Origin: Candidatus Thorarchaeota archaeon MP11T_1
Lineage (GTDB): Archaea > Asgardarchaeota > Thorarchaeia > Thorarchaeales > Thorarchaeaceae
Reading direction: 5' to 3'
Length of the DNA stretch: 64,000 bases
Assembly (NCBI GenBank): GCA_002825515.1
Contig: PJET01000002.1
Coordinates: 1 to 64,000, forward strand
The notes under the pieces were generated by a model. It searched no databases, had not been told where the DNA came from, and saw only the letters and a list, made by a program, of their open reading frames with translations. Positions 1-64,000 of the stretch are shown piece after piece. A program made the translations under genes and the position numbers. The number at the start of each line of letters is the position of its first letter. Position 1 is the stretch's first letter.

Positions 1-117
1 AGGGTAGGTTAACGACACTACTGAGCCGTTCGCGACGGACTCGGATGCGAGCCCGTTCCACTTGCATGTCTTAACCCCAAGCCGATAGCAGTGCCCTCTA
101 GCAGGATCAACTAGAGT
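1..117 (-). rRNA. 16S ribosomal RNA, 5' end (partial)
   Basis: The gene runs off the left edge, so only about the first 117 nt are present. On the minus strand it opens with ACTCTAGTTGATCCTGCTAG, equivalent to the archaeal ATTCYGGTTGATCCTGCC 5' end. It continues into the conserved GGGCACTGCTATCGG block and a helix ending GAACGGCTCAGTAG, all hallmarks of the SSU 5' domain. The mature 5' end is placed at 117 by alignment to the usual 7 nt before TTGATCC. Transcription comes from the promoter near 441-455. Confidence 0.93.
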
Positions 118-440
118 TGTCCTAATCATACACGGTTAGCAAGGAATGACTGGAGTAGTAGTCAGTCTCCGTGTACAATATTTACACACTTTGAACTTTA
201 ATTGCTTGATGAAGTACAGGCCAAACGGGGTTAGCAGAGATGGCTTACCCATTAATGCCTGCACACTGTTGAGCGTATCTTAGACCTGAGGGCATTCTGA
301 CACTCCTTGTGCCAGTCTATCTCACGTCCGCATCTTGTCGTCGTGTCTGGAAATCACCAGCCATCATCGCTTGGCATTCGCCGACAGCGTCCGGCCTGAC
401 ACCGTATGACACGAAAGCAAACCCCCCCGCGAAGAGTTCG
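118..440 (-). other. 16S rRNA leader (external transcribed spacer)
   Basis: About 320 nt lie between the 16S 5' end and its probable promoter, with no credible coding sequence. Read on the minus strand this is the rRNA leader. In archaea such leaders form the 5' half of the processing stem that pairs with sequence downstream of 16S; the partner lies outside the window, so the pairing cannot be checked. A local hairpin (TGACT..AGTCA) is visible around 147-165. Assignment is by position. Confidence 0.5.
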
Positions 441-455
441 AATAAAAAGCTTTCC
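441..455 (-). promoter_or_regulatory. rRNA promoter, BRE plus TATA box
   Basis: On the minus strand the sequence reads GGAAAGCTTTTTATT: a purine-rich BRE followed by a TATA-like CTTTTTATT. Transcription would start about 25 nt further on, near 417-424, inside a run of G/C. It is the best core promoter upstream of the 16S gene. Inference from consensus only. Confidence 0.5.
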
Positions 456-501
456 AAGGGGCGACTTTTTTGACGTTGGATTGATACCATTTTAGTAATT
501 T

Positions 502-1293
502 CTAGCTTTGTTTCAGAATGGCGGAATATTTTGATAGTCGCGCGTCATCTTTGATCAAATTGAGGAAATTCCTGCGAGATTGCGTAGTAATATCATCAGC
601 AGTCGTTTTTCGAAGCTCGGCTATTCGTTCCGCAACTATCTGTAATGCATCAAGTGGCATTCTCCTGGGAGGTCTATTTGGACCGTCGGTTTCTATGAGA
701 AAAAGGTCATCAGGAATCAGAGTTGCTATCTCAAGGCGTTCCTTCCAACCCCTAATTTCTGACTCGTATGATTTCAAATAGCTTCTGTCGAAGGCAAAGT
801 ATAGATTCGAATCAATGATTTTCTCAACTAATTCAATTGGACCATAATAGTCATGGATGATTCCGTTTCGGATGGAGTAGTTCTCAAGCATCTCGAGAGC
901 TGCGCTTTCTGCCCCTGCAACATGGAATATTACAATGGTATTTTGCTGCTGTGCAGACTCCAGAAATCTCTCGAGAAGAGGTTCCTGCAAAGGATAGTTT
1001 GAGGCGTCCTCTGTCCACTTTCGGTCAAGACCGATTTCCCCAAGCATCAATGCCTCGTCAGCAAGTCTCTGGATTGTATCAAGCTGGTCCATGTGTTCAT
1101 GTGCGACCATTGGGTGAACTCCAAAGGCGGGAAGAATGAGCTCTGAACGTCTTGCTAGTTCTAGTGTTTCATTATAAGACGAAATATCAGTTGATACTGA
1201 TACCATTAGTACTCCATTTTCATGTATGTCCTTTAGAGCTCGATCGGTGTCCTCTTGATAATATGAGAAGTGATTGTGAACATCTACTATCAT
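502..1293 (-). CDS. TatD-family metal-dependent hydrolase
   Basis: Predicted cytosolic TIM-barrel hydrolase of the amidohydrolase superfamily; family members act as deoxyribonucleases or as uncharacterised phosphoesterases. Visible metal-site motifs are VHNH (His6, His8), FGVHP (His60), GEIGLD (Glu86), FHVAGA (His124), His147 and the ETDGP signature (Asp203). The length of 263 aa is normal for the family. It stands alone on the minus strand beside the rRNA gene. The fold call is strong; the true substrate is unknown. Confidence 0.88.
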   Translation of the reverse strand: MIVDVHNHFSYYQEDTDRALKDIHENGVLMVSVSTDISSYNETLELARRSELILPAFGVHPMVAHEHMDQLDTIQRLADEALMLGEIGLDRKWTEDASNYPLQEPLLERFLESAQQQNTIVIFHVAGAESAALEMLENYSIRNGIIHDYYGPIELVEKIIDSNLYFAFDRSYLKSYESEIRGWKERLEIATLIPDDLFLIETDGPNRPPRRMPLDALQIVAERIAELRKTTADDITTQSRRNFLNLIKDDARLSKYSAILKQS

Positions 1294-1370
1294 TACAGTA
1301 ACCTCAGGTTCAGATGTAGATTTGGGCTTGTTCGAATATCATTATTCTCGTCAGCGCATAGAACTAAAGT

Positions 1371-1454
1371 GATGGAAGGGCGGGGATTAGCCCCGCCTCT
1401 CACAGCGGTGAAAGATTTCTATTCCGCATCTTGCAGTTGTCGGTGGCTTCCATC
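1371..1454. other. Structured element closed by an 8-bp stem
   Basis: GATGGAAG (1371-1378) pairs perfectly with CTTCCATC (1447-1454). Inside sit a strong GC hairpin, GGCGGGG-ATTAG-CCCCGCC (1379-1397), and a weaker GCGG..CCGC hairpin (1405-1427). This multi-branched layout looks like a structured RNA or the palindromic end of a mobile element. The minus-strand reading resembles right-end hairpins of IS605/IS1341-type elements, but no tnpB is nearby. The rest of the 330-bp gap 1294-1625 shows only the repeats described next. Confidence 0.35.
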
Positions 1455-1505
1455 TAAGATATTGTAGGATTCTTTGAATATAAAGTAATGATGAACGAAT
1501 TATCA

Positions 1506-1578
1506 GGATGAATCATATAGTAAGAATCTCCGCGGAATTATATCATAGATTCATCCAAAAGCCCTAGATGATTCATCC
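1506..1578. promoter_or_regulatory. Three-copy inverted element, probable operator
   Basis: GGATGAATCAT at 1506-1516 recurs in inverted orientation as ATGATTCATCC at 1568-1578 (11 bp perfect) and as GATTCATCC at 1548-1556 (9 bp). The copies lie just upstream of a TATA-like TGTAAATAAG (1581-1590), about 40 nt before the start at 1626. A winged-helix regulator is the second gene of that transcription unit, so autoregulation is a reasonable inference. Confidence 0.45.
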
Positions 1579-1625
1579 ACTGTAAATAAGACCAAAACTG
1601 ACGAGATTATGGTAGGCGTCACCAA

Positions 1626-2267
1626 ATGCAAGCGGAATTGCTTTCATTAATCAGATTGGATCTAATCTTCGAGTCCATTAGTGGACTTATTGCATTGATT
1701 GTAACCATCTATGCGACAAAAGCATACAACTTGACTGGACAAAAGAGACTCTCAGACCTATCTACGGGGTTTCTTGTCCTATCGATTGGAATGTTTGGAA
1801 GGGTCATTGGAACATGGTATTTCATTGTACAGTTTGGATTAGATGGTGATTCAGGAAATCAGGTTCGATTGATTGTAACGATTGCTTATGGTGCATCGAG
1901 GATAATGGCCTATGTTCTATTTCTGATAGCAACTAGACCTGCTCGGCATCGCGAACAGCTAAATGAAAACAATATGGTGGGAGTGAGTTTCCTCCTAGCG
2001 ACGATACTTGTGGATCCATCATTGGAAGTAATAGCGATACTTGTTCTAGTTGGAGTAGTCATTCAGGCTATAATCAACTACTCTTCCACACGGAGTAGAT
2101 ACGCTCTCTATGTCTTAGTTGGCTTCTTCTTCATCCTGCTGAGTCATATTCAAGTGGCTCAGACATTAACAAATCCAGGCATGTACTTGATGAGTCAGCT
2201 ATCTCAATTGATTGGATTCTTGTCATTTTTGGTCTTACTCTATAGGACTGGCAAGCAAAATGAGTAG
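1626..2267 (+). CDS. Polytopic membrane protein, unknown function
   Basis: 213 aa, almost entirely hydrophobic, with about six or seven predicted membrane segments separated by short charged loops (for example YATKAYNLTGQKR, residues 29-41, and ATRPARHREQ, residues 103-112). I do not recognise the family; the layout recalls sensory seven-helix modules. Its stop codon overlaps the next gene by 8 nt (ATGAGTAG), so the two are translationally coupled, suggesting a membrane partner for a small winged-helix protein. Upstream lie a TATA-like box and repeated operator-like elements. Confidence 0.7.
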   Translation: MQAELLSLIRLDLIFESISGLIALIVTIYATKAYNLTGQKRLSDLSTGFLVLSIGMFGRVIGTWYFIVQFGLDGDSGNQVRLIVTIAYGASRIMAYVLFLIATRPARHREQLNENNMVGVSFLLATILVDPSLEVIAILVLVGVVIQAIINYSSTRSRYALYVLVGFFFILLSHIQVAQTLTNPGMYLMSQLSQLIGFLSFLVLLYRTGKQNE

Positions 2268-2553
2268 AAAACGGGCCTATCGCTCAAAGATGCGCATCTT
2301 GGCTGATATGATGCGTGCCATTCAGAGTGAGGGAGAGGATGGTGCAGGCCCAACCAAAATACTCTATGTTGCGAACCTATCTCATGACCGATTGATGCAA
2401 TATCTCGATGAACTCATAGAGAAAAATCTCATCAAAGAGGCGAATCCAGGGATTGAGAATAGGCTATACGTTCTTACTGAGAAGGGGAGAGAATTTCTTA
2501 GAGAATTTGTGAGGGTTGAACGGTTCTCTGAAGCCTTTGGGATAGATATCTGA
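2260..2553 (+). CDS. Small winged-helix DNA-binding protein (HTH_45/ArnR1-like)
   Basis: 97 aa. The pattern TKILYVANLSHDRLMQYLDE, followed by a basic helix and LYVLTEKGREFL, fits the archaeal HTH_45 winged-helix family (ArnR1/Sso10a-like). The ATG at 2260 is chosen because it overlaps the upstream stop as ATGAGTAG and starts a basic MSRKRAYRSK segment. The open frame extends further upstream from a TTG inside the membrane gene, which is less likely. It probably regulates its own operon through the repeats at 1506-1578 and may respond to the membrane partner; both points are inference. Confidence 0.8.
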   Translation: MSRKRAYRSKMRILADMMRAIQSEGEDGAGPTKILYVANLSHDRLMQYLDELIEKNLIKEANPGIENRLYVLTEKGREFLREFVRVERFSEAFGIDI

Positions 2554-2617
2554 TAGTACTTTTTCGGTAACAGTAGACAAGGTTTTAAGATTTGTAAGTC
2601 GGTGGAGTTTTTGAAAC

Positions 2618-2691
2618 GGGCCGGTAGATCAGACTGGTAGATCGTCTGATTCGCATTCAGAAGGTCGCGAGTTCAAATCTCGCCCGGTCCA
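2618..2691 (+). tRNA. tRNA-Ala (CGC)
   Basis: Complete cloverleaf. The acceptor GGGCCGG pairs with CCGGTCC and includes the G3:U70 wobble that identifies tRNA-Ala. The D stem is GATC/GATC, the anticodon stem TCTGA/TCAGA with loop TTCGCAT (anticodon CGC at 2652-2654), and the T arm GCGAG-TTCAAAT-CTCGC. Discriminator is A; CCA is encoded (2692-2694). The 3' part overlaps the antisense end of the MFS gene that stops at 2673. Confidence 0.95.
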
Positions 2692-3896
2692 CCACCATCC
2701 TTTTCCGTTCGGACTAATGTTAACATAATTATTGCAATCAATGTGACAAGGATTGAGTACAAGAAAGCAAACTGGGGTGTGATATCCCAGAGGTAGCCAA
2801 TTATGATACCAGCAGGTAATGCAGTAATTCCTACAGCCATTTGGAATGCTCCAAGTATGCTTGCTCTTCGTTCTTCTTCTACTAGGTCGGCTACAAGGGT
2901 TGTCTGAACTGGATCAAGAGCTCCATTCATCAGTCCAAAGATAAGGAATAATGGGAGTATTAGTAAACCAAAAGACTCCGCAGACATAAACACCAGATAT
3001 CCCCAAGCTGCAGTGATTAGTAAGAGCAAGAATGCAACAAACAGTATTGGTTTTCGACCCAATCTATCTGATAGTCTTCCAAAGGGATATGCACTTCCAG
3101 CATAGACTGCAGTGAAGAGGATGTAGAGAAGAGTTTGTTGTGAGGGTTCTGTAAACCCATAATTCTCTGCATACAAAAGAAGAAGGGAATAGCTGAAAGT
3201 AGCAAATGCAAACAGGAGAGAGGCCATCAAGAAAACCTTCAGGTTTCGATTGAGACCCTGAAAACTAACACCTCTGAAGATGTCCTTGCCTCGTTTCTCC
3301 TTAATTAATACTGAGACCACAATAATAGATCCTATTGTTGGGATTGCTGCAAGGAGTATGATGCCGAGATAACCAAGGAAATCGAAGAAAAACAAAGTAA
3401 GCAGGAAGGTGATTATTGAACCAAAGAGTGCACCAGCAGTGTCAAGGGCTCTGAGAACACCAAAAGCTCGTCCTCTTTTTGATTCTGCTGCATGTCCTGC
3501 AACAATTGCATCCCTTGGAGGTCCTCGCATTTTCCCTAAACGATCCATAGATTTCCAAAATACTAATTGCAATTTCGAGAACAATAGAGCTGCTAATACA
3601 AAGCCAATTCGAGAGAACATTGACAGGGAATAGCCTAGTATAATGAATGCCTTTCTTTTTCCAGTCCGGTCTGAAGCGTAGCCAGCTGCTAGTTTTGAAA
3701 CAGATGTGATTGTAAGAGCCAGACTATCGATTATCTGAACCTGACCTGCAGTGAATCCTAGCTGATTACTTAGGAAGGTTGGCCATATTGGAGCAATCAT
3801 ATCGGAACCAGCATCATTCAGAAACGAAGCCATTCCAAACACATAAGCAGGGTTTCTTTGGGTTTCAACTTCATCGGATATCTGGTCATCAGTCAT
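2673..3896 (-). CDS. MFS transporter
   Basis: About 407 aa with some 12 hydrophobic segments, typical of a major facilitator carrier. Two motif-A-like loops are visible, YASDRTGKRK and GRLSDRLGRKP, one in each half, as expected for the pseudo-symmetric fold. Substrate is not predictable. I prefer the ATG at 3896, preceded by GGGATCT; a GTG at 3929 would add 11 residues. The gene ends inside tRNA-Ala on the opposite strand: its last codons (GGGPGEI) and stop are antisense to the tRNA T arm and acceptor. Confidence 0.85.
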   Translation of the reverse strand: MTDDQISDEVETQRNPAYVFGMASFLNDAGSDMIAPIWPTFLSNQLGFTAGQVQIIDSLALTITSVSKLAAGYASDRTGKRKAFIILGYSLSMFSRIGFVLAALLFSKLQLVFWKSMDRLGKMRGPPRDAIVAGHAAESKRGRAFGVLRALDTAGALFGSIITFLLTLFFFDFLGYLGIILLAAIPTIGSIIVVSVLIKEKRGKDIFRGVSFQGLNRNLKVFLMASLLFAFATFSYSLLLLYAENYGFTEPSQQTLLYILFTAVYAGSAYPFGRLSDRLGRKPILFVAFLLLLITAAWGYLVFMSAESFGLLILPLFLIFGLMNGALDPVQTTLVADLVEEERRASILGAFQMAVGITALPAGIIIGYLWDITPQFAFLYSILVTLIAIIMLTLVRTEKDGGGPGEI

Positions 3897-3960
3897 AGAT
3901 CCCACACACAGATGTTCTATTGAAATCACGGATTAATATTCTAGTTGGAACCCCAACCAT

Positions 3961-4395
3961 ATGCAAAGTAATTTTACTGAAATCAACTTTGACATAAACA
4001 TGGTCGACGTTTTACGAAAAGAGGTCCCTTATGGGTTTGATGAAGCAGTAAAAAGAGTTGAAGAAGCTTGTGTAAGTGAGGGGTTTGGTCTACAGCTCAC
4101 AAAAGGCGTTCATGATATCTTCAAACAGAAGCTCGGAATAGATGAATATCCAAGATATACTGCAATTCTTGTGTGTAATCCACAACTAGCAAAGATGGCG
4201 CTCGATGCATCAAAGGACATTGGTACGATTTTTCCATGTAGTTTTGTCGTATATGAGGAGGATGGCAAGGTCAAAGTTTCACACACATCAATAATGAAAA
4301 TCGCAGCTGAAACAGGTCTAGCCTCGAAAGAAATCATGGCTCCTATAATCGAAGAAACTGGCAAACGAATCAAAAAGGTCTGGGATAAAATCTAA
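3961..4395 (+). CDS. DUF302 domain protein
   Basis: 144 aa. The order VPYGFDEAVKRVEEACVSEG, then a KQKLG segment, YTAILVCNPQLAKMALDA, IGTIFPCSFVVYEE and a closing V-x-V-x-H/D strand matches the DUF302 fold, a small alpha/beta domain of unknown biochemical role. No signal peptide is seen. It is closely followed by the methyltransferase on the same strand and may share its transcript. Confidence 0.82.
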   Translation: MQSNFTEINFDINMVDVLRKEVPYGFDEAVKRVEEACVSEGFGLQLTKGVHDIFKQKLGIDEYPRYTAILVCNPQLAKMALDASKDIGTIFPCSFVVYEEDGKVKVSHTSIMKIAAETGLASKEIMAPIIEETGKRIKKVWDKI

Positions 4396-4445
4396 GGGTT
4401 TTGGATTTCGAAACCTTCACAAGAGTACATCACTCCCTGAAATCC

Positions 4446-5207
4446 ATGAAAGATTGGATACGTGAGCAGTGGGAGAGTAATGCTGATGCATTTGCAGATT
4501 TGATTGGCGGAGAGGGCACACCACACCACAGGAAAATCCTGAATCCGTGTGTAGAGAGACTTCTAGGGAATGTCAAAAATAGAACCCTCCTTGATGCAGG
4601 ATGTGGAGAAGGGTATCTCTCAAGATACTATTTCAAAAAGGGAGCTCTTGTGACTGGTGTAGATATTTCTCCTAAGCTGATAGATGCTGCTAGAAAGCAT
4701 GGAACAGATGTCCAATACAAGATTGCAGATGTTTGCAATCTTGACGACTTCCAAAGTGAATCATTTGATTTGGTGATGTCAAATCTGGTGCTTCTGAACA
4801 TTCCATGCCTTAACGATGCTCTCAAAGAGTTCCATCGCCTGCTAAAACACAATGGAATTCTGGTATTCTCAATTGTTCATCCGGCATTCGATTTCTACGG
4901 ACCCGGCTCATGGCATATGGGTGATAAAGATCCGGAAACAAAAAGACGCCGAGGACTCTATTTCAAGGTAGACCACTATTTTGAAGAGAAGGAGTATCAG
5001 AGATATTGGAAGACACGAGAGGGTGAAGACTTCCCGGCACCAATCAGTTTCTTTCACAGGACCTTGTCTACCTATCTAAACAACCTGTCCAGAGTCGGAT
5101 TCAACTTGGTAGAGTTCGCTGAACCAGAACCTATTAATGATGATCCATTCTTCGACCGTGAAAAACGTATTCCGTTCTTTGTTGTAGTCAAGGCAATCAA
5201 AAAATAG
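4446..5207 (+). CDS. Class I SAM-dependent methyltransferase
   Basis: Motif I LLDAGCGEGYLSRYY, motif II TGVDISPKLIDAAR, and an acidic ADV.. segment followed by FDLVMSNLVLLNIP place this in the Rossmann-fold methyltransferases of the Methyltransf_11/25 type. The C-terminal half (FDFYGPGSWHMG onward) resembles small-molecule methyltransferases. Start: the ATG at 4446 gives the usual KDWIREQWESNADAFADL opening; a TTG at 4401, six nt after the DUF302 stop and preceded by AAGGG, would add 15 residues. Substrate unknown. Confidence 0.82.
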   Translation: MKDWIREQWESNADAFADLIGGEGTPHHRKILNPCVERLLGNVKNRTLLDAGCGEGYLSRYYFKKGALVTGVDISPKLIDAARKHGTDVQYKIADVCNLDDFQSESFDLVMSNLVLLNIPCLNDALKEFHRLLKHNGILVFSIVHPAFDFYGPGSWHMGDKDPETKRRRGLYFKVDHYFEEKEYQRYWKTREGEDFPAPISFFHRTLSTYLNNLSRVGFNLVEFAEPEPINDDPFFDREKRIPFFVVVKAIKK

Positions 5208-5256
5208 AATTATAGTGACTAAACCCTTTTGGATGAGAGATTAAACAGTGGGATAG

Positions 5257-5706
5257 GTGAAGCCTGTGAGCGAGGAGTCTGGACCAAAGTATTATCCTGT
5301 GAAATTGATATGGACAGGTGGCAAGAGTGGCAATCTCATTGTTGAGGGAAAAGCAACAATCAAGACAGGAGTACCATCAGGTGGTCCAGAAGAGGCCATG
5401 TTTCACTCTCCTGAGGACCTCTTTGTTGCATCAGCCACAATGTGTTATATGAATGGGTTTGTTGAATTCGCAAGAAAGATGCGAATTGATTTCACATCAT
5501 TCGAATGTGACGCTGTAGGCACCCTAGAGAAGATTGGGAGAAGCTTCGAAGTCACCAAAATAGATATGACTGCTAAGGTGAGGATTGGTTCTGAAGACAT
5601 CCGCAAGAGGATTGATCGCGCATTGGAACTTGCTGCAAAATACTGCTTCATTGGTAACAGTATGAAATGTCCAATTACTCACAAAACTATGGTGAAGGTA
5701 GAGTGA
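5257..5706 (+). CDS. OsmC-family protein, copy 1
   Basis: 149 aa with the OsmC/YhfA pattern: a VKLIWTGGKSGNLIVEGK beta segment, SPEDLFVASATMCYMNGF with the first redox cysteine, and CFIGNSMKCP with the second cysteine near the C terminus. Characterised OsmC proteins reduce organic hydroperoxides; many archaeal members are untested. A near-identical-length paralogue follows 42 nt downstream. The start is GTG at 5257. Confidence 0.86.
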   Translation: MKPVSEESGPKYYPVKLIWTGGKSGNLIVEGKATIKTGVPSGGPEEAMFHSPEDLFVASATMCYMNGFVEFARKMRIDFTSFECDAVGTLEKIGRSFEVTKIDMTAKVRIGSEDIRKRIDRALELAAKYCFIGNSMKCPITHKTMVKVE

Positions 5707-5748
5707 CCTAACCAAACGCTTTTCATAAATTAGAGACACGATAGACTG

Positions 5749-6192
5749 GTGACATGGATGAACGATGAATCACATGAATACAATGTAAGGGTAGATTGGA
5801 CACATGACCGAGTGGGAAATTTGTCTATTGAGGGTAAGCCAACAATTCAAGTCTCATCCCCACCTGAATTTGAGGGTCCTGAGGGAATTATCTCACCTGA
5901 AGATCTATTTGTTGCAGCTGCAACTTCCTGTTTCATGACTACATTTGTGGCTTTTACGAAGAAGATGCGTTTCGATTTCAAGTCATTCTCCTGCGTGGGG
6001 TATGGCACACTTGAGCGAGTTGACAAAGGTTTCCAATTTACAAAACTTCTCCTACAGACAAAGGTAGAGGTTGAGTCAGAGGGTCTTAAATCCAAAGCTG
6101 AAAGAGCATTGGAGCTTGCTGGAAAATATTGTCTAGTTTCGAACAGTATGAAGTGTCCCACTGAACATGAGAACGAGGTCATTGTGGGATAG
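5749..6192 (+). CDS. OsmC-family protein, copy 2
   Basis: 147 aa paralogue of the preceding gene, sharing SPEDLFVAAATSCFMTTFVA and CLVSNSMKCP, so both redox cysteines are kept. The two proteins differ widely in their middle parts, pointing to an old duplication. A TATA-like TTCATAAATTAG lies about 25 nt upstream, so transcription probably starts almost at the start codon. The start is GTG at 5749 or ATG at 5758; the distance to the TATA box favours a leaderless mRNA in either case. Confidence 0.86.
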   Translation: MTWMNDESHEYNVRVDWTHDRVGNLSIEGKPTIQVSSPPEFEGPEGIISPEDLFVAAATSCFMTTFVAFTKKMRFDFKSFSCVGYGTLERVDKGFQFTKLLLQTKVEVESEGLKSKAERALELAGKYCLVSNSMKCPTEHENEVIVG

Positions 6193-6230
6193 ATGAGATG
6201 ATTGGAACAATCTTCCACGTAACATAACCA

Positions 6231-8696
6231 TTACTCTTCAGTTGGTGGAAGAATGTAAATCACTTTCTCAGTTTCGGGAAGGGTCACCTCTACGAACCTG
6301 TCATCCTTTGGTTTACCGAAGCTGATCTTTTCAACACCATGCATCGCTTGAAGATCCTTGATCCATGGTTTCAGATTCTCAGAGATATATGCTTCAGGAA
6401 GTCCCTGTCTTAGAGAGAGACCACTCTCGCGCTTGAACTTCCAAAAACCAGAGTTTGTTTGCATTAATAGTTCGGTATGTTCGGTCAGCGGTGAATTCCA
6501 AGTCCTCTCATATGTGGGAAAACTATGTCTATGAATACCTTTGGCGTCATAGAGTTCGCGATATATCCTGTCAGAGATGAAAGGAGTCATCGGAGCCAGA
6601 GCTCTTGATATGACTTTCAATACTTCGTGTAGCGTAAACCAAGCTGACAGCTGCTCGTCTTCTGTGAATGCACTATCTGAGTTGAACGACCTGCCTTTAA
6701 TCATCTCTAACACATGATCTGCGAAGAAGTTCCATGTGAACCCACGAATATCAATGGCGGGTTTATGGAAATCAAGCAAGTCACACTCAGGAATAATCCG
6801 TTCTACGAGAGCATTTGTTTCTGCAAGTATCCACTGGTCTACCTGAGTCAGTTTCTTGAACGGAATAGGCTCAGGGATTGGGAACATCGAGATAAACCGG
6901 GCAATATTATAGAGCTTGGTCATGAACTTCGATACACCAGCTAGACGGTCTTCTGAGAATCGAACATCACTTCCGAGACCAGCCTCTAGAGCGCCGTAGA
7001 TTCGCATCGCATCAGCACCGTATTTCTCTACAAACGGCATAGGTGGGGGTGAGTTGCCTTTCGACTTGCTCATTGCTTCCCCCTTGTCATCTACAACATG
7101 TCCAGAAACCCAGATCTCGCTGAAGGCGGGTTTCCCAGTCAGCTGGAATGTACGGAGTAGAGAATAGTAAAGCCAGGTTCTAACAATGTCCTTTCCTTGA
7201 GGACGCATGACATTGCTGAAACCCTTCCTGAACAGCAAATCATTATACATGTACCCTACAGCTTGCATTCCACTTATTGAGGAGTCCATCCATGTGTCAA
7301 ATGTCCTCTCTTCACCTACAAAACCTTCCTCAGCACCACATTTTGTGCATTTCGAGAACGGAGGATCTTCTCTCCAAGGTTGATAATACCTTGGCTCATT
7401 GGTTAGCTCTGGAACAAGAGGTTTGTTGCAGGATTTGCAGTACCAGATTGGTAGCTCAGTTCCATAATAGCGCCGCCTGCTCACAGGCCAGTCTACTGTC
7501 ACTCTGTTGAGCCAGTCTATAAGGATTTGTCTGTGAAAATCAGGGTAGAATGGTGTATCATCTGCAATCTTGAGGAGATCCTCTACAAAGTCAACCTGTT
7601 TCACATAATATTCATCCATTGCTATGAACTCAATAGGAGTTCGACTGCGCCAACATTGCGGCACCCTTTGAATTGTGTCTTCTTGTTTGAAAAGCAGCTT
7701 CTTCTCCTTGAGGTCATCAATCACTTTCATACGAGCATCTTCAATTTTTAGACCTGCATATTGCCCTGCAGCCTCGGTCATAGTGCCATTAGTTGATACT
7801 GCAGCGATTGGTGTAAGAGCATGGTCACGAAAAGCCATGACATCAGCTTGATCTCCATAGCTGCACACCATGAGCGCCCCAGTTCCGAACTCCATTTGTG
7901 CTGTAGGACTAGGAAGTATAGGCACTTCTAAGTCAAATAGTGGTACTTTTGCAGTCTTTCCATGATAGGACTTGTATCGCTCATCATCTGGATGAACAAA
8001 TACAGCACCACATGCACATAGCAGCTCAGGTCTTGTAGTTGCTATCTCAAGGGGTTCCAGTTCTTCCACTTTGAAGTAAATATAGTGGAGTTTCGCGGGA
8101 CGTTCCTTATACTCCACCTCAGCGTCAGCAATTGTGGTTCCACATTCAAAACACCAGTTGTTGGGACGATAATCACTGTAGACTAGACCCTTGTTCCAAA
8201 TGTCGATGAATGTAGCCTGTGTCACAGCTCGATAACTTGGATTGTCCGTTCGATAACTACCCTCATCCTCATAGGTGTTGAAGGCAATACCTAGTCTCCT
8301 GAAACCATTGAGTGCAATCTTCTCATCTTCATCGAGTCGTTCCTTGCATAGGCGGAGGAATTCCTCCCGCGGAGTTTCATGCATGTGAATTTTAAGTTCT
8401 TTCTCAACTCGAACCTCAACTGGAAGACCATTGCGATCAATCCCAAGGGGGAAGTTGACTTCAAGACCTTGCATTCTTCTATAACGAGCTATTGTATCAA
8501 TCTGTGAATAGTGAATTACTTGGCCTACATGCATTGGACCTGAAAGATAGGGAGGTGGCGTGTCCACTGTGTAAATTTTCCTTCCAGAGTCCATATTGAA
8601 CTCATAGGTGTCTTCATGCGCCCATGTTTCAAGCAACTCAGCCTCTGCTCCGGGCTTCCAGCGTTTGGACTTAATCTTCGGTTCTAGCTTAGACAA
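6231..8696 (-). CDS. valS: Valyl-tRNA synthetase
   Basis: Class Ia synthetase that charges tRNA-Val. The HIGH-equivalent is PPPYLSGPMHVGQ, the KMSKS loop is AMSKSKGN, and RPQGKDIVRTWLYYSLLR is typical of archaeal ValRS. A CP1 editing domain and two Cys pairs (CFECG, CKSC..CTKC) for zinc are present. I prefer the TTG at 8696, which has AAGGAG ten nt upstream and gives the family N terminus (SKLEPKIKSKRW, about 821 aa). An ATG at 8783 would add 29 residues of no recognisable homology. The region to 9068 shows no other gene. Confidence 0.93.
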   Translation of the reverse strand: MSKLEPKIKSKRWKPGAEAELLETWAHEDTYEFNMDSGRKIYTVDTPPPYLSGPMHVGQVIHYSQIDTIARYRRMQGLEVNFPLGIDRNGLPVEVRVEKELKIHMHETPREEFLRLCKERLDEDEKIALNGFRRLGIAFNTYEDEGSYRTDNPSYRAVTQATFIDIWNKGLVYSDYRPNNWCFECGTTIADAEVEYKERPAKLHYIYFKVEELEPLEIATTRPELLCACGAVFVHPDDERYKSYHGKTAKVPLFDLEVPILPSPTAQMEFGTGALMVCSYGDQADVMAFRDHALTPIAAVSTNGTMTEAAGQYAGLKIEDARMKVIDDLKEKKLLFKQEDTIQRVPQCWRSRTPIEFIAMDEYYVKQVDFVEDLLKIADDTPFYPDFHRQILIDWLNRVTVDWPVSRRRYYGTELPIWYCKSCNKPLVPELTNEPRYYQPWREDPPFSKCTKCGAEEGFVGEERTFDTWMDSSISGMQAVGYMYNDLLFRKGFSNVMRPQGKDIVRTWLYYSLLRTFQLTGKPAFSEIWVSGHVVDDKGEAMSKSKGNSPPPMPFVEKYGADAMRIYGALEAGLGSDVRFSEDRLAGVSKFMTKLYNIARFISMFPIPEPIPFKKLTQVDQWILAETNALVERIIPECDLLDFHKPAIDIRGFTWNFFADHVLEMIKGRSFNSDSAFTEDEQLSAWFTLHEVLKVISRALAPMTPFISDRIYRELYDAKGIHRHSFPTYERTWNSPLTEHTELLMQTNSGFWKFKRESGLSLRQGLPEAYISENLKPWIKDLQAMHGVEKISFGKPKDDRFVEVTLPETEKVIYILPPTEE

Positions 8697-9068
8697 AAGG
8701 ATCAGTCTCCTTGATGTCAGCAAGGGTCGGCACTTGCCGCTTAACTTCGAAAAATGTAGTTGGCCTTTAAGAGTTATGGCCAAACAAAACTAACCAGACC
8801 TATCCCCCCAAAAAAATAGTCAGTGTTTGATTTTGACAATTTATGAATGATATGAGAACTTAGGAAGAATTGCTTACATAGAGTATGGGCCATTTTAGAG
8901 AATATGCAAATGCAGTAATAAAGAGGGAAATGGAATATTTGGCGCGCTAGACCATGTTTAAACGCATTTTCCCCTAGTCGAAAATTCGACGAACTGGTCT
9001 ATTCAAGAAAGCTTCATTAATAGTGTCCAATAGAAGAACATGTTCGTAAGTGTATCAGGGGACATACT

Positions 9069-9764
9069 ATGAGAGCTGTACTCAAAATTGGAGGATCGCT
9101 CCTCTATGATGAAGACGGTCAAGTTCGCATTGACCGACTGAGAGAGTACGCTAACTCAATCAAGTCCTTAGTCAAAAATGGGCATTCATTGGTTGTTGTG
9201 GTCGGTGGTGGAAAACCAGCACGCATCTTCATTACTGCAGCAAGAGAACTCGGAGCAAACGAGGCTCAGTGCGATTGGCTTGGAATTAAACTGGCCAGGA
9301 ATAATGCTGAGTTACTCTGTGCAGCTCTTGGTGAATATGCGTATCCAAAAATAATCGACGATTATGATGAACTAGAAGTGGCAATCAATCTTGGTAAGGT
9401 TGTATTATTGGGAGGTATGGTGCCTGGTCAGTCAACTAACGCGGTAGCTGCAGCTTCTGCAGAATTGATACAGGCAGACATGTTATTCAACGCAACCAAT
9501 GTTGATGGTGTATATGATCGCAACCCAGAAGAAAAAGGTGCCAAAAAACTTGACAGTGTTGACATCGCTACGCTGAGAGGTATTTTGTCATCTGAGGGTA
9601 CCAAAGCAGGTCAGTATAACCTGTTTGATCCGGTCGCAATAGGGATTGTTGAACGCTCGAAGATTCCTACTGTGATATTCAACGGAAACAGCCCAGAGAA
9701 CCTGAAAAGGGTTTTCAACGAAGAGAAGATTGGAACCCGAATAATACACAATACGAAAACATGA
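9069..9764 (+). CDS. pyrH: UMP kinase, archaeal type
   Basis: 231 aa amino acid kinase-fold enzyme that phosphorylates UMP to UDP in pyrimidine synthesis. Motifs are LKIGGSLLYD at the N terminus, VVVGGGKPAR, GGMVPGQSTNAVAA, and ATNVDGVYDRNPEE, followed by the FDPVAIGIVERSKIP segment, a layout close to archaeal PyrH. The start is ATG with AGGGGAC upstream. It overlaps the next gene by ATGA, so the two are coupled. PyrB and a dCMP deaminase are elsewhere in the window. Confidence 0.92.
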   Translation: MRAVLKIGGSLLYDEDGQVRIDRLREYANSIKSLVKNGHSLVVVVGGGKPARIFITAARELGANEAQCDWLGIKLARNNAELLCAALGEYAYPKIIDDYDELEVAINLGKVVLLGGMVPGQSTNAVAAASAELIQADMLFNATNVDGVYDRNPEEKGAKKLDSVDIATLRGILSSEGTKAGQYNLFDPVAIGIVERSKIPTVIFNGNSPENLKRVFNEEKIGTRIIHNTKT

Positions 9765-10078
9765 ATCTAACAAGAGGCGAAAATGAGTTGAAGAGGCTGC
9801 TCGAGAGGATATTTGCATCCCGCGCACAGACCCGTGTTGTCCAGCACTTCCTGGACCGTCCAAAGGAGTTCTTTAATCTAAGTCGATTGGCCAAGGAAAC
9901 TGGACTTGCTCATTCAACAATTCACCGTGTGATGCAACCTCTTGTTGATATGGGACTCGTGAAAGAAATCAAAGCGGGACAGCAGATTAGATTGTTTATT
10001 CTTGAAACAGAGGATGACCGGTCCAAGATTATCTCAGATTTCTATGCTAAAATTAGACCCCATCTTGAGACAAGCTGA
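9761..10078 (+). CDS. Winged-helix transcriptional regulator
   Basis: 105 aa. The helix-turn-helix is clear: NLSRLAKETGLAHSTIHRVM followed by PLVDMGLVKEIKAGQQIRLF as the wing. It overlaps the UMP kinase stop by ATGA, so it is co-translated and could regulate pyrimidine genes, although nothing in the sequence proves that target. The C-terminal helix (DRSKIISDFYAKIRPHLE) may dimerise. Related to small archaeal MarR/ArsR-like regulators. Confidence 0.75.
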   Translation: MNLTRGENELKRLLERIFASRAQTRVVQHFLDRPKEFFNLSRLAKETGLAHSTIHRVMQPLVDMGLVKEIKAGQQIRLFILETEDDRSKIISDFYAKIRPHLETS

Positions 10079-10154
10079 GAGACAACTCAAGTACAATTTT
10101 TTCATCACTCCAGCCAAAACGGCTATATTGAGATAGAATATTCATGCAAGGTGT

Positions 10155-10262
10155 GCCGAGGTAGTCAAGTGGCCAAAGACGGTGGACTCAAGATCTTAGG
10201 CATGACGCCCATGGGAAATCCACTCCCGTAGGGGTTCAGGAGTTCGAATCTCCTCCTCGGCA
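10155..10262 (+). tRNA. tRNA-Leu (CAA) with intron
   Basis: Type II tRNA with a long variable arm (CTCCCGTAGGGG). The acceptor GCCGAGG pairs with CCTCGGC, discriminator A, CCA encoded (10263-10265). The anticodon stem GTGGA/TCCAC encloses CTCAAG, a 25-nt intron at about 10193-10217, then A38. Anticodon CAA is at 10189-10191. The intron sits at the canonical archaeal 37/38 site. T arm is AGGAG-TTCGAAT-CTCCT. Confidence 0.93.
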
Positions 10263-10307
10263 CCAATTTTCTACAATTTTGTATATGGATACTGAGATAC
10301 TAAGGAC

Positions 10308-10772
10308 CTATTTTCTTATTCGAACAGTCTTCGCATCAGTGTCTTTCACGATTTCTTCGGGTTTGATTCTAAGGAGGTGTCGGTCAGTCCCTCCACCACC
10401 AATCACCTCGGGCATTTCCATAACTCTTGGATCAATTAACACAGTAGCGTTCTTGATGGCTATTGGCGGTGTACCACCAACTTCGAAACCAGTTAGATCC
10501 AATGCTTCCGCAGGGGTTGCTAGCTTGGGTGGTAGAATATTCAATACCTTTCCAATTCTTTTGGAGCTCGCGCGATCAGTACCATTAACAATAGCGAGGA
10601 TTACATTATCATCAGCTAAGAATACCACTGTCTTGATGAACCGTTCAGGAGGAACACCAAGTTCATTGGAAGCAGCATCAACAGAATGAACACGACCTGT
10701 CATAGCGAGTATTTCAGCCTTGATGTTGTTGGTTTCAATGTAGTTCTGCAGGTCTTTATTGTCCAACATCAT
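10308..10772 (-). CDS. YbaK/EbsC-type aminoacyl-tRNA deacylase
   Basis: 154 aa. HSVDAASNELGVPPERFIKT followed by VVFLADDNVILAIVNG, KIGKVL, GFEVGGTPPIAIK and IGGGGTDRHLLRI are the YbaK/ProRS-editing fold. Such proteins hydrolyse mischarged tRNA (for example Cys-tRNAPro or Ala-tRNAPro). GAGGTGA stands directly before two consecutive ATG codons (10772 and 10769); the second has better spacing. The gene is convergent with tRNA-Leu. Exact substrate not predictable. Confidence 0.86.
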   Translation of the reverse strand: MMLDNKDLQNYIETNNIKAEILAMTGRVHSVDAASNELGVPPERFIKTVVFLADDNVILAIVNGTDRASSKRIGKVLNILPPKLATPAEALDLTGFEVGGTPPIAIKNATVLIDPRVMEMPEVIGGGGTDRHLLRIKPEEIVKDTDAKTVRIRK

Positions 10773-10937
10773 TCACCTCAAAATGTCATGAATGTTGCTT
10801 CTACTTTAATCAATCCACCCTTTCGAGTCATTTGAAATGAAATCGATAGTAATGTGTTTTAATGCAGGCGTTTTTCAGAGATGTCCAAGGTTGCATTTTA
10901 ATAATAATGGACAATATTTTGAGAGAAAGAGCAGTAC

Positions 10938-11054
10938 TCACGTTGCTTCCAACGCGAGTACTTCAGCTAGAGACAGTTTGTTACCATCTCCTGTGTTATT
11001 ATTCTGAACCTCATGATTTGAGGAAGAGCCTGTGGATTCATCAGATTGGATCAT
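10938..11054 (-). CDS. Tiny ORF 3 of a small-protein cluster
   Basis: 38 codons, beginning MIQSDESTGSSSNHE and ending KLSLAEVLALEAT. The Ser/Asn-rich start and amphipathic end match no family I know. GAGGT lies eight nt before its ATG and coincides with the last codons and stop of tiny ORF 2, the same arrangement seen between ORFs 1 and 2. Support is this repeated Shine-Dalgarno spacing and the shared upstream promoter; homologues are needed to confirm it. Confidence 0.35.
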   Translation of the reverse strand: MIQSDESTGSSSNHEVQNNNTGDGNKLSLAEVLALEAT

Positions 11055-11060
11055 CTGAGT

Positions 11061-11174
11061 TTACCTCAGGAAAGATGTCTTGTAGACTTCAACTCGTACT
11101 TGTGACTTCAATCTCTGAAGTTCATTCAAGTCCGGTTCAGCACTAAGTTTTTTCCTAAGTTTCGCAAATGCCAT
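11061..11174 (-). CDS. Tiny ORF 2 of a small-protein cluster
   Basis: 37 codons, basic and likely helical: starts MAFAKLRKKLSAEPDLNE and ends VEVYKTSFLR. GGAGGT, a full Shine-Dalgarno, sits six nt before the ATG and overlaps the end of ORF 1 (CGG AGG TAA). It is the best supported of the three small ORFs because such a strong site is unlikely by chance next to an open frame. No family recognised. Confidence 0.45.
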   Translation of the reverse strand: MAFAKLRKKLSAEPDLNELQRLKSQVRVEVYKTSFLR

Positions 11175-11178
11175 TGGA

Positions 11179-11283
11179 TTACCTCCGATAGGTGTATGCG
11201 TAAGCTAGAGCATCGGTCGACATGACCTTTGCCTTGTTGTTCTTCAGCACAGATGTGTTTCGTGAGTTAGTTGCTAGAGCCAT
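11179..11283 (-). CDS. Tiny ORF 1 of a small-protein cluster
   Basis: 34 codons, MALATNSRNTSVLKNNKAKV followed by MSTDALAYAYTYRR. It has no Shine-Dalgarno, but a strong TATA box lies at 11313-11325, so its mRNA would have a leader of only about ten nt, as is common for the first gene of archaeal operons. No known domain. It could instead be a leader peptide for ORF 2. Confidence 0.4.
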   Translation of the reverse strand: MALATNSRNTSVLKNNKAKVMSTDALAYAYTYRR

Positions 11284-11312
11284 GATATTTCACAAGAAAT
11301 ACTGCTCAGATT

Positions 11313-11325
11313 TAGTATATATACC
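11313..11325 (-). promoter_or_regulatory. TATA box of the small-ORF cluster
   Basis: On the minus strand the sequence reads GGTATATATACTA, a near-perfect archaeal TATA element. Transcription is expected near 11294, about ten nt before the ATG of tiny ORF 1. PolX ends 80 nt upstream, so this is an independent transcription start. The + direction leads only into the end of polX, which supports the minus-strand assignment. Confidence 0.55.
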
Positions 11326-11403
11326 GAAGCCACGTATTAGGGTCACAGGACGAAGTCACATAATGTGACTATCAAGAAATGGTTTCAGAGTACAATTTAC
11401 GGT

Positions 11404-13119
11404 CTATTTCTTAATGGATTTCATCAGTTTCTTCAAAGAGTGTGTATTGATGACATCATCAGGAGTCAACCAGCCACGGCGAGCTTGGTATACTCCAAAT
11501 TGCATATAATCAAGCTCTGAAACTCTATGTGCATCTGTGTTTATTGCAATCTTCAGACCAATCTTAGTGGCAGCACGTAGATTGCCAGCGTTCAGATCCA
11601 GTCTTTCTGGGTAAGCATTTAGCTCCATGATCACATTGTGCTTCTGTGCAGTTTCAAATACTCTCTCCAGATCGATTTGAAATTCAGACCGCTTTCCAAT
11701 TAACCGACCAGTGGGATGTCCGAGGATGTGAACATATTTATTTTCTAAAGCATGGCAGACGCGTTCTGTCATGATCTCCTTAGTGTCTTTCATCCTACTG
11801 TGAATCGAGCCAGTGACAATATCCAACTGGGAGAGAACATCATCTTCTATATCTAGACCGCCATCAGCTAGAATGTCTACTTCTGCACCTTTCAGTATCT
11901 TCATCTTCCAGCGACCTGATGCATTAAGATCATCAATCTCCTCAATCCGCTTCAGAAGACGACCTTCATCCATACCATTTGCTATTGTAAGACTTTGAGT
12001 ATGGTCTGATACACAGTAGTATTCGTACTTTAGTGTTTGAGCTTCGTTCAACATCTCTTCGATTGTGTTTTTACCGTCAGACTGGTCTGTATGACTATGA
12101 AGATCTCCTCGGATGTCATTCATCGATATTAAATCAGGAAGTTCACCACGTTGAGCAGCCTCTATCTCCCCTTTGTCCTCTCTCAGCTCGGGTGGCACCC
12201 ATTGAAGTCCAAGAGTTTTGTAGATATCATCTTCATCCTCACCAGCAACTTTCAGGTCATCTTTGAAAAGACCATATTCATTCAGCCTATACCCCATCTT
12301 CTGAGCGATTGACCGTAACTTTACATTATGGTCAACACTCCCAGTGAAGTATTGAAGTCCCGCACCAAAACTATCGCTTGGCAAAATTCTTAGATCAACT
12401 TGTAGACCAGATACTAGTCTCACTGACGATTTTGTTGGTCCATGAGCCAAGACTGTAGATACACCTTCTGAACCGACAAAAGCTTCCATTACAGTTTCCG
12501 GTTCAGTGGCTACAACTAAGAAGTCAAGATCGCCAATTGTTTCTCTTCTCCGACGTGTGGACCCTGCAACAGTCAGCTGTTTTACTACCTTTAGTTTGGA
12601 TAGCTCATTCTCAATTTTTTCAGCTGCGGAAATGGCATCAGAGAGAAGCGTCCTCTCTATTCCGGCCCTCACAATTTGAATGCCCTCAATGATTTGTACT
12701 TGGGTCTTCTCACCAAGCCCTGGCAACCCAGAGAGCTTTCCTTCGTTGGCAGCCCGTTCAAGCGATTCAAGGTCAGTCACACCAAGCTTCTCGTACACGA
12801 GTTTGATCGTCTTGGGACCAACTCCTGGTATTGAGTCAAGCTCCAATACTTCTACTGGAACACGTGTTCTGAGTTTCTCAAGAATTTCAACTTCACCCGT
12901 TTCAAGATAACTCTTGATAACTTCTGCCAGACCCTTTCCAATACCGGGGATATCTGTAAGAGCACCTCGTTTTGCGACAGCTTCAACATCCTCTCCGAGA
13001 GATGTTATGGATCTCACGCCTCGATAATACGCAAGAGGTTTGAAACGGTCTTTACCCTCGATTTCTAGAAGTAGACCTATCTCTTTGAGTATCTGAGCCA
13101 CTTCAGCATTTCTGGTCAA
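11404..13119 (-). CDS. polX: DNA polymerase X family protein (PolX) with PHP domain
   Basis: 571 aa. An N-terminal HhH-rich region (IPGIGKGLAE, IPGVGPKTIK, LPGLGEK) precedes a nucleotidyltransferase palm with GSTRRRRETIGDLDF (185-200) and VDLRILP (241-247), giving the three metal aspartates. The C-terminal PHP phosphoesterase has GDLHSHTDQSDG (338-349), HPTGRL and NTDAHR. Family X enzymes fill gaps in base-excision repair, and the PHP domain gives 3'-5' exonuclease or AP-related activity. The start is TTG at 13119 with AGGAGA eight nt upstream. Confidence 0.93.
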   Translation of the reverse strand: MTRNAEVAQILKEIGLLLEIEGKDRFKPLAYYRGVRSITSLGEDVEAVAKRGALTDIPGIGKGLAEVIKSYLETGEVEILEKLRTRVPVEVLELDSIPGVGPKTIKLVYEKLGVTDLESLERAANEGKLSGLPGLGEKTQVQIIEGIQIVRAGIERTLLSDAISAAEKIENELSKLKVVKQLTVAGSTRRRRETIGDLDFLVVATEPETVMEAFVGSEGVSTVLAHGPTKSSVRLVSGLQVDLRILPSDSFGAGLQYFTGSVDHNVKLRSIAQKMGYRLNEYGLFKDDLKVAGEDEDDIYKTLGLQWVPPELREDKGEIEAAQRGELPDLISMNDIRGDLHSHTDQSDGKNTIEEMLNEAQTLKYEYYCVSDHTQSLTIANGMDEGRLLKRIEEIDDLNASGRWKMKILKGAEVDILADGGLDIEDDVLSQLDIVTGSIHSRMKDTKEIMTERVCHALENKYVHILGHPTGRLIGKRSEFQIDLERVFETAQKHNVIMELNAYPERLDLNAGNLRAATKIGLKIAINTDAHRVSELDYMQFGVYQARRGWLTPDDVINTHSLKKLMKSIKK

Positions 13120-13130
13120 TTTCTAGTCTC

Positions 13131-14144
13131 CTACTCATAGTCATAAGGATCAATTGATCTCACAGCATCTCTAACAGCGACAATATTCTCTTGTGGCGTA
13201 TCAATAGTTACGACACATCCTGGGGCAATAATAACACGATTCGGACCAGCCGCATTTATAGCTTCACGAACTTGTTCTTGAGCTTGTTCTGGACTTCCAG
13301 TCCTGAATATTCCATTATGATCAATCCCACCCAGAACAGCTCCTCGAAATCGTTTCTTGCCTTGCTTCAGCGAGAGAGCTGAGCTTTGGTCTTCCCAGTT
13401 TATGCCATCGACCCCAGGGGTCTTTGCAATCCTGTCAAACCGGATTTCTTCATTCTCTTCTCGAGCATGTAGATGCAAAATAATGAATTTTGTTTTCCCT
13501 CTGAGATTTGTGATTAGCTTTAGATCATAGGGATAGACAAATTCCTTGTATTGGTAATCGGTGACTGAAGATTGCGTAGAGTGTTGAGAGGCCAAAAAGA
13601 TACCATCAGCTCCTGCATCCATTGTCGCTTTGGCAAAATCTATCATTACATCTGTTATTATATCAAGTGCACCTTTCAATATCTCTGGATGCTCGTCAGC
13701 ATATTTGGTGAAGTTCTTGTCAGAGATTTTGTCAGCAACCATGGTAGGATCAAAAACAGTAGCCATTGTTGGTACGACACCGTCTGCGTACTTTTGGATG
13801 AGCTCTACTGCACGAATTTGTTTACCAAGTTCACCTGCATTCGCATCAAGTGGTTCTAGAGTTTCCCAGTCACTCACAGTATTAATTGCTGCATTGGTTA
13901 GAGTTGTCGACCCAGTTATCGCACCATCATAGACTGCAGTGCAACCAAAGTCAATGCATGGAAAGTGACCAAAGAAAGATATCTTCATCAAATCGTGGTC
14001 TAGAAGTTTGTGGAAGTCTATCTCAGCATTGGCAAGACCTTCGGGAGTTCGGTCTATTTCAGGATGGTGTTTCCATAGAGAGATAGGAACCTTATCGCTT
14101 AAGTTACCGAGAAGAGTTTCTTTTATCAAATCGTATTTAGACAT
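13131..14144 (-). CDS. Uroporphyrinogen decarboxylase-family protein
   Basis: About 337 aa from the ATG at 14144 (MSKYDLIKETLLGN), which matches the family N terminus; a longer reading to 14213 adds 23 unlikely residues. The URO-D fold shows in DKVPISLWKHHPE, GADGIFLASQHS, FVYPYDLKLI, ILHLHAREENE, VDGINWEDQ, and GGIDHNGIFRTGSPEQ. Many archaeal members act on methylated compounds or corrinoids instead of haem, and here no haem genes are nearby. Only 11 nt separate it from polX, so they likely share a transcript. Confidence 0.8.
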   Translation of the reverse strand: MSKYDLIKETLLGNLSDKVPISLWKHHPEIDRTPEGLANAEIDFHKLLDHDLMKISFFGHFPCIDFGCTAVYDGAITGSTTLTNAAINTVSDWETLEPLDANAGELGKQIRAVELIQKYADGVVPTMATVFDPTMVADKISDKNFTKYADEHPEILKGALDIITDVMIDFAKATMDAGADGIFLASQHSTQSSVTDYQYKEFVYPYDLKLITNLRGKTKFIILHLHAREENEEIRFDRIAKTPGVDGINWEDQSSALSLKQGKKRFRGAVLGGIDHNGIFRTGSPEQAQEQVREAINAAGPNRVIIAPGCVVTIDTPQENIVAVRDAVRSIDPYDYE

Positions 14145-14272
14145 TGCAGGTCTACATGCAGAATTAGGAATAATGAGGCTTTCGAAGGGACTAACAAGGT
14201 TCGTCGCCATCAAACATAAGAGCAGAATAGAACCAGAAGTCCAAGTCCGATTCAGTATCAGGAGGATATCCT

Positions 14273-15466
14273 TTGTCGGAACTGACTGCTCTAATCAATC
14301 CGGAGGCAATCCTTAGCCTAGACGGTATCGATGAGTTAGACCGAATGAGAGCAGAACCCAATCCATACTGGAATCGAGCAAGACTTGAGGTGACGTGGAA
14401 TCTTCCAGTTATGTCAGGATTACTCAAGAGCCCAAGGATATCTATTCAACCTATGCGCCAAGCTACACGGGAAGAACTGCTTTTGTTCCATGACCCCTCA
14501 TATATTGAAACCCTAGAGCTCTTTGGAAATATGGGGACCGCATTCTCTGCTCGTTTTGGGTTGGATACTAATGAATGCCCTATTTTCCCAGGTGTTGACA
14601 AATATGCAAGCTACATTGTTGGTGGAACAATAGACGCAGTAATGGGTGTGGCTGATGGCAAGTTCGAAGACGCTGTATCATTCTTTGGAGGCCTTCATCA
14701 CGCACTGGAAAGTCAAGCTGCAGGTTTCTGTTATTACAATGATTGTGTGGTTGCAATAAAGAAATACCAGCAAAAATATCCAGGAAAGAAGGTTCTCTAT
14801 CTTGATACTGATGCCCATCACGGTGACGGTGTTCAACATGCATTCTATAGTGATCCTAATGTCCTGACAATATCACTTCATGAGCTTAGCATGGGATTCT
14901 TTCCAGGAACGGGTAGAGCAGAAGAAGTAGGAATTGGTGAGGGAAAAGGTTACTCAGTAAACATACCACTACCCCCGTTAACAGATGATGTTGAGTGGTG
15001 GCGAGCTTTCGAGGATGTAGTTGTTCCAATCTGGTTGGCATACAAACCAGACTTCGTTTTCTGGGAGGTGGGTGCAGATGGCTACATGAATGACCCACTT
15101 ACAGATTTGATGTTGACTTATGACACATATCAACGGACTTCCAAGACTGTTCGTCAGCTTGTTCACTTAGGAACCAGAAAGTTAGTTGTAACAGGAGGTG
15201 GAGGGTACAACGCTGTGGCTGCAGCGAAAATATGGACTATCATATTAGCAGATATTGCAGACATTGCACTACCACCGACAATTCCAGCTGAATGGATAGA
15301 ACTATGTCATAAACATGGTTTTCAGGTTAAAAGAGGTGGATGGACTAGTAGACCTTTCAGAATGCCTAGTGACCAGTATCCGAAGATTAGGCGAGCGGTG
15401 GATGACACGATAGAGAAGGTAAAGAGTCTTGTTTTTCCAACCTTTGGTTTAGAAGACCAAATTTAG
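14273..15466 (+). CDS. Histone deacetylase-superfamily enzyme (AcuC-like)
   Basis: 397 aa zinc amidohydrolase of the arginase/HDAC fold. Catalytic signatures are GGLHHALES (His142, His143), LYLDTDAHHGDGVQ (Asp178, Asp180, His182) and VTGGGGYN near residue 320. Prokaryotic members deacetylate proteins (AcuC on acetyl-CoA synthetase) or polyamines. An acetyl-CoA synthetase gene is in this window at 30462-32462, a possible but unlinked substrate. The start is TTG at 14273, fixed by AGGAGG seven nt upstream. The stop interlocks with that of the convergent methyltransferase. Confidence 0.87.
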   Translation: MSELTALINPEAILSLDGIDELDRMRAEPNPYWNRARLEVTWNLPVMSGLLKSPRISIQPMRQATREELLLFHDPSYIETLELFGNMGTAFSARFGLDTNECPIFPGVDKYASYIVGGTIDAVMGVADGKFEDAVSFFGGLHHALESQAAGFCYYNDCVVAIKKYQQKYPGKKVLYLDTDAHHGDGVQHAFYSDPNVLTISLHELSMGFFPGTGRAEEVGIGEGKGYSVNIPLPPLTDDVEWWRAFEDVVVPIWLAYKPDFVFWEVGADGYMNDPLTDLMLTYDTYQRTSKTVRQLVHLGTRKLVVTGGGGYNAVAAAKIWTIILADIADIALPPTIPAEWIELCHKHGFQVKRGGWTSRPFRMPSDQYPKIRRAVDDTIEKVKSLVFPTFGLEDQI

Positions 15467-16098
15467 CTAAGACGTAATCTAGCAACAACGCATCTATGAT
15501 CTGTTTCATCTAAATAGATATCATAGATGTCAAAAGATTGAAACTCGATTGGAATCTCTTTCTCCATGAAATAATGATGAGGAATTCCACTTTCCCATCC
15601 TTGTTGTGGGACATAGGTGCCCTCCTCGACTTTAACTAGGTTCCAATCATCCTTTTCATTAGGAGATCTCGGCTTCAACACTGGAAAAGTGACAAAGAGG
15701 ATTCCACCTGGTTTCAGAACTCTCTCAATCTCTCTGATTGTCTTTCTGATATTCTTGATAAGATTGTGATGAATGACTTGAATCGAGATAACTGCATCAA
15801 AGAAGTTATCATCATAGGGAAATGGGTCTTCCATTCTATGTTCGCAAAGATTGGCGTGTAGAGATTCATCTTTGAGCCAGTCTTGAGTCATGCTGAGGGC
15901 TTTTGAAGATGCGTCAAAACCATGCACGTCAAAACCTAAGCGCGAAAGGTATACAACATGCCTACCTGATCCACAACCAAGATCAAGAATTCTCGAGCCT
16001 TTATTGTCTTGAATCAGTTTCACAACTCTTTCGATACCTGAATGAGGATCCGTAAATACTCGACCTCTTTCTGTGAAAATATTATCCCAATCTGGCAT
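15463..16098 (-). CDS. Class I SAM-dependent methyltransferase
   Basis: 211 aa. ILDLGCGSGRHVVYLSRLGF (motif I), VHGFDASSKALSM (motif II), DPFPYDDNFFDAVISIQVIHH (motif IV region) and VLKPGGILFVTFP identify a Methyltransf_11/25-type enzyme, close to tellurite-resistance TehB-like proteins. Substrate unknown. Its stop interlocks with the HDAC-fold gene (TTAG at 15463-15466). Confidence 0.85.
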   Translation of the reverse strand: MPDWDNIFTERGRVFTDPHSGIERVVKLIQDNKGSRILDLGCGSGRHVVYLSRLGFDVHGFDASSKALSMTQDWLKDESLHANLCEHRMEDPFPYDDNFFDAVISIQVIHHNLIKNIRKTIREIERVLKPGGILFVTFPVLKPRSPNEKDDWNLVKVEEGTYVPQQGWESGIPHHYFMEKEIPIEFQSFDIYDIYLDETDHRCVVARLRLS

Positions 16099-16198
16099 TA
16101 GTAGTAATCTTCTACATCCTATAGGTGATATGGATTGTGGCTTGTTTGTCGGTTGAAATAAAAGATAGAATTAGCATAATTTAGTTCACATTTCCAAG

Positions 16199-17956
16199 GT
16201 GGACACAAACTTGAACATAAGACGTAGACATTTCGTTTTTATTCTAGGTTTAATGATTATGTTTTCGGGAGTCCTATCAGCAGCAAGTGTGCAGAATGGG
16301 TTCGGTTCAATAGCTGTCACAGAGGTTGATTTTCAAGCAGCTGATGGATCCTTGATTCATAGTACGCTTCAGAAACCAAATGATGCAACTGATACTGATC
16401 CATTACCGGGCGTAGTTGTGATTCATGGATCACAACAGAACAAAGAGTGGCTGATGGCATTTGGTATTGAACTTGCACGACGTGGGTTTGTGGTTCTTAC
16501 AATCGATGCTAATGGTCATGGTAATTCTGAGCCAGGATTAGGTAGTGGAACAGCAGCATTGGATTATATCGCATCTTTAGATTTTGTTGATAATACACAG
16601 ATTGGTCTAATAGGCCACAGCATGGGTGGTGGTATTGCTTGGGCCGCTATAAATGAGTCTAGCGTCTATGTACGTGCTCTGATTCTAGTTGGTTCTGGAT
16701 TTCGAGAAAATATGTCATACATACCAAACACTCTCTTAGCAACAGGTAACTTCGATTCTCTGTCCAGATATCCGCACAACCCCGGCTTGTTAGAACCGTG
16801 GTTTAATGTGACTGATATTGTACCGGGAACAACCTATGGTGACTTTGATAACAACACAGCAAGAAGGGCTGTGTTTCCACGTACAAATCACCTTTTCGAA
16901 ACTATTGATCCAGTAATTGTTAGTGAAAGCGTAGAATGGATGAAGAATAGTCTGAAGGGAGGAATTGAAGATGAGCACTGGATAGAGAGCGCGTCTATCC
17001 TGTATCCATTTTGGTTGCTTGGTGGACTTTTTGGATTAATCGGTGTTCTTCTTACGATTTTCCCTCTGATTGTTATTCTAATTGATATGCCCATCTTCTC
17101 AGACCTAAAGGGAAGACCTACTGACAAACCAGCCACAAAGAAGGCGTTTTATCTTTACGGAGTGATATTGGGATTGATTGGTGTTATCACTTTCTTCCCA
17201 TTTCTTGCTATTGGTCTTCTATTAGCGAGAATAATACCCTTCCCAACATTTTATGGATTGGCAGTAGTATCATGGATTCTAGGAAGTGGACTTGTAGCCT
17301 TACTTGCTCTTTTTGCAATCCTACGAAGAAACAGGGTATCTCAAAGAGAAAAGAATAGCACGAGTAATGAAATGTCATCTCCAACACTAAGAGAGCTGTT
17401 TGAAACAGGAGGACAGAAGCCCTTACCCTATTTAGTGAAGACTCTTGTTTTGACCCTCATTGTGTTTGCATGGTTGTATTTGCTGACCCTACTCGTCGAT
17501 CTAGGGCTTGTCTTGGACTTGAGATGCTTCCTTCCTGGACTCCACGACCTAACACTGGGACAAACAAGATTGGTACCGCTTTACTTTGTAGTATTTCTTG
17601 TATATACACTAGTAGATGGAGCTTGGCTGACAGGAATTATGCTGCCAGAGAGTTCAGGCACATGGAGTAAGGTTCAATTCAATTGGACTGTGAAATCAGT
17701 GTTTATCAAGACAATTCCCTACCTCATTCTCATTGCTTTCGAATTCATTGGAGGATACCTTGCAGGAGCACCTCTTGTTCCGGACATGATTGGTTACTCG
17801 TGGTTATTCTTCTATGCTTTTGCACCATGGTTCGCAATATGCACGGTGATCACAATGTTTGCCTATCGCGTGACAGGTAATCGTTGGCTTGGGGCAATGA
17901 TCAACTCCATTCTGTGTGCATGGCTCCTTGCATCTATACTAGGTTTGAGCTGGTAG
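16199..17956 (+). CDS. Alpha/beta hydrolase with C-terminal membrane domain
   Basis: 585 aa. A signal-anchor-like segment (FVFILGLMIMFSGVLSAAS) is followed by an extracytoplasmic alpha/beta hydrolase: VVIHGSQQNK (oxyanion loop), TIDANGHGNSEP, and the nucleophile elbow GHSMGGG with Ser near residue 143. From about residue 265 there are roughly eight membrane segments with no recognised domain. The hydrolase may act on lipids or peptides at the membrane; no substrate can be named. The start is GTG at 16199. Confidence 0.72.
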   Translation: MDTNLNIRRRHFVFILGLMIMFSGVLSAASVQNGFGSIAVTEVDFQAADGSLIHSTLQKPNDATDTDPLPGVVVIHGSQQNKEWLMAFGIELARRGFVVLTIDANGHGNSEPGLGSGTAALDYIASLDFVDNTQIGLIGHSMGGGIAWAAINESSVYVRALILVGSGFRENMSYIPNTLLATGNFDSLSRYPHNPGLLEPWFNVTDIVPGTTYGDFDNNTARRAVFPRTNHLFETIDPVIVSESVEWMKNSLKGGIEDEHWIESASILYPFWLLGGLFGLIGVLLTIFPLIVILIDMPIFSDLKGRPTDKPATKKAFYLYGVILGLIGVITFFPFLAIGLLLARIIPFPTFYGLAVVSWILGSGLVALLALFAILRRNRVSQREKNSTSNEMSSPTLRELFETGGQKPLPYLVKTLVLTLIVFAWLYLLTLLVDLGLVLDLRCFLPGLHDLTLGQTRLVPLYFVVFLVYTLVDGAWLTGIMLPESSGTWSKVQFNWTVKSVFIKTIPYLILIAFEFIGGYLAGAPLVPDMIGYSWLFFYAFAPWFAICTVITMFAYRVTGNRWLGAMINSILCAWLLASILGLSW

Positions 17957-17967
17957 AATGTAATGAA

Positions 17968-17996
17968 ACAGAGGAGCCATTTCTTGGTTCTTCTGT
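17968..17996. terminator. Bidirectional hairpin between convergent genes
   Basis: ACAGAGGAGCCA (17968-17979) pairs over 12 bp, with three G:U pairs, with TGGTTCTTCTGT (17985-17996) around a TTTCT loop, followed by T-rich sequence on the + strand. It fills the 39-nt gap between the hydrolase and the CrtC-like gene. Confidence 0.4.
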
Positions 17997-18904
17997 CATT
18001 TCTCTTTCAAATGAGTGAATAACCACTCGATTAGTCCTGTACCACGAGTCCCAAGTTCATTACAGTGATGAATAGCCATCTCTTCAAAGAGCTCTGTTGT
18101 CCCTCCATCGAACTCACGTGCAAATCTGATAAAACTCGTTGGAGAAATGATTGAAGATTGTAGAGTATAGCAGCATCCATCCTTGCCATAGACCTTTGTC
18201 AATGCACCAACTGGAAGTTTGGATTGTTTTTCATGATAGATGGTGTCAAGTTCGACTTTTATGATAGGAATGTGACTATCAACTGTACTAATTCCACCAG
18301 ATGGATGGAACTGACCATCAACAGAGTCAAGACGAAGACCTATCGATAAATCATCAAACTGAGCATGAAGTGCAAACCAGCTATCAATATGCCAGTTTCG
18401 GGTGCCCCAGCTCTTGTCACGCTCCCCATATCCATTAAATTCCAATATTTCTCCACTAGTAAACTCGATTTTTCCTTTTGCTATTCCTGATTGCTCAAAG
18501 TGACCTGTCCAAGAAGTGCCACTCCCATGACCAAAATCATACGCTGGAAATCGGCCATTCCATCGAATGTCAGCTTTGAGGTTTTTCCCATTGTACCGGA
18601 GTGCCCATTCTTTAAAGGGCTCAATAACCTCAAAGGAGAGGAATCCATCTGAGAGAGATTCATGGAGGTTTTCTGGCACTTGACCCTCAGGCTCCACGAA
18701 GTATACCTCCCTTTTTCCATCATAGAAAAGAACGAAAACAAACTCTCTTTTTGATGCATTTGGTAGAAGTCCAATTGTTGAGAACCCAGAGATACCAGTA
18801 TCTAGGTCCACCCAGTTGAAATAATAGCTCTCGCGCCACTCAGGATGCTCATTAGGTTCATGGGCATATTCATCAGCATCAACAAGCTCTACCATTACGA
18901 GCAC
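17996..18904 (-). CDS. CrtC-like (DUF7064-type) lipocalin-fold protein
   Basis: 302 aa, beta-rich. The motif NGYGERDKSWGTRNWHIDSW (about residues 157-176) resembles the conserved GERDHSWG..DW block of CrtC/hydroxyneurosporene-synthase-like and DUF7064 proteins. Those fold as two lipocalin-type barrels and bind hydrophobic ligands. Function here is unknown. It starts at GTG 18904 or ATG 18895 and follows the upstream gene's stop with no gap, so the pair is one operon. Confidence 0.62.
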   Translation of the reverse strand: MLVMVELVDADEYAHEPNEHPEWRESYYFNWVDLDTGISGFSTIGLLPNASKREFVFVLFYDGKREVYFVEPEGQVPENLHESLSDGFLSFEVIEPFKEWALRYNGKNLKADIRWNGRFPAYDFGHGSGTSWTGHFEQSGIAKGKIEFTSGEILEFNGYGERDKSWGTRNWHIDSWFALHAQFDDLSIGLRLDSVDGQFHPSGGISTVDSHIPIIKVELDTIYHEKQSKLPVGALTKVYGKDGCCYTLQSSIISPTSFIRFAREFDGGTTELFEEMAIHHCNELGTRGTGLIEWLFTHLKEK

Positions 18905-20080
18905 CTACTCGGGTAATAGATAGAGAGTCGGATCTTCCTCCATTTCGTCATCAAATCGACCAAATCTGATGAAAGCTGGGTCAGCATCATTGTCCATAAA
19001 GAATGGCACATACTCATCTATAACGGACTGTGAGATACTCCAGTCAATCTTGTCTGTGATACCTACTCTGTCGGTGTATCGAGCAAATCCTCTCCAGTAT
19101 GCCACTGCACCAGCGAGCATGAGCTTCTTCTTATCCCAATCTGCAAACTTTATGTATAGCTCAGAGAGAGCAGCTTCTGCGGCATCTCCATATGCAGGTA
19201 GCTCGTCAAGACCTAGAGGAATAATCTTGTTTCCCCGCTCAGTATAAGCAGCAACACTGGTGACGAGATTTGAGTAATCACCAGGCTCAATTGTCATTGT
19301 GCCAATATCATTGAATATGGCTGAAGCTCCCTTTATCGCCATAGCCACACCTAGCTTGGCAGATGGTAGTTTTACTTCAGTGTCAGACCAAGGAAGCCAA
19401 AGGTCACTCCGTCCATCGTGTAATCTAGTGAACTCGGTCATAACAAGAATCTCATCTTCGGAGATATAATATGGCCCGTGATCGATGAGCTTGGCGCGTG
19501 CCTCACACTCGTCCATGAACGCGTAGAGCTCTATCTGACCTAATGTGCGTCTTAGTTTCTTGACTTGCTCAGTGTCAACGGATTGAAGATTGTCTTTCAC
19601 CCAATTCAAAGCAGCCTCATTGAAAGCAATATTCTTTCTACCAGACGCAGCAACAGTTGGTTTTCCGGTATTAAAGTAGGTTGTACCAAGCTTATGCCAC
19701 TGTTCAAGCATCCATTGCCAGTGCCTCTGTTTCTCTTTGGCTTCTTTCTTCGGATCACTACCACATTTGTCGAAGACAATCCCCATGCGTCCAAGGGAGT
19801 AATAGAGCCAGAGATATGTGATAGAGAGTGCATGTACCTCAGAGAGCAGAGTCTTGCTCTGTTTAGCAAGATCTTCTGGAGTTGTTTTTGACCAGACCTG
19901 TTTCATGACATCATAGAGATGATAGTATGTATGATAGCATGACACTGAGATATACTCGTTTGTGGGAAATATTTCAGATTCGAGAAGGCCACGTTCAGCC
20001 AAAATATCTGAAAAAGTGTCAGAGATGTGTTTGATCATCTTGTTTGTGTCACTAATGTCCAGTGTTATCACTCTCATCAT
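18905..20080 (-). CDS. Conserved-looking protein of unknown function
   Basis: 391 aa, soluble, mostly helical, with no motif I recognise. Visible features are a Trp/Tyr-rich stretch (ALSITYLWLYYSLGRMG, near 85-101), a cluster of basic residues (DPKKEAKEKQRHWQWMLEQW) and an acidic C terminus (RFDDEMEEDPTLYLLPE). The CrtC-like gene begins directly after its stop codon, so the two products probably act together, perhaps on a hydrophobic substrate. Codon use looks like the neighbours, with no sign of transfer. Confidence 0.7.
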   Translation of the reverse strand: MMRVITLDISDTNKMIKHISDTFSDILAERGLLESEIFPTNEYISVSCYHTYYHLYDVMKQVWSKTTPEDLAKQSKTLLSEVHALSITYLWLYYSLGRMGIVFDKCGSDPKKEAKEKQRHWQWMLEQWHKLGTTYFNTGKPTVAASGRKNIAFNEAALNWVKDNLQSVDTEQVKKLRRTLGQIELYAFMDECEARAKLIDHGPYYISEDEILVMTEFTRLHDGRSDLWLPWSDTEVKLPSAKLGVAMAIKGASAIFNDIGTMTIEPGDYSNLVTSVAAYTERGNKIIPLGLDELPAYGDAAEAALSELYIKFADWDKKKLMLAGAVAYWRGFARYTDRVGITDKIDWSISQSVIDEYVPFFMDNDADPAFIRFGRFDDEMEEDPTLYLLPE

Positions 20081-20205
20081 TCGTCAACATTTAGTTCTAA
20101 GACGGAGTCCACGTAGAAGTGGGTATTAAGCGTTTCAGGAAGCTAACGCGAAGCTTAATACATACAAATTAGGTTTCGCTGAAAGGTCTGTGGACGGATG
20201 AAAAC

Positions 20206-20556
20206 TTGAGAGAAGTTGCTAGAGGTCTTATTTCATTAAAACTCTCAGCTGAGGGGGAGCTTAGATATATCACTACTATGAAGGAGGTGATTGAACTACT
20301 TAAGGAGGGGGCTGATGGTAAAATAGTTCTCGTGAATGATGGTGGGACAACATTTCTTGCACCAATTCTCTCAAAACTTGCAGGAGTAGTGTGTATAACC
20401 GGAGCTCTAGGATCACATCTGGCAATAGTCACACGAGAGTTTGAGATACCTGCACTAATGGGCACCAAGATCGTAAGTCCTGAAGAGTTAGACAGAAAAA
20501 ATGTGATGATTCAGCCTGAAGAGGGAACAACAGGCGTATTATTTGTGACGGAGTGA
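20206..20556 (+). CDS. Stand-alone PEP-utilising enzyme mobile (phosphohistidine) domain
   Basis: 116 aa corresponding only to the swivelling His domain of PEP synthase/PPDK. GGTTFLAPILSKLAG and GALGSHLAIVTREFEIPALM match the consensus GG-T-HAAI-ARELGIPAVVG, with phosphorylatable His71. The start is TTG at 20206, because no ATG or GTG lies between it and the upstream stop. A TATA-like TTAATACATAC lies near 20156-20166. It overlaps the ATP-grasp partner by GTGA, so the two halves are co-translated. Confidence 0.82.
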   Translation: MREVARGLISLKLSAEGELRYITTMKEVIELLKEGADGKIVLVNDGGTTFLAPILSKLAGVVCITGALGSHLAIVTREFEIPALMGTKIVSPEELDRKNVMIQPEEGTTGVLFVTE

Positions 20557-21545
20557 TTGATTATTTGAAAATGGTTCATACTCTTGAGATGGTTCAGCCT
20601 GATGAGATTGAATCTCATGGAGGAAAAGCTGTAAATCTAGCGAAACTTGCACGAAGTGGGTTTCTAATTCCGAGAGGCTTTTCGATTTCCACTGCCGCAT
20701 TTGTCCAAATGGTAGAGAGTTGTCGGGATTTTGCAGATTTTCTGAAAAATGTAGACGATTCAGAAGATTTCGAAGAAATTTTAGAGATTTGTGAAAATCT
20801 GCAGAGGATAGTAGAAGATTATCGAATACCAAAGAGTCTTGATTTGGAGATATCGCGTGGGATTAAACACCTCAATGAACTGGGTGTGAGTAATGATCTT
20901 GGTTTTGCTGTACGATCGTCAGCAACGCTAGAAGATCATAGCGACATCTCGTTTGCTGGACAGGCAGAAAGCTATCTCTGCGTAAAAAATCAAAAAGAAA
21001 TAATCGAATCTGTGAAGAAAGTATGGAAATCTGCATTCTCTGAGCGTGCTATAATCTATCTAAAGACAAAAGGAATTCCGATTAAACATTTGAAGATGGC
21101 AGTCGTTATTCAGGAAATGATACCGGCAGATGTGTCGGGTGTAATGTTTACTGTAAATGCTGTCAATAATAATACTGATGAGCTCTTGATTAATGCCACA
21201 TGGGGCTTGGGTGACTGTCTTGTTTCAGGAAAAATAGAACCTGACACCTATGTTTTGGCAAAGACCCCATTCAGTGTAGTTCAACGTACTATTGGTGGAA
21301 AGGAACTCACCTCCATGCAGGAAATGAGCGAATTAGTCACGATAGATACTCCAAAGGATAAACAGTCAAAATATACGCTTGATGATGAAACTCTGCTCGA
21401 TATTGCAGAGATTGGATTGAAGATTGAGAACGAGATGGAGTATCCACAGGATATCGAGTGGTGTATCAAACCAGATGGTGGTCTAGTAATCCTTCAGTCA
21501 AGACCGATAACTACCATCAACGTGCCTTCATCTCATAAAGAGTGA
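20553..21545 (+). CDS. Stand-alone PEP synthase/PPDK ATP-binding domain
   Basis: 330 aa covering the PPDK_N ATP-grasp region only. GGKAVNLAKLARSGFLIPRG (23-42), FAVRSSATLEDHSDISFAGQ (118-137), QEMIPADVSGVMFT, and PQDIEWCIKPDGGLVILQSR with the closing RPIT are diagnostic. The enzyme should autophosphorylate the neighbouring His-domain protein from ATP. The PEP/pyruvate TIM barrel of normal PpsA is absent from both genes, so the final acceptor is unknown. It starts at GTG overlapping the upstream TGA, and its end overlaps the convergent ferredoxin gene by 29 nt. Confidence 0.85.
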   Translation: MIDYLKMVHTLEMVQPDEIESHGGKAVNLAKLARSGFLIPRGFSISTAAFVQMVESCRDFADFLKNVDDSEDFEEILEICENLQRIVEDYRIPKSLDLEISRGIKHLNELGVSNDLGFAVRSSATLEDHSDISFAGQAESYLCVKNQKEIIESVKKVWKSAFSERAIIYLKTKGIPIKHLKMAVVIQEMIPADVSGVMFTVNAVNNNTDELLINATWGLGDCLVSGKIEPDTYVLAKTPFSVVQRTIGGKELTSMQEMSELVTIDTPKDKQSKYTLDDETLLDIAEIGLKIENEMEYPQDIEWCIKPDGGLVILQSRPITTINVPSSHKE

Positions 21546-21801
21546 CGCCGGGGTCAACAGTGATTGCTTGTTCAGGGCAAACTTTTATGCACTTCATGCA
21601 GCCCGTGCATTTTGAAAGCCAAATCGCATCAATCCTCCAAATCTCGGGATTGTGGGGATCTGGATGGTCCTCAAGTGTCGGATGCATCAGAAAGACAGCT
21701 GGGTCACACACCAATAGACACTTTCTACATTCACGTGGATCAGTGCTCGCGCCTGAGTGACACTTTGAATAGTCAATTGTAATCTTTGTCTTCTTTACCA
21801 T
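21517..21801 (-). CDS. Ferredoxin-like 4Fe-4S protein
   Basis: About 94 aa. The C-terminal cluster CTGCMKCIKVCP is a standard 4Fe-4S motif; further Cys residues (CHSG..CRKCLLVC) near the N terminus suggest a second, less regular site. The ATG at 21801 is preferred, with AAGGTG six nt upstream; a GTG at 21810 is the alternative. It lies 10 nt behind the larger Fe-S protein gene, in one operon, and probably passes electrons to or from it. Confidence 0.78.
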   Translation of the reverse strand: MVKKTKITIDYSKCHSGASTDPRECRKCLLVCDPAVFLMHPTLEDHPDPHNPEIWRIDAIWLSKCTGCMKCIKVCPEQAITVDPGVTLYEMKAR

Positions 21802-21811
21802 CTTAGACACC

Positions 21812-22681
21812 TTAGTATTTTCCAGCCTGTCCTTTAACAGAGTCCCTTGGGACTAAATTGAGTGCGTCGTGCTTACATGCGTGTCTACAAACCCCACAAC
21901 CGAAACACTTGTTCAAATCAACAATCACTCGGTTTACGGATGGCAAGTACCTTAATGCATTGAACTGACACATTCTTACACAGGACTTGCAGCCTTGACA
22001 GTTATCGATGTTTATTTCAATTAGGTACTCGGCTTTGTACACTGTACGCAGGTCAAAGTCGTTTCTGAGTCGGAGTCCGCCACATTCTGGGGTTTCACAA
22101 GAACAAATCGCATTAATATACGGAACTGGTTGGAACCAGACTGATGCAACATAGCCTTTCTCATTCTGTTCTTGTAGAGCCTGAATGGCCTCTTCACGAT
22201 CAAGGCGGTACTTCACATCCTCAGGGATATATCGAGTGTGTTTCTCAATCACTTCCGAGAGTTGACCGAAGTTGATACAGACCGCATCTTTAACTCCCCT
22301 TTGCATCCATCTACATACACAGTAGTTCTTGATGATTGGCTCAGCAGCGAGATTTCCCATGATATGTTGAGCGTCCTCTAATGGAATGACTTGCCCAAAG
22401 TGACCATCAGCTCTCACTGGATTCCTATTGTTCTTCTCACTGTGGATTTGACCTTCAACGACCTTTCGGATTACACGACCTATGATTGGCATTTGCATCT
22501 TATAGCCCAAACCAATTGAATTGAACCCCATTATTTTTCGAATGAAGAGGGTTTCCATATTTTTCCACTGTTCGTCTAGGTATTCCCTGGCATTGTACTC
22601 ATCTGCTAGTTCATCCTTATACAGTCTAGCGTTTTCATACCATTTGCCGCCGTCACCGTGTTTGAAACACCACTCGCACAT
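21812..22681 (-). CDS. Multi-Cys 4Fe-4S protein, probable electron carrier or oxidoreductase subunit
   Basis: 289 aa. The last third holds two 4Fe-4S motifs, CQGCKSCVRMC and CFGCGVCRHACK. Upstream are extra Cys clusters (MCEWCFKHG at the N terminus, NYCVCRWMQRG, and ICSCETPECGG) that may hold another cofactor. No catalytic domain is recognised, and the protein resembles archaeal 4Fe-4S proteins annotated only by their clusters. It pairs with the ferredoxin downstream. The electron donor is not encoded nearby. Confidence 0.72.
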   Translation of the reverse strand: MCEWCFKHGDGGKWYENARLYKDELADEYNAREYLDEQWKNMETLFIRKIMGFNSIGLGYKMQMPIIGRVIRKVVEGQIHSEKNNRNPVRADGHFGQVIPLEDAQHIMGNLAAEPIIKNYCVCRWMQRGVKDAVCINFGQLSEVIEKHTRYIPEDVKYRLDREEAIQALQEQNEKGYVASVWFQPVPYINAICSCETPECGGLRLRNDFDLRTVYKAEYLIEINIDNCQGCKSCVRMCQFNALRYLPSVNRVIVDLNKCFGCGVCRHACKHDALNLVPRDSVKGQAGKY

Positions 22682-22867
22682 TCTTATCGCCTGTTTCTTC
22701 GTTGGCTATTTCGACTAAAAATGCGATATTTAAGAACCACGTATTTATCTCAAATCAATCGGAAAAAAAGATTCATTCTAGAGAGGAAAAGCAATTCGTA
22801 TCAAGAAGGTTTTTTTCACAGGATGCAGAACTGAGATTTAGTTTCCCAAATTGGTAGCGTGTGCACA

Positions 22868-24970
22868 ATGATTAGACTGATAGGCGTTCTGACAATAGGC
22901 GGCGTACCTATCAAGTTTAAGAGCTCAATGGAAGCCGAAGGAGAACTGATTCTGGGACCATTGATTGAAGCCACCAAAGCATTGAGCGATATAATGGGTA
23001 GTGGTGAAGTCAGGAGACTGGCATTCAAAGACAACACATTGATTGTCACTGAAACTACCAAGGGATTCACTTTGGTGGCTTTAGTGAGCAAAGCAGAGGA
23101 CTATATGGACAGCCTACTTCGTGTGATTGCAGAGAAAATAGATGAATCAGAAATTCAATTTGCTGATGGATCCGTAAATGATGAACAAAAACTCATAGTT
23201 GAAAGGATTCTTAGTCCCTATGCCAGAGACCACATTGAGACCTCGTTTCCTGATGCACTTTCTAATACTTGGAATCCAGTCTATGAAATATTAAGAAACC
23301 ATGACCGATTTGCTGAGGTGATAAAAGAAGTAGATGATCTATTGGCTAGACCTGAGCCTGAAAAGAGGTGGACTCAATTCAAGGATGACTCCAAAGGGTC
23401 ATTGAATTATGCATTAGCTCATGCTTTGAGGGGTGAATTCGACAGAGCATGTGCAATTGCAGTGGATCTTGAAGGAGAAGTAGCAGGAATATTCAGTATA
23501 AAGATGGGGGCCTTGGCACACTCGATGACAAAAGCAGTCCCTCCAACTCTTGCTGAGTTAAGAAACATAGCTTCAAGGTTGCCAGATGATCATTTGTTCA
23601 CTGATTTAGCTAAGATTCTGGTGGGTTCTGTGGCTGGTGAGGTCATTCCTGCGGATTATTCTCGTGTCTTCAGAGAGTCAATGAGTCATTTTGAGTTCAT
23701 TGATGACGATGAGCATCTTATGCTTGGTTTTCTCTTCCTTGATTCTAGAGTAGTAGACTATCCAGAGTTTTCAAAGAAACTCATTGAGCTATACAAAGGG
23801 AAATCAGAGGTCTATTGTTCATTTATTGAGGCAATTCAAGACCGAAACAACATTTTCGCTAAACTGTATTCCATAACAAGTTATGACGGGTTTAAGGAAG
23901 AACTCGGCTTGTATAAAGCTCAAATAGCCAGTATTCTTGGGAGCATAACATGGGTAACAAATGAAGAATTGATGTGGGAGCTACAGAAGGAGGGAAAAGG
24001 GATTGAAATCGGAATCACAGCTTCGCTGAGGTTACAGAACTATGTCGCCGTACTTACCGCTTTGACTGAGTCACCGGTATTGTCGATTGGCGAGCGAAAA
24101 GGATTCCTTGAAGAGGTTCTCATGATCTATCGTGATTATTTCAGGATATTAATGACGACTAATATCCCTCTTTTCGCTTATACTTTGGACAGTGTTTTTC
24201 AGAGTCTGGGTGTCGCTCATGCAGAGTATTATTTTCTGTCTACTGGTGAAACAAGGAACCAACATATTCGACGGATGATAGAATTCCTAGGAGATATCTA
24301 CGAAACAATGGTCGAAGAATGGCCCAAAGCTCGTGTTCGATTCTCACTCTTTGTTGTGACCAATTCAATATCTCCCGTTCTCGCCCGAGCCGGAGAGCTA
24401 CCAGATGCTGAGATTCGACTGTTGTATGCAGCGATGCAACTCATTGACGTCAATACAATTGATGCAACCCAGATCACCCGACCCACGACATACACTACAT
24501 ATCTGGGCAACACGAATACTTCACTTACTGCGTTAGCATCAAGAGTGCTTAAGGACGAAGTTCGCATAAAAGTCCTCAAAGATGGTGTGAGCGTCGCATT
24601 AGATGTACAGGAGTGGTTCTTATCATTTGGTGAAGTGATAAGGGATGATGCAATGTCTGCAACTTACCATGCGTCTTTGATTGCAGATTTGGTGGATGTA
24701 GCTGAACTGAAGAAAATCGTTGACAAAGTTATTGATTTGAATAGAATTGTAGTACAAGACCCAAACAAGTTTGACTACGAGCTAGCAATGATGTCTGTTC
24801 CTCTCATGGACCTCTTATCGAAGTCTTGGAGAAGATTGGCTGATGAAAAATATCTTAGGCTGGCAAAGAGGACATATGATTCAGCCATTTTGGCTTGGAG
24901 AAAATATGGATTTCACGAGAAGGCAGAGAATTTCAAGAAGTCGTTTAGTCAATCCTTAGAGTCCAAGTAG
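22868..24970 (+). CDS. Longin/roadblock-like N-terminal domain fused to long helical protein
   Basis: 700 aa from the ATG at 22868 (a GTG at 22859 adds three residues). The first about 90 residues, MIRLIGVLTIGGVPIKFKSS, then LILGPLIEATKALSDIM, VRRLAFKDNTLIV, FTLVALVSKAEDYMDSLLRV, show the beta-beta-alpha-beta-beta-beta-alpha order of longin or roadblock folds that bind small GTPases. The remaining about 600 residues look like helical repeats without transmembrane segments. Asgard archaea carry many such domains; no specific role can be assigned. Its 3' end overlaps the SDR gene by 15 nt. Confidence 0.6.
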   Translation: MIRLIGVLTIGGVPIKFKSSMEAEGELILGPLIEATKALSDIMGSGEVRRLAFKDNTLIVTETTKGFTLVALVSKAEDYMDSLLRVIAEKIDESEIQFADGSVNDEQKLIVERILSPYARDHIETSFPDALSNTWNPVYEILRNHDRFAEVIKEVDDLLARPEPEKRWTQFKDDSKGSLNYALAHALRGEFDRACAIAVDLEGEVAGIFSIKMGALAHSMTKAVPPTLAELRNIASRLPDDHLFTDLAKILVGSVAGEVIPADYSRVFRESMSHFEFIDDDEHLMLGFLFLDSRVVDYPEFSKKLIELYKGKSEVYCSFIEAIQDRNNIFAKLYSITSYDGFKEELGLYKAQIASILGSITWVTNEELMWELQKEGKGIEIGITASLRLQNYVAVLTALTESPVLSIGERKGFLEEVLMIYRDYFRILMTTNIPLFAYTLDSVFQSLGVAHAEYYFLSTGETRNQHIRRMIEFLGDIYETMVEEWPKARVRFSLFVVTNSISPVLARAGELPDAEIRLLYAAMQLIDVNTIDATQITRPTTYTTYLGNTNTSLTALASRVLKDEVRIKVLKDGVSVALDVQEWFLSFGEVIRDDAMSATYHASLIADLVDVAELKKIVDKVIDLNRIVVQDPNKFDYELAMMSVPLMDLLSKSWRRLADEKYLRLAKRTYDSAILAWRKYGFHEKAENFKKSFSQSLESK

Positions 24971-25795
24971 ACTCGTAGTAGCATCCCAGAGCTGTTTCTG
25001 GAGTTCGGTATCATATGAGATCTCTGAGGTTTCAACCACTTCTTTCTTAGCAAAACACTTCCCAGTGATGCCTGCAACATCAGGCGATGAGGACACATAT
25101 ACTGATGTTTCAGCACCTTCTTTGGCACTAAGCTGGAAAGGTTTCATCATTCCAAACATAATTCGAGACATAACACTGCCAGTATTGCGTCCAAGATTAG
25201 TGGCCACAAAACCAGGAAGAACTACATTGACTGTTACACCTGTGTCTTTCAAACGACGAGCCAGCTCGTAAGTATGCATGACCACCATGAGCTTTGCATT
25301 TCTATAGACGTTCATGGACTTGTAGGATGACTCGCTCTGTAGGTCATCTAAATCTAATTTCGCCGATTTATGGAGTCCAGAAGAGAGATTAATTACTCTC
25401 GAGGGAACAGATTTTTTCAGCAAAGGCAATAGTTCGTGTGTAAGAAGAAATGGTGCAAGATAGTTTACAGCAAGTGTCATCTCGAATCCTTCAGCAGTTA
25501 CCTGTCTTTTGTTGAGGACAGCTCCCGCATTATTCACTAGGACATCTAATCGATCATACTTGTTCTTGAATTCCAGAGCCAGACCCCGTATCTCGTCCAT
25601 CGAGCACAAATCGTAAGTCATCAAGTCCACAGAATTGTTCTCACTCTGTTCGATTATGTCAGAACGGGCATCTTCACCCCTTTCCGTGTTTCGAACGACC
25701 ATAACAACTCTAGCGCCCATTTCTGCTAGGCCTAATGCTGTTTCTTTTCCAATACCGGAATTACTACCTGTTACAATACACACTTTGTCCTTCAA
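24956..25795 (-). CDS. Short-chain dehydrogenase/reductase (retinol dehydrogenase-like)
   Basis: 279 aa classical SDR. TGSNSGIGKETA is the nucleotide-binding glycine motif, NNAGAVL the structural motif, INLSSG carries the catalytic Ser, and YRNAK is the YxxxK pair. PGFVATNLGR follows as expected. An Arg-rich start of strand 2 (VVRNTERGE) suggests NADP(H). The substrate is likely a hydrophobic alcohol or ketone, as in the RDH11-14 group, but this cannot be verified. Confidence 0.87.
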   Translation of the reverse strand: MKDKVCIVTGSNSGIGKETALGLAEMGARVVMVVRNTERGEDARSDIIEQSENNSVDLMTYDLCSMDEIRGLALEFKNKYDRLDVLVNNAGAVLNKRQVTAEGFEMTLAVNYLAPFLLTHELLPLLKKSVPSRVINLSSGLHKSAKLDLDDLQSESSYKSMNVYRNAKLMVVMHTYELARRLKDTGVTVNVVLPGFVATNLGRNTGSVMSRIMFGMMKPFQLSAKEGAETSVYVSSSPDVAGITGKCFAKKEVVETSEISYDTELQKQLWDATTSLLGL

Positions 25796-25879
25796 GGTCA
25801 GTTCTCCATGTTGAGATATTTTGGCATCTAGATGTGTCAGTGACTACCTTCTTTAAGATGTGGGTATACCTAGAGTTCT

Positions 25880-26350
25880 ATGTTTTTAATTGAGAATATT
25901 TTTGACTATCTTTCTTGGGCAAACACTTCAATCTGGAAAATAGTTGAATCACTTAGTAATGAGGAATTTATGCAGACCCTTGCAGAGGGTGGGGGTAGTA
26001 TTCAGAGAAGGTATATGCATCTCGCTGAAGATACTTGGGAATGGTTTCATGATTGGCACAGTGAGGAACAAGAATCGCCTGATTTCCATGATATGACAAT
26101 GGGAGAGCTCTATCAATTCATTTCTGACTATTTGGAAAAATGGCGAACTGTAATTAAAGAAAGCAATATCGGAGAGTTCACGGATGAAAGAGAAGGGAAG
26201 ACGGTCGTGATAACAATAGATGAAATGTTGTTTCATTTGGTGAACCATTTCACATACCATAGAGGACAGATCGCGATGGGTTTGAAGATACTTGGAAAAG
26301 ATGTTCCTATGACTGATTATATTCCCTATAGATTCTCTGCGGTGCAATAG
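25880..26350 (+). CDS. DinB/YfiT-family putative metalloenzyme
   Basis: 156 aa four-helix-bundle protein. The metal-binding triad is visible as HLAED (His47) and HLVNHFTYHRGQIAMGL near residues 115-131, the family's most conserved block. DinB-like proteins are often bacillithiol- or mycothiol-dependent transferases; an archaeal thiol partner is unknown. Single gene with its own upstream region. Confidence 0.82.
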   Translation: MFLIENIFDYLSWANTSIWKIVESLSNEEFMQTLAEGGGSIQRRYMHLAEDTWEWFHDWHSEEQESPDFHDMTMGELYQFISDYLEKWRTVIKESNIGEFTDEREGKTVVITIDEMLFHLVNHFTYHRGQIAMGLKILGKDVPMTDYIPYRFSAVQ

Positions 26351-26448
26351 ATGGATTTTGGTGGTCTAAATAAGGCAAAAATTGGCACATATGAACGAGG
26401 CCATCCTATATGAGAGTTCGTTAATTTGTGTTGGAGTTATAGATTAAA

Positions 26449-26895
26449 TCAATAGGTGATTCCATGTTCCACATAATATTTCATTAGAGTGAGTGCTTCA
26501 CCCCAACCAGCAGCACATTCCAATAGAGCAGCTCGACCAGAAGGTGTGTCATGATACCCATACTCTCGTAACCTCACGATTGTCCCTTCTTCTACTGGTT
26601 CAAAGTCAATCTCGATAGTCGTTGCATAAGTTGGATTGTCAGAATGCCACTGGAACACGAAACGTTCAGGTCTCTTAGCCTCTAGTACTGGACCTTTTGC
26701 CTCGGTTGTGTATTTATCTGGACCCCAGTCCTTCCAACGGAATACAATAGTTCCACCTGGTCTGGCATCGACCTCTGATCCAACGGTGAACCAAGCATTC
26801 AGACCATCCGCTGTAGTCAAAGCGTCATAGACCTTCTCTGGCTTTGCTCGTACGAGTGTGTTCTGTCTTATCTCAGCATCAATCAATACGGTCAT
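26449..26895 (-). CDS. SRPBCC/AHSA1-domain protein
   Basis: 148 aa of the activator-of-Hsp90-like START fold: VRAKPEKVYDALTTADGLNA, WFTVGSEVDARPGG, VLEAKRPERFVFQWH and a TIEIDFEPVEEGTIVRL strand, closing with the long helix containing GWGEALTLMKYYVEHG. Such proteins bind hydrophobic ligands or act as stress-related modulators. No operon partner. Confidence 0.85.
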   Translation of the reverse strand: MTVLIDAEIRQNTLVRAKPEKVYDALTTADGLNAWFTVGSEVDARPGGTIVFRWKDWGPDKYTTEAKGPVLEAKRPERFVFQWHSDNPTYATTIEIDFEPVEEGTIVRLREYGYHDTPSGRAALLECAAGWGEALTLMKYYVEHGITY

Positions 26896-26987
26896 AGTGA
26901 CCCTCCAAGATTCTATTAACTATAGTTAGAGTGAGCCTGTAAAAAAGTTGTGAAAGAGCCAGTATGAGTTCTCAAATGAAAGGAGTG

Positions 26988-27926
26988 TCAGAAATCTAGC
27001 TCTTCTTTATCTGGCTCTTCTGGGGTTTCTTCGTTGGGTTCTCTCTTTGCATCTTTTCTAGCAATTACAGGCTTCAATACTTCCTTCGCTGCGAGCCCTC
27101 TAGCAAAACGTTGAATGAAACCAACAGACCTCTTCTGGGACGCCTCATTCAAAAAGACAACAGGTAATATGAAGGCCATTATTAGCAACGGAATTCCGAG
27201 GGTCCACAATGAACTGACGAGAAGTCTGTCTATTGTTGGCTCTACATTATTGACTATGAATGGAGTGATAAAGTGAGCGCTGATCATCGCTATTGGAAAT
27301 GAGAATAGAGAATATCCTCCAAGCATACTACTATACCACCGACCAACGCCTTCTGTGTCAGGGCATTGACGTGCATTTAGTTGTCCCTCTTTGAGGTGTG
27401 TTACTATCCCAGCATCATTAAGAATCCAAGTGGGAATAAAGAATGCTAAGGCGATGGGCATGATTATGAGAGCGCCCATTAGAGTTGCGCTTAGCGAAAT
27501 CAAATATGAGTCATTAGGAGGAAGAGTATCATATGCATCAACAAGAAGCCCCCGAATGAGACCTACAACCAAACCTGACGAGCTGACACTAAAAAGCGCA
27601 GGAGCGACACTCCTACGGATCATTCGGTAGCCACCAAAATTTTGGCCAATATCCATGATACTGAAATTATAGGTTGCGGATTTTATTATTCTGCTACCTG
27701 TGAGAAAGAGAGCAGCAAGGGGGAGTGCAATGATGTAATACTCCATCGCAATGATGGGGATAGCTATTGAAAGAATGATTAGGATGTCTGTAAAAAGTGA
27801 GCCTTCAATAAATGGAAAGAACTCGAAAGATGGGAGTACTGTCGCTACTTGGTAAAAGACGTATATCGAAAACGCTATGCCGCCGATTGCGAGGATAGTT
27901 GGAAATACGAACCGTGCTTTACCCAT
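26988..27926 (-). CDS. Polytopic membrane protein, unknown
   Basis: 312 aa with about seven hydrophobic segments between residues 7 and 265 and a highly charged C-terminal tail (ARKDAKREPNEETPEEPDKE). The central loop holds an amphipathic GQNFGGYRMIRRSVAPALFS. No transporter motif recognised. Confidence 0.68.
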   Translation of the reverse strand: MGKARFVFPTILAIGGIAFSIYVFYQVATVLPSFEFFPFIEGSLFTDILIILSIAIPIIAMEYYIIALPLAALFLTGSRIIKSATYNFSIMDIGQNFGGYRMIRRSVAPALFSVSSSGLVVGLIRGLLVDAYDTLPPNDSYLISLSATLMGALIIMPIALAFFIPTWILNDAGIVTHLKEGQLNARQCPDTEGVGRWYSSMLGGYSLFSFPIAMISAHFITPFIVNNVEPTIDRLLVSSLWTLGIPLLIMAFILPVVFLNEASQKRSVGFIQRFARGLAAKEVLKPVIARKDAKREPNEETPEEPDKEELDF

Positions 27927-28035
27927 TTTGAATCAAATTTCCATGTCTTCCCAGCTATATAACTCATCTTGGTGATATTTAGATTGTATTCAGACGAAGA
28001 GGTTTAAATCACACCATGTAAGGTGACGCGGAACG

Positions 28036-28788
28036 ATGGCTCTTCCAATTGGTTCAAACTCGAGTCGGACTGTGGCTTTTGTGGCAGTATTTGCTGCATT
28101 GACCGCTGTTTTGGACATCATTCCTGCATTCGGTTTCAGCTCAGGAGTCTGGGACAGTTGGGCATTTCTATTGAGCCCTATTATCGGAATTCTATTGGGA
28201 CCCTACTTGGGAGCGGCATCTGTTGGACTTGGTAGTTTTATTGGACATGCAATCATGCCCCGGGACACTATTGAGTTTCTATTCATGATTGGTCTTTCTG
28301 TTGGTGCCGCAGTAGGTGGTTTTGTATACCAACAGAAATGGGAGCTGGTATTGGGCATCTATTCTGTAATGCTACTTGGATATTTCATTTACCCAATATC
28401 GTGGGAACTTCCATGGTGGGGGATTTGGGACATTCTTGTTGGATATGGCGTAGTGGTGGTTTATTTCATAGCTACCACACGTGGCTACTGGTCAAATACA
28501 AGTGAAAGGTATAAACTGCTGATGCTCGTATTTTGTTGTGTCATTGCATTAGAATCGGATATCCTGTTTCGTGTTTTTGTTCTTGTACCAGGACAGATGT
28601 GGTGGTTTTACTATGCAATGACCTCAGCAGACTTGGCTCTGTTGTGGGTTGGTGCAGCGTTCATTACTCCAATCAAAGTTGTGATGGGGGTATTTGTCAT
28701 TGTGACTCTCGGACGACAATTGCTGCGTACTCTTGAACAACAGAGAGAATCGATTTCTATGGGCGACAGTGATTTGCTGTCGAACTAG
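28036..28788 (+). CDS. Probable ECF transporter S component-like membrane protein
   Basis: 250 aa with about seven hydrophobic segments. The N terminus TVAFVAVFAALTAVLDIIPA and GIILGP-like ILLGPYLGAASVGLGSFIGH segments resemble substrate-capture subunits of energy-coupling-factor vitamin transporters. No ECF ATPase or T component is adjacent, so it would share a module encoded elsewhere. A TATA-like GGTTTAAAT about 30 nt before the ATG predicts a leaderless mRNA. The stop interlocks with the next, convergent gene (CTAG). Confidence 0.55.
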   Translation: MALPIGSNSSRTVAFVAVFAALTAVLDIIPAFGFSSGVWDSWAFLLSPIIGILLGPYLGAASVGLGSFIGHAIMPRDTIEFLFMIGLSVGAAVGGFVYQQKWELVLGIYSVMLLGYFIYPISWELPWWGIWDILVGYGVVVVYFIATTRGYWSNTSERYKLLMLVFCCVIALESDILFRVFVLVPGQMWWFYYAMTSADLALLWVGAAFITPIKVVMGVFVIVTLGRQLLRTLEQQRESISMGDSDLLSN

Positions 28789-29042
28789 ATAATGTGAGCC
28801 GTGGAATCTGAAGAGCTATCACGATTACGCATGGGAAACCAGCCAGCCCAAGAGAGTAGTAGGAAGCAAATCAGTGCGATAACAGCCCACGACCCGTAGG
28901 TTACTAATTCATAGAGTCGGTAGTTTGCAGATATACCAATCAGGGGGAAGATGTAGAGGTCAATAATGATCCAAGCGATAAATAGAGTCACTGAAACAAG
29001 TGTTCCAATGATTCGTCTAGAGGGCTTACTGTCCTGACTCAT
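28785..29042 (-). CDS. Small two-helix membrane protein
   Basis: 85 aa with two hydrophobic segments (residues about 11-36 and 49-68) between polar termini. The Ser/Asp-rich C terminus (RNRDSSSDSTAHII) faces one side. No family recognised. Its stop shares the CTAG at 28785-28788 with the ECF-like gene. Confidence 0.55.
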   Translation of the reverse strand: MSQDSKPSRRIIGTLVSVTLFIAWIIIDLYIFPLIGISANYRLYELVTYGSWAVIALICFLLLSWAGWFPMRNRDSSSDSTAHII

Positions 29043-29210
29043 TTTTTGTCACTATCATTATCGCCAGATTTGGGTTTTTTCTATGTTGTCCTATGGTCTA
29101 TTTGCTGTAGACAGCACCTCAGGGTAGTCCGGAGAAGACTCACCTAAGAGGGGCGACGTAATTCCATTGAGATGCTCAATGAAGAATGACAAAAAGAGCG
29201 TCGGTTGATT

Positions 29211-29912
29211 CTAGTGAACTAAGTTAGCCAACCAATGATGAACAGGAGCCATCGTGAGAGCATAATCATAGCAAGTGTCAACGAGCTCGGGTCTTTTCAG
29301 CACGCTGACTGAAATGCTTGGCGAACTGACATATAATCCGTTGTGTCGGAGTAGGTCTGCTCGAGGATGATCGGTGTCATAGCCTCTTGGAACGAGCTTA
29401 TAGTGCTGTCCCCCAATCTCGAATCCGGACTGAGCCTTGATTTTTCCTATTATATTGGCCAGACTCATACCTGTCTTCTCATTGACTAAAGATTCTCTAA
29501 AGCTATCCAAAATAGGTTTAGCAAAATTGTAAAGACCACCAAGAAGCTGACCTCCAGTTTCATCCATCGCAAAAAAGAACCCTGGATATCCACCCTTCTC
29601 ACCCATCCCCTCACTAAACCTAATTCTAAGTCGGGTATTGTAGGGGGTTTTATCCTTGCTAAAACGGATATCACGATGTATTCGGAGTATTGACCCTCGA
29701 CCATTTGTGCGAGTATCATATGTTAATCCTTCAGATATTTGCTTTAGACGTTCGCCAAAGGCCACAACGAATGACTGAGCAGGTTTCAGGACGTTTTCAT
29801 GATACTGGTCTTTTCTATCGTTGAACCAATCCTTGAAGTTGTTCTCTTTTAGTTCTGCAAAGAATCTCAGTGCTTCTTTCGGGAAGCCAGTGAATTTAGG
29901 GATCTCATCCAT
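29211..29912 (-). CDS. DUF2461 family protein
   Basis: 233 aa. FPKEALRFFAELKENNFKDW, GRGSILRIHRDIRFSKDKTPY and GGYPGFFFAMDETGGQLLGG are the conserved blocks of DUF2461 (TIGR02453), widespread in bacteria, of unknown function. ATG start; stands alone on the minus strand. The 200-bp gap downstream to 30115 shows no gene. Confidence 0.88.
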   Translation of the reverse strand: MDEIPKFTGFPKEALRFFAELKENNFKDWFNDRKDQYHENVLKPAQSFVVAFGERLKQISEGLTYDTRTNGRGSILRIHRDIRFSKDKTPYNTRLRIRFSEGMGEKGGYPGFFFAMDETGGQLLGGLYNFAKPILDSFRESLVNEKTGMSLANIIGKIKAQSGFEIGGQHYKLVPRGYDTDHPRADLLRHNGLYVSSPSISVSVLKRPELVDTCYDYALTMAPVHHWLANLVH

Positions 29913-30115
29913 GGTGTGTTTCTCCCAGTATGTATTTACTATTGTTAAATATCATAAATGCTTTCAGGTTTGAGTTCTTGTGCATATTCAGCAAAGTGCA
30001 GTTTCAAGTCGCAGTCTTCTTGAATAACAACAAGACTTTCTAATGATTGTCGCACCGTAAACCAGATATCAAATAGGCGCAACTGCGTAGCGACTTATTC
30101 AAGGAGTTTGAAGAT

Positions 30116-30391
30116 GTGCCAATACGTTTCATTTCAAGAGTTTCTGAGTATGATAAGAAACATCTCGGGTTCTATGTACCTAAGTATGTGATGGATTTCT
30201 ATCAGCTGAAGCCAGGACGCTATAAAGGTGGGGTCAGCTTGACGCATGGTGATGTGACAAGCTGTCCAATTAACCTAGTCAAATTTAGACGGACTTTGAA
30301 AGGCAGACTACCTCCCAATATCGGAAAGAAAGGCGCAATATCTGAGGTGTGGATCTATCGAGACACGTTGGTGGCTCCCAAAGAAAAGTAG
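30116..30391 (+). CDS. Small protein, AbrB-like fold possible
   Basis: 91 aa, basic. RVSEYDKKHLGFYVPKYVMD followed by FYQLKPGRY resembles the swapped-hairpin pattern of SpoVT/AbrB proteins (..IPKEVREALGLKPGD), but the match is weak. AAGGAG nine nt before the GTG at 30116 fixes the start. Function unknown; a DNA- or RNA-binding role is possible from the charge. Confidence 0.6.
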   Translation: MPIRFISRVSEYDKKHLGFYVPKYVMDFYQLKPGRYKGGVSLTHGDVTSCPINLVKFRRTLKGRLPPNIGKKGAISEVWIYRDTLVAPKEK

Positions 30392-30423
30392 AACTATAGA
30401 TCATATTTGAACATAAAAACAGG

Positions 30424-30460
30424 AAGAGAGAGGCCCATTCGGGCACTCTCTTTTGATTTT
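30424..30460. terminator. Hairpin terminator between convergent genes
   Basis: GCCC-ATTC-GGGC (30433-30444), extended by flanking AGAG/CTCT sequence, followed on the + strand by CTCTCTTTTGATTTT. It sits between the small protein gene and the end of acetyl-CoA synthetase and could serve either strand. Confidence 0.45.
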
Positions 30461-30461
30461 G

Positions 30462-32462
30462 CTATTTGATTCGTTCTCTGACTAGAGTTTCAACAACTGT
30501 TGGGTCAGCTAAAGTTGTAACATCACCAAGATCTTCAATCTGACCAGCAGCAATGCGCTTCAGGATTCGACGCATAATCTTGCCTGAGCGGGTCTTCGGT
30601 AGTGCATCGGCCCACTGGATTTTCTCCGGAGTAGCTATAGGACCTACATCAGCACGAACATGATTCCTAAGCTCGAGCTTCAGCGCATCAGTCTTCTCAA
30701 CTCCCATCTTAAGAGTAACGAAGCAGTAGATGCTTTCACCTTTTATTTCATGGGGGAATCCTACTACAGCACATTCTGCAACTGCAGGATGCTTGACCAG
30801 AGATGATTCAATCTCAGCAGTACCTAGTCTGTGACCAGAAACCTTCAGAACGTCGTCAAGGCGGCCCATCACGAAGAAATAGCCATCCTTGTTGAAACGA
30901 GAACCATCACCAGTATAGTACATTGGATCTCCATTCTCAGGGTTCTTGAACTGAACCCAGTAGGTGTCTACAAACCGTTTATGGTCACCATAGACCGTCC
31001 TCATGAGACCAGGCCAAGGTTTCTTCATACAGAGATAACCACCCTCATTTGGACCAACAGGGACACCATCTTCTGCAACAATTACTGGATCGACACCAAA
31101 GTATGGGAAAGTACACGAACCAGGGATGGTTGGGGTTGCACCAGGTAATGGGGTAAGAATCACTCCACCTGTTTCAGTCTGCCAGTACGTGTCGACAATC
31201 GGGCACTTCTCCTTGCCAATCATCTTATGATACCAAATCCAAGCCTCGGGGTTGATTGGCTCACCGACTGTACCTAGTAAGTTCAGAGATGAAAGATCGT
31301 GTTTCAATACTGGCTCGTCACCGAACCTCATTAGAGCACGGATAGCGGTTGGGGCGGTGTAGAACTGGTTAACCTTCCACTTCTCGACCTCAAGCCAAAA
31401 GCGGTCGTTATCAGGGTATGTTGGTACAGACTCAAACATCAGGGTTGTGGCACCAGCTGCAAGTGGTCCGTACACAATATATGAGTGCCCAGTAATCCAG
31501 CCAATGTCAGCAGTACACCAATAGACATCACCCTCATGCCAATCAAAGATGTGTTTGAAGGTGTGGGTTGTGTAGACCATATACCCACCAGTCGTGTGAA
31601 GAACACCTTTTGGTTTACCAGTGGATCCTGATGTGTAAAGAATGAATAACGGATCCTCAGCATTTACCCACTCAGGGTCACATTTGTCATCGACTTTCTC
31701 ATACTCCTCGTGGTACCAGTAATCTCGGCCCTCGGTCCATGGAACGTCAATTCCAACTCGCTTGACGACAAGGACTTTCTCAACCATTGAGAGGTCAGCG
31801 ACTGCTGTGTCTGCACCCTCCTTCTGTGGAATTGTTTTACCAGCTCGATAGTAACCATCGGCTGTGACGAGTACTTTGCCCTCACAGTCGAGGATTCTGT
31901 CCTTGACCGAGTCAGAACTAAAACCACCAAAGACAATGCTGTGGATAGCGCCAATCCTGACACATGCAAGCATGATGATTGCTAGTTCTGGAATCATTGG
32001 TAGGTACATTGTAATCCTGTCGCCTTTCTTTACACCGAGATTTTTCAAGACATTCGCAGCTTTATTGACCTCGCTAAGGAGCTCGCTGTAAGTGTAAGTC
32101 TTTGACTCTTCGAGAGGCTCGCCTTGCCAAATCAAAGCTATCTGGTCACCCTTACCTGCCTCGACATGCTTGTCAAGACAGTTGTATGCCATATTGGTTA
32201 CACCGTCCTTGAACCAGGAAAAACGAATGTTTTTGACATCGTCCCACTCAAATCCCCTGGTTGGCTCTTTCTTCCAATAACAAAGTTCCTTGGCTGCTTT
32301 GAGCCAGAATTCGTCAGGGTTTTCGACAGACCCCTTCCAGATCTTCATTCGCTCATCATGGCTCTTTACATAAGCCTTCTCTACGAAGCTCTTTGGGGGT
32401 TCGAAACGCCTTTCTTCTTGGCTATAAACTGTGATTTTCTTTTCTTCTGACAAGTATGTCAC
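30462..32462 (-). CDS. acs: Acetyl-CoA synthetase, AMP-forming
   Basis: 666 aa, full length. It activates acetate to acetyl-CoA through acetyl-AMP. The core motif YTSGSTGKPKGVLHTTGGYM, the DTYWQTETGG block, and YYTGDGSRFNKDGYFFVMGR with the hinge are present, as is the C-terminal PKTRSGKIMRR carrying the Lys whose acetylation inactivates bacterial enzymes. N-terminal Acs region (SFVEKAYVKSHDERMKIWK) is intact. It lies next to an OFA-type carrier and a CoA-transferase fusion, suggesting acetate or acyl-acid use. Confidence 0.95.
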   Translation of the reverse strand: MTYLSEEKKITVYSQEERRFEPPKSFVEKAYVKSHDERMKIWKGSVENPDEFWLKAAKELCYWKKEPTRGFEWDDVKNIRFSWFKDGVTNMAYNCLDKHVEAGKGDQIALIWQGEPLEESKTYTYSELLSEVNKAANVLKNLGVKKGDRITMYLPMIPELAIIMLACVRIGAIHSIVFGGFSSDSVKDRILDCEGKVLVTADGYYRAGKTIPQKEGADTAVADLSMVEKVLVVKRVGIDVPWTEGRDYWYHEEYEKVDDKCDPEWVNAEDPLFILYTSGSTGKPKGVLHTTGGYMVYTTHTFKHIFDWHEGDVYWCTADIGWITGHSYIVYGPLAAGATTLMFESVPTYPDNDRFWLEVEKWKVNQFYTAPTAIRALMRFGDEPVLKHDLSSLNLLGTVGEPINPEAWIWYHKMIGKEKCPIVDTYWQTETGGVILTPLPGATPTIPGSCTFPYFGVDPVIVAEDGVPVGPNEGGYLCMKKPWPGLMRTVYGDHKRFVDTYWVQFKNPENGDPMYYTGDGSRFNKDGYFFVMGRLDDVLKVSGHRLGTAEIESSLVKHPAVAECAVVGFPHEIKGESIYCFVTLKMGVEKTDALKLELRNHVRADVGPIATPEKIQWADALPKTRSGKIMRRILKRIAAGQIEDLGDVTTLADPTVVETLVRERIK

Positions 32463-32582
32463 CTAATACCGTCAATTCGATGGCCGACGAGCCAAATATT
32501 AACTATATGAAGCTTGTCAAATATCACGTCATTTTATGAAAAATCACACATTATTGATGATGCATGTTTTAATTGTAAGTTC

Positions 32583-32627
32583 AAAGAAAAAAAGGAGGAA
32601 AGAGGTCAAGGAACATTCCTCAACCTC
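32583..32627 (-). terminator. Terminator of the OFA-type transporter gene
   Basis: On the minus strand, GAGGTTGAGGAA and TTCCTTGACCTC form a 12-bp stem with two G:U pairs, followed by a T-rich tract (CCTCCTTTTTTTCTTT). It begins 13 nt after the transporter stop. Confidence 0.55.
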
Positions 32628-32639
32628 AGTTTTGATTTT

Positions 32640-33914
32640 TTATTCTCCACGTTTGGTTTTTAACCCGAGCGTGAGAAGAACTGCAATAATAGCAAGGACT
32701 CCTGTGATTAGAAATGCAAGAGAATAGCCAGCAATCGTACCAAAAGTTCCTGCTACTAGAGCACCCAAGATTCCAGCAATGCCATATGCAGTGAAAACAA
32801 CTCCATAGTTCTTACCAACATTTTCAGAACCGAAGTAGTCAGCAGTTGCAGATGGGAACAAAGCAAAATTCCCCCCAAAACAGAATCCGATAACTGATGC
32901 AATCACTGTTACCACGATCCATGATGTGCCCGCTGGTACAAATGCAAAAGCAAACATTGCAATGGCAAGGATAAGGAACATCGAAACAAAAGTGGATATT
33001 CGACCAATCTTGTCTGATACTCTACCCCAGACAATTCTTCCTGCAGCATTGAAAATTGACATTATACCGGCAATTAAAGCGCCTAGTTGTAGAGTTTCAA
33101 CAAGTGTATCTATTTCACCAGCTGCAGAAACCACATTTCCAAGTGTCATAAGACCGGCAGTTGCAGCGAAGACAAACATCAGCCATAGCAGCCAAAAACT
33201 ACTGGTACGAATCATCCCGCCTGGCATCATACCAGTACCTGCGCCATCTGCTGTCGTGGTTGGAGGAGTGTAGCCTTCTGGCAACCATCCACTTGGCGGA
33301 TTCACTAGCATTTGCGAACCAATTACTACAAAGATGAAGTAAACCACACCGAGAATAATGAGTGGAAGTCCAATAATGCCACCATAGAACCCGATTAGGA
33401 ATTGCTCAACATAATTGAAAATCAGAGCACCACCGCCAAAGCCAGCAACAGCAACACCTGTCATCAGACCCCTTTTATCAGGGAACCATTTCACAAGAGC
33501 TGCAATTGGACATACATAGGCAAAGCCTATGCCAGCACCACCGATGATACCATATGTGATCACCAAGTAAATGGTTCCTTCAACCATACCAGAACTAAAT
33601 CCTAGAATATCGACCAGTCCGGAAAGTGCTACACCAAGACCTAGTAAGATACCACCAAATGTGGAAACTTTACGTGGACCTACACGGTCTTGCCAACGGC
33701 CTGCAAATATCATGAAAAGAGCAAATGAAGCAAGACCTGCTGCAAAGGGTAAGTTTGACCATAGTTTATCCCATTCATAGAGTCCTCCCGCAATAACTGT
33801 TGTATACAATGCTTTTTGGAAGATACTCCAAGCATAGATAGAACCGAGACAGAGTTGGACAATTATTGCACCAAGAACAACCATGTTTCGATTCCCAATT
33901 TTCTCTTCAGACAT
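32640..33914 (-). CDS. MFS transporter, OFA (oxalate/formate antiporter-like) family
   Basis: About 424 aa, 12 membrane segments. GAIIVQLCLGSIYAWSIFQ near the N terminus is the signature of the OFA family, and AGRWQDRVGPRKV is the motif-A loop; GRVSDKIGR marks the second half. OFA members exchange oxalate, formate, lactate or other monocarboxylates. Location beside acs supports a carboxylate substrate. I use the ATG at 33914 with GGTGA eight nt upstream; a GTG at 33926 is possible. Confidence 0.85.
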   Translation of the reverse strand: MSEEKIGNRNMVVLGAIIVQLCLGSIYAWSIFQKALYTTVIAGGLYEWDKLWSNLPFAAGLASFALFMIFAGRWQDRVGPRKVSTFGGILLGLGVALSGLVDILGFSSGMVEGTIYLVITYGIIGGAGIGFAYVCPIAALVKWFPDKRGLMTGVAVAGFGGGALIFNYVEQFLIGFYGGIIGLPLIILGVVYFIFVVIGSQMLVNPPSGWLPEGYTPPTTTADGAGTGMMPGGMIRTSSFWLLWLMFVFAATAGLMTLGNVVSAAGEIDTLVETLQLGALIAGIMSIFNAAGRIVWGRVSDKIGRISTFVSMFLILAIAMFAFAFVPAGTSWIVVTVIASVIGFCFGGNFALFPSATADYFGSENVGKNYGVVFTAYGIAGILGALVAGTFGTIAGYSLAFLITGVLAIIAVLLTLGLKTKRGE

Positions 33915-34068
33915 GAAGTTTTTCACCCATCAAACTGTTAGGTATTGAGCGGCTGGCGGAGAACACGGTACTAAAAGCCTTCCGTCTTGTATCAAATGAC
34001 ATTGGTTGCTTGGAAATGCCTATATACGGTAAAGGAGCGGGAATTGCGTTGTCAAGGGGAAATTTGAG

Positions 34069-35955
34069 ATGAGTAAGGCAGATTGGACTCAGGAGTACAA
34101 GAGCAAGGTTACAAACGCCTCAAAGGCGATTAGAGAGATAAAACGAGGCGCAAGAATCTTCTTAGGAACTGGATGTGGCGTTCCCTACCATCTCGTTCAG
34201 GAACTAGCAAAGCACGCAGACAAAATGGCAGACAATGAGATCGTGCACCTTCTTACTCTCGGAGACACACCTTCTGCAGATTCAAAGTTTCAAAATCAAT
34301 TCCGGCATAATACATTCTTCGTGAGTTCAAACATTCGTGAGGCAGTTTCCGAAGGACGAGCAGATTACACGCCAATAATGCTCTCAGACATTCCGCAACT
34401 TTTCAGGCAAAAGAGAATGCCTCTTGATGTCGCTATGATTCAAATTAGTCCGCCGGACCGTAATGGATACAGTTCCTTAGGCATCTCAGTTGATATAACA
34501 AAGTCAGCAGCTGAAAGTGCTGACGTTGTCATTGCTCAGGTAAACGAAAGAATGCCAGTTACTCATGGTGATTCATTCGTAGATGTTCGCGATATTGACT
34601 ATTTAGTTCCCTATAATGAGCCTTTGAGAGAATTTGAGGCGGCAGAGATTGATGATACAATTGATAGAATAGGTCATTATGTGGCTAGAATTGTTGAGAA
34701 TGCATCAACACTAGAGCTTGGGATAGGAGCGTTGCCGCAATCTGTCTGTAACAATCTACTGGAAACTGGAGTGCAAGACCTTGGGATACATACTGAGATG
34801 TTCAGTGACAGTTTAATTCCACTTATTGAACAGGGAGTAGTCACAAACAAGAAGAAGTCGATTCATCGTGGCAAGGTTATTGCTAGCTTTGCTATGGGTT
34901 CGGAAAAGCTCTACAACTACATTGATGATAATCCAATGTTCCAATTCCATGATACAGCATATGTGAACGATCCCTATGTCATCGGACAAAACAAAAAAAT
35001 GATTGCTATAAACTCAGCTCTAGAGGTGGACCTTACTGGACAGGTCTGTGCAGACTCTATAGGACATAGATTCTATAGTGGTATTGGTGGGCAAGTTGAC
35101 TTTATTCGTGGTGCAAAAAGGTCACAGGGTGGCAAAGCTGTAATCTGCATGCTCTCTACGGCAATGGATGGCGAAGTTTCGCGAATTGTGCCACGATTGA
35201 GTGAGGGGGCTGGAGTTGTTACAACTCGTGGAGATGTTGATGTTGTCATCACAGAATACGGTCTCGCAACACTACATGGAAAGACTATTCGAGAGCGTGT
35301 TCTGTCACTCATTGCTGTTGCGCATCCCAATTTCAGGAACGATTTGCTAGAAGCTGCAAAAAAGATGCATTATGTATTCGAGGATCAAGTTCCATTCCTT
35401 GTGAAAGGAACATACTTTGCGTCAGAGTATGAGGTGCAGGAAAGTTTCAAGACTGGGGAAGGCCCAGTTGAAGTACAGTTTAGACTGATAAGACCTGATG
35501 ATGCTGACAGGATCAAGGAACTTTTCTATGACTTGAGTGAAGAAAGCATCTACTTCCGATTTCTCACACCACTGAAATCATTGCGTCGACAGACATTACA
35601 GGATTTCTATAATGTTGACCAGGCAAGTGATATCAGTGTAGTAGCAGTTGTGAAGTCTGATGAAGAGGGAGAAACCGAGAAGATTATTGGTGCTGGAAGA
35701 TATCTGTTGAATAGGAGTACAAATGAAGCTGAGTTCGCGCTTCTTGTACAAGATGAATACCAAGGCATAGGCATCGGTACATTCCTATTGAATCATCTTA
35801 TGAAAATAGCTAAGAGTAAAGGAGTTGAGGCCTTTATTGCCTATGTACATCCTCAAAATCAACCAATGATTCGATTCATTCACAAGACTGGGAAGGTCGT
35901 TGAAAGCAAACTTTCGATACAAGATGATGAATATCTATTCCGACTCAAACTGTGA
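34069..35955 (+). CDS. Acetyl-CoA hydrolase/CoA-transferase fused to GNAT domain
   Basis: 628 aa. Residues 1 to about 450 are an AcH/CoA-transferase (Cat1/4-hydroxybutyrate CoA-transferase type): ISPPDRNGYSSLGISVD, LELGIGALPQSV, and NSALEVDLTGQV with the likely catalytic Glu319, then GIGGQVDFIRGA and ITEYGLATLHGKTIRER. Residues about 470-628 are a GNAT acetyltransferase with FRLIRPDDADRIKELF and acetyl-CoA loop YQGIGIGTFLL. The fusion suggests that the acyl-CoA product feeds, or is regulated by, acylation. ATG at 34069 follows GGGGAAATTTGAG. Confidence 0.88.
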   Translation: MSKADWTQEYKSKVTNASKAIREIKRGARIFLGTGCGVPYHLVQELAKHADKMADNEIVHLLTLGDTPSADSKFQNQFRHNTFFVSSNIREAVSEGRADYTPIMLSDIPQLFRQKRMPLDVAMIQISPPDRNGYSSLGISVDITKSAAESADVVIAQVNERMPVTHGDSFVDVRDIDYLVPYNEPLREFEAAEIDDTIDRIGHYVARIVENASTLELGIGALPQSVCNNLLETGVQDLGIHTEMFSDSLIPLIEQGVVTNKKKSIHRGKVIASFAMGSEKLYNYIDDNPMFQFHDTAYVNDPYVIGQNKKMIAINSALEVDLTGQVCADSIGHRFYSGIGGQVDFIRGAKRSQGGKAVICMLSTAMDGEVSRIVPRLSEGAGVVTTRGDVDVVITEYGLATLHGKTIRERVLSLIAVAHPNFRNDLLEAAKKMHYVFEDQVPFLVKGTYFASEYEVQESFKTGEGPVEVQFRLIRPDDADRIKELFYDLSEESIYFRFLTPLKSLRRQTLQDFYNVDQASDISVVAVVKSDEEGETEKIIGAGRYLLNRSTNEAEFALLVQDEYQGIGIGTFLLNHLMKIAKSKGVEAFIAYVHPQNQPMIRFIHKTGKVVESKLSIQDDEYLFRLKL

Positions 35956-35990
35956 TTTTTGCACAGCCCACTACACTCAAAGGTAGGTTC

Positions 35991-37229
35991 ATGGAGTTTT
36001 GTTACCGAGTATGTTGTGACATGACCGATATCCTTCTCAAAACTGGGACTCTGATTGTTGGAAACGGTAGGACTCTTAATGATACATCAGTCCTGATCAG
36101 GGATGGGGTGATTTCTGAAGTAAATCAGGAGTTGAAAACAGAATCTGGGGTCAAGGTTCTCGATTATTCGGACAGGGTGGTAATGCCTGGGATCATCGAT
36201 ACGCATGTTCATGTAGGGTATGATGGTATCGCCGCAGATCCCGATGAGGTCAGACTACACTCTGACGAATTCCTCTCGATTCGTGGGGGCAAGGTGACAG
36301 AACGTCTTCTTAACCATGGGATTACTACTGCAGGGGATGCCGCTTCAAGAGGGAATATTTCTTTTGCAGTGAGAGAGGCAATCGAGAAGGGAATTGTGAA
36401 TGGTCCGAGACTTCTAGTGTGTGGCCGAATGATCTCAATCACTGGAGGCAGAGACCCGATGTCAGGATATAGTGAGGCTAATGGGGTTGATGACATAAGA
36501 CGTGCCGTGAGAGAAGAGATTGCACGTGGAATACACTTCATCAAACTTGCATCCACTGGTGCAATATCTGCAATGCATACTGAGAGCATGAGCCCGCAAT
36601 TCAATCTTGATGAATTGCAAGCTGCTGCTGAAGAAACTCATAAGGTTGGAAAGATGGCACACGCTCATGCATATGGAGATGTTGGAATAAGGAACACAAT
36701 TCTTTCTGGAATTGATGTTCTTGTTCATGGGCATCCATTGAACAAAGAGAACATTGACCTGATGAAGAAACATGGGACCATGTATATGCCTACTATTGTG
36801 ACCTACTACGAGTCACAACTCCATCATGATGATGGTGACTTGCCTGAGTATATGGTTCGAAAAGAGAAGGAGATTTACCCACTCATTGAAGAAGGTGTCA
36901 AGAACGCTGTAAAGGAGGGATTAGAAATGGTTCTTGGGTCAGACTCGGGAATGCCATATACACCATTTGGACCGTCATCCATGGAAGAGATGGAGCTAAT
37001 GGTGAGAATTGGCGGACTGTCTGAGATGGATGCCATTATCGCAGGAACTCTGAATGCTGCAAAGGCGCTTAAAATTGAGTCACAGATAGGAACCATCGAG
37101 CCCGGTAAATCTGCGGATCTTCTGGTTCTTGCTTTTGGAAAGAATCCATTGAAGGACATTTCACTACTTCAGAGCCCTGAGTCTATTGAACGAGTGATAC
37201 TCAAGGGGAAACCCGTAATCGAACACTAG
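35991..37229 (+). CDS. Amidohydrolase-family protein (prolidase/imidazolonepropionase-like)
   Basis: About 412 aa metal-dependent hydrolase. GIIDTHVHVGYDG gives the HxH motif, FIKLASTGAIS the site of the carbamylated or bridging Lys, MAHAHAYGDVGIRN and LVHGHPLN further His ligands, and GSDSGMPYTPFGPS the last Asp. Related to Xaa-Pro or N-acyl amino acid hydrolases. Start is either ATG 35991 (AGGTAGG upstream) or ATG 36021, which gives the more usual MTDILLKTGTLIVGNG. Stop interlocks (CTAG) with the nucleotidyltransferase gene. Confidence 0.85.
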   Translation: MEFCYRVCCDMTDILLKTGTLIVGNGRTLNDTSVLIRDGVISEVNQELKTESGVKVLDYSDRVVMPGIIDTHVHVGYDGIAADPDEVRLHSDEFLSIRGGKVTERLLNHGITTAGDAASRGNISFAVREAIEKGIVNGPRLLVCGRMISITGGRDPMSGYSEANGVDDIRRAVREEIARGIHFIKLASTGAISAMHTESMSPQFNLDELQAAAEETHKVGKMAHAHAYGDVGIRNTILSGIDVLVHGHPLNKENIDLMKKHGTMYMPTIVTYYESQLHHDDGDLPEYMVRKEKEIYPLIEEGVKNAVKEGLEMVLGSDSGMPYTPFGPSSMEEMELMVRIGGLSEMDAIIAGTLNAAKALKIESQIGTIEPGKSADLLVLAFGKNPLKDISLLQSPESIERVILKGKPVIEH

Positions 37230-38047
37230 ATGTATGTGTGACGAATCTGGGCTGGGCGTCCCTTGACATGAATTGTTTCAAGAAAGGTTGAAAGAGAGTC
37301 ATTTGGAAAGTCGTATCCTTGGTCAAGAATCTCTTGCTTCAGATTTTTGAATATCTCAAGAATAGTTTCGAATCTTGGATTTTCTAAAGCATCACAGAAT
37401 AGCTTGTAAGTATCATCTGACATGCCCATTTGTTTCACATGAGGGGTCCACCATTTCAGAGGGGGAGTCCATGATTTCTGCATTGTGAACCACAGATTAA
37501 CTGCGGCTATAACTGCTCGGAAAGCATTCAATTTTGAATCATATTCAAACCCACGTCGTTGATTGATATCGGTATAGCCAAGAGCACCAAGTAGCGTACA
37601 GTACTTGTTTTTGAGACGATCAAGATGCTCCTCTTCGGGATATCTAGCAAGTCTTTTCCGCCATTCTTCAAGTTTTCCAGAGGGATCATGTATCACAACG
37701 CCTTCAGCATACGGAAAATGATCCATATCGAGTGGAGAGTCTATCTGCTGCCTGAACCATGCATCAGATATTGGAGAGAAGTCAATGACAAGTTTTCTTG
37801 GTTCAACTGACTCATCAAATTCTAACCAGAGTGTGTCTTTCAGTTCGAGACTGTCATAGTACTCTTCAGTGACGTAAATCAAAGCGTCCCAATCAGTTGT
37901 CGGTGCACCAAATCCAGTAGCTCTGCTCCCCCATATCATCACTCCAAGCACATGGGGTTCTTTAACAAGTCCCTCAAGGCGTTCTCTGACCATTTTGTCG
38001 CCTATTTCTTCAATACTCTTCACAATGGAGATCTGATTTTCGCTCAC
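37226..38047 (-). CDS. Nucleotidyltransferase-domain protein
   Basis: About 273 aa. GVMIWGSRATGFGAPTTDWD followed by ALIYV is the GS..G..DxD metal-binding signature of the Pol-beta nucleotidyltransferase fold, and KLVIDFSPISD contains the third acidic residue. The C-terminal helical half is unrecognised; it may transfer AMP to a small molecule or protein. I choose GTG at 38047, behind a TATA-like CTTTAATG near 38085-38092; the frame extends to 38128 without family support. Confidence 0.72.
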   Translation of the reverse strand: MSENQISIVKSIEEIGDKMVRERLEGLVKEPHVLGVMIWGSRATGFGAPTTDWDALIYVTEEYYDSLELKDTLWLEFDESVEPRKLVIDFSPISDAWFRQQIDSPLDMDHFPYAEGVVIHDPSGKLEEWRKRLARYPEEEHLDRLKNKYCTLLGALGYTDINQRRGFEYDSKLNAFRAVIAAVNLWFTMQKSWTPPLKWWTPHVKQMGMSDDTYKLFCDALENPRFETILEIFKNLKQEILDQGYDFPNDSLSTFLETIHVKGRPAQIRHTYI

Positions 38048-38264
38048 TACATATCGCCATTCATGGCAGCAGTAGTCAGCAGCATTAAAGCATAGTTGTT
38101 TACGCGAGAAAGAGTGAAGGCGCCACACCGCCGGGAAGCGGAAACGACAGACACTATAAGTCGTGAGTGGGGACCGTGGCGCTCAACACATATGAGTCCT
38201 GCTCGAGTCTAATAAGCACCTAGGACTTTGGCGAGGTTAAATTGGAAAAATCTAACAAGATACT

Positions 38265-38465
38265 ATGACAGACACTGCACTATTGTCATTTGTAAAGCAA
38301 TTCACAAAAGAGCAGCTTCAAGCTATTGAGTCGGTTCTTTGCGTTCTTGACCCAGATGAATATCGTGACTATCATGATCAATTTGGCATATGTAATGCTC
38401 CAGACTGTATTGAGCTGTTAAAATCAGAGATTCGTGCTGCTCTTGAAAAAGATTACAACACTTAG
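38265..38465 (+). CDS. Small acidic protein, unknown
   Basis: 66 aa, MTDTALLSFVKQFTKEQLQA followed by two Cys (CNAPDC) in the middle and an acidic, helical end. Not recognised. A TATA-like GGTTAAATT about 25-30 nt before the ATG predicts a leaderless transcript, which supports expression. One nucleotide separates its stop from that of the convergent membrane protein gene. Confidence 0.6.
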   Translation: MTDTALLSFVKQFTKEQLQAIESVLCVLDPDEYRDYHDQFGICNAPDCIELLKSEIRAALEKDYNT

Positions 38466-38466
38466 T

Positions 38467-38718
38467 TTAGATTGCGACAAATGCTGGTGGAAATAGTATA
38501 AAGAACTCAATGACAATAGAAAGGACAATTCCACCAAAGATGAGTCCCTTGCCTCTTTTGGGATTGATATCAGTGAACCAGAGTATTGCACCAATGAGCA
38601 CAATAATGACTCCTGAAATCTGACCGATGAAAATCAGAAAGTCCCAGACCTCAGCGAGATAAGCACCTATCATCTGTGCAAAGTTTTGAAGTGGAGACTG
38701 CAAAAGTATAGGATTCAT
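38467..38718 (-). CDS. Small two-helix membrane protein
   Basis: 83 aa with two hydrophobic stretches, WDFLIFIGQISGVIIVLIGA and GLIFGGIVLSIVIEFFILF, separated by a charged TDINPKRGKG loop, the shape of TrbC/VirB2-like or other small membrane proteins. No secretion genes are nearby, so no function is inferred. Confidence 0.6.
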   Translation of the reverse strand: MNPILLQSPLQNFAQMIGAYLAEVWDFLIFIGQISGVIIVLIGAILWFTDINPKRGKGLIFGGIVLSIVIEFFILFPPAFVAI

Positions 38719-38798
38719 CCTCTCAACCTACGCGTTTGTGTTTGTATAGCGATTTAAGGTCCTAGAACATAGATTGGTCCGTGGTCAAGAAATCGTGG

Positions 38799-38873
38799 TG
38801 GGCCCGGGGAGATTTGAACTCCCGACCCCCGCCTTATCAGAGCGGTGCTATAACCAGTCTAAGCCACGGGCCC
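38799..38873 (-). tRNA. tRNA-Ile (GAT)
   Basis: Cloverleaf complete on the minus strand: acceptor GGGCCCG/CGGGCCC, discriminator A, CCA encoded at 38796-38798, anticodon stem CCGCT/GGCGG with loop CTGATAA (anticodon GAT at 38836-38838), and T arm GGGAG-TTCAAAT-CTCCC. No intron. Confidence 0.95.
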
Positions 38874-38994
38874 ATGAGCAAGAGTTGCTGGTGCGGTCCG
38901 GATAAAAAGATTATGACTGAGCTAGTATCCGAGTTGCTCTGTAATATCTCATGTTTCAGAAAGTGTTTTGTGCCAATTTTATCAGGTTACTTGT

Positions 38995-39078
38995 ATGAAA
39001 AAGGCAGTCGCTGCTGGAGTCCTAATCATTCTTGTAATTATCGTCGGAGTAGTATTCATGTTAGGGTTCATCAATTAG
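38995..39078 (+). CDS. Possible 27-aa single-span membrane peptide
   Basis: 27 codons: MKKAVAAGVLIILVIIVGVV and FMLGFIN, a Lys-started hydrophobic helix typical of small membrane proteins. CAGGTT lies eight nt upstream, and a TATA-like ATAAAAAG at about 38903 could drive it. Too short for homology by eye, so it remains a candidate. Confidence 0.4.
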   Translation: MKKAVAAGVLIILVIIVGVVFMLGFIN

Positions 39079-39167
39079 GAGATTAAACATGCTATTGATA
39101 ATGGAGTGAGGTGTGATTCAGAGTTGGAACTTTGTCACCCATAATTTTGTGAGCATGAGATATACTC

Positions 39168-40061
39168 TCACAGTAATTCAGGAACAACTTTCCTAATGAA
39201 ATCTAGAGACTCGCGTGCTTCATCCATAGACAGTTCGAAGATGATTGGTCTATCAAAGTTGTCTTTGACTAACTCCAGTAGAAACTCACGTAACAATTTC
39301 GCACCCATTATTCCTCGACCGAGAGCAACATGATCCTCATTAACGACCGTATCGTCACCCTCCTTAGCAGCATCTTGCAGATGAATCTCGGCGATTCTAT
39401 CTTTGTGCGTTGCATAGAAATCCATCATCGACTCAGTGCCAGACATCTGTGCCAAAAGGTGAGCTGTGTCGAAACAGATGCTAGTGTCAAAATCGTCAAT
39501 TAACTCTCGCAGGATATAATAGGGAAAATCAACATTCTCAATAGCCAATTCTCGTGGGTTGATTTCTGTTCTACTGACTATATCTTCGACGCTTGCAGCT
39601 GCAAACCCAGCCAATAGTTGTCGAATCAAACGAATTAGATTTGAATCATAATTTTGGTTTGAGAAGTAAGCGGCCATATCACCTGATGCATGTAAAACAT
39701 AAACTTCTGGCTGAAGAGGTTTAGCAAGTTCAATTGCTTCAATGATACTATCAACACTACCTTTTCTCACATGTTCGTTGAAAGTAGCCAGTTCTAAGGA
39801 CCAAAATGGGAGATGTACAGTGTAAGAATGACCTAATTCTTCCTTTAGGTCCAGCAGTTGATTGATTGATTCCGGTGTGATTGAGCCTGGAACTATGTAT
39901 TTCGCATCCATTGTGATTTCTATGACTGAGTAGGAGTCTAACATAGCCTCTCTTACAACGTCTGCAACATTAAGACGTGAGAAGTCAGGAACACTATCGA
40001 CCACTACTTTTTGAGCCACTTCAAGAAATTCTAGAGCTGTTGTACCAAACCTTAGAGACAT
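39168..40061 (-). CDS. Sugar phosphate isomerase/epimerase-like TIM barrel
   Basis: 297 aa of the AP_endonuc_2/xylose isomerase-like fold. Conserved ligands appear as LAIENVDFPYY (Glu), CFDTAHLLAQM (Asp, His), IAEIHLQDAAKEGDD (His) and IIFELSMDEARESL (Glu), the usual metal set. Substrate not predictable; family members act on sugars, inosose or nucleic acid AP sites. Begins ATG; sits alone on the minus strand. Confidence 0.82.
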   Translation of the reverse strand: MSLRFGTTALEFLEVAQKVVVDSVPDFSRLNVADVVREAMLDSYSVIEITMDAKYIVPGSITPESINQLLDLKEELGHSYTVHLPFWSLELATFNEHVRKGSVDSIIEAIELAKPLQPEVYVLHASGDMAAYFSNQNYDSNLIRLIRQLLAGFAAASVEDIVSRTEINPRELAIENVDFPYYILRELIDDFDTSICFDTAHLLAQMSGTESMMDFYATHKDRIAEIHLQDAAKEGDDTVVNEDHVALGRGIMGAKLLREFLLELVKDNFDRPIIFELSMDEARESLDFIRKVVPELL

Positions 40062-40167
40062 AAATTAGGCATCTCCATTCCGTTCTCATAGAAACCCTCC
40101 CGATAAACTGTGTCATGCTATGAAAGACATATACGTTGGTTAATCATCCATGAGGTGGGTGACGTTA

Positions 40168-40845
40168 TTGGCAATTACGATTCGATGCTTGGCACACGCA
40201 AGTTTCCAAATCAAGACTGAAGACCAGAATATCTACATAGATCCTTCCACGAAAAACACAGGTCTGAAGAAGGATGCTTTTGAGCCAGCTGACTTGATAT
40301 TGGTCACGCATGGACATCAGGATCACTTTGACAAGGATTTAATCAAGAAAATCCGCAAAATGGGGAGTCCTGTGATTGCGCCCCTGAATCTCAAGAAAGA
40401 GATCAAAGGAGGAATAGTATGGGATCTGAGCCCAGGCCAGTTTATGAAGATGATAACCAGTGACGGAACAATCTGGGCCACAGAAGCATATAATGTGAAG
40501 AGATTCCGACCAAACGGAGAGCCATTCCATCCCAAAGGCTTTGGTGTAGGATTTCTCCTCAAGATCGGGGAAAAGAGAATCTATCATGCTGGAGACACAG
40601 ATCTCATCCCAGAGATGGAGAAACTTGCAGATGCTGAGGTTGATGTAGCACTTCTTCCGAGTGGAGATACATATACAATGGACCTTGAGGAGGCTGCTGA
40701 GGCTGCGCTTAAAATCAAACCAAAGATTGCAATCCCGATGCATCTGAAAGGAGCAGACCCGTCAGTCTTCAAAGAGAAAGTGGAGTCTCAATCGGACACC
40801 AAGGTTGTAATTCTTAGCGAAGGAGAAGAATATACACTAGAATAG
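40168..40845 (+). CDS. Metallo-beta-lactamase-fold hydrolase (UlaG/UPF0173-like)
   Basis: 225 aa. LVTHGHQDHFDKD is the HxHxDH metal motif, YHAGDTDLIPEM gives the bridging Asp, and AIPMHLKG the last His. Architecture is that of UPF0173 and L-ascorbate-6-phosphate lactonase-like proteins. I select the TTG at 40168 (MAITIRCLAHASFQI, the family N terminus) with GGTGA five nt upstream; an ATG at 40150 is also in frame. Confidence 0.84.
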   Translation: MAITIRCLAHASFQIKTEDQNIYIDPSTKNTGLKKDAFEPADLILVTHGHQDHFDKDLIKKIRKMGSPVIAPLNLKKEIKGGIVWDLSPGQFMKMITSDGTIWATEAYNVKRFRPNGEPFHPKGFGVGFLLKIGEKRIYHAGDTDLIPEMEKLADAEVDVALLPSGDTYTMDLEEAAEAALKIKPKIAIPMHLKGADPSVFKEKVESQSDTKVVILSEGEEYTLE

Positions 40846-40857
40846 AAATGAAAAGAT

Positions 40858-40882
40858 GAACAAGTAGCTGAGCTACCTGTTC
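40858..40882. terminator. Hairpin between convergent genes
   Basis: GAACA-AGTAGC-TGA-GCTAC-CTGTTC: stem GTAGC/GCTAC extended by GAACA/TGTTC, lying in the 57-nt gap between the MBL hydrolase and cyclophilin genes. No long U-tract, so it may be a weak or factor-dependent terminator. Confidence 0.4.
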
Positions 40883-40902
40883 ATTCCCAATTTGCTCTGG
40901 TC

Positions 40903-41379
40903 CTACATTTTTTGAAGCACGTGAGATTCTATGACAGGATCAACCTCAAGAACTTCAACCTTAATCATTTTGTCACCCTGACGGATACTCTTGACAACAT
41001 CTAATCCTTCAATGGTCTTTCCAAAGACGGTATGCTTCCCATCAAGGTGTTTGGTCTGTTCTCTGGTCAATACTACGAAAAACTGACTGCCTCCAGTATT
41101 TCTACCAGCGTGCGCCATCGAGAAGGAGCCAGGTTCATGTCTTTGTCTTGAGCCATCTGTTTCACATGGTATGCGGTATCCAGGACCCCCGGTCCCGTTG
41201 CCTATGGGGCAACCTCCTTGAATGACAAATTCTGGTATGACCCTGTGAAAGGTCAGGCCATCGTAATATCCACTCTTTGCTAGAGTGACGAAGTTCTTCA
41301 CCGTGTTTATTGCATCATCATTCCATAGCTCTCCAATGATGTCGCCACGGTTTGTCTGTATTTTGATTTTTGTTGGCAA
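40903..41379 (-). CDS. Peptidyl-prolyl cis-trans isomerase, cyclophilin type
   Basis: 158 aa cytosolic cyclophilin. FHRVIPEFVIQGGCP (catalytic Arg), GSFSMAHAGRNTGGSQFFV (Gln/Phe of the active site) and HLDGKHTVFGKTIEGLDVV (substrate pocket) are all intact, so it should be active. Cyclophilins are patchy in archaea, so its presence is notable without being unique. Divergent from the Trm1 gene. Confidence 0.93.
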   Translation of the reverse strand: MPTKIKIQTNRGDIIGELWNDDAINTVKNFVTLAKSGYYDGLTFHRVIPEFVIQGGCPIGNGTGGPGYRIPCETDGSRQRHEPGSFSMAHAGRNTGGSQFFVVLTREQTKHLDGKHTVFGKTIEGLDVVKSIRQGDKMIKVEVLEVDPVIESHVLQKM

Positions 41380-41499
41380 AATTCAGTCGCCTCTGTATTT
41401 CACTCGTCCTTGCCTTCTTAGCAGTTCCGGAAGATGCGATGTTCATCATAGTGAGGCCTATCTGCTTATTAGCAATTCTTGAGCTTCTTGCATGAGCAA

Positions 41500-42708
41500 A
41501 TGACCATCGAGAAAGAGTACACTGAAGGTAGGACTACATTCCTGAGTGCAGATGTGGACCACTATAGTGGAAATAAGAAACAACTAACAGCGAACTTACC
41601 TGTATTCTATAATCCAAGAATGCAACTAAACAGAGACCTCTCTGTACTCTTTTTGACAGCGTATATGAATAGGCATCCAATTGAGTTGATGTGCGAGCCA
41701 CTGACAGGTTCAGGTGTAAGGACTCTGAGATATCTCAATGAGTGTCCAGGTGACTTCTATGCGATTATGTGTGATGCAAACCCAATAGCTGTGGAAACAG
41801 CACAACGAAATGTTGAAGCTCTTGGATTCAATGACCGGGCAAAAGTGATTCACGGTGATGCCAAGTTATTGCTAATGACTGAATCAAGAGGTAAGCGATT
41901 TGATTTCGTTGATGTTGATCCATTTGGAACGCCCGCCCCATACCTATATGCAGCTGTGCAGTCCATAAGTCCAAGTGGAGGGCTTCTAGCAGCGACTGCA
42001 ACCGATATGCCAGTTCTTTGTGGAGTACATCCTAATGTTGCATTACGAAGGTATGGAGGATTTTCTGCTCGAACACCATTCACCCATGAGATCGCTGTCA
42101 GACTTCTAAATGGTTTCATCTATGGTATTGCTGGTTCAAACGATTGTTCCATGGAACCACTTGCTGTGTTGAGTACTGACCATTATGTTAGGACGTGGGT
42201 GAGGATCGAGAGGAAAAGAGAAGAGTCCAACCAACAAGTTGGAGAGATGGGAACGATATTATATTGTACAGGATGTATGCACTCGATGGTGATGCCACTT
42301 CATTCCAAATTGCTTGATTTGGATTTTGACCATAAGAAAGAAGATTGTACTGGGACAGTTCTCGTGGCGGGACCTCTATGGATTGGAGATTTATTCGAAA
42401 ATCAATATCTTACAAAATCAATCAATTTACTTGCTAAAGACGAGAGCCACACATATAATCGTCGAGCATTAGATTTACTCGAGAAGATGTTTGAGGAGTC
42501 TGTTCTTACAAACAGACCATATGTCGACATTCATGCGTTATGTGACCTTCACAACTTGACACCCCCAAAAAACAAAATTATCATCGAAGAGCTAAAGGAA
42601 CAAGGATATGAAGTTTCTAGAACTCATTTCAAGCCTACTGCGATAAGGACTACTGCGTCAATGAATGAGATAAAGCAGATTATAGTCAACTACCAACTGA
42701 GGCGATAA
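41500..42708 (+). CDS. trm1: tRNA (guanine26-N2)-dimethyltransferase
   Basis: About 402 aa. Trm1 places m2,2G at position 26. FYNPRMQLNRDLSVLF, CEPLTGSGVRTLRYLNEC, DANPIAVETAQRNVE and VDVDPFGTPAPYLYAAVQ followed by LLAATATDMPVLCGVHP are characteristic. C-terminal YCTGCMHS carries a Cys pair. The ATG at 41500 suits a TATA-like GCTTATTAG near 41463; a TTG at 41479 would extend it by seven residues. Followed four nt later by the FtsJ-like gene, in one operon. Confidence 0.93.
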   Translation: MTIEKEYTEGRTTFLSADVDHYSGNKKQLTANLPVFYNPRMQLNRDLSVLFLTAYMNRHPIELMCEPLTGSGVRTLRYLNECPGDFYAIMCDANPIAVETAQRNVEALGFNDRAKVIHGDAKLLLMTESRGKRFDFVDVDPFGTPAPYLYAAVQSISPSGGLLAATATDMPVLCGVHPNVALRRYGGFSARTPFTHEIAVRLLNGFIYGIAGSNDCSMEPLAVLSTDHYVRTWVRIERKREESNQQVGEMGTILYCTGCMHSMVMPLHSKLLDLDFDHKKEDCTGTVLVAGPLWIGDLFENQYLTKSINLLAKDESHTYNRRALDLLEKMFEESVLTNRPYVDIHALCDLHNLTPPKNKIIIEELKEQGYEVSRTHFKPTAIRTTASMNEIKQIIVNYQLRR

Positions 42709-42712
42709 TATA

Positions 42713-43339
42713 ATGGGGCGACCACGAGACGGACAAAGAGAACGAAAGAAGGAGCATTATTATCGAGCAGCCAAAAGAGAGGGTTATCGAAGTAGATCTG
42801 CCTACAAACTAAAACAAATCGCAAAAAATCAGAAACTCCTTCTGGGTGTTGATCGAGTAGTTGAACTCTGTTGCAGTCCGGGGGGATGGACTCAAGTTTT
42901 GAAGGAATTGGATAGCAGTCTTCAAATTGTAGCGGTTGATCTAGATATGATGCCTCCTCTGGAAGGTGTCAGGTTCATCCAAGGAGATATTCTTGATGAA
43001 AAAGTGGTTGAGAGAATTGAGTCTCTGACTGGAGGCACGGTAGACCTTGTTCTCTCAGACTGTTCTCCTAAAGTGACTGGACAATGGGATTTAGATGTAG
43101 CAAGACAGTTATCACTTGTAGAGGGAACAATCAACATCGCATACAGATTACTTGGAAATAAAGGAAAGGTTCTTGCCAAGGTCTTCCAAGGATCCGGATT
43201 CCAAGAGTTCCTTCAGTCTGTTAAAAAGAGATTCAACTCTGTGAAACTAATCAAGCCTGATGCGTCAAGAAAAACCAGTGCTGAGATGTATCTTCTAGCA
43301 ATTGGACCTCGTGGGAGAAGCACCCAAGAGAGTTCTTAA
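42713..43339 (+). CDS. FtsJ/RlmE-type 2'-O-methyltransferase
   Basis: 208 aa. SRSAYKLKQI (K of the KDKE tetrad), VVELCCSPGGWTQVL (SAM), VDLVLSDCSPKVTG (catalytic D), VLAKVFQGSGF (catalytic K) and PDASRKTSAEMYLLAIG (E) complete the FtsJ tetrad. It methylates ribose in rRNA or tRNA; which RNA cannot be told. It starts four nt after trm1, so the two RNA modification genes are one unit. Its stop (TTAA) interlocks with the RPC34-like gene. Confidence 0.92.
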   Translation: MGRPRDGQRERKKEHYYRAAKREGYRSRSAYKLKQIAKNQKLLLGVDRVVELCCSPGGWTQVLKELDSSLQIVAVDLDMMPPLEGVRFIQGDILDEKVVERIESLTGGTVDLVLSDCSPKVTGQWDLDVARQLSLVEGTINIAYRLLGNKGKVLAKVFQGSGFQEFLQSVKKRFNSVKLIKPDASRKTSAEMYLLAIGPRGRSTQESS

Positions 43340-43695
43340 CTGGTAACCTTGCCCAGATCAGCGCCAAACCATTCCTCAAGCTCTCTACATGTGACTGGAG
43401 AGTCTGGCTGTCTGATTCCGCATCTGCCAATCTTCAGGCAATGGAAACACGGGCAACCGTTCATGTCGGATAGACCACCGGGCTCGGCTTCGTCAGCGAC
43501 TGGAGTTTTTATGATATATCTTTCTTTTTCGAGTTCTTGTTTCTGCATTATTCGTCCCTCAGACATCAATGTGTCTATTATTTTTGTTATCTCTTGAGAG
43601 TCGATACCCAGCCTATCCGCGAGTTCCCCGATGAGTAGACCATTCTCACCTGCGTCACGCAGAGCGTTCAGGATCTGGTCCGTATCATCGTTCAT
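43336..43695 (-). CDS. RPC34/RPC39-like winged-helix Fe-S protein
   Basis: 119 aa. An N-terminal winged helix (LLIGELADRLGIDSQEITKI and IIDTLMSEGRIMQK) is followed by a Cys cluster, C83-x2-C86-x5-C92-x10-C103, then ELEEWFG. Human POLR3F (RPC39) ends with the same C-x2-C-x5-C-x10-C spacing and a terminal EW, known there as a 4Fe-4S site. It is thus probably the archaeal homologue of the Pol III/TFIIE-beta-related subunit. No other polymerase gene is adjacent. Confidence 0.78.
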   Translation of the reverse strand: MNDDTDQILNALRDAGENGLLIGELADRLGIDSQEITKIIDTLMSEGRIMQKQELEKERYIIKTPVADEAEPGGLSDMNGCPCFHCLKIGRCGIRQPDSPVTCRELEEWFGADLGKVTS

Positions 43696-43825
43696 TGAAA
43701 TGACCTTGAATAGACATCTGGCAACATAAGACGAACTACACGAAATGATATTTAACTATCGGAAGAGGCCATCCAATATCGTCAAATGTCGTATCTAATC
43801 AAACATGATTGTACATTTCTGTACA

Positions 43826-44062
43826 TTAATTTTTCTTAAGATAGAGCATCTGACCGACCAATTTTGATGTGTCATAATCGCGGTTGGGACGGACGGCCAC
43901 GTAAGGTTCTTTCACAGGTCCAAAGACATCAATGATAACACCAACTTCTTGTGCGTTCTTATCAAGCACGATTGATCGAGAACCTGCTGATGGTGTTTTT
44001 TCTGTGCGTAGGATAATTGAACCACGCTTGGAAATATGGAGGACCGTTCCTAGGCGTCTCAA
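43826..44062 (-). CDS. gar1: H/ACA RNP protein Gar1-like
   Basis: 78 aa. RRLGTVLHISKRGSIILRTE, AQEVGVIIDVFGPVKEPYVA and VRPNRDYDTSKLVGQMLYL form the Gar1/Naf1 reductase-elongation-like barrel. Gar1 binds Cbf5 and helps substrate turnover in guided pseudouridylation. Lies 17 nt after the SRP19 gene, probably co-transcribed. Confidence 0.88.
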   Translation of the reverse strand: MRRLGTVLHISKRGSIILRTEKTPSAGSRSIVLDKNAQEVGVIIDVFGPVKEPYVAVRPNRDYDTSKLVGQMLYLKKN

Positions 44063-44079
44063 TAGTATACAACCTCAGA

Positions 44080-44433
44080 TTATTTTCGGCGCTTTTTCTT
44101 TCCTTTCTTCTTTTCAGCAGCCATTCGAGCTGATTCTCGCTGGGCTACTGCTCTTCGAACACCTTTGGCAAGCATGAGCAGAACTCGCTTCTTTTTGTGA
44201 TTGTCAGGATTTGCTACAAGTATGTAACCGGTTTTGTCAGAGAACCCACGCGGATATTGTTTGTCAGGTTCACTCTCATATTCAAAGCCTGACGATTCAG
44301 CAGCTATCTCTAGTATTTTCAAGGTAACATTTGATGCAGCCAAATTGCTTGGAATTCTACGGCCATGCATCCTTGTGAGATTCTTTTCAAAATATGCAGG
44401 CCAGATAATCAGCATCCCATCGTGTTTTCTCAT
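44080..44433 (-). CDS. srp19: Signal recognition particle protein SRP19
   Basis: 117 aa from the ATG at 44433. MRKHDGMLIIWPAYFEKNLT, RMHGRRIPSNLAA and YPRGFSDKTGYILV are the SRP19 RNA-binding signatures, and the tail KKKGKKKRRK is basic. SRP19 binds SRP RNA helices 6 and 8 and promotes SRP54 assembly. A longer in-frame reading to 44496 (MRKVKRATK..) is possible but not homologous. GGAAG lies upstream, and a 23-codon ORF ends one nt before this start. Confidence 0.9.
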   Translation of the reverse strand: MRKHDGMLIIWPAYFEKNLTRMHGRRIPSNLAASNVTLKILEIAAESSGFEYESEPDKQYPRGFSDKTGYILVANPDNHKKKRVLLMLAKGVRRAVAQRESARMAAEKKKGKKKRRK

Positions 44434-44434
44434 T

Positions 44435-44506
44435 CTACATTTCTTCCAAGTTCTGTGCATTCTTTCCAGTTTTGTTGCTCTTTTTACCTTTCGCATCTGA
44501 GGACAT
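44435..44506 (-). CDS. Possible 23-aa Lys-rich peptide upstream of SRP19
   Basis: 23 codons, MSSDAKGKKSNKTGKNAQNL ending EEM. Its stop TAG is one nt before the SRP19 ATG (TAGAATG), so reinitiation could couple the two. A TATA-like CTTATCAAG about 30 nt upstream places the transcript start next to its ATG. It may be a leader peptide or a true small basic protein; unverified. Confidence 0.3.
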   Translation of the reverse strand: MSSDAKGKKSNKTGKNAQNLEEM

Positions 44507-44592
44507 GATACAGGGTGGTTTCTCAGAAAATGAAGAACTTGATAAGCCAGTAAGATAGCAACCTACTAACTGAACCAGAGGATGAAAGATAT

Positions 44593-45066
44593 TTGACCAG
44601 AAAGAGCAAGGATGTCTATTTTGCAGAGATTGCAGATTTGGTGTCTTCACGAAGCACTTGCTTGAGAAACCAGGTGGGTGCAGTCATAGTAAAAGATTCG
44701 CAGATCCTTAGTACAGGATACAATGGTGCTCCAAAGAAATTGCCACACTGTGAGGATGTTGGATGCATCAGAGAGAAGCTTGGTGTAAAGCCGGGAGAAC
44801 GACATGAGTTATGTAGGGGATTACATGCTGAACAGAACGCCATCATTCAGGCGGCGTTTCATGGGGTCAGTGTGAATGGGGCTAAGATATATTGCACAAC
44901 TCGACCTTGTAGCATTTGCACCAAGATGCTAATCAACGCAGGTATTCATGAGATTGTTTTCGTTGAGGAGTATGATGATGAACTCGCTGCACAGCTTGTG
45001 AAGGAAGCACAGCTTAATGTTCGCCGAGTTGAGGTTGCTAGAAAGTATGGAAGAAATTCAAAATAG
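44593..45066 (+). CDS. dCMP deaminase-family cytidine deaminase
   Basis: 157 aa. [13 protein letters not shown] (zinc His and catalytic Glu) and [16 protein letters not shown] (zinc Cys pair) form the CDA fold, with an extra [20 protein letters not shown] loop typical of dCMP/ComEB deaminases. It makes dUMP for thymidylate synthesis. The start is TTG at 44593. Followed by pyrB on the same strand, consistent with pyrimidine metabolism. Confidence 0.88.
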
Positions 45067-45140
45067 CTCTCAATCAGGCGCTCATCTGGAAAGGTTAAAG
45101 AAGAAGATTGGTTTTTTCCAGTCTAAGTGGGTGTCCTCAA

Positions 45141-46055
45141 ATGGGAGAACTTCAGAATCTAATCAGTATTCATGACTTAGATAGGGAGATGATAGATCAT
45201 ATCCTTGACACTGCATCCAAGATGGAATCAGTTGCAGTGAAGAGAAGCAAAGATCTAGATTCGAAGATTATGGCGGTCCTGTTTTTTGAACCCTCAACAC
45301 GTACGCGTCTTTCTTTTGAGAGTGCAATGTTGAGACTCGGAGGAAGTGTTATTGGCTTTGCAGAAGCAGGAGTATCAAGTGCAGGAGGGAAGGGGGAAAC
45401 TCTAGCTGATACGATTAAAACTGTGGAAAGATATGCAGATATTATTGTCATCCGTCATCCACTAGATGGCTCTGCAAGAGTTGCTGCGGAGTTTTCCAGG
45501 ATTCCTGTGATAAATGCAGGAAGTGGTTCTGAAGAACACCCAACCCAGGCTTTACTCGATCTATATTCGATTCGGAAGATGAAAGGAAGAATTGATGGAC
45601 TCTCAATATCGCTCTGCGGAGACCTGAAGTATGGACGTACAGTCCACTCACTGGGGATGGGACTCAGCCATTATGATGTTAAAATCAAGCTCGCCGCACC
45701 TCAAGCACTCAGGATGAAACCTGCAATCATTGAGCAGATGAAAAAGTCTGGTGTTGATGTCGTGGAAGTAGAAACTGTAGAAGAAGCTGTACAGGATGTA
45801 GATGTAATCTACACTACTCGCATACAAAAGGAACGCTTTCCTGATGTTCGGGAATACGATAAGGTGAAAGATAGATTCCGAATCACTGTAAAAGATTTAG
45901 ATTTGATGCGAGAGGATGCAATAATACTACATCCGCTTCCAAGGGTGGATGAACTTGATGCTGAGATTGATGACACACCCCATGCAAAGTATTTCGATCA
46001 GGTCTACAATGGAGTAATACTGCGGATGGCGGTGCTTAAACTAATCCTTGGTTAG
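45141..46055 (+). CDS. pyrB: Aspartate carbamoyltransferase catalytic chain
   Basis: 304 aa from ATG 45141. FFEPSTRTRLSFESAMLRLG is the carbamoyl-phosphate site, GEtLADTIKTVERY and IRHPLDG follow, and ISLCGDLKYGRTVHSLGMGL plus HPLPRVDEL are the aspartate-side motifs. It condenses carbamoyl phosphate with aspartate, the first committed pyrimidine step. No pyrI regulatory gene follows; the next gene is convergent with interlocking stops. A further upstream start (45108) is possible. Confidence 0.94.
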   Translation: MGELQNLISIHDLDREMIDHILDTASKMESVAVKRSKDLDSKIMAVLFFEPSTRTRLSFESAMLRLGGSVIGFAEAGVSSAGGKGETLADTIKTVERYADIIVIRHPLDGSARVAAEFSRIPVINAGSGSEEHPTQALLDLYSIRKMKGRIDGLSISLCGDLKYGRTVHSLGMGLSHYDVKIKLAAPQALRMKPAIIEQMKKSGVDVVEVETVEEAVQDVDVIYTTRIQKERFPDVREYDKVKDRFRITVKDLDLMREDAIILHPLPRVDELDAEIDDTPHAKYFDQVYNGVILRMAVLKLILG

Positions 46056-46777
46056 GTTGGTTCAATCCCTCTCAGCTCACGTACCAATGTTTCAACAGAG
46101 CTCACCTTACTAACCGCAAGAGGTATTCGCATCTGTTCCGACAACTCCAGAGCAAGTCGATCCACTTCTGAAATGCCATGGAGAATAACAAGAGATGGCT
46201 TGAACTCTTGTGACTTGATGGCAATCATCGGTGCCCGACCTGTGTTCACATTCGTGAATATCAGACATCTCTCTGTAGTAGCCCCGAAGAGCTTTAGGAA
46301 TGCATCACTATTGAGCTCCTTTACTGCGCGTTCTACATCAACCAGAGTGTAACCAAAGATCTCTCTGTCAAGTAGCTTTTCCCCGGACTTTATGGAGCAT
46401 TTCAAACGCTTACAGAACTCTTTTGCAGTCATTGATGAAGAGAAATCACTCATTGCCAACACTATGTTGAGATCTACAAGACTGACATCCATAAGTCTAA
46501 CAAATGCGGCCATAACTTGACCACCACTCCGTTCGTCTAAGGTCAGTAGAGCCATAACAAATCGTTGAATTGTTGAAGTGCCAGGAGATTTTCTTCTTCC
46601 AGACTCGTAGTCGCTAATAACGCTTGGACTAATGCCAAGATGGTCTGCAAGGATTATCTGTGGTAATCTGAAACGTTCTCTCCACATTCTCATGGTCTGC
46701 CCTGGATGATCTGATAGTGCAATTTCACCAGCAATGCGACGAGCAAGACGCTCTCGGACAGACGATTGATACGACAT
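46052..46777 (-). CDS. Archaeal HTH transcriptional regulator, XRE-type
   Basis: About 241 aa. An XRE-type helix-turn-helix (RFRLPQIILADHLGISPSVI then SDYESGRRKSPGTSTIQRFV) sits at residues about 38-75, followed by a longer C-terminal domain with TTERCLIFTNVNTGRAPMIA and SLVILHGISEVDRLALELSE, conserved in archaeal regulators of this class but of unknown ligand. Start is ATG at 46777; 46792 is possible. Adjacent to pyrB but convergent, so pyrimidine control is only a guess. Confidence 0.85.
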   Translation of the reverse strand: MSYQSSVRERLARRIAGEIALSDHPGQTMRMWRERFRLPQIILADHLGISPSVISDYESGRRKSPGTSTIQRFVMALLTLDERSGGQVMAAFVRLMDVSLVDLNIVLAMSDFSSSMTAKEFCKRLKCSIKSGEKLLDREIFGYTLVDVERAVKELNSDAFLKLFGATTERCLIFTNVNTGRAPMIAIKSQEFKPSLVILHGISEVDRLALELSEQMRIPLAVSKVSSVETLVRELRGIEPT

Positions 46778-46889
46778 TGAACGAATTTCCAAGTGATATG
46801 AACATAAGGATTTCGACTATTGACGATGTATAGATTCCTTGGTAAATATTAGGGGGGACTGGTGCTGTAATAAATGGAGGAACTGATGG

Positions 46890-46993
46890 TGGGCCGGCCC
46901 GGATTTGAACCGGGGATCCCCTGGATTTTTGCTGGCAGACATCAGTCTGCAAGACCCAAACCAGGAATCATAGCCAAGCTAGACCACCGACCC
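46890..46993 (-). tRNA. tRNA-Pro (TGG) with intron
   Basis: Acceptor GGGTCGG pairs with CCGGCCC (one G:U), discriminator A, CCA encoded at 46887-46889. Anticodon stem CCTGG/CCAGG encloses TTTGGG, then an intron of about 29 nt (46926-46954), then T38. Anticodon TGG is at 46956-46958. The intron contains a perfect GCAGAC-TGAT-GTCTGC hairpin. T arm is CCCGG-TTCAAAT-CCGGG. Confidence 0.92.
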
Positions 46994-47041
46994 TTGTGTG
47001 GGTGTGTGCGCACAGCTCTCGTTATAAGAATATCTCTGGAT

Positions 47042-48745
47042 TCATTGAAATACATCAAGGATGACTCCTTGATATGGTTCAAGATAAAGATTAGAGTCTC
47101 TGAGTGGATTGGAGTCTTGAAATGTGGAAAATAGTAGTGCAAACTTCTCTTGAGCTACACTGGTCTGAAACGGTTTGTGAGAAAAGTTCAACCAAATCTG
47201 TACTGATTGTTCATTGTATGCGCGTTGATAAGAGAAACAATTTCCAAGTAGAAATCGAGGTGATAAGAATAAAGACCCAGAATGAAGAGCAGGAGTTTTC
47301 TTTCGGAGCTGCAAGAGAGCTTTGTAGCAGTTCAGTAGTGAGGCGGGGTCAGATTCTTCAGATTCCACATTGATTGTTTCGTGGCTTGGACTTATTGGTA
47401 GCCAAGGTTCCAAATGATCAACGCAGAAACCTGCATTTGGTGATGGAGTCCATTGCATTGGAGTTCTGCAATTATCGCGATTGAGTGAGAACGAGCCATT
47501 TCTTGTTAGTATCTTGACTAGAGGCTGAGGAATCCAGCTATATTTTTGTCCTATGGGGTCCTGGGAGGTTTTCAGTGGAAGTCTATGATTTGACATTCCA
47601 ATTTCTTCACCATAATATATGAAAGGAACACCTCTTGCTGTAAATTGTAAGGTGGCATTGAGCTTTGCTTTGTTGATATCATTACCTAATTTGGTGATTC
47701 TTCGCATCTGGTCGTGGTTTGAGAATACTAATGTTGGAGTGTATGGTTCGGAAAAGAATTGTTCATACCTACCAATTAATCTGTGAAGGTGAGTGGCGTC
47801 AAGAGCCACATTTAGCGACTGAAACTGGAATGTCAAATGAAGACCGTTGGTTTCGGTTTCATTTTTCTGCTCTCCACAGTACTTCTTTAATACATCAAGA
47901 GATGCTGTAATTTCTCCAACTAAGAATCGTTCAGGGTCTGAGTATTCGTCAATCACACTCCGAAGTTCCTTCACAAATTCAAAGTTGTCAGGGTGATTCA
48001 TGGTGTGGATTTTATTCTGGAAAAAGCTCTTGTCATCTTCTTCAGATGGGAAGTACTTCAGAGCAAATGGGTTGTTACGAAAGTCTTGATCTTCAAATAT
48101 TGTATTTATGATGTCCAAACGAAAACCATCGACCCCTTTTTCCAGCCAAAACCGAACCGTATCAAACATCTCCTGCCTAACTTCAGGATTACGATAATTC
48201 AGGTCTGGTTGAAAGGGTAGGAACTGTGCCCAGTACCATTGATCGGTTTGTCTGTCATAGTGCCATCCGGAGCCTCCAACAATTGCTTTCCAGTTGTTAG
48301 GAGGTTTCTTGCCTCCTGATTTTATTCCATCACGCCAGATATACCAATCTCGTTTCGGATTGTCTTTGCTTGATCTTGACTCGATGAACCATGGATGTTT
48401 TTCACTAGTGTGATTGAGCACTAGATCAAAAACAACGTACATCTCTCGATTGTGAGTCTCCTGAATGAGTCTCTCACAGTCGTTCATTGTTCCAAATTCA
48501 GATGCAATGTTTCGGTAGTCACTAACATCATAACCATGGTCTGCTTGAGGGCTTGAAAAGAAAGGAGAGAGCCAGATTGTTTCAACACCTAGATTCCGTA
48601 GATAGTCCAGCTTTGAGATAATACCAGGAATGTCTCCTATTCCATTTCCAGTGGTATCTTTGAAGCTTCGTGGGTAAATCTGGTACACTGTGGTCTTTTT
48701 CCACCACGACAAGTTGTTAGGAGTTGACCTTGACAAAGTGGGCAC
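47042..48745 (-). CDS. GH13 alpha-glucosidase/oligo-1,6-glucosidase
   Basis: 567 aa, no signal peptide, so cytosolic. WWKKTTVYQIYPRSFKDTTG is the family opener; regions I-IV appear as VVFDLVLNHTSEKHPWF, GFRLDIINTIF (nucleophile Asp), FLVGEI (acid/base Glu) and VFSNHDQ. The C-terminal beta-sandwich is present. It hydrolyses terminal alpha-glucosidic bonds in short oligosaccharides. GH13 glucosidases of this bacterial type are patchy in archaea, so transfer is possible. Confidence 0.9.
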   Translation of the reverse strand: MPTLSRSTPNNLSWWKKTTVYQIYPRSFKDTTGNGIGDIPGIISKLDYLRNLGVETIWLSPFFSSPQADHGYDVSDYRNIASEFGTMNDCERLIQETHNREMYVVFDLVLNHTSEKHPWFIESRSSKDNPKRDWYIWRDGIKSGGKKPPNNWKAIVGGSGWHYDRQTDQWYWAQFLPFQPDLNYRNPEVRQEMFDTVRFWLEKGVDGFRLDIINTIFEDQDFRNNPFALKYFPSEEDDKSFFQNKIHTMNHPDNFEFVKELRSVIDEYSDPERFLVGEITASLDVLKKYCGEQKNETETNGLHLTFQFQSLNVALDATHLHRLIGRYEQFFSEPYTPTLVFSNHDQMRRITKLGNDINKAKLNATLQFTARGVPFIYYGEEIGMSNHRLPLKTSQDPIGQKYSWIPQPLVKILTRNGSFSLNRDNCRTPMQWTPSPNAGFCVDHLEPWLPISPSHETINVESEESDPASLLNCYKALLQLRKKTPALHSGSLFLSPRFLLGNCFSYQRAYNEQSVQIWLNFSHKPFQTSVAQEKFALLFSTFQDSNPLRDSNLYLEPYQGVILDVFQ

Positions 48746-48858
48746 CCTAGAGTACTGGAGGGCAACCTCCTCTTTTCTATTCTCACTTCAAGCATTTACA
48801 ATGTGCTAAAAATTTGTCAGTCATGAATAAGGTCTTAACAGCTAAGTAGAATTTGATA

Positions 48859-49110
48859 ATGAGTATGATGAGTCTACTTGGACCAGATGATTTCGACTTA
48901 GACAGAAAGGGTCGAAAAAAGAAACTTGCAAAGGATCTAGCCCCTTCAGTGGCTAAGGAGATAGAAAAATGGCTAGATAGGGAAGATGACCCTGAGGCTT
49001 TCAGAAGAGTTTCAGAAATTGTAGGTCCAGAAGAAGCAGCTCGTTTGTTTGCAAAACGTCGCAGATTTGGGAGAAGATTGAAATCAGGGGACTCTCTACT
49101 CGAGGATTAA
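48859..49110 (+). CDS. Small charged protein, unknown
   Basis: About 83 aa, Lys/Arg- and Asp/Glu-rich, e.g. DLDRKGRKKKLAKDLAPSVA and AARLFAKRRRFGRRLKSGDS. Helical with no recognised domain; the ends suggest nucleic acid or protein binding. Several ATG codons (48859, 48865, 48868) and a TTG at 48853 could start it. A DUF202-like gene follows 13 nt later on the same strand. Confidence 0.6.
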   Translation: MSMMSLLGPDDFDLDRKGRKKKLAKDLAPSVAKEIEKWLDREDDPEAFRRVSEIVGPEEAARLFAKRRRFGRRLKSGDSLLED

Positions 49111-49123
49111 TGAAGGGACCATA

Positions 49124-49492
49124 TTGACTACAAATTCATACGAACTTGATGACAAAACACAACAAAGCAATATCAGGACTTCCTTGGCTTTCATTCGCAC
49201 GATTGATGCTGAGAAGAGAACACATTTGGCGGAACTTCGGACTGGAATAGGTATTCTGACAGTTCCTTTGTCCTTATTGACTATCCTGATTGCCACATCG
49301 AACTATTACTCAGTTGAACAGGTTTTTGGATACATCTTTGGTCTTGTAATTGGTATAATTATTCTATTCTTTGTTGGAGGTTATCTTGTTCTATCATCCC
49401 TAAGAAGAATCCGCTCAGACAATCGTCTCCGTCTGAAGTGTGATGACCTCTCATATTTGGTATCTAAGTTTAATGACAACAATCATGACTAA
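49124..49492 (+). CDS. DUF202-like two-helix membrane protein
   Basis: 122 aa. AEKRTHLAELRTGIGILTV is the RTxLAxxRT signature near the start of the first membrane segment of DUF202 (VTC/YidH-like) proteins, with a second hydrophobic segment (GYIFGLVIGIIILFFVGGYL). Function unknown. Start is TTG 49124 with AAGGGACC upstream. Probably co-transcribed with the preceding small gene. Confidence 0.7.
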   Translation: MTTNSYELDDKTQQSNIRTSLAFIRTIDAEKRTHLAELRTGIGILTVPLSLLTILIATSNYYSVEQVFGYIFGLVIGIIILFFVGGYLVLSSLRRIRSDNRLRLKCDDLSYLVSKFNDNNHD

Positions 49493-49584
49493 AAAAGTGG
49501 ATTCTCAGCGAGTTGCGTCGTTAACAAGTCATATAGTTTTGCGGATTGTGTATCTACTGATTCATTTAGTTTGAGACAGTAGAA

Positions 49585-49893
49585 ATGACAAATAAGCTAA
49601 AAATTACAGTCATGAGGACTTGTACACCGGAGGAAATATTCGGACATGAGATTCTGCGAGATGGAAAGCCAATCCGGGCATGTAGTTATGAAGTGGGAGA
49701 GGAGTTCATCATGGACAACCATCTCGATAGACCCAAGGATTTCTGTGGACAAGCTTGGCAGGATCTCTATACCACTCTTATGATATATTATTATGGCGGG
49801 GACTACGAGTATCCAGAACCTGGTGTAACTTACCAACCGTGTGGTGATGGAATAAGACCAGTCATCTTCAAAATAGAAAAAATGAGGGAATAA
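49585..49893 (+). CDS. TIGR04076-family protein
   Basis: 102 aa. KLKITVMRTCTPEEIFGHEI, CSYEVGEEFIMDN, DFCGQAWQDLY and the ending CGDGIRPVIFKIEKM match TIGR04076, short proteins with conserved Cys, common in anaerobes, of unknown function. ATG start, own upstream region. Confidence 0.8.
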   Translation: MTNKLKITVMRTCTPEEIFGHEILRDGKPIRACSYEVGEEFIMDNHLDRPKDFCGQAWQDLYTTLMIYYYGGDYEYPEPGVTYQPCGDGIRPVIFKIEKMRE

Positions 49894-49955
49894 ATAATAA
49901 AAAGTGGAACTCTAGGCTAGATTGCACATATTCACAGATGCGAGTTCATTAATCC

Positions 49956-50231
49956 CTAAGACGCACGGTTCCAAAATGCCTTTGCTTCCTCTTCTAGTTT
50001 CTCAAGACGATCATAATAATCAGGAAATTCATTGAGGTGAGCCAGAGCAATCTTACCAGTTGTCGATGGATCATCATTTGTGACGTTTGTATCTTTTTCC
50101 CTGCTACCATGTTCAAGCTCAACATCTAAGCCCATCTTGAATTGCTCTACATCAAATCGGTCCCACTTAATACCAAGCTTTTCGCCTATTTCCTTTGCCT
50201 CTTCAATTGTGAAAAATTTTCTAGTGGACAT
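49956..50231 (-). CDS. DUF5661 family protein
   Basis: 91 aa. FFTIEEAKEIGEKLGIKWDR, FDVEQFKMGLDVELEHGS and TGKIALAHLNEFPDYYDRLE match DUF5661, a short soluble family often found in bacteria and archaea, function unknown. Complete, single gene. Confidence 0.85.
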   Translation of the reverse strand: MSTRKFFTIEEAKEIGEKLGIKWDRFDVEQFKMGLDVELEHGSREKDTNVTNDDPSTTGKIALAHLNEFPDYYDRLEKLEEEAKAFWNRAS

Positions 50232-50316
50232 ATGATTCGCTTAGTAAAACCCAGATTTATTTTGTCTGACACTTGAATCCAAAGAGAGAGAGTGGAACCC
50301 TAGTCAGGCTTCGGTT

Positions 50317-50646
50317 TCAGATTTGAGTATTATATAGATTAGTAGGTCCAGTTCTCTGGCTTTTCCTGATATAGTCTATCGCAGCCCAGTACCATGGCCC
50401 AAAAAAGAATACTAGTAGAAAACCTCCAAATATGACAAGAGCTCCACAGACAGCGATACCGATACCAGTGATTATTGTTATAGTCCAAGATTTCTGTTGC
50501 CATACTGGCAGGCTTGTACAGAGTGATGCGATTCCAAACACTAACAAGAGTATTCCAAAAAGGGGATGGAAAAAGAATGGAGTTATTATCGAAAGTTGAT
50601 ATGTCTGATAACCAGTATAGATTAGCAATAATCCTCCAAGGACCAT
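50317..50646 (-). CDS. Small membrane protein, unknown
   Basis: 109 aa, three or four hydrophobic segments and a charged C terminus (YIRKSQRTGPTNLYN). The ATG at 50646 overlaps the stop of a 4-codon ORF (MLLS, 50646-50660) that has AGGAG six nt upstream, so reinitiation is plausible. The frame stays open for about 60 further nt upstream without ATG, GTG or TTG. Function not recognised. Confidence 0.6.
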   Translation of the reverse strand: MVLGGLLLIYTGYQTYQLSIITPFFFHPLFGILLLVFGIASLCTSLPVWQQKSWTITIITGIGIAVCGALVIFGGFLLVFFFGPWYWAAIDYIRKSQRTGPTNLYNTQI

Positions 50647-50815
50647 TAAGATAGTAGCATTTTTGACTCCTGAAGGCGTCTCAACTTCACTCAGTGATGT
50701 TCCCTCAATTCGTTGTTTTCATTACCTTTTCTCTAGGATTCTTGATAGACTTTGTTACTTATGATGATTGAAAAATGATTCAAGGTTATGTTCGATGAAT
50801 AGTAGAAGGAAATGG

Positions 50816-50890
50816 AGCCCCAGGCGGGATTTGAACCCGCGGCCTCCTCCTTACCAAGGAGGCGATCTAACCGGTCTAAGCTACTGGGGC
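50816..50890 (-). tRNA. tRNA-Thr (GGT)
   Basis: Acceptor GCCCCAG/CTGGGGC, discriminator U as usual for archaeal tRNA-Thr, CCA encoded at 50813-50815. Anticodon stem CCTCC/GGAGG with loop TTGGTAA (anticodon GGT at 50853-50855); T arm GCGGG-TTCAAAT-CCCGC. No intron. Confidence 0.95.
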
Positions 50891-50997
50891 ATCCTTATGA
50901 CAACCTAGAGGTGTCACTTCGCATTCGGCATGAGAATGGGTGATAAAGATTTCTACAGGGTTCTTAGTATTCGCAAGACCCAATAAGGACCTCGTTC

Positions 50998-51960
50998 ATG
51001 AAACCTGATATGACTGGGGAGATTGAAGATCTTGGTCAGGTGATGCTAGCACGAGATGGAACAAGAGATAGCTTCATGGAGATTTTGTCTCGATTAGATC
51101 TAAGACCTCCTGTGATTATCAAACCAAACTGGTCAACCTCTGTAACATTCACCGAGAGTGAAATTCTAGATTGGACTCTGTCTGCTCTTGACTGTGAAGT
51201 GATAGTCGTCGAGAGCTATGCATTCTATCGTAGTCCCATATTAAAGAACAGTGAAGGATTGTCTGATGAGGATCTTGAGAGGAAACTGTTGGCCCAAAAG
51301 AAGGACGACCTGCGAAACAATGACAAATGGTTCTTGGATATCTCAGGGATATCTGATGTGCTTGAGAAACATGATGTCAAATACATAAACCTCTCAGAGG
51401 AACTGTGGGCCAAACGGGTCACTGATTCTGAAACAATTAAGGATGCTGTGGAGAAGTGTTTTGAACCGGTTCGAACTGAAGTCTTGTACTCTATGGTTCC
51501 TTCAAAGCTTTATGATTTGAGAGGAGGCACCTTGCTGAGTCTAGCAAAACCAAAGGTGGCACATGGTGCAATTGGTGTCACCTTGACTATCAAAAACTTG
51601 TTTGGAATGATTTCAACTCCCTTTAGAGGAAAGTTTCATGGAGGAAATAATGAGCTTCTCAATGAAAGCATCGTGGATATCAATAGAATATGTCATTCAC
51701 TCTTTAATGTCAGAGGTGTCATCGAGTCTGTTTTCTCAACGTCAGTAATGGGGGAGGATTTACTAAAGTCTAGAATATATCGAAACTTAGGGTATATTTG
51801 GGGCTCCAATAGTACTATAGAATTGGATTCCATGGTCACTGCTCAATTGGGATTAAATCCTGAAGATATCGGGCATCTTTCTCATGTTGCCAGAATATTG
51901 GGACAATGGACACAGCAATCGGTCGAGCTAGGTAGGAAGAGAGTCATTGATTTTAAGTGA
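50998..51960 (+). CDS. DUF362 domain protein
   Basis: 320 aa. PPVIIKPNWSTSVTFTESEI, VIVVESYAFYRSP, LLSLAKPKVAHGAIGVTLTI and KNLFGMISTPFRGKFHGG followed by a DINRICHSLF segment match DUF362, sometimes found fused to ferredoxin domains and of unknown activity. No Fe-S cluster is present here. ATG start. The next gene follows after 61 nt or more on the same strand. Confidence 0.82.
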   Translation: MKPDMTGEIEDLGQVMLARDGTRDSFMEILSRLDLRPPVIIKPNWSTSVTFTESEILDWTLSALDCEVIVVESYAFYRSPILKNSEGLSDEDLERKLLAQKKDDLRNNDKWFLDISGISDVLEKHDVKYINLSEELWAKRVTDSETIKDAVEKCFEPVRTEVLYSMVPSKLYDLRGGTLLSLAKPKVAHGAIGVTLTIKNLFGMISTPFRGKFHGGNNELLNESIVDINRICHSLFNVRGVIESVFSTSVMGEDLLKSRIYRNLGYIWGSNSTIELDSMVTAQLGLNPEDIGHLSHVARILGQWTQQSVELGRKRVIDFK

Positions 51961-52030
51961 TGGCGCATATATAGAACATCGAAGATGTGATAATCACAAA
52001 AGTCTCAGGTAATAATGGAGGTTGGAGTAT

Positions 52031-52882
52031 TTGGAAGACATAGGGAATCAGGATTCCAAGAAGGCACTTGCAATACGTGCGTATGGTATATCGGGTAGCA
52101 CTCTCAGAAAAGAGATTGAAACCATTACTGGTGTAAATCCGGGCAATAATGCTGTATATACTAAAGAAACTGGACGTGTTGCTGTTGCATCCGAAGTGTT
52201 TGGTAGCGGAGGTTGTGGGGGAGGGGATTGTTATGGGTGTAATGGTGGTGGTGCTGATGGTGGGGAAGGTGTAATTATTTGCCTCATTATCATAGTTGCA
52301 GTAATGGCAGCTCTTACCATTGTATGGGCAGTAGTGATGATTGCCTTCTCGATCATGACGATAGGTGGTTTCTTCAAGAAACGATTTCGAACCCTTTTCG
52401 TCATTGAAAATGAAAATAGGGAATTCATTGGAAAACTTGCAGTGATTACAGTACAAAAACGAGGTGTTCTAGAATATCCTTTCGGACATCGAGAATACGA
52501 TGAATGGATGGTTCGCAGATTTGGATTGTTCAATAGACTTAAGCTTATTCGACAGACTAGCATATTCTTCGGTTTTTGGTGGGCATTCTTTGAAATCGCA
52601 TTCAAGCTAAATGAATTAATTCTCGGAGTGGGAGGATATAATTTATGGCCACTACGCTATGTGATGGTTGCAATCTTTCTGCCGCTTCTACTCTACAGTC
52701 CAATATTGGAGATACAGTTCAGAAGATCCTTTGAATCAGGAGAAGAGATGGTCATGAGATTAGTCAACCAAGAACCATCATACTCACCAAATCAACCTAT
52801 GATTTTCTCAGAAACACCCATTGAAACGGGAAAGATCACAGCGAGTGCAATTAAGGAATATGACTATGAGAACAAATCATGA
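52031..52882 (+). CDS. Membrane protein with Gly/Cys-rich segment, unknown
   Basis: About 283 aa. A short soluble start is followed by a striking GSGGCGGGDCYGCNGGGADG stretch with three cysteines just before a hydrophobic helix (VIICLIIIVAVMAALTIVWA), then a cytosolic-looking region and two more hydrophobic segments. No family recognised; the Gly/Cys region could bind metal or form a flexible linker. The start is TTG at 52031 (GGAGG nine nt upstream) or TTG 52022. Its end overlaps ftr antisense by 19 nt. Confidence 0.65.
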   Translation: MEDIGNQDSKKALAIRAYGISGSTLRKEIETITGVNPGNNAVYTKETGRVAVASEVFGSGGCGGGDCYGCNGGGADGGEGVIICLIIIVAVMAALTIVWAVVMIAFSIMTIGGFFKKRFRTLFVIENENREFIGKLAVITVQKRGVLEYPFGHREYDEWMVRRFGLFNRLKLIRQTSIFFGFWWAFFEIAFKLNELILGVGGYNLWPLRYVMVAIFLPLLLYSPILEIQFRRSFESGEEMVMRLVNQEPSYSPNQPMIFSETPIETGKITASAIKEYDYENKS

Positions 52883-53760
52883 AGTTTGATTTGATATTCT
52901 CCTAACTTTCCTCCGTAGTTACCAGCAGTCATCTTAGTGATTCCTGGATGCCTACAGACCTCTTCAATGGCTACTTTCATGGCTTCAGCAACTGAAGCTT
53001 CATTCAGGCCATTAATTACTATCTCTTGTACAAACTCACTGCCCTTTGGAACATAAGAGTCAGGAACAAGAGCTCTTAGAGTCGGGCAAAACTTCTCATT
53101 TGTGGAAGCGAAGAGGACCTTGTACTTGGAGGATGGTTTTGAACCTGAACCTACGAGTCCTCCAGGGAACGGTGTATAGGCACCTTCTACCTTCTCAATC
53201 GCCTTCACAGCAGCCATTCCGCTGGTCATGCCACTTTCTACATCCTCACAGCAGTAGATGATGTTGCCACCAGCGACTCCTTTCACGCGGCCAAACATAT
53301 TTTCCATCACGCAGGTACCACTCATTCGTGGAATAAGCCACAAGAGTCTTCCATCGATAGGACCTTTCTTTGTCTGAAATCCATCACCAAACATAGCAAC
53401 CTTCTTACCAATCTCATACAGGTCTTGTGGATTGGGAGTGTCATCAAATGCGGAGGCAGTTGGACTTGTCAGTACACATTGCCCAAGCCTTGCGAGCAGC
53501 TGTGGTTCAAGCGCCTTTTTTGATCCTACAGCAAAAACCACTCGTACACCAGGACGCCCATCGGGGGTTTCGTCTGGTGACATGACATATTCAATACCAG
53601 CTTCAGCAGGCGCCATAATTACCGAGGTCCCAAAGCCTGTGGCTTCTGTGGCTGTTACTCTTGCCCATTCTTCAGTATATGCAGTAATTATGGTACGATT
53701 CATATGCATACTAAAAGCTTCAGCGAATGTGTCTTCAATTGGGACTCCATTTATCTCCAT
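52864..53760 (-). CDS. ftr: Formylmethanofuran:tetrahydromethanopterin formyltransferase
   Basis: 298 aa from ATG 53760, the usual length; a longer reading to 53799 is less likely. MEINGVPIEDTFAEAFSMHM, ITAYTEEWARVTATEATGFG and CPAEAGIE-like APAEAGIEYVMSPDETPDGR are the Ftr hallmarks, with RMSGTCVMENMFGRVKGVAG following. It transfers the formyl group from formylmethanofuran to H4MPT in the archaeal Wood-Ljungdahl methyl branch. Divergent from fwdC-mch across a 125-bp shared promoter region. Confidence 0.95.
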   Translation of the reverse strand: MEINGVPIEDTFAEAFSMHMNRTIITAYTEEWARVTATEATGFGTSVIMAPAEAGIEYVMSPDETPDGRPGVRVVFAVGSKKALEPQLLARLGQCVLTSPTASAFDDTPNPQDLYEIGKKVAMFGDGFQTKKGPIDGRLLWLIPRMSGTCVMENMFGRVKGVAGGNIIYCCEDVESGMTSGMAAVKAIEKVEGAYTPFPGGLVGSGSKPSSKYKVLFASTNEKFCPTLRALVPDSYVPKGSEFVQEIVINGLNEASVAEAMKVAIEEVCRHPGITKMTAGNYGGKLGEYQIKLHDLFS

Positions 53761-53885
53761 TTCATTCCACCAGCTTGATAAAATTCCAAAGCAAGCCACC
53801 TTTTCTCTTTTCCGTCACACTTACCAACTGCAAAAGGTTTTATCAGTGGGATAAACATCACAAAAATTCCAAGGTGGTTGGGCTC

Positions 53886-54740
53886 ATGACAGTGATTTTG
53901 TCACTCAAAGAAGCACCCGAGATTCCTCTAGAAGCGGATACTATAACACCCACCCATTTTGCTGGAAAGGGTGTGAAGGACATTGGAGAAATCCCCATTC
54001 AGCGTGGCAATGAAGTTCTAAAGCTCAAAGACTTCTTTGACATCAGCGGAGAGAGTGGTTCGACTCCAGATGAAACGGAGATATTGATCAAGGGTGACCT
54101 TAGAAAAGTAAAGATGATTGGAAAAGGAATGAACGGTGGTCAAATCATCGTTGAGGGAGATGTGGGTATGTATCTTGGAGCTGAGATGGTTGCTGGGCGT
54201 ATCCATGTCAAAGGTTCTGTTGGACCATGGGCTGCAGCAGAAATGGAGGGAGGAAATATCCAGATAGAAGGAGATGCTGGAGACTATCTTTGTTCTGGAT
54301 ATCGTGGAACACCTGAAGGTATGAAAGGTGGACGCGTCTACATAGCAGGCAATGTAGGACGCGAGATGGCCGCTCATATGCGAAAGGGCTTCATTGCCGT
54401 AAAAGGTAATGTTGGGGCACAATCAGCAATTCGTATGATGGGGGGCACTATTATAGTCGTTGGTGATATGGCAGAGCGTGTTGGCGTACAGGCAACAAAA
54501 GGTATGATCTTTTGTCTTGGAAAGCTGGACTCATTGTTTCCAACTTACAAATTCAGTGGTAGTTCAGAGAGAGAGTTCATAAACATCTACCTTCGATATC
54601 TGAAAGAGCGTAGGCCTGATTTTCTTTCTGAAAATATTGATTCTTCTGAGAAATGGGTGAAATACATGGGAGACTTTGCGGAGGCAAGTCCAGGAGAGGA
54701 GATTTACATTCGTGCTTCCAAAAACCAACACTTGATTTGA
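53886..54740 (+). CDS. fwdC: Formylmethanofuran dehydrogenase subunit C (GXGXG domain)
   Basis: 284 aa. The repeated GXGXG beta-helix (MNGGQIIVEGDVGMYLGAEM, MAGRIHVKGSVG.., MKGGRVYIAGNVGREMAAHM, MMGGTIIVVGDMAERVG) is the FwdC/FmdC fold, also found in glutamate synthase. FwdC is part of the CO2-reducing formylmethanofuran dehydrogenase. The ATG at 53886 with AAGGTGG upstream sets the start. Catalytic FwdB and FwdA are not in this window. mch follows after 11 nt. Confidence 0.93.
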   Translation: MTVILSLKEAPEIPLEADTITPTHFAGKGVKDIGEIPIQRGNEVLKLKDFFDISGESGSTPDETEILIKGDLRKVKMIGKGMNGGQIIVEGDVGMYLGAEMVAGRIHVKGSVGPWAAAEMEGGNIQIEGDAGDYLCSGYRGTPEGMKGGRVYIAGNVGREMAAHMRKGFIAVKGNVGAQSAIRMMGGTIIVVGDMAERVGVQATKGMIFCLGKLDSLFPTYKFSGSSEREFINIYLRYLKERRPDFLSENIDSSEKWVKYMGDFAEASPGEEIYIRASKNQHLI

Positions 54741-54751
54741 GGTGAAAGCAA

Positions 54752-55711
54752 ATGAGACTTAGTGTAAATGAAGGCGCACTTGAGATTACAAAGGAGATAA
54801 TGAATCAAAAGGATGAGCTAAACTGCACTGTCAGTGAGCTTGGAAATGGGACAACGATTATTGATGCAGGCATTGAAGTGGCAGGAGGAGAGGAGCTTGG
54901 CAGATTGGTTGGTGAAGTTTGCCTTGGAGGGTTGGGAGTAGTCCGCCACACCAAGATGCACATCGGTGACATGGACCTTCCAGCAGTTGTAGTAAGTTCG
55001 GACCATCCAAAGATAGCGTGTATGGGTTCACAATATGCAGGTTGGACAATCAATGTTGACAAGTACTTCGCGATGGGCTCAGGCCCAGCAAGAGCATTGG
55101 CTCGTGTTGAGAAGAAGCTCTATGCAGGACTTGGCTATGAGGATGATGCATCAGTTGGCGTGATTCTACTTGAAACGAGAGAAACACCCTCTGAGGATGT
55201 CACCCAGTATATCGCAGAGAAATGTAACATTTCACCGTCAGATCTCTACTGTATTCTAGCTCCTACAGCTTGTATAGTAGGTTCAGTACAGGTTTCTGCA
55301 AGAGTTGTTGAAGTGGGAATGCACAAGTTGCACGAGCTGGGATTTGATCTGGATCGGATAAGATCTGGCTATGGTGTGGCACCTGTGGCACCTGTGGCCA
55401 AGAAAGATGCCAAAGCAATGGGTATAACAAATGACTGCATTCTATACGGTGGTCGAACATTCTACTTTGTCCGTTCAGATGATAATGACTTGGAAGATGT
55501 GATTGAGAAGGTACCATCATCCTCATCGAAGCAGTATGGACAGCCTTTCTATGACTTGTTTAAGAGCGTGGAGTTTGACTTTTACAAGGTAGATCCACAT
55601 TTGTTCAGTCCAGCAGAAATAACATTCAATCACATTGAAAGTGGTAAAGTATACCATGCTGGTAAACTTAATGCAGAGATCCTGCAACAATCAATTGAGA
55701 GCGCAAAATAG
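54752..55711 (+). CDS. mch: Methenyltetrahydromethanopterin cyclohydrolase
   Basis: 319 aa, normal length. MRLSVNEGALEITKEIMNQ, AGIEVAGGEELGRLVGEVCL, SQYAGWTINVDKYFAMGSGP and LAPTACIVGSVQVSARVVEV followed by GVAPVAPVAKKDAKAMG are all diagnostic. It interconverts formyl-H4MPT and methenyl-H4MPT, the step after Ftr. GGTGA upstream is embedded in the fwdC stop, so the two are coupled. Confidence 0.96.
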   Translation: MRLSVNEGALEITKEIMNQKDELNCTVSELGNGTTIIDAGIEVAGGEELGRLVGEVCLGGLGVVRHTKMHIGDMDLPAVVVSSDHPKIACMGSQYAGWTINVDKYFAMGSGPARALARVEKKLYAGLGYEDDASVGVILLETRETPSEDVTQYIAEKCNISPSDLYCILAPTACIVGSVQVSARVVEVGMHKLHELGFDLDRIRSGYGVAPVAPVAKKDAKAMGITNDCILYGGRTFYFVRSDDNDLEDVIEKVPSSSSKQYGQPFYDLFKSVEFDFYKVDPHLFSPAEITFNHIESGKVYHAGKLNAEILQQSIESAK

Positions 55712-55716
55712 GGGTC

Positions 55717-57234
55717 CTATGTGACTTCCAGCTCTTGGACCTCTTTCTGCTCTTTTTTAGAGGCAGGAACCAGCTCCTCAGCCTTCGGTATTGGATTATT
55801 GAAGGCAGCCCACACCATCACCACTGCGATTAGAGATATCAATGCACAAATAATGAATGTGAACAGAAAACCACCTGTGAAGGGTATGAACCATCCGAAG
55901 AAGGCAATCAGCGGCATTGACAATAGCATTACGAGAGTGGGTCGTAGAGAGTACATTGAGTTTCGAATACGGTTGGGGATAACATCAAGCATCACTCTTT
56001 GAGATAGGATGTCAGCGATAGCACCAAACATGTTAAGACCGACAAAGAGTATGAAGAGTAGAATCACAGGAATAACAGTCTGAACAGGGATCTCAATCAA
56101 TGGTAGAGTTGTGAAAGGAATCAGCACTACGAAGAGCTCAATGGTTTCAGGGTCGGTACCGGGTGGTATGCCTGGGAAGATATATACTATCACTGCGAGA
56201 ACCAAATAGAAAACGACGCCAGTAAACTGCAAGAGTCTAAATCGAGGGATCCAAATCTTTGGTTCGAACCTTTTTGCTAGAACACCACTCCGCTCATTTG
56301 CTATAGCTTGTGGCAAAAAGACTAGTGTCCTGAAAGCACTAACAGCTACCAATGTTACAAGGAAACTGAAGTAGAGCGGGAATAAAATGAGGTTCCACCA
56401 GACTGGACTAATACTCCACATTACTACTTCACCAAGAATGATGAGTGTAACAAACTTACTGGACCAAAGAAACTTGAATCCATCCTTGAGAAGAGATCCA
56501 TATTCCCCTAGGGAAGGTCGCTCATCTTTATCTTCTCTGACTCCAGGGAGGTCTTTAACAAGTCTGAATACTATTATTGACAAAAACACAGCAAAAACTG
56601 CTTGTAGACTGAAGACCCATGTTTCTCCATATAGATAAGCAAGCCAAGATCCAGGAAGCAGAACTACTGTTGCTGAAACTTGCCACACCATTCCAAGTCG
56701 TCCTTGGAACACCCCATATTGTTTACGGTCTTTATCATGTGGCATAGCAACGCGATAGTTATTATCAAACCATGCACTGAAAGCGCCGCTCTCCTGTGAA
56801 GAGCCAAGTCCAAAGAGAACGTAGATTGATATGTATATCCAGATGGGAGCAGGAGTGTCTTTTACTATCATTGATGAGAGTCCAAACGCGCCTGCGTAGC
56901 ATAGAAGGGCTGAAGATATAACATATCGCTGTCCAATCCAGTCTCCGATAGCTCCAGTGGGATAATCTAATGCAGTTTGAATGGCCATTTGAATGACAAC
57001 GAGAAAACCAACGAGTGTGAGCCCTGCTAAATAATCACCATTGCCCAAGGACTCAGCGATATAGATCATCCAGAATGTTGTACTGATTTGAAAACTTGCT
57101 GCAAAGGTTGGTAGAAGCACAGATAGAATCTTGACTAAGCTGACCACATTCTCGGTTGGTTCTGCTATTCCAAATATTCTTGCATACCTGCTTGACACAA
57201 CTGCAGGTTCCTCTTGCTCACATTCCACAGCCAT
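55717..57234 (-). CDS. MFS transporter, large
   Basis: 505 aa, about 12 membrane segments with long charged termini. YPTGAIGDWIGQRYVISSAL carries a motif-A-like loop, and LDVIPNRIRNSMYSLRPTLV lies in the second half. The long central loop and acidic C terminus (KKEQKEVQELEVT) resemble archaeal MFS proteins of unknown substrate. Stop lies five nt from the mch stop. Confidence 0.8.
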   Translation of the reverse strand: MAVECEQEEPAVVSSRYARIFGIAEPTENVVSLVKILSVLLPTFAASFQISTTFWMIYIAESLGNGDYLAGLTLVGFLVVIQMAIQTALDYPTGAIGDWIGQRYVISSALLCYAGAFGLSSMIVKDTPAPIWIYISIYVLFGLGSSQESGAFSAWFDNNYRVAMPHDKDRKQYGVFQGRLGMVWQVSATVVLLPGSWLAYLYGETWVFSLQAVFAVFLSIIVFRLVKDLPGVREDKDERPSLGEYGSLLKDGFKFLWSSKFVTLIILGEVVMWSISPVWWNLILFPLYFSFLVTLVAVSAFRTLVFLPQAIANERSGVLAKRFEPKIWIPRFRLLQFTGVVFYLVLAVIVYIFPGIPPGTDPETIELFVVLIPFTTLPLIEIPVQTVIPVILLFILFVGLNMFGAIADILSQRVMLDVIPNRIRNSMYSLRPTLVMLLSMPLIAFFGWFIPFTGGFLFTFIICALISLIAVVMVWAAFNNPIPKAEELVPASKKEQKEVQELEVT

Positions 57235-57333
57235 AACCTCGACTTACAATCATACTATATAGAGATTCATGCTTGAGCATTAATCAAGCACTTTATCAAG
57301 CGTTCACTCACCCAGAGCGAGTGGCGATGCACA

Positions 57334-57612
57334 ATGAAAGTCACACTTCAGCTCAGAGGTCCGCTAGTTAAAAAGTTGCAAGATGGCCTCTTTGAAATCG
57401 AACTTGAGAATGACGCCAAGCTCTCAGATTTGTTGATCGAGGTGATTGAGAGAGAAGCAAGTATCAGGAAAATGTGGGCTAGTCCTGAGGTGGTTGACCG
57501 TGATGCATTGATTCTATGTAATGAAACAGATATTGGTCTAGGTGAAGGACTTGATACAAAACTCAATGATGGAGATGTCGTCGTCGTCCTTCCACTGATA
57601 CATGGAGGTTAA
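57334..57612 (+). CDS. MoaD/ThiS-family small sulfur-carrier or modifier protein
   Basis: 92 aa beta-grasp protein ending in the required Gly-Gly (VVVLPLIHGG). The fold is VTLQLRGPLVKKL..IELENDAKLSDLLIEV..LNDGDVVVVLP. In archaea such proteins deliver sulfur for molybdopterin or act as SAMP-type protein modifiers. No moaE or E1-like gene is nearby. The stop (TTAA) interlocks with korC. Confidence 0.85.
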   Translation: MKVTLQLRGPLVKKLQDGLFEIELENDAKLSDLLIEVIEREASIRKMWASPEVVDRDALILCNETDIGLGEGLDTKLNDGDVVVVLPLIHGG

Positions 57613-58133
57613 ACAAGTTCAGCTCCGGCATGAATTGCTCTGATATCCATCTCAAGAGCTTTGGAGCTTATTACATCAGCAACTGCTTTTTCAAGACTCT
57701 CAAGTGGAAACAGACCTGATTTTTTAACAAGAACTCCTAGCATCACCATGTTGGACACCAGTCGCATTCCCAACTCATCAGCAATCTTCATTGCTGGAAC
57801 TTCAACGATCTCATAGCCTGAAACATTCTCAGTATTTACAAGGTCAGGATCAACAATGAGCATGCTTCCTTTCTTCGCCTCAGGTAGATACAAATCGAGT
57901 GCTTTTTGTGACATTGCGATAAGATAATCCGAGGACCGGACCTTTGGATAACTAATGGGTTGATTGCTCACAATCACTTCGCTCTTAGCCGAAGTTCCTC
58001 TAGCCTCTGAACCATAACTCTGGCTTTGAACTGCCTCGAGACCTCCATAAACAACAGCAGCGTGTCCAAGAATGACACCAATTAGAACAACTCCCATTCC
58101 TCCAGTTCCAGCAATTCGAATCTCTGTTTTCAT
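57609..58133 (-). CDS. 2-oxoacid:ferredoxin oxidoreductase gamma subunit
   Basis: 174 aa. IRIAGTGGMGVVLIGVILGH is the gamma-subunit Rossmann-like start, QSQSYGSEARGTSAKSEVIV the conserved central motif. It completes the beta subunit (upstream, six nt) in a 2-oxoglutarate or pyruvate:ferredoxin oxidoreductase. The closest named relatives are KorC-type. ATG start. Confidence 0.9.
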   Translation of the reverse strand: MKTEIRIAGTGGMGVVLIGVILGHAAVVYGGLEAVQSQSYGSEARGTSAKSEVIVSNQPISYPKVRSSDYLIAMSQKALDLYLPEAKKGSMLIVDPDLVNTENVSGYEIVEVPAMKIADELGMRLVSNMVMLGVLVKKSGLFPLESLEKAVADVISSKALEMDIRAIHAGAELV

Positions 58134-58139
58134 CTAGTG

Positions 58140-58967
58140 CTACTCCTCAAGATTGTTGAAGGTCAAACGAAGTGATTCAGTGAAGGGGAGTTCATGTCTG
58201 TCAGCAAAGACTCCTAGGTCCATTCCGTCTTTTGTGGGAATTTGTTGATCGATTGGGTCGCCTTTCTTTCGAACGGGTAGTTTCTTGAACCATTTCAGCA
58301 TATCAGGTGGTTCACCTGCACGTGTCCCTCTACCATAAGCTGTGGGACATTGGGAGATCATCTCAACGAAAGAGAAACCCTCTCTTTCAAGTGCAGTCCT
58401 GATGGCTCTGGCAGCTTGGATTGGATGAGCAGTGGTCCATCGTGCAACATAATTTGCACCAGCTGCTGAAACCAATCGCGCAAGGTCAAATGGCCGTTCT
58501 GGATTACCATATGGGGTTGTGCTGGTACGGTCTCCTGTGAATGTCGTGGGGCCAACCTGTCCTCCTGTCATACCATAGATGTAATTATTTACACAAATCA
58601 CAGTCATGTCCATGTTACGCCTTGCTGCATGAATTAAGTGGTTCCCACCAATTGCTGCGAGATCTCCATCACCACTTATCACTACAACTTTCAATTCAGG
58701 ACGAGCAAGTTTCAGTCCAGTAGCAAATGCGATTGCACGACCATGGGTTGTATGTAGCGTGTCTGCCTGATAGTGTGGAGAGGGAATCCATGCACTGCAA
58801 CCAATCCCAGAAACAAAGGCAAATCCTGAAAGCGTTTCGTTTCCCAAGTCTTTGGCCGCTTTTAGAAACGCATTAGACACTTCTCCGGCGCCGCATCCAG
58901 GACAAAACGGACTTGGAAGGCTTTCTTCTCGAAGATACTGCCGTGCGAAGTGCTTTTGAGAAACCAT
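58140..58967 (-). CDS. 2-oxoacid:ferredoxin oxidoreductase beta subunit (TPP-binding)
   Basis: 275 aa from ATG 58967 (MVSQKHFARQYLREESLPSP), which fits the family start; a longer reading to 59033 is unlikely. FCPGCGAGEV and GIGCSAWIPSPHY carry conserved Cys; VVISGDGDLAAIGGNHLIHA and CVNNYIYGMTGGQVGPTT form the ThDP-binding GDGD..NN motif. It decarboxylates a 2-oxoacid, likely 2-oxoglutarate or pyruvate. The alpha and delta (ferredoxin) subunits are not adjacent. Confidence 0.9.
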   Translation of the reverse strand: MVSQKHFARQYLREESLPSPFCPGCGAGEVSNAFLKAAKDLGNETLSGFAFVSGIGCSAWIPSPHYQADTLHTTHGRAIAFATGLKLARPELKVVVISGDGDLAAIGGNHLIHAARRNMDMTVICVNNYIYGMTGGQVGPTTFTGDRTSTTPYGNPERPFDLARLVSAAGANYVARWTTAHPIQAARAIRTALEREGFSFVEMISQCPTAYGRGTRAGEPPDMLKWFKKLPVRKKGDPIDQQIPTKDGMDLGVFADRHELPFTESLRLTFNNLEE

Positions 58968-59399
58968 GTTGCCAACACCAAATTCTGCTGCTGTGTGAGA
59001 GACTAATAACCAATTCCCTAGGTACCAGTCCATTCATATTATGATATTATACCGCATTATGGACCAGTGACATTGACCTTTGAAAACTGGCGAGCCACTG
59101 TTTCAGCGTCCTTGCTTAGAAACATCCATGTTGAATTGGAGCAAGACCACATTGATGGGAGGAACGAGAATCAGAGGATTTGGCTTATCACCCGCGTTTC
59201 GCTTGTAAGAGTAGGTATCCTTCTCCTTGCATTATTACGCAGTGTACTACCAAAAAAATCATCGAAATAGTGGAAAAGGAGCAGCAGGAGGGTCAATCTG
59301 TCCACTCTAGTGTAAACCAGATTGATTATCATCCGCGCAATGAGAATACTAGCTACCATGATGGTTTCTACTGCTTCTTTTCTACATCAACATCTCTGA
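58968..59399. other. Intergenic region, no confident gene
   Basis: About 430 bp between the oxidoreductase beta subunit and the membrane protein. A palindrome-like GGTATAATATCATAATATG near 59035-59052 (minus strand) offers a TATA for the korB-like gene. Open frames at 59067-59270 (67 aa, + strand) and 59180-59416 have no recognisable features; the first could be a leaderless small gene but has no other support. Confidence 0.35.
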
Positions 59400-59783
59400 C
59401 TAGGCCTTTGCGGTGAAAAAGACATACAAGAACAGAACTGAGAACAATGCTAACAGTCCAACAAGTAGCCATACTATCACAGGAAGGGTCATTGTGAACG
59501 CATTCCACAACATCCCAATAGCTCCCAGGATATTGTAGATTAGTTCCATGACTACAAAGATCTCAATCTGGTCCCATGTTGTCTTTCTATATGCCATGAA
59601 GGAGCCAACAGCCATCATGAGGGTGGCCATTCCTACTATACGACCAGCTGCGTATTCGACTGGCCATCCGGTAGCTGTACTCCAATATTCAGGCAAGATA
59701 AACCAGAAGGCTCCAAAGACCAAAGCGACGATGAAGTGTAACAGGAAAATATACTTAGCTATGTTAGGTATCTCTCCAGCCAT
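59400..59783 (-). CDS. Small polytopic membrane protein
   Basis: About 127 aa with four hydrophobic segments (FLLHFIVALVFGAFWFILP, GRIVGMATLMMAVGSFMAY, IFVVMELIYNILGAIGMLW, VIVWLLVGLLALFSVLFLYV). No catalytic motif. Start ATG 59783 is preferred over GTG 59792. Function unknown. Confidence 0.65.
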   Translation of the reverse strand: MAGEIPNIAKYIFLLHFIVALVFGAFWFILPEYWSTATGWPVEYAAGRIVGMATLMMAVGSFMAYRKTTWDQIEIFVVMELIYNILGAIGMLWNAFTMTLPVIVWLLVGLLALFSVLFLYVFFTAKA

Positions 59784-59905
59784 CTCAATCACGCGCTCAA
59801 AAGCATCATGAGAAATGATTTAGCTCTCTTATCTACATTTCTAACAACCAATAGAATCATAGAAAATAATCTGTTGATGAGACTCTTGTTAAAGCTCTAT
59901 TCATT

Positions 59906-60595
59906 TTATTCGGAGATTGTAATCACGTGCGAGGATTCTTTTGATTGGAGGTTTCTTTCTCTGTGATACCATGGATTCGCGAATGCGGTTGCGGTTAGAA
60001 CCATTGAGATTGTCAGTAGCACATCTGGAACATAGAATAATGACGTGGCTAGAAGTGGAACTCTGAGGATTTGACTAGCCATGCCAAAAAGGACTGAAAT
60101 GATCATGAGTTCACTTCTCACCTCTTTCAGGCGACCGGTCCTCCAAGTAATAATGAATGTGAACATCATCATAATTCCAAGAATTATCATCACTGGAATA
60201 GTCAAGATCATAATCAATTCTTCATGTGAGCCAAAGAGAGCTATTACTACCCAGTACAAGCCCAGCAGAAAGACTATCCTATTGTGAAATTTCTGAATTG
60301 AAGGAGCCCAGATTTGAAGAATAGCACCTAAGATTGGTATGATTGATCCTCCGATAGCGACTGAACGAATCCGGAAGAGGATCATCGTTGTTTGCAGCAA
60401 TCCAATATGCTGAAGCGTGACAATCATGATATTGAAAGCCTGACTTACAAATGCGATTGCAAAGACCAGCGGAAGGTCAGTAAGAAGTCGGACTTCTTGT
60501 GAGAACCATTTCCGGCCCAGGTATGTACCAATCACAGCAGAAATGAACACTGTCGCTATACTCGATATTACTACTAGTTCTGTACCTATTTGCAT
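59906..60595 (-). CDS. Seven-helix membrane protein, unknown
   Basis: 229 aa, about seven hydrophobic segments, starting MQIGTELVVISSIATVFISA, with a polar C terminus. It follows the CPBP protease gene by two nt and so is in the same operon, suggesting a partner or substrate role. The general shape resembles the 213-aa membrane protein at 1626-2267; family unknown. Confidence 0.65.
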   Translation of the reverse strand: MQIGTELVVISSIATVFISAVIGTYLGRKWFSQEVRLLTDLPLVFAIAFVSQAFNIMIVTLQHIGLLQTTMILFRIRSVAIGGSIIPILGAILQIWAPSIQKFHNRIVFLLGLYWVVIALFGSHEELIMILTIPVMIILGIMMMFTFIITWRTGRLKEVRSELMIISVLFGMASQILRVPLLATSLFYVPDVLLTISMVLTATAFANPWYHRERNLQSKESSHVITISE

Positions 60596-60597
60596 CT

Positions 60598-61575
60598 TTA
60601 GACCTCCTTGGCTTTTGTACCTATAGAACTCCTATCTTCAGATTCCGGTCTTTCTCCCTTGTTTTTTCTGTCAATCAACAGATGCCATGCAGCTGAAAAC
60701 TGTTCAATCTTGTATTTCCACAGTACAAAACCTAGTGGTATGAATGTCAAGAAGAACATCAGAAGAGTAGCGGTCATCAGTCCTGGAGTTGAGAAAATGA
60801 TGTCAGGTCCTTGAATCACTGGTTCCGGACCAATCTTGAAACACTCGCTGGTGAAGTTGATGATTGTGTGGACCACAATTGGACCAACAAGAGTTCGACT
60901 GGTGCTGAACCGTTCATAGTAAATTCCAAAGAATATTCCCAGAATAGAGGTGAAAAAGACCATTGACGCAATCTCATTAAAGGCATCAACTCCTATTGCT
61001 CCATTAACAATAGGCCATCCTGCGTGCCAGACACCAAATATAGTGGCAGACAGCAGTATAGATCTATTAGCGCTTTGGTTTGTTTTGAAAGCATTGATTA
61101 GAAGACCTCGGAAGAGAGTTTCTTCAAGGAGCGCATTTGTAAGAAAGAAGAAAAGCATGTACACAAGTAGCCCTTCGTTTAGAATGTGAAGCTGAAGAGG
61201 GTAAGTGGGATCGATTAACAAACCATACGCAATGGTCCCACCAAAATCAATTCCAAAGGATATCGTTAGGCCAATCAGAAACCCAACAATCAGATGAGCA
61301 TGGAAGTTGTTTTTTGAGAAACCAAGAACTGAACCGATTTCTTTTGACCGATATTTCCAGAAAAACCCAAGAATGATTATGAATGGGAAAAGCTTTGAAG
61401 GAAGAATATTCATCCAAGTACTGCCAAGATTGAGTACAAATTGGTCTATCAATCGCCAAACAACAGCAATAGAGAGCATTATTCCTCCTATCTTTAGAAG
61501 ACTAATGGATGACCATGAGGATTGTTCTTTTTCTTCCGAGTCAACTGTTTTTTGAACTTGGGTCGTTGCCATCAT
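60598..61575 (-). CDS. CPBP-family intramembrane metalloprotease
   Basis: 325 aa with about eight membrane segments. Motif 1 EETLFRG (Glu-Glu...Arg), motif 2 FGVWHAGWP and motif 3 GPIVVHTIINF fit the ABI/CPBP (Rce1-like) glutamic protease family, which processes prenylated proteins or bacteriocin-related peptides; archaeal targets are unknown. A TATA-like GTTTAAATTG lies about 50 nt upstream. In one operon with the seven-helix protein. Confidence 0.85.
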   Translation of the reverse strand: MMATTQVQKTVDSEEKEQSSWSSISLLKIGGIMLSIAVVWRLIDQFVLNLGSTWMNILPSKLFPFIIILGFFWKYRSKEIGSVLGFSKNNFHAHLIVGFLIGLTISFGIDFGGTIAYGLLIDPTYPLQLHILNEGLLVYMLFFFLTNALLEETLFRGLLINAFKTNQSANRSILLSATIFGVWHAGWPIVNGAIGVDAFNEIASMVFFTSILGIFFGIYYERFSTSRTLVGPIVVHTIINFTSECFKIGPEPVIQGPDIIFSTPGLMTATLLMFFLTFIPLGFVLWKYKIEQFSAAWHLLIDRKNKGERPESEDRSSIGTKAKEV

Positions 61576-61782
61576 TTGGCCTCTGCTAAGCTATGAACTG
61601 TCATGAAGTGGTTGTTAGTACAATTTAAACACCGATAAGCAAAATTTGGAGGGAAAACAAGGGTCCGTGTCTGGGAACTGGGAGAATTGCTATCTTGTGG
61701 CAGAATTTGTGCTAACATCAATTTTAAAACGGCATGACTGCGCCCTCCATTCTGATTTCAATCACTTTAGTGGTGAAACTGA

Positions 61783-62214
61783 ATGTCCGATGTCGCAGCA
61801 ATGAGAGCCTTCAATCGCGAGCTTGCAGCGGTTGTTGGGGCAACTGTTGAAGTAGTAATCAACACAGGCAAGACCTATGCAGGTACCTTGAAAGGAATTG
61901 ATCAGAACACTTTGAGCATTGTCCTCTCTGATGTGGTTGCTGATGGTGAAACCAATATACCGAAGATATTCATCTATGGTAGCAGCATAGTTTCATTTTC
62001 AGTCGCAGAGAGAGAGATTAGTCTTGAAGGGCTTGCAAAGGAGCTAGAGAAGACATTTCCACCCGGTGGAGTGCAGTTCTATCCCGACACAGGGATAATA
62101 CTTGTAATGAATAAAATCCGTATCTCAAAAGACGGTATCGAGGGTAGTGGTCCTCTCTATGAGCGTGTTGCAGTCATCGCAGATGACTGGTTGAAAGAGC
62201 ACGGTTTAGCATAG
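61783..62214 (+). CDS. Sm-like (Lsm) RNA-binding protein with C-terminal extension
   Basis: 143 aa. The Sm1 motif is seen in VGATVEVVINTGKTYAGTLK, then GIDQNTLSIVLSDV, and Sm2 in KIFIYGSSIVSFSV (residues about 61-74). The C-terminal 60 residues form a second domain, as in SmAP3-type proteins. Sm-like proteins form rings on U-rich RNA. ATG start, TATA-like TTTTAAAACG near 61722. Confidence 0.88.
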   Translation: MSDVAAMRAFNRELAAVVGATVEVVINTGKTYAGTLKGIDQNTLSIVLSDVVADGETNIPKIFIYGSSIVSFSVAEREISLEGLAKELEKTFPPGGVQFYPDTGIILVMNKIRISKDGIEGSGPLYERVAVIADDWLKEHGLA

Positions 62215-62320
62215 CAGTCACTATGACTATATGAGCATATGACCTAAGTGCATCTCTGAGTCAAAACTAGGCATATCTAGATATCTCGCTGCGAGTTGGG
62301 GCATCATTAAAGATTATGCA

Positions 62321-63580
62321 CTAGAGAAGTCTTCTTAGGCCAAGCTCCTCAATTTCCTTTTTCTTGGCTTCTTTTTCCTTTGCCGGTTTCCGTGTCAAAG
62401 TGCGTTCTAATGGTTTAAGACGTTCTTCCCAAGACCTTTCAGTGGACTCAGGAATTTTTCCAAAGGCACGTGCGCGTGCTTCTCTAGAACCGAGTGATGT
62501 TGTCTGCGAGCTAATTATTCCATATTCTGCCAAGCGTTTTGTTGTTGAGGAGAGAGGAGTTTCTTCTTTTGAACGAGCCAAAAGTTGAGGGCTTTTCACA
62601 CCTGTGAGAATGAGCATAACACGGAGGACGCCACCAAGTCGTGGATCGACACGAGCACCCCAGATAACATTAGCATCGGAACTCATCTTTTCAGAAACTA
62701 TCTCACCGACCTTGTTAGCCTCTGCGAGGCTCATGTCTGGACCTCCAGTGATATGAATAAGTGCGCCAGTTGCACCAGTCCATTCTACCTCTAGGAGCGG
62801 ACTATTGAGAGCGTTCTTTATTGCCTCATTGGCACGATCTGCTCCTGTAGCTTCCCCGAGACCTACGAGAGCCACTCCACCATTACAGATTATTGAACGA
62901 ACATCAGCATAATCTAGATTGATCAGACTTGGCATGGTTATCGTTTCAGTGATGCCCTTCACCATGTTCGCAAGAACTTCATCTGCGACTCCAAAGGCTT
63001 CCTCTAGTGGCAGATCTGGAACTAGCTCCATGAGTTTTTGATTATCAATAACCACCGCTGTGTCTACATTTTCCTGTAAACGCGCCAGACCAGCTTTTGC
63101 CTTATCAATCCTGGTCCGTTCAAGATTGAAAGGCATTGTAATTACACCGACAACAATTGCGTCATTGTTCTTAGCAATTTCAGCGACAACAGGTGCGCTT
63201 CCTGTACCAGTACCACCACCCATTCCTGCTGCAATGAAGACTAAATCAGCATCTCTTAGGAGCTCGGTCAGCTGCCCAGTCGACTCTTCTGCAGCAGCTC
63301 TTCCAACATGTGGATAGCCACCAGCTCCCAGTCCACGAGTGATTCTCTCACCGATCAAGAGTTTTCTGTGGGCTGTTGTGATTGCTAGGTGTTGGCGATC
63401 AGTGTTTATTGCTATACATTCGGCACCTTGGACTCCAATGGTCATTAGACGTTTCACTGTATTATTTCCAGCACCACCACATCCCACAACCAGAATCCGA
63501 GCTTGTCCCATGTCGCGGACGGCAGACATACCTCGCTCTCCGCGACTATGTTCCCGTGCAGCATCAATAAACGATTTCAT
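62321..63580 (-). CDS. ftsZ: Cell division protein FtsZ
   Basis: 419 aa from ATG 63580. Tubulin-like GTPase: LVVGCGGAGNNTVKRL, AINTDRQHLAITTA, AAGMGGGTGTGSAPVVAEIA (tubulin signature), NLDYADVRSIICNGG and the T7 loop, with a basic C-terminal tail (RTLTRKPAKEKEAKKKEIEE). It polymerises at the division site. The start overlaps the CopG stop (ATGA), which fixes it; an upstream reading to 63631 is excluded by this coupling. Confidence 0.96.
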   Translation of the reverse strand: MKSFIDAAREHSRGERGMSAVRDMGQARILVVGCGGAGNNTVKRLMTIGVQGAECIAINTDRQHLAITTAHRKLLIGERITRGLGAGGYPHVGRAAAEESTGQLTELLRDADLVFIAAGMGGGTGTGSAPVVAEIAKNNDAIVVGVITMPFNLERTRIDKAKAGLARLQENVDTAVVIDNQKLMELVPDLPLEEAFGVADEVLANMVKGITETITMPSLINLDYADVRSIICNGGVALVGLGEATGADRANEAIKNALNSPLLEVEWTGATGALIHITGGPDMSLAEANKVGEIVSEKMSSDANVIWGARVDPRLGGVLRVMLILTGVKSPQLLARSKEETPLSSTTKRLAEYGIISSQTTSLGSREARARAFGKIPESTERSWEERLKPLERTLTRKPAKEKEAKKKEIEELGLRRLL

Positions 63581-63762
63581 TGTTCTACAACCTCGCTCAA
63601 TCTTCCGGTTGTGTTTAAGGTACCTTCCCACAACTCTCGTTTTAGTAGGTCACGAATGGCATTTCGAATGGCTTCTGATCTGTTGGGATAGAGACCTTTG
63701 TCTACAAGGCGTTGAATATCATCAACTATCTTTTCTGGCAAGTGCACTGCTATGAGACGCAT
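63577..63762 (-). CDS. CopG/ribbon-helix-helix regulator
   Basis: 61 aa. MRLIAVHLPEKIVDDIQRLV and LYPNRSEAIRNAIRDLLKRE form the RHH fold (beta-alpha-alpha). Its stop overlaps the FtsZ start as ATGA, so it is co-translated and could regulate the ftsZ operon. This CopG-FtsZ pairing is common in euryarchaea and their relatives. No clear upstream TATA. Confidence 0.88.
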   Translation of the reverse strand: MRLIAVHLPEKIVDDIQRLVDKGLYPNRSEAIRNAIRDLLKRELWEGTLNTTGRLSEVVEQ

Positions 63763-63841
63763 GTCTAGTCCTCTGAAATGCTGAGGAATTAGTGAGATAT
63801 GGTTCCTTGTAATACTCGGATAAGTGTCTGATTTGTGTTAA

Positions 63842-63872
63842 GAAAAATAGAGGGAGAGAGGAGCAACCTCTC
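63842..63872 (-). terminator. Terminator after uL2
   Basis: On the minus strand GAGAGG-TTGCT-CCTCTC followed by TCCCTCTATTTTTCTTAAC: a compact stem and U-rich tail 15 nt after the uL2 stop, separating the ribosomal operon from CopG-ftsZ. Confidence 0.6.
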
Positions 63873-63886
63873 ATCTCATAAATTCA

Positions 63887-64000
63887 TTACTTAGTCTTGC
63901 GTCCAGTTCTCCTAGCCGCTATATTACCAACTTTACGGCCAGGGGGTGCATGTCTACTAACGGTAGAAGGTCTACCAGGTGACTGATGAGAACCACCACC
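63887..64000 (-). CDS. rpl2: Ribosomal protein uL2 (L2), C-terminal end (partial)
   Basis: Only the last 37 residues are present; the gene runs off the right edge. [20 protein letters not shown] followed by [17 protein letters not shown] is the universally conserved uL2 C terminus, which reaches into the peptidyl-transferase region of 23S rRNA. It ends at the TAA at 63887-63889. Confidence 0.96.

What the first reader, a model, noticed from the sequence alone, without database searches (positions are those of the whole stretch)
22868..24970. Longin/roadblock-like domain fused to a 600-residue helical region
The N-terminal 90 residues have the strand-helix order of domains that bind small GTPases, and the rest looks like an adaptor-type helical repeat. 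This combination resembles trafficking or GTPase-regulatory subunits of eukaryotes and is not a fusion I can name.
Basis: partly seen in the sequence, partly recalled or inferred. Interest (0 to 1): 0.72.

Follow-up and report, generated by a model that had tools for sequence, protein, structure and literature searches.

The report
Asgard longin protein with helical solenoid
A conserved, unnamed protein of Asgard archaea joins a longin domain, the small fold that eukaryotes use in vesicle-traffic machinery, to a long helical scaffold in one chain; the predicted shape is well supported but its job is still inferred.

The parts
22868..24970 (+). Longin-solenoid gene, 700 codons and stop (in-frame GTG at 22859 is an alternative start)
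22868..23233 (+). Longin domain, residues 1-122 (b1-b2-a1-b3-b4-b5-a2-a3)
   Evidence: AlphaFold2 models and structure matches; profile link to Asgard longins
22898..22909 (+). Conserved GGVP turn, residues 11-14, between the first two strands
   Evidence: G11, G12 and P14 are invariant in A1 (42 rows) and at least 93% in A4 (33 rows)
23234..24967 (+). Helical solenoid, residues 123-700, 29 predicted helices
   Evidence: homologous in families II and III
23996..24247 (+). Best conserved stretch of the solenoid, residues 377-460; candidate client site (inference)
   Evidence: mean entropy 0.59 against 0.85-1.36 in the other solenoid stretches of A1

Best explanation
[quoted passage not shown] It most likely works as a soluble cytosolic scaffold. 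The longin docks a small GTPase (or a longin/roadblock partner), and the solenoid, above all its conserved stretch 377-460, holds client proteins, so that the client assembly is placed where and when the GTPase is active. Shown by calls: the gene and its selection, the longin fold and the helices at prediction level, full-length homology between the families, no obvious membrane helix. Inferred: the GTPase or partner contact, client binding, and any membrane-related role.
For: Longin fold, with SNARE, adaptor, coat and Rab-GEF longins as the top structure matches. Homologous Asgard longins include one fused to an Arf-like GTPase (L078: Arf E 1.2e-17; profile link 97.9%). The longin is the slower evolving part (dN 0.029 against 0.058 versus L014). 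No 19-residue stretch has a mean hydropathy above 1.29, so a soluble protein is likely. Solenoid and longin stay together across families I, II and III.
Against: No interaction was testable. No gene is a constant neighbour; of 268 neighbouring ORFs in 31 loci a P-loop filter kept 3, of which the one scanned as a GTPase candidate is Arf-like and three genes away. Longins also bind things other than GTPases. The window's own N-terminus matches no Pfam model, and an unrelated family (Mob1_phocein, 2 of 23, best E 0.0027) scored about as well as the longin model (4 of 23, best E 0.0024). Confidence over residues 11-50 of the full model is low.
Confidence: 0.5

Rival explanations
1. The longin is a docking module for something other than a GTPase (self-assembly or another protein), and the protein is a scaffold without a trafficking role, for instance for the deacetylase-superfamily enzyme encoded nearby.
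For: A histone-deacetylase-superfamily gene lies near in 11 of 31 loci, 12 of 13 copies on the same strand; it is 16 nt away in L039, which is from another class, 239 nt in L045, 497 in L013, 881 in L063 (PF00850 confirmed in the window copy, and in L039). Almost no GTPase neighbours.
Against: In the window and five other loci the deacetylase gene is about 7.4 kb away with other genes between, and in Thorarchaeota the whole neighbourhood is shared, so close linkage rests on few loci, one of which (L045) holds only a remnant.
Confidence: 0.25
2. It is a single-chain adaptor or coat unit: longin and solenoid, which are separate subunits in AP and COPI complexes, are here one polypeptide, recruited to membranes by an Arf-like GTPase.
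For: AP sigma and mu and zeta-COP longins are among the best structure matches. In the full-length model several sigma, zeta and Ykt6 alignments run from residue 1 on to residues 587-631, which hints that C-terminal helices pack near the longin; no coordinates could be inspected.
Against: No adaptin trunk among the rows shown and no adaptin Pfam match among the 25 families shown for 33 members. The SNARE longins score slightly higher than the adaptor ones. No membrane or GTPase evidence.
Confidence: 0.12
3. It is a GEF or GAP for a small GTPase, like FUZ-INTU, Mon1-Ccz1 or DENN proteins.
Against: Those proteins carry further longin or DENN domains (recalled, and abstracts listed); here a single longin is followed only by helices. 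The Pfam matches of family I members are weak.
Confidence: 0.1

Closest known systems
Longin domains of the SNAREs Ykt6, Sec22b and VAMP7
   Different: No SNARE motif or membrane anchor follows; instead a 578-residue solenoid
Small and medium chains of AP complexes, zeta-COP
   Different: There the solenoid is a separate subunit; here it is in the same chain, and no adaptin relation of the solenoid was found
Asgard longins, stand-alone or fused to Arf-like/Rag-like GTPases or roadblocks (PMC10933270, PMC4917890, passages seen)
   Same: Homologous domain (97.9% over 76 columns with six such longins)
   Different: Fused to a solenoid rather than to a GTPase
Roadblock/LC7 proteins, including those of Thorarchaeota and MK-D1
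   Same: Shared core fold (Foldseek probability 1.00 but query TM about 0.5); the wider profile A5 finds 7f8f at E 1.6e-4
   Different: Roadblocks begin with a helix; this begins with a strand and has an extra C-terminal helix
Single- to triple-longin Rab GEFs (FUZ-INTU, Mon1-Ccz1) and DENN proteins
   Different: No second longin and no DENN part seen in the model

Membership tests
Longin domain | Order b1-b2-a1-b3-b4-b5-a2-a3 without a leading helix | tested here: met
   Full-length and N-terminal AlphaFold2 models; moderate confidence
Longin domain | Structural match to solved longins over the whole domain | tested here: met
Longin domain | Sequence relation to accepted longins | tested here: met
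   Indirect: hhalign 97.9% to a set of six Asgard longins, of which L073 passes the PF19036 cut-off (28.0 against 26.1 bits). The window's own N-terminus has no Pfam match
Roadblock/LC7 | Leading N-terminal helix before the first strand | tested here: not met
   First element is strand 2-8 in both models
Longin SNARE | SNARE motif and membrane anchor after the longin | tested here: not met
   Solenoid of 29 helices instead; highest 19-residue hydropathy 1.29
AP/COPI small or medium chain | Longin as a separate small subunit, or followed by a mu homology domain | tested here: not met
   Longin and a helical solenoid in one chain of 700 residues
AP/COPI large chain | Adaptin-type solenoid | tested here: inconclusive
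   Not in the rows shown; the solenoid was not searched by itself
TPR proteins | Recognisable TPR motifs | tested here: inconclusive
DENN / tri-longin Rab GEF | Further longin or DENN domains | tested here: not met
   No strand outside residues 1-73 in the model except single short bridges
Small-GTPase effector or regulator | Binds a small GTPase | not testable with these tools
   Needs a binding experiment; the neighbourhood gives one Arf-like gene three genes away

The most novel reading that the evidence does not exclude
The longin-solenoid chain is a pre-eukaryotic coat or adaptor unit: longin and solenoid, separate subunits in AP and COPI, in one polypeptide that was already present in the common ancestor of three Asgard classes and is recruited by Arf-like GTPases.
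Probability: 0.1. Interest if true: 0.92.

Novelty: new variant of a known kind. Interest (0 to 1): 0.56.

Why it matters
In the passages I saw, Asgard longins are described as predicted domains, some of them fused to GTPases or roadblocks. A deep, single-chain longin-solenoid family gives a concrete, purifiable object for asking what longins did before vesicle traffic existed, and whether the pairing of longin and solenoid in adaptor and coat complexes has older roots. It also defines a protein family that Pfam and NCBIfam do not hold.

Tried and rejected
Roadblock identity: rejected on topology. Against this, the wider N-terminal profile A5 finds roadblocks first in the PDB by sequence (7f8f E 1.6e-4, 9jue 7.7e-4, then TRAPPC4 0.055 and MON1 0.24). 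A5 contains stand-alone longins; with family I rows alone the best is again a roadblock, 7f8f, but at E 0.66. PF03259 roadblock matches 8 of 34 members of A5 and 2 of 23 of A6, weakly.

Pfam as proof of a longin: not sufficient by itself. In one search Mob1_phocein (2 of 23, best E 0.0027) and a coatomer gamma subdomain (1 of 23, 0.0089) score near the longin model (4 of 23, 0.0024).

TPR or other known solenoid: TPR_4 E 0.14 in one of 33 members, Neurobeachin solenoid 4 of 33 with best E 0.0072, C5-epim_C 6 of 33 with best E 0.01; all treated as noise. No adaptin trunk is in the rows shown; that excludes nothing.

Operon partner: none constant. Viral copies: none found by pattern scan. Profile searches of the protein database: A1 gave 167 again. 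A2 with distant rows gave 2; its candidate list was full, so this says nothing about distant relatives.

Sets used: A1 holds 42 of the 120 relatives listed. One search compared 31 loci; loci that repeat a genome and several short ones (L035, L036, L038, L042 among them) were left out. A5 holds 34 rows, of which P0123 repeats the window row; of the 19 loci, eight were left out of it (L067, L071, L076, L077, L079, L081, L082 and, as a whole protein, all but the longin stretch of the rest). 'Coiled coil' for L093-L100 and 'membrane helices' for L076 are judged by eye.

Literature: 7 of 10 searches used, all seen as listings with the start of the abstracts; some searches listed only part of the papers found. 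No title or abstract start described an archaeal longin-solenoid protein. Supplements, most subscription journals and preprints were not seen. Passages only were seen of PMC10933270, PMC4917890, PMC10307638 and PMC11291895. PDB 8yqg is known from its fold-search row alone.

Full report
What is there. The gene at 22868-24970 (+) encodes 700 residues. GTG at 22859 is the first possible start of the frame, but most relatives align from the ATG at 22868. Chance openness is excluded (about 7e-19). The gene is under purifying selection: dN 0.053 and dS 0.752 against L014, ratios 0.078 and 0.067 against L001 and L003; L005 was saturated. No Pfam model reaches its cut-off, NCBIfam has no match, and no PDB chain matches by sequence. 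The host is an Asgard archaeon: the 99% relative P0002 is named Candidatus Sifarchaeia archaeon, the 90% relative P0003 Candidatus Thorarchaeota archaeon SMTZ1-45. The window's own genome is not held.

Relatives. One search found 167 proteins at E <= 0.001 among 7997 scored candidates. Of the 120 listed, most are about 700 aa and align end to end; the organism names shown are Thorarchaeota, Sifarchaeia or Promethearchaeota. A scan of genome contigs gave 14 loci, 13 titled Candidatus Thorarchaeota and one 'archaeon'. In 227 genomes of the phylum, profile A1 found 29 at E <= 1, of which 28 at E <= 1e-30. With the wider profile A4, 57 of 227 had a match at E <= 1; most of the added ones match only within the longin. 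Matches over 690 or more of the 698 positions are in 24 of 227 genomes. By class: 21 of 47 in the class of G001, which is Thorarchaeota (18 of them full length), 4 of 8 in that of G077 (3 full length), and 6 of 10 in that of G178 at E <= 0.001 (3 carry full-length family I). Partial cases: G074 and G191 end at contig ends, G004 is in two pieces on two contigs, and G212 keeps only residues 585-697 with a TAG inside and looks like a degraded remnant. In the class of G001, 19 of 21 genomes have one match row; G078 has two full copies, G178 one full and two shorter ones.

Sequence evidence for the longin. The window's N-terminus matches no Pfam model. PF19036 (first longin of FUZ, MON1 and HPS1) matches 4 of 23 family I N-termini (best E 0.0024) and 9 of 34 in the wider set (best 9.5e-7); roadblock PF03259 matches 2 of 23 and 8 of 34. 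In one search an unrelated family, Mob1_phocein, scores about as well (2 of 23, 0.0027), so Pfam alone does not decide. Profile A4 pulled out, from other Asgard genomes, proteins in which the domain stands alone or is joined to other parts: an Arf-like GTPase (L078: Arf E 1.2e-17, PF19036 4.9e-5, Clat_adaptor_s 3.3e-4; match to A4 E 8.8e-4), TPR repeats (L068), and what look like membrane helices (L076). Profile-profile comparison of the family I N-terminus with six such longins gives 97.9% over 76 columns.

One superfamily. Four proteins of 721-733 aa in the class of G178 (family II) align with family I by hhalign over 678 columns at 99.8%, E 4.7e-29; the longins alone give 97.6%. Three further proteins of 525-644 aa (family III, one open at its 5' end) align with family II at 98.9% over 580 columns. 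As controls, two sets that share the longin but continue differently align with family I only within or just past the longin: about 690-aa proteins that look like coiled coils, 20.5% over 126 columns, and TPR-longin proteins, 68.1% over 43 columns. So longin and solenoid have stayed together, and the fusion is older than the split of these classes, unless it was transferred between them, which no tree was made to test. Families II and III were not modelled.

Neighbourhood. In the window a ferredoxin-type Fe-S gene runs away from the gene upstream (21812-22681, -) and a short-chain dehydrogenase gene converges on it, overlapping by 15 nt (24956-25795, -). Over 31 loci the flanks vary with lineage and no gene is a constant partner. 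A histone-deacetylase-superfamily gene is near in 11 of 31 loci, 12 of 13 copies on the same strand: 16 nt away in L039, 239 in L045 (the remnant), 497 in L013, 881 in L063, 2.6 kb in L060, about 7.4 kb in the window and five others (PF00850 confirmed in the window copy, and in L039). Contigs are cut, so absence is not informative. Of 268 neighbouring ORFs a P-loop filter kept 3; one is Arf-like (L037, three genes away), the other two were not scanned.

How it probably works. Longins are docking modules, in eukaryotes for SNAREs, adaptors, coats and Rab regulators (recalled); in Asgard archaea some are fused to GTPases (passages; L078 here). A soluble longin at one end of a long solenoid is best read as a scaffold: the longin is held by a GTPase or other partner, the solenoid binds clients. 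The first half rests on fold analogy and on the Arf fusion of a homologous longin; the second on the general behaviour of solenoids and the conservation at 377-460. I give it 0.5. Rivals: a scaffold without a GTPase (0.25), a single-chain adaptor or coat unit (0.12), a GEF or GAP (0.10). In favour of the adaptor reading, several sigma, zeta and Ykt6 alignments to the full model run on to residues 587-631, which hints that C-terminal helices pack near the longin; coordinates could not be inspected.

Novelty. Asgard longins and AP-complex domains are in print (PMC10933270, PMC4917890, PMC10307638, PMC11291895; passages). One passage lists longin homologs in Loki and Odin; this family adds Thorarchaeota and two more classes, though other papers may hold such cases. 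No title or abstract start in seven literature searches described a longin-solenoid chain. I file it as a new variant of a known kind.

Noticed in passing
window 14273-15466 (+); L039:7769-8710 (-); L013, L045, L063: A histone-deacetylase-superfamily gene is linked to the longin-solenoid gene in 11 of 31 loci, 12 of 13 copies on the same strand, and only 16 nt from it in L039, a locus of another class.
   Followed up: partly
L093-L100, 681-703 aa: A different Asgard family of similar length has a longin at the N-terminus and then what looks like a long coiled coil.
   Followed up: partly
L109:1214-2590 (-), L110:626-1996 (-): Longin-like N-terminus followed by a stretch rich in CxxC pairs, as in zinc ribbons; not scanned further.
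   Followed up: no
L076, L077, L081 and the cut L079: Proteins of about 380 aa with a hydrophobic N-terminal part and a longin-like C-terminus.
   Followed up: no
L039:8727-10118 (-), from G178: A 464-aa member of the family that matches positions 2-372 and 633-696 of the profile, so it seems to lack part of the solenoid.
   Followed up: no
L006:6323-8266 (+), L059:11173-13116 (-): A 648-aa gene without a Pfam match lies directly upstream on the same strand in one lineage.
   Followed up: no
L045:1287-1619 (-), from G212: Only the C-terminal end of the gene remains, with a stop inside, between two deacetylase-superfamily genes.
   Followed up: no
window 10155-10262 (+): A 108-nt tRNA match in Rfam (47.3 bits) that ARAGORN did not report; it may contain an intron.
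   Followed up: no
window 34069-35955 (+): Acetyl-CoA hydrolase/transferase domains and a GNAT acetyltransferase domain in one ORF.
   Followed up: no
window 1-117 (-): The 5' end of an archaeal 16S rRNA gene, cut off by the window edge.
   Followed up: no
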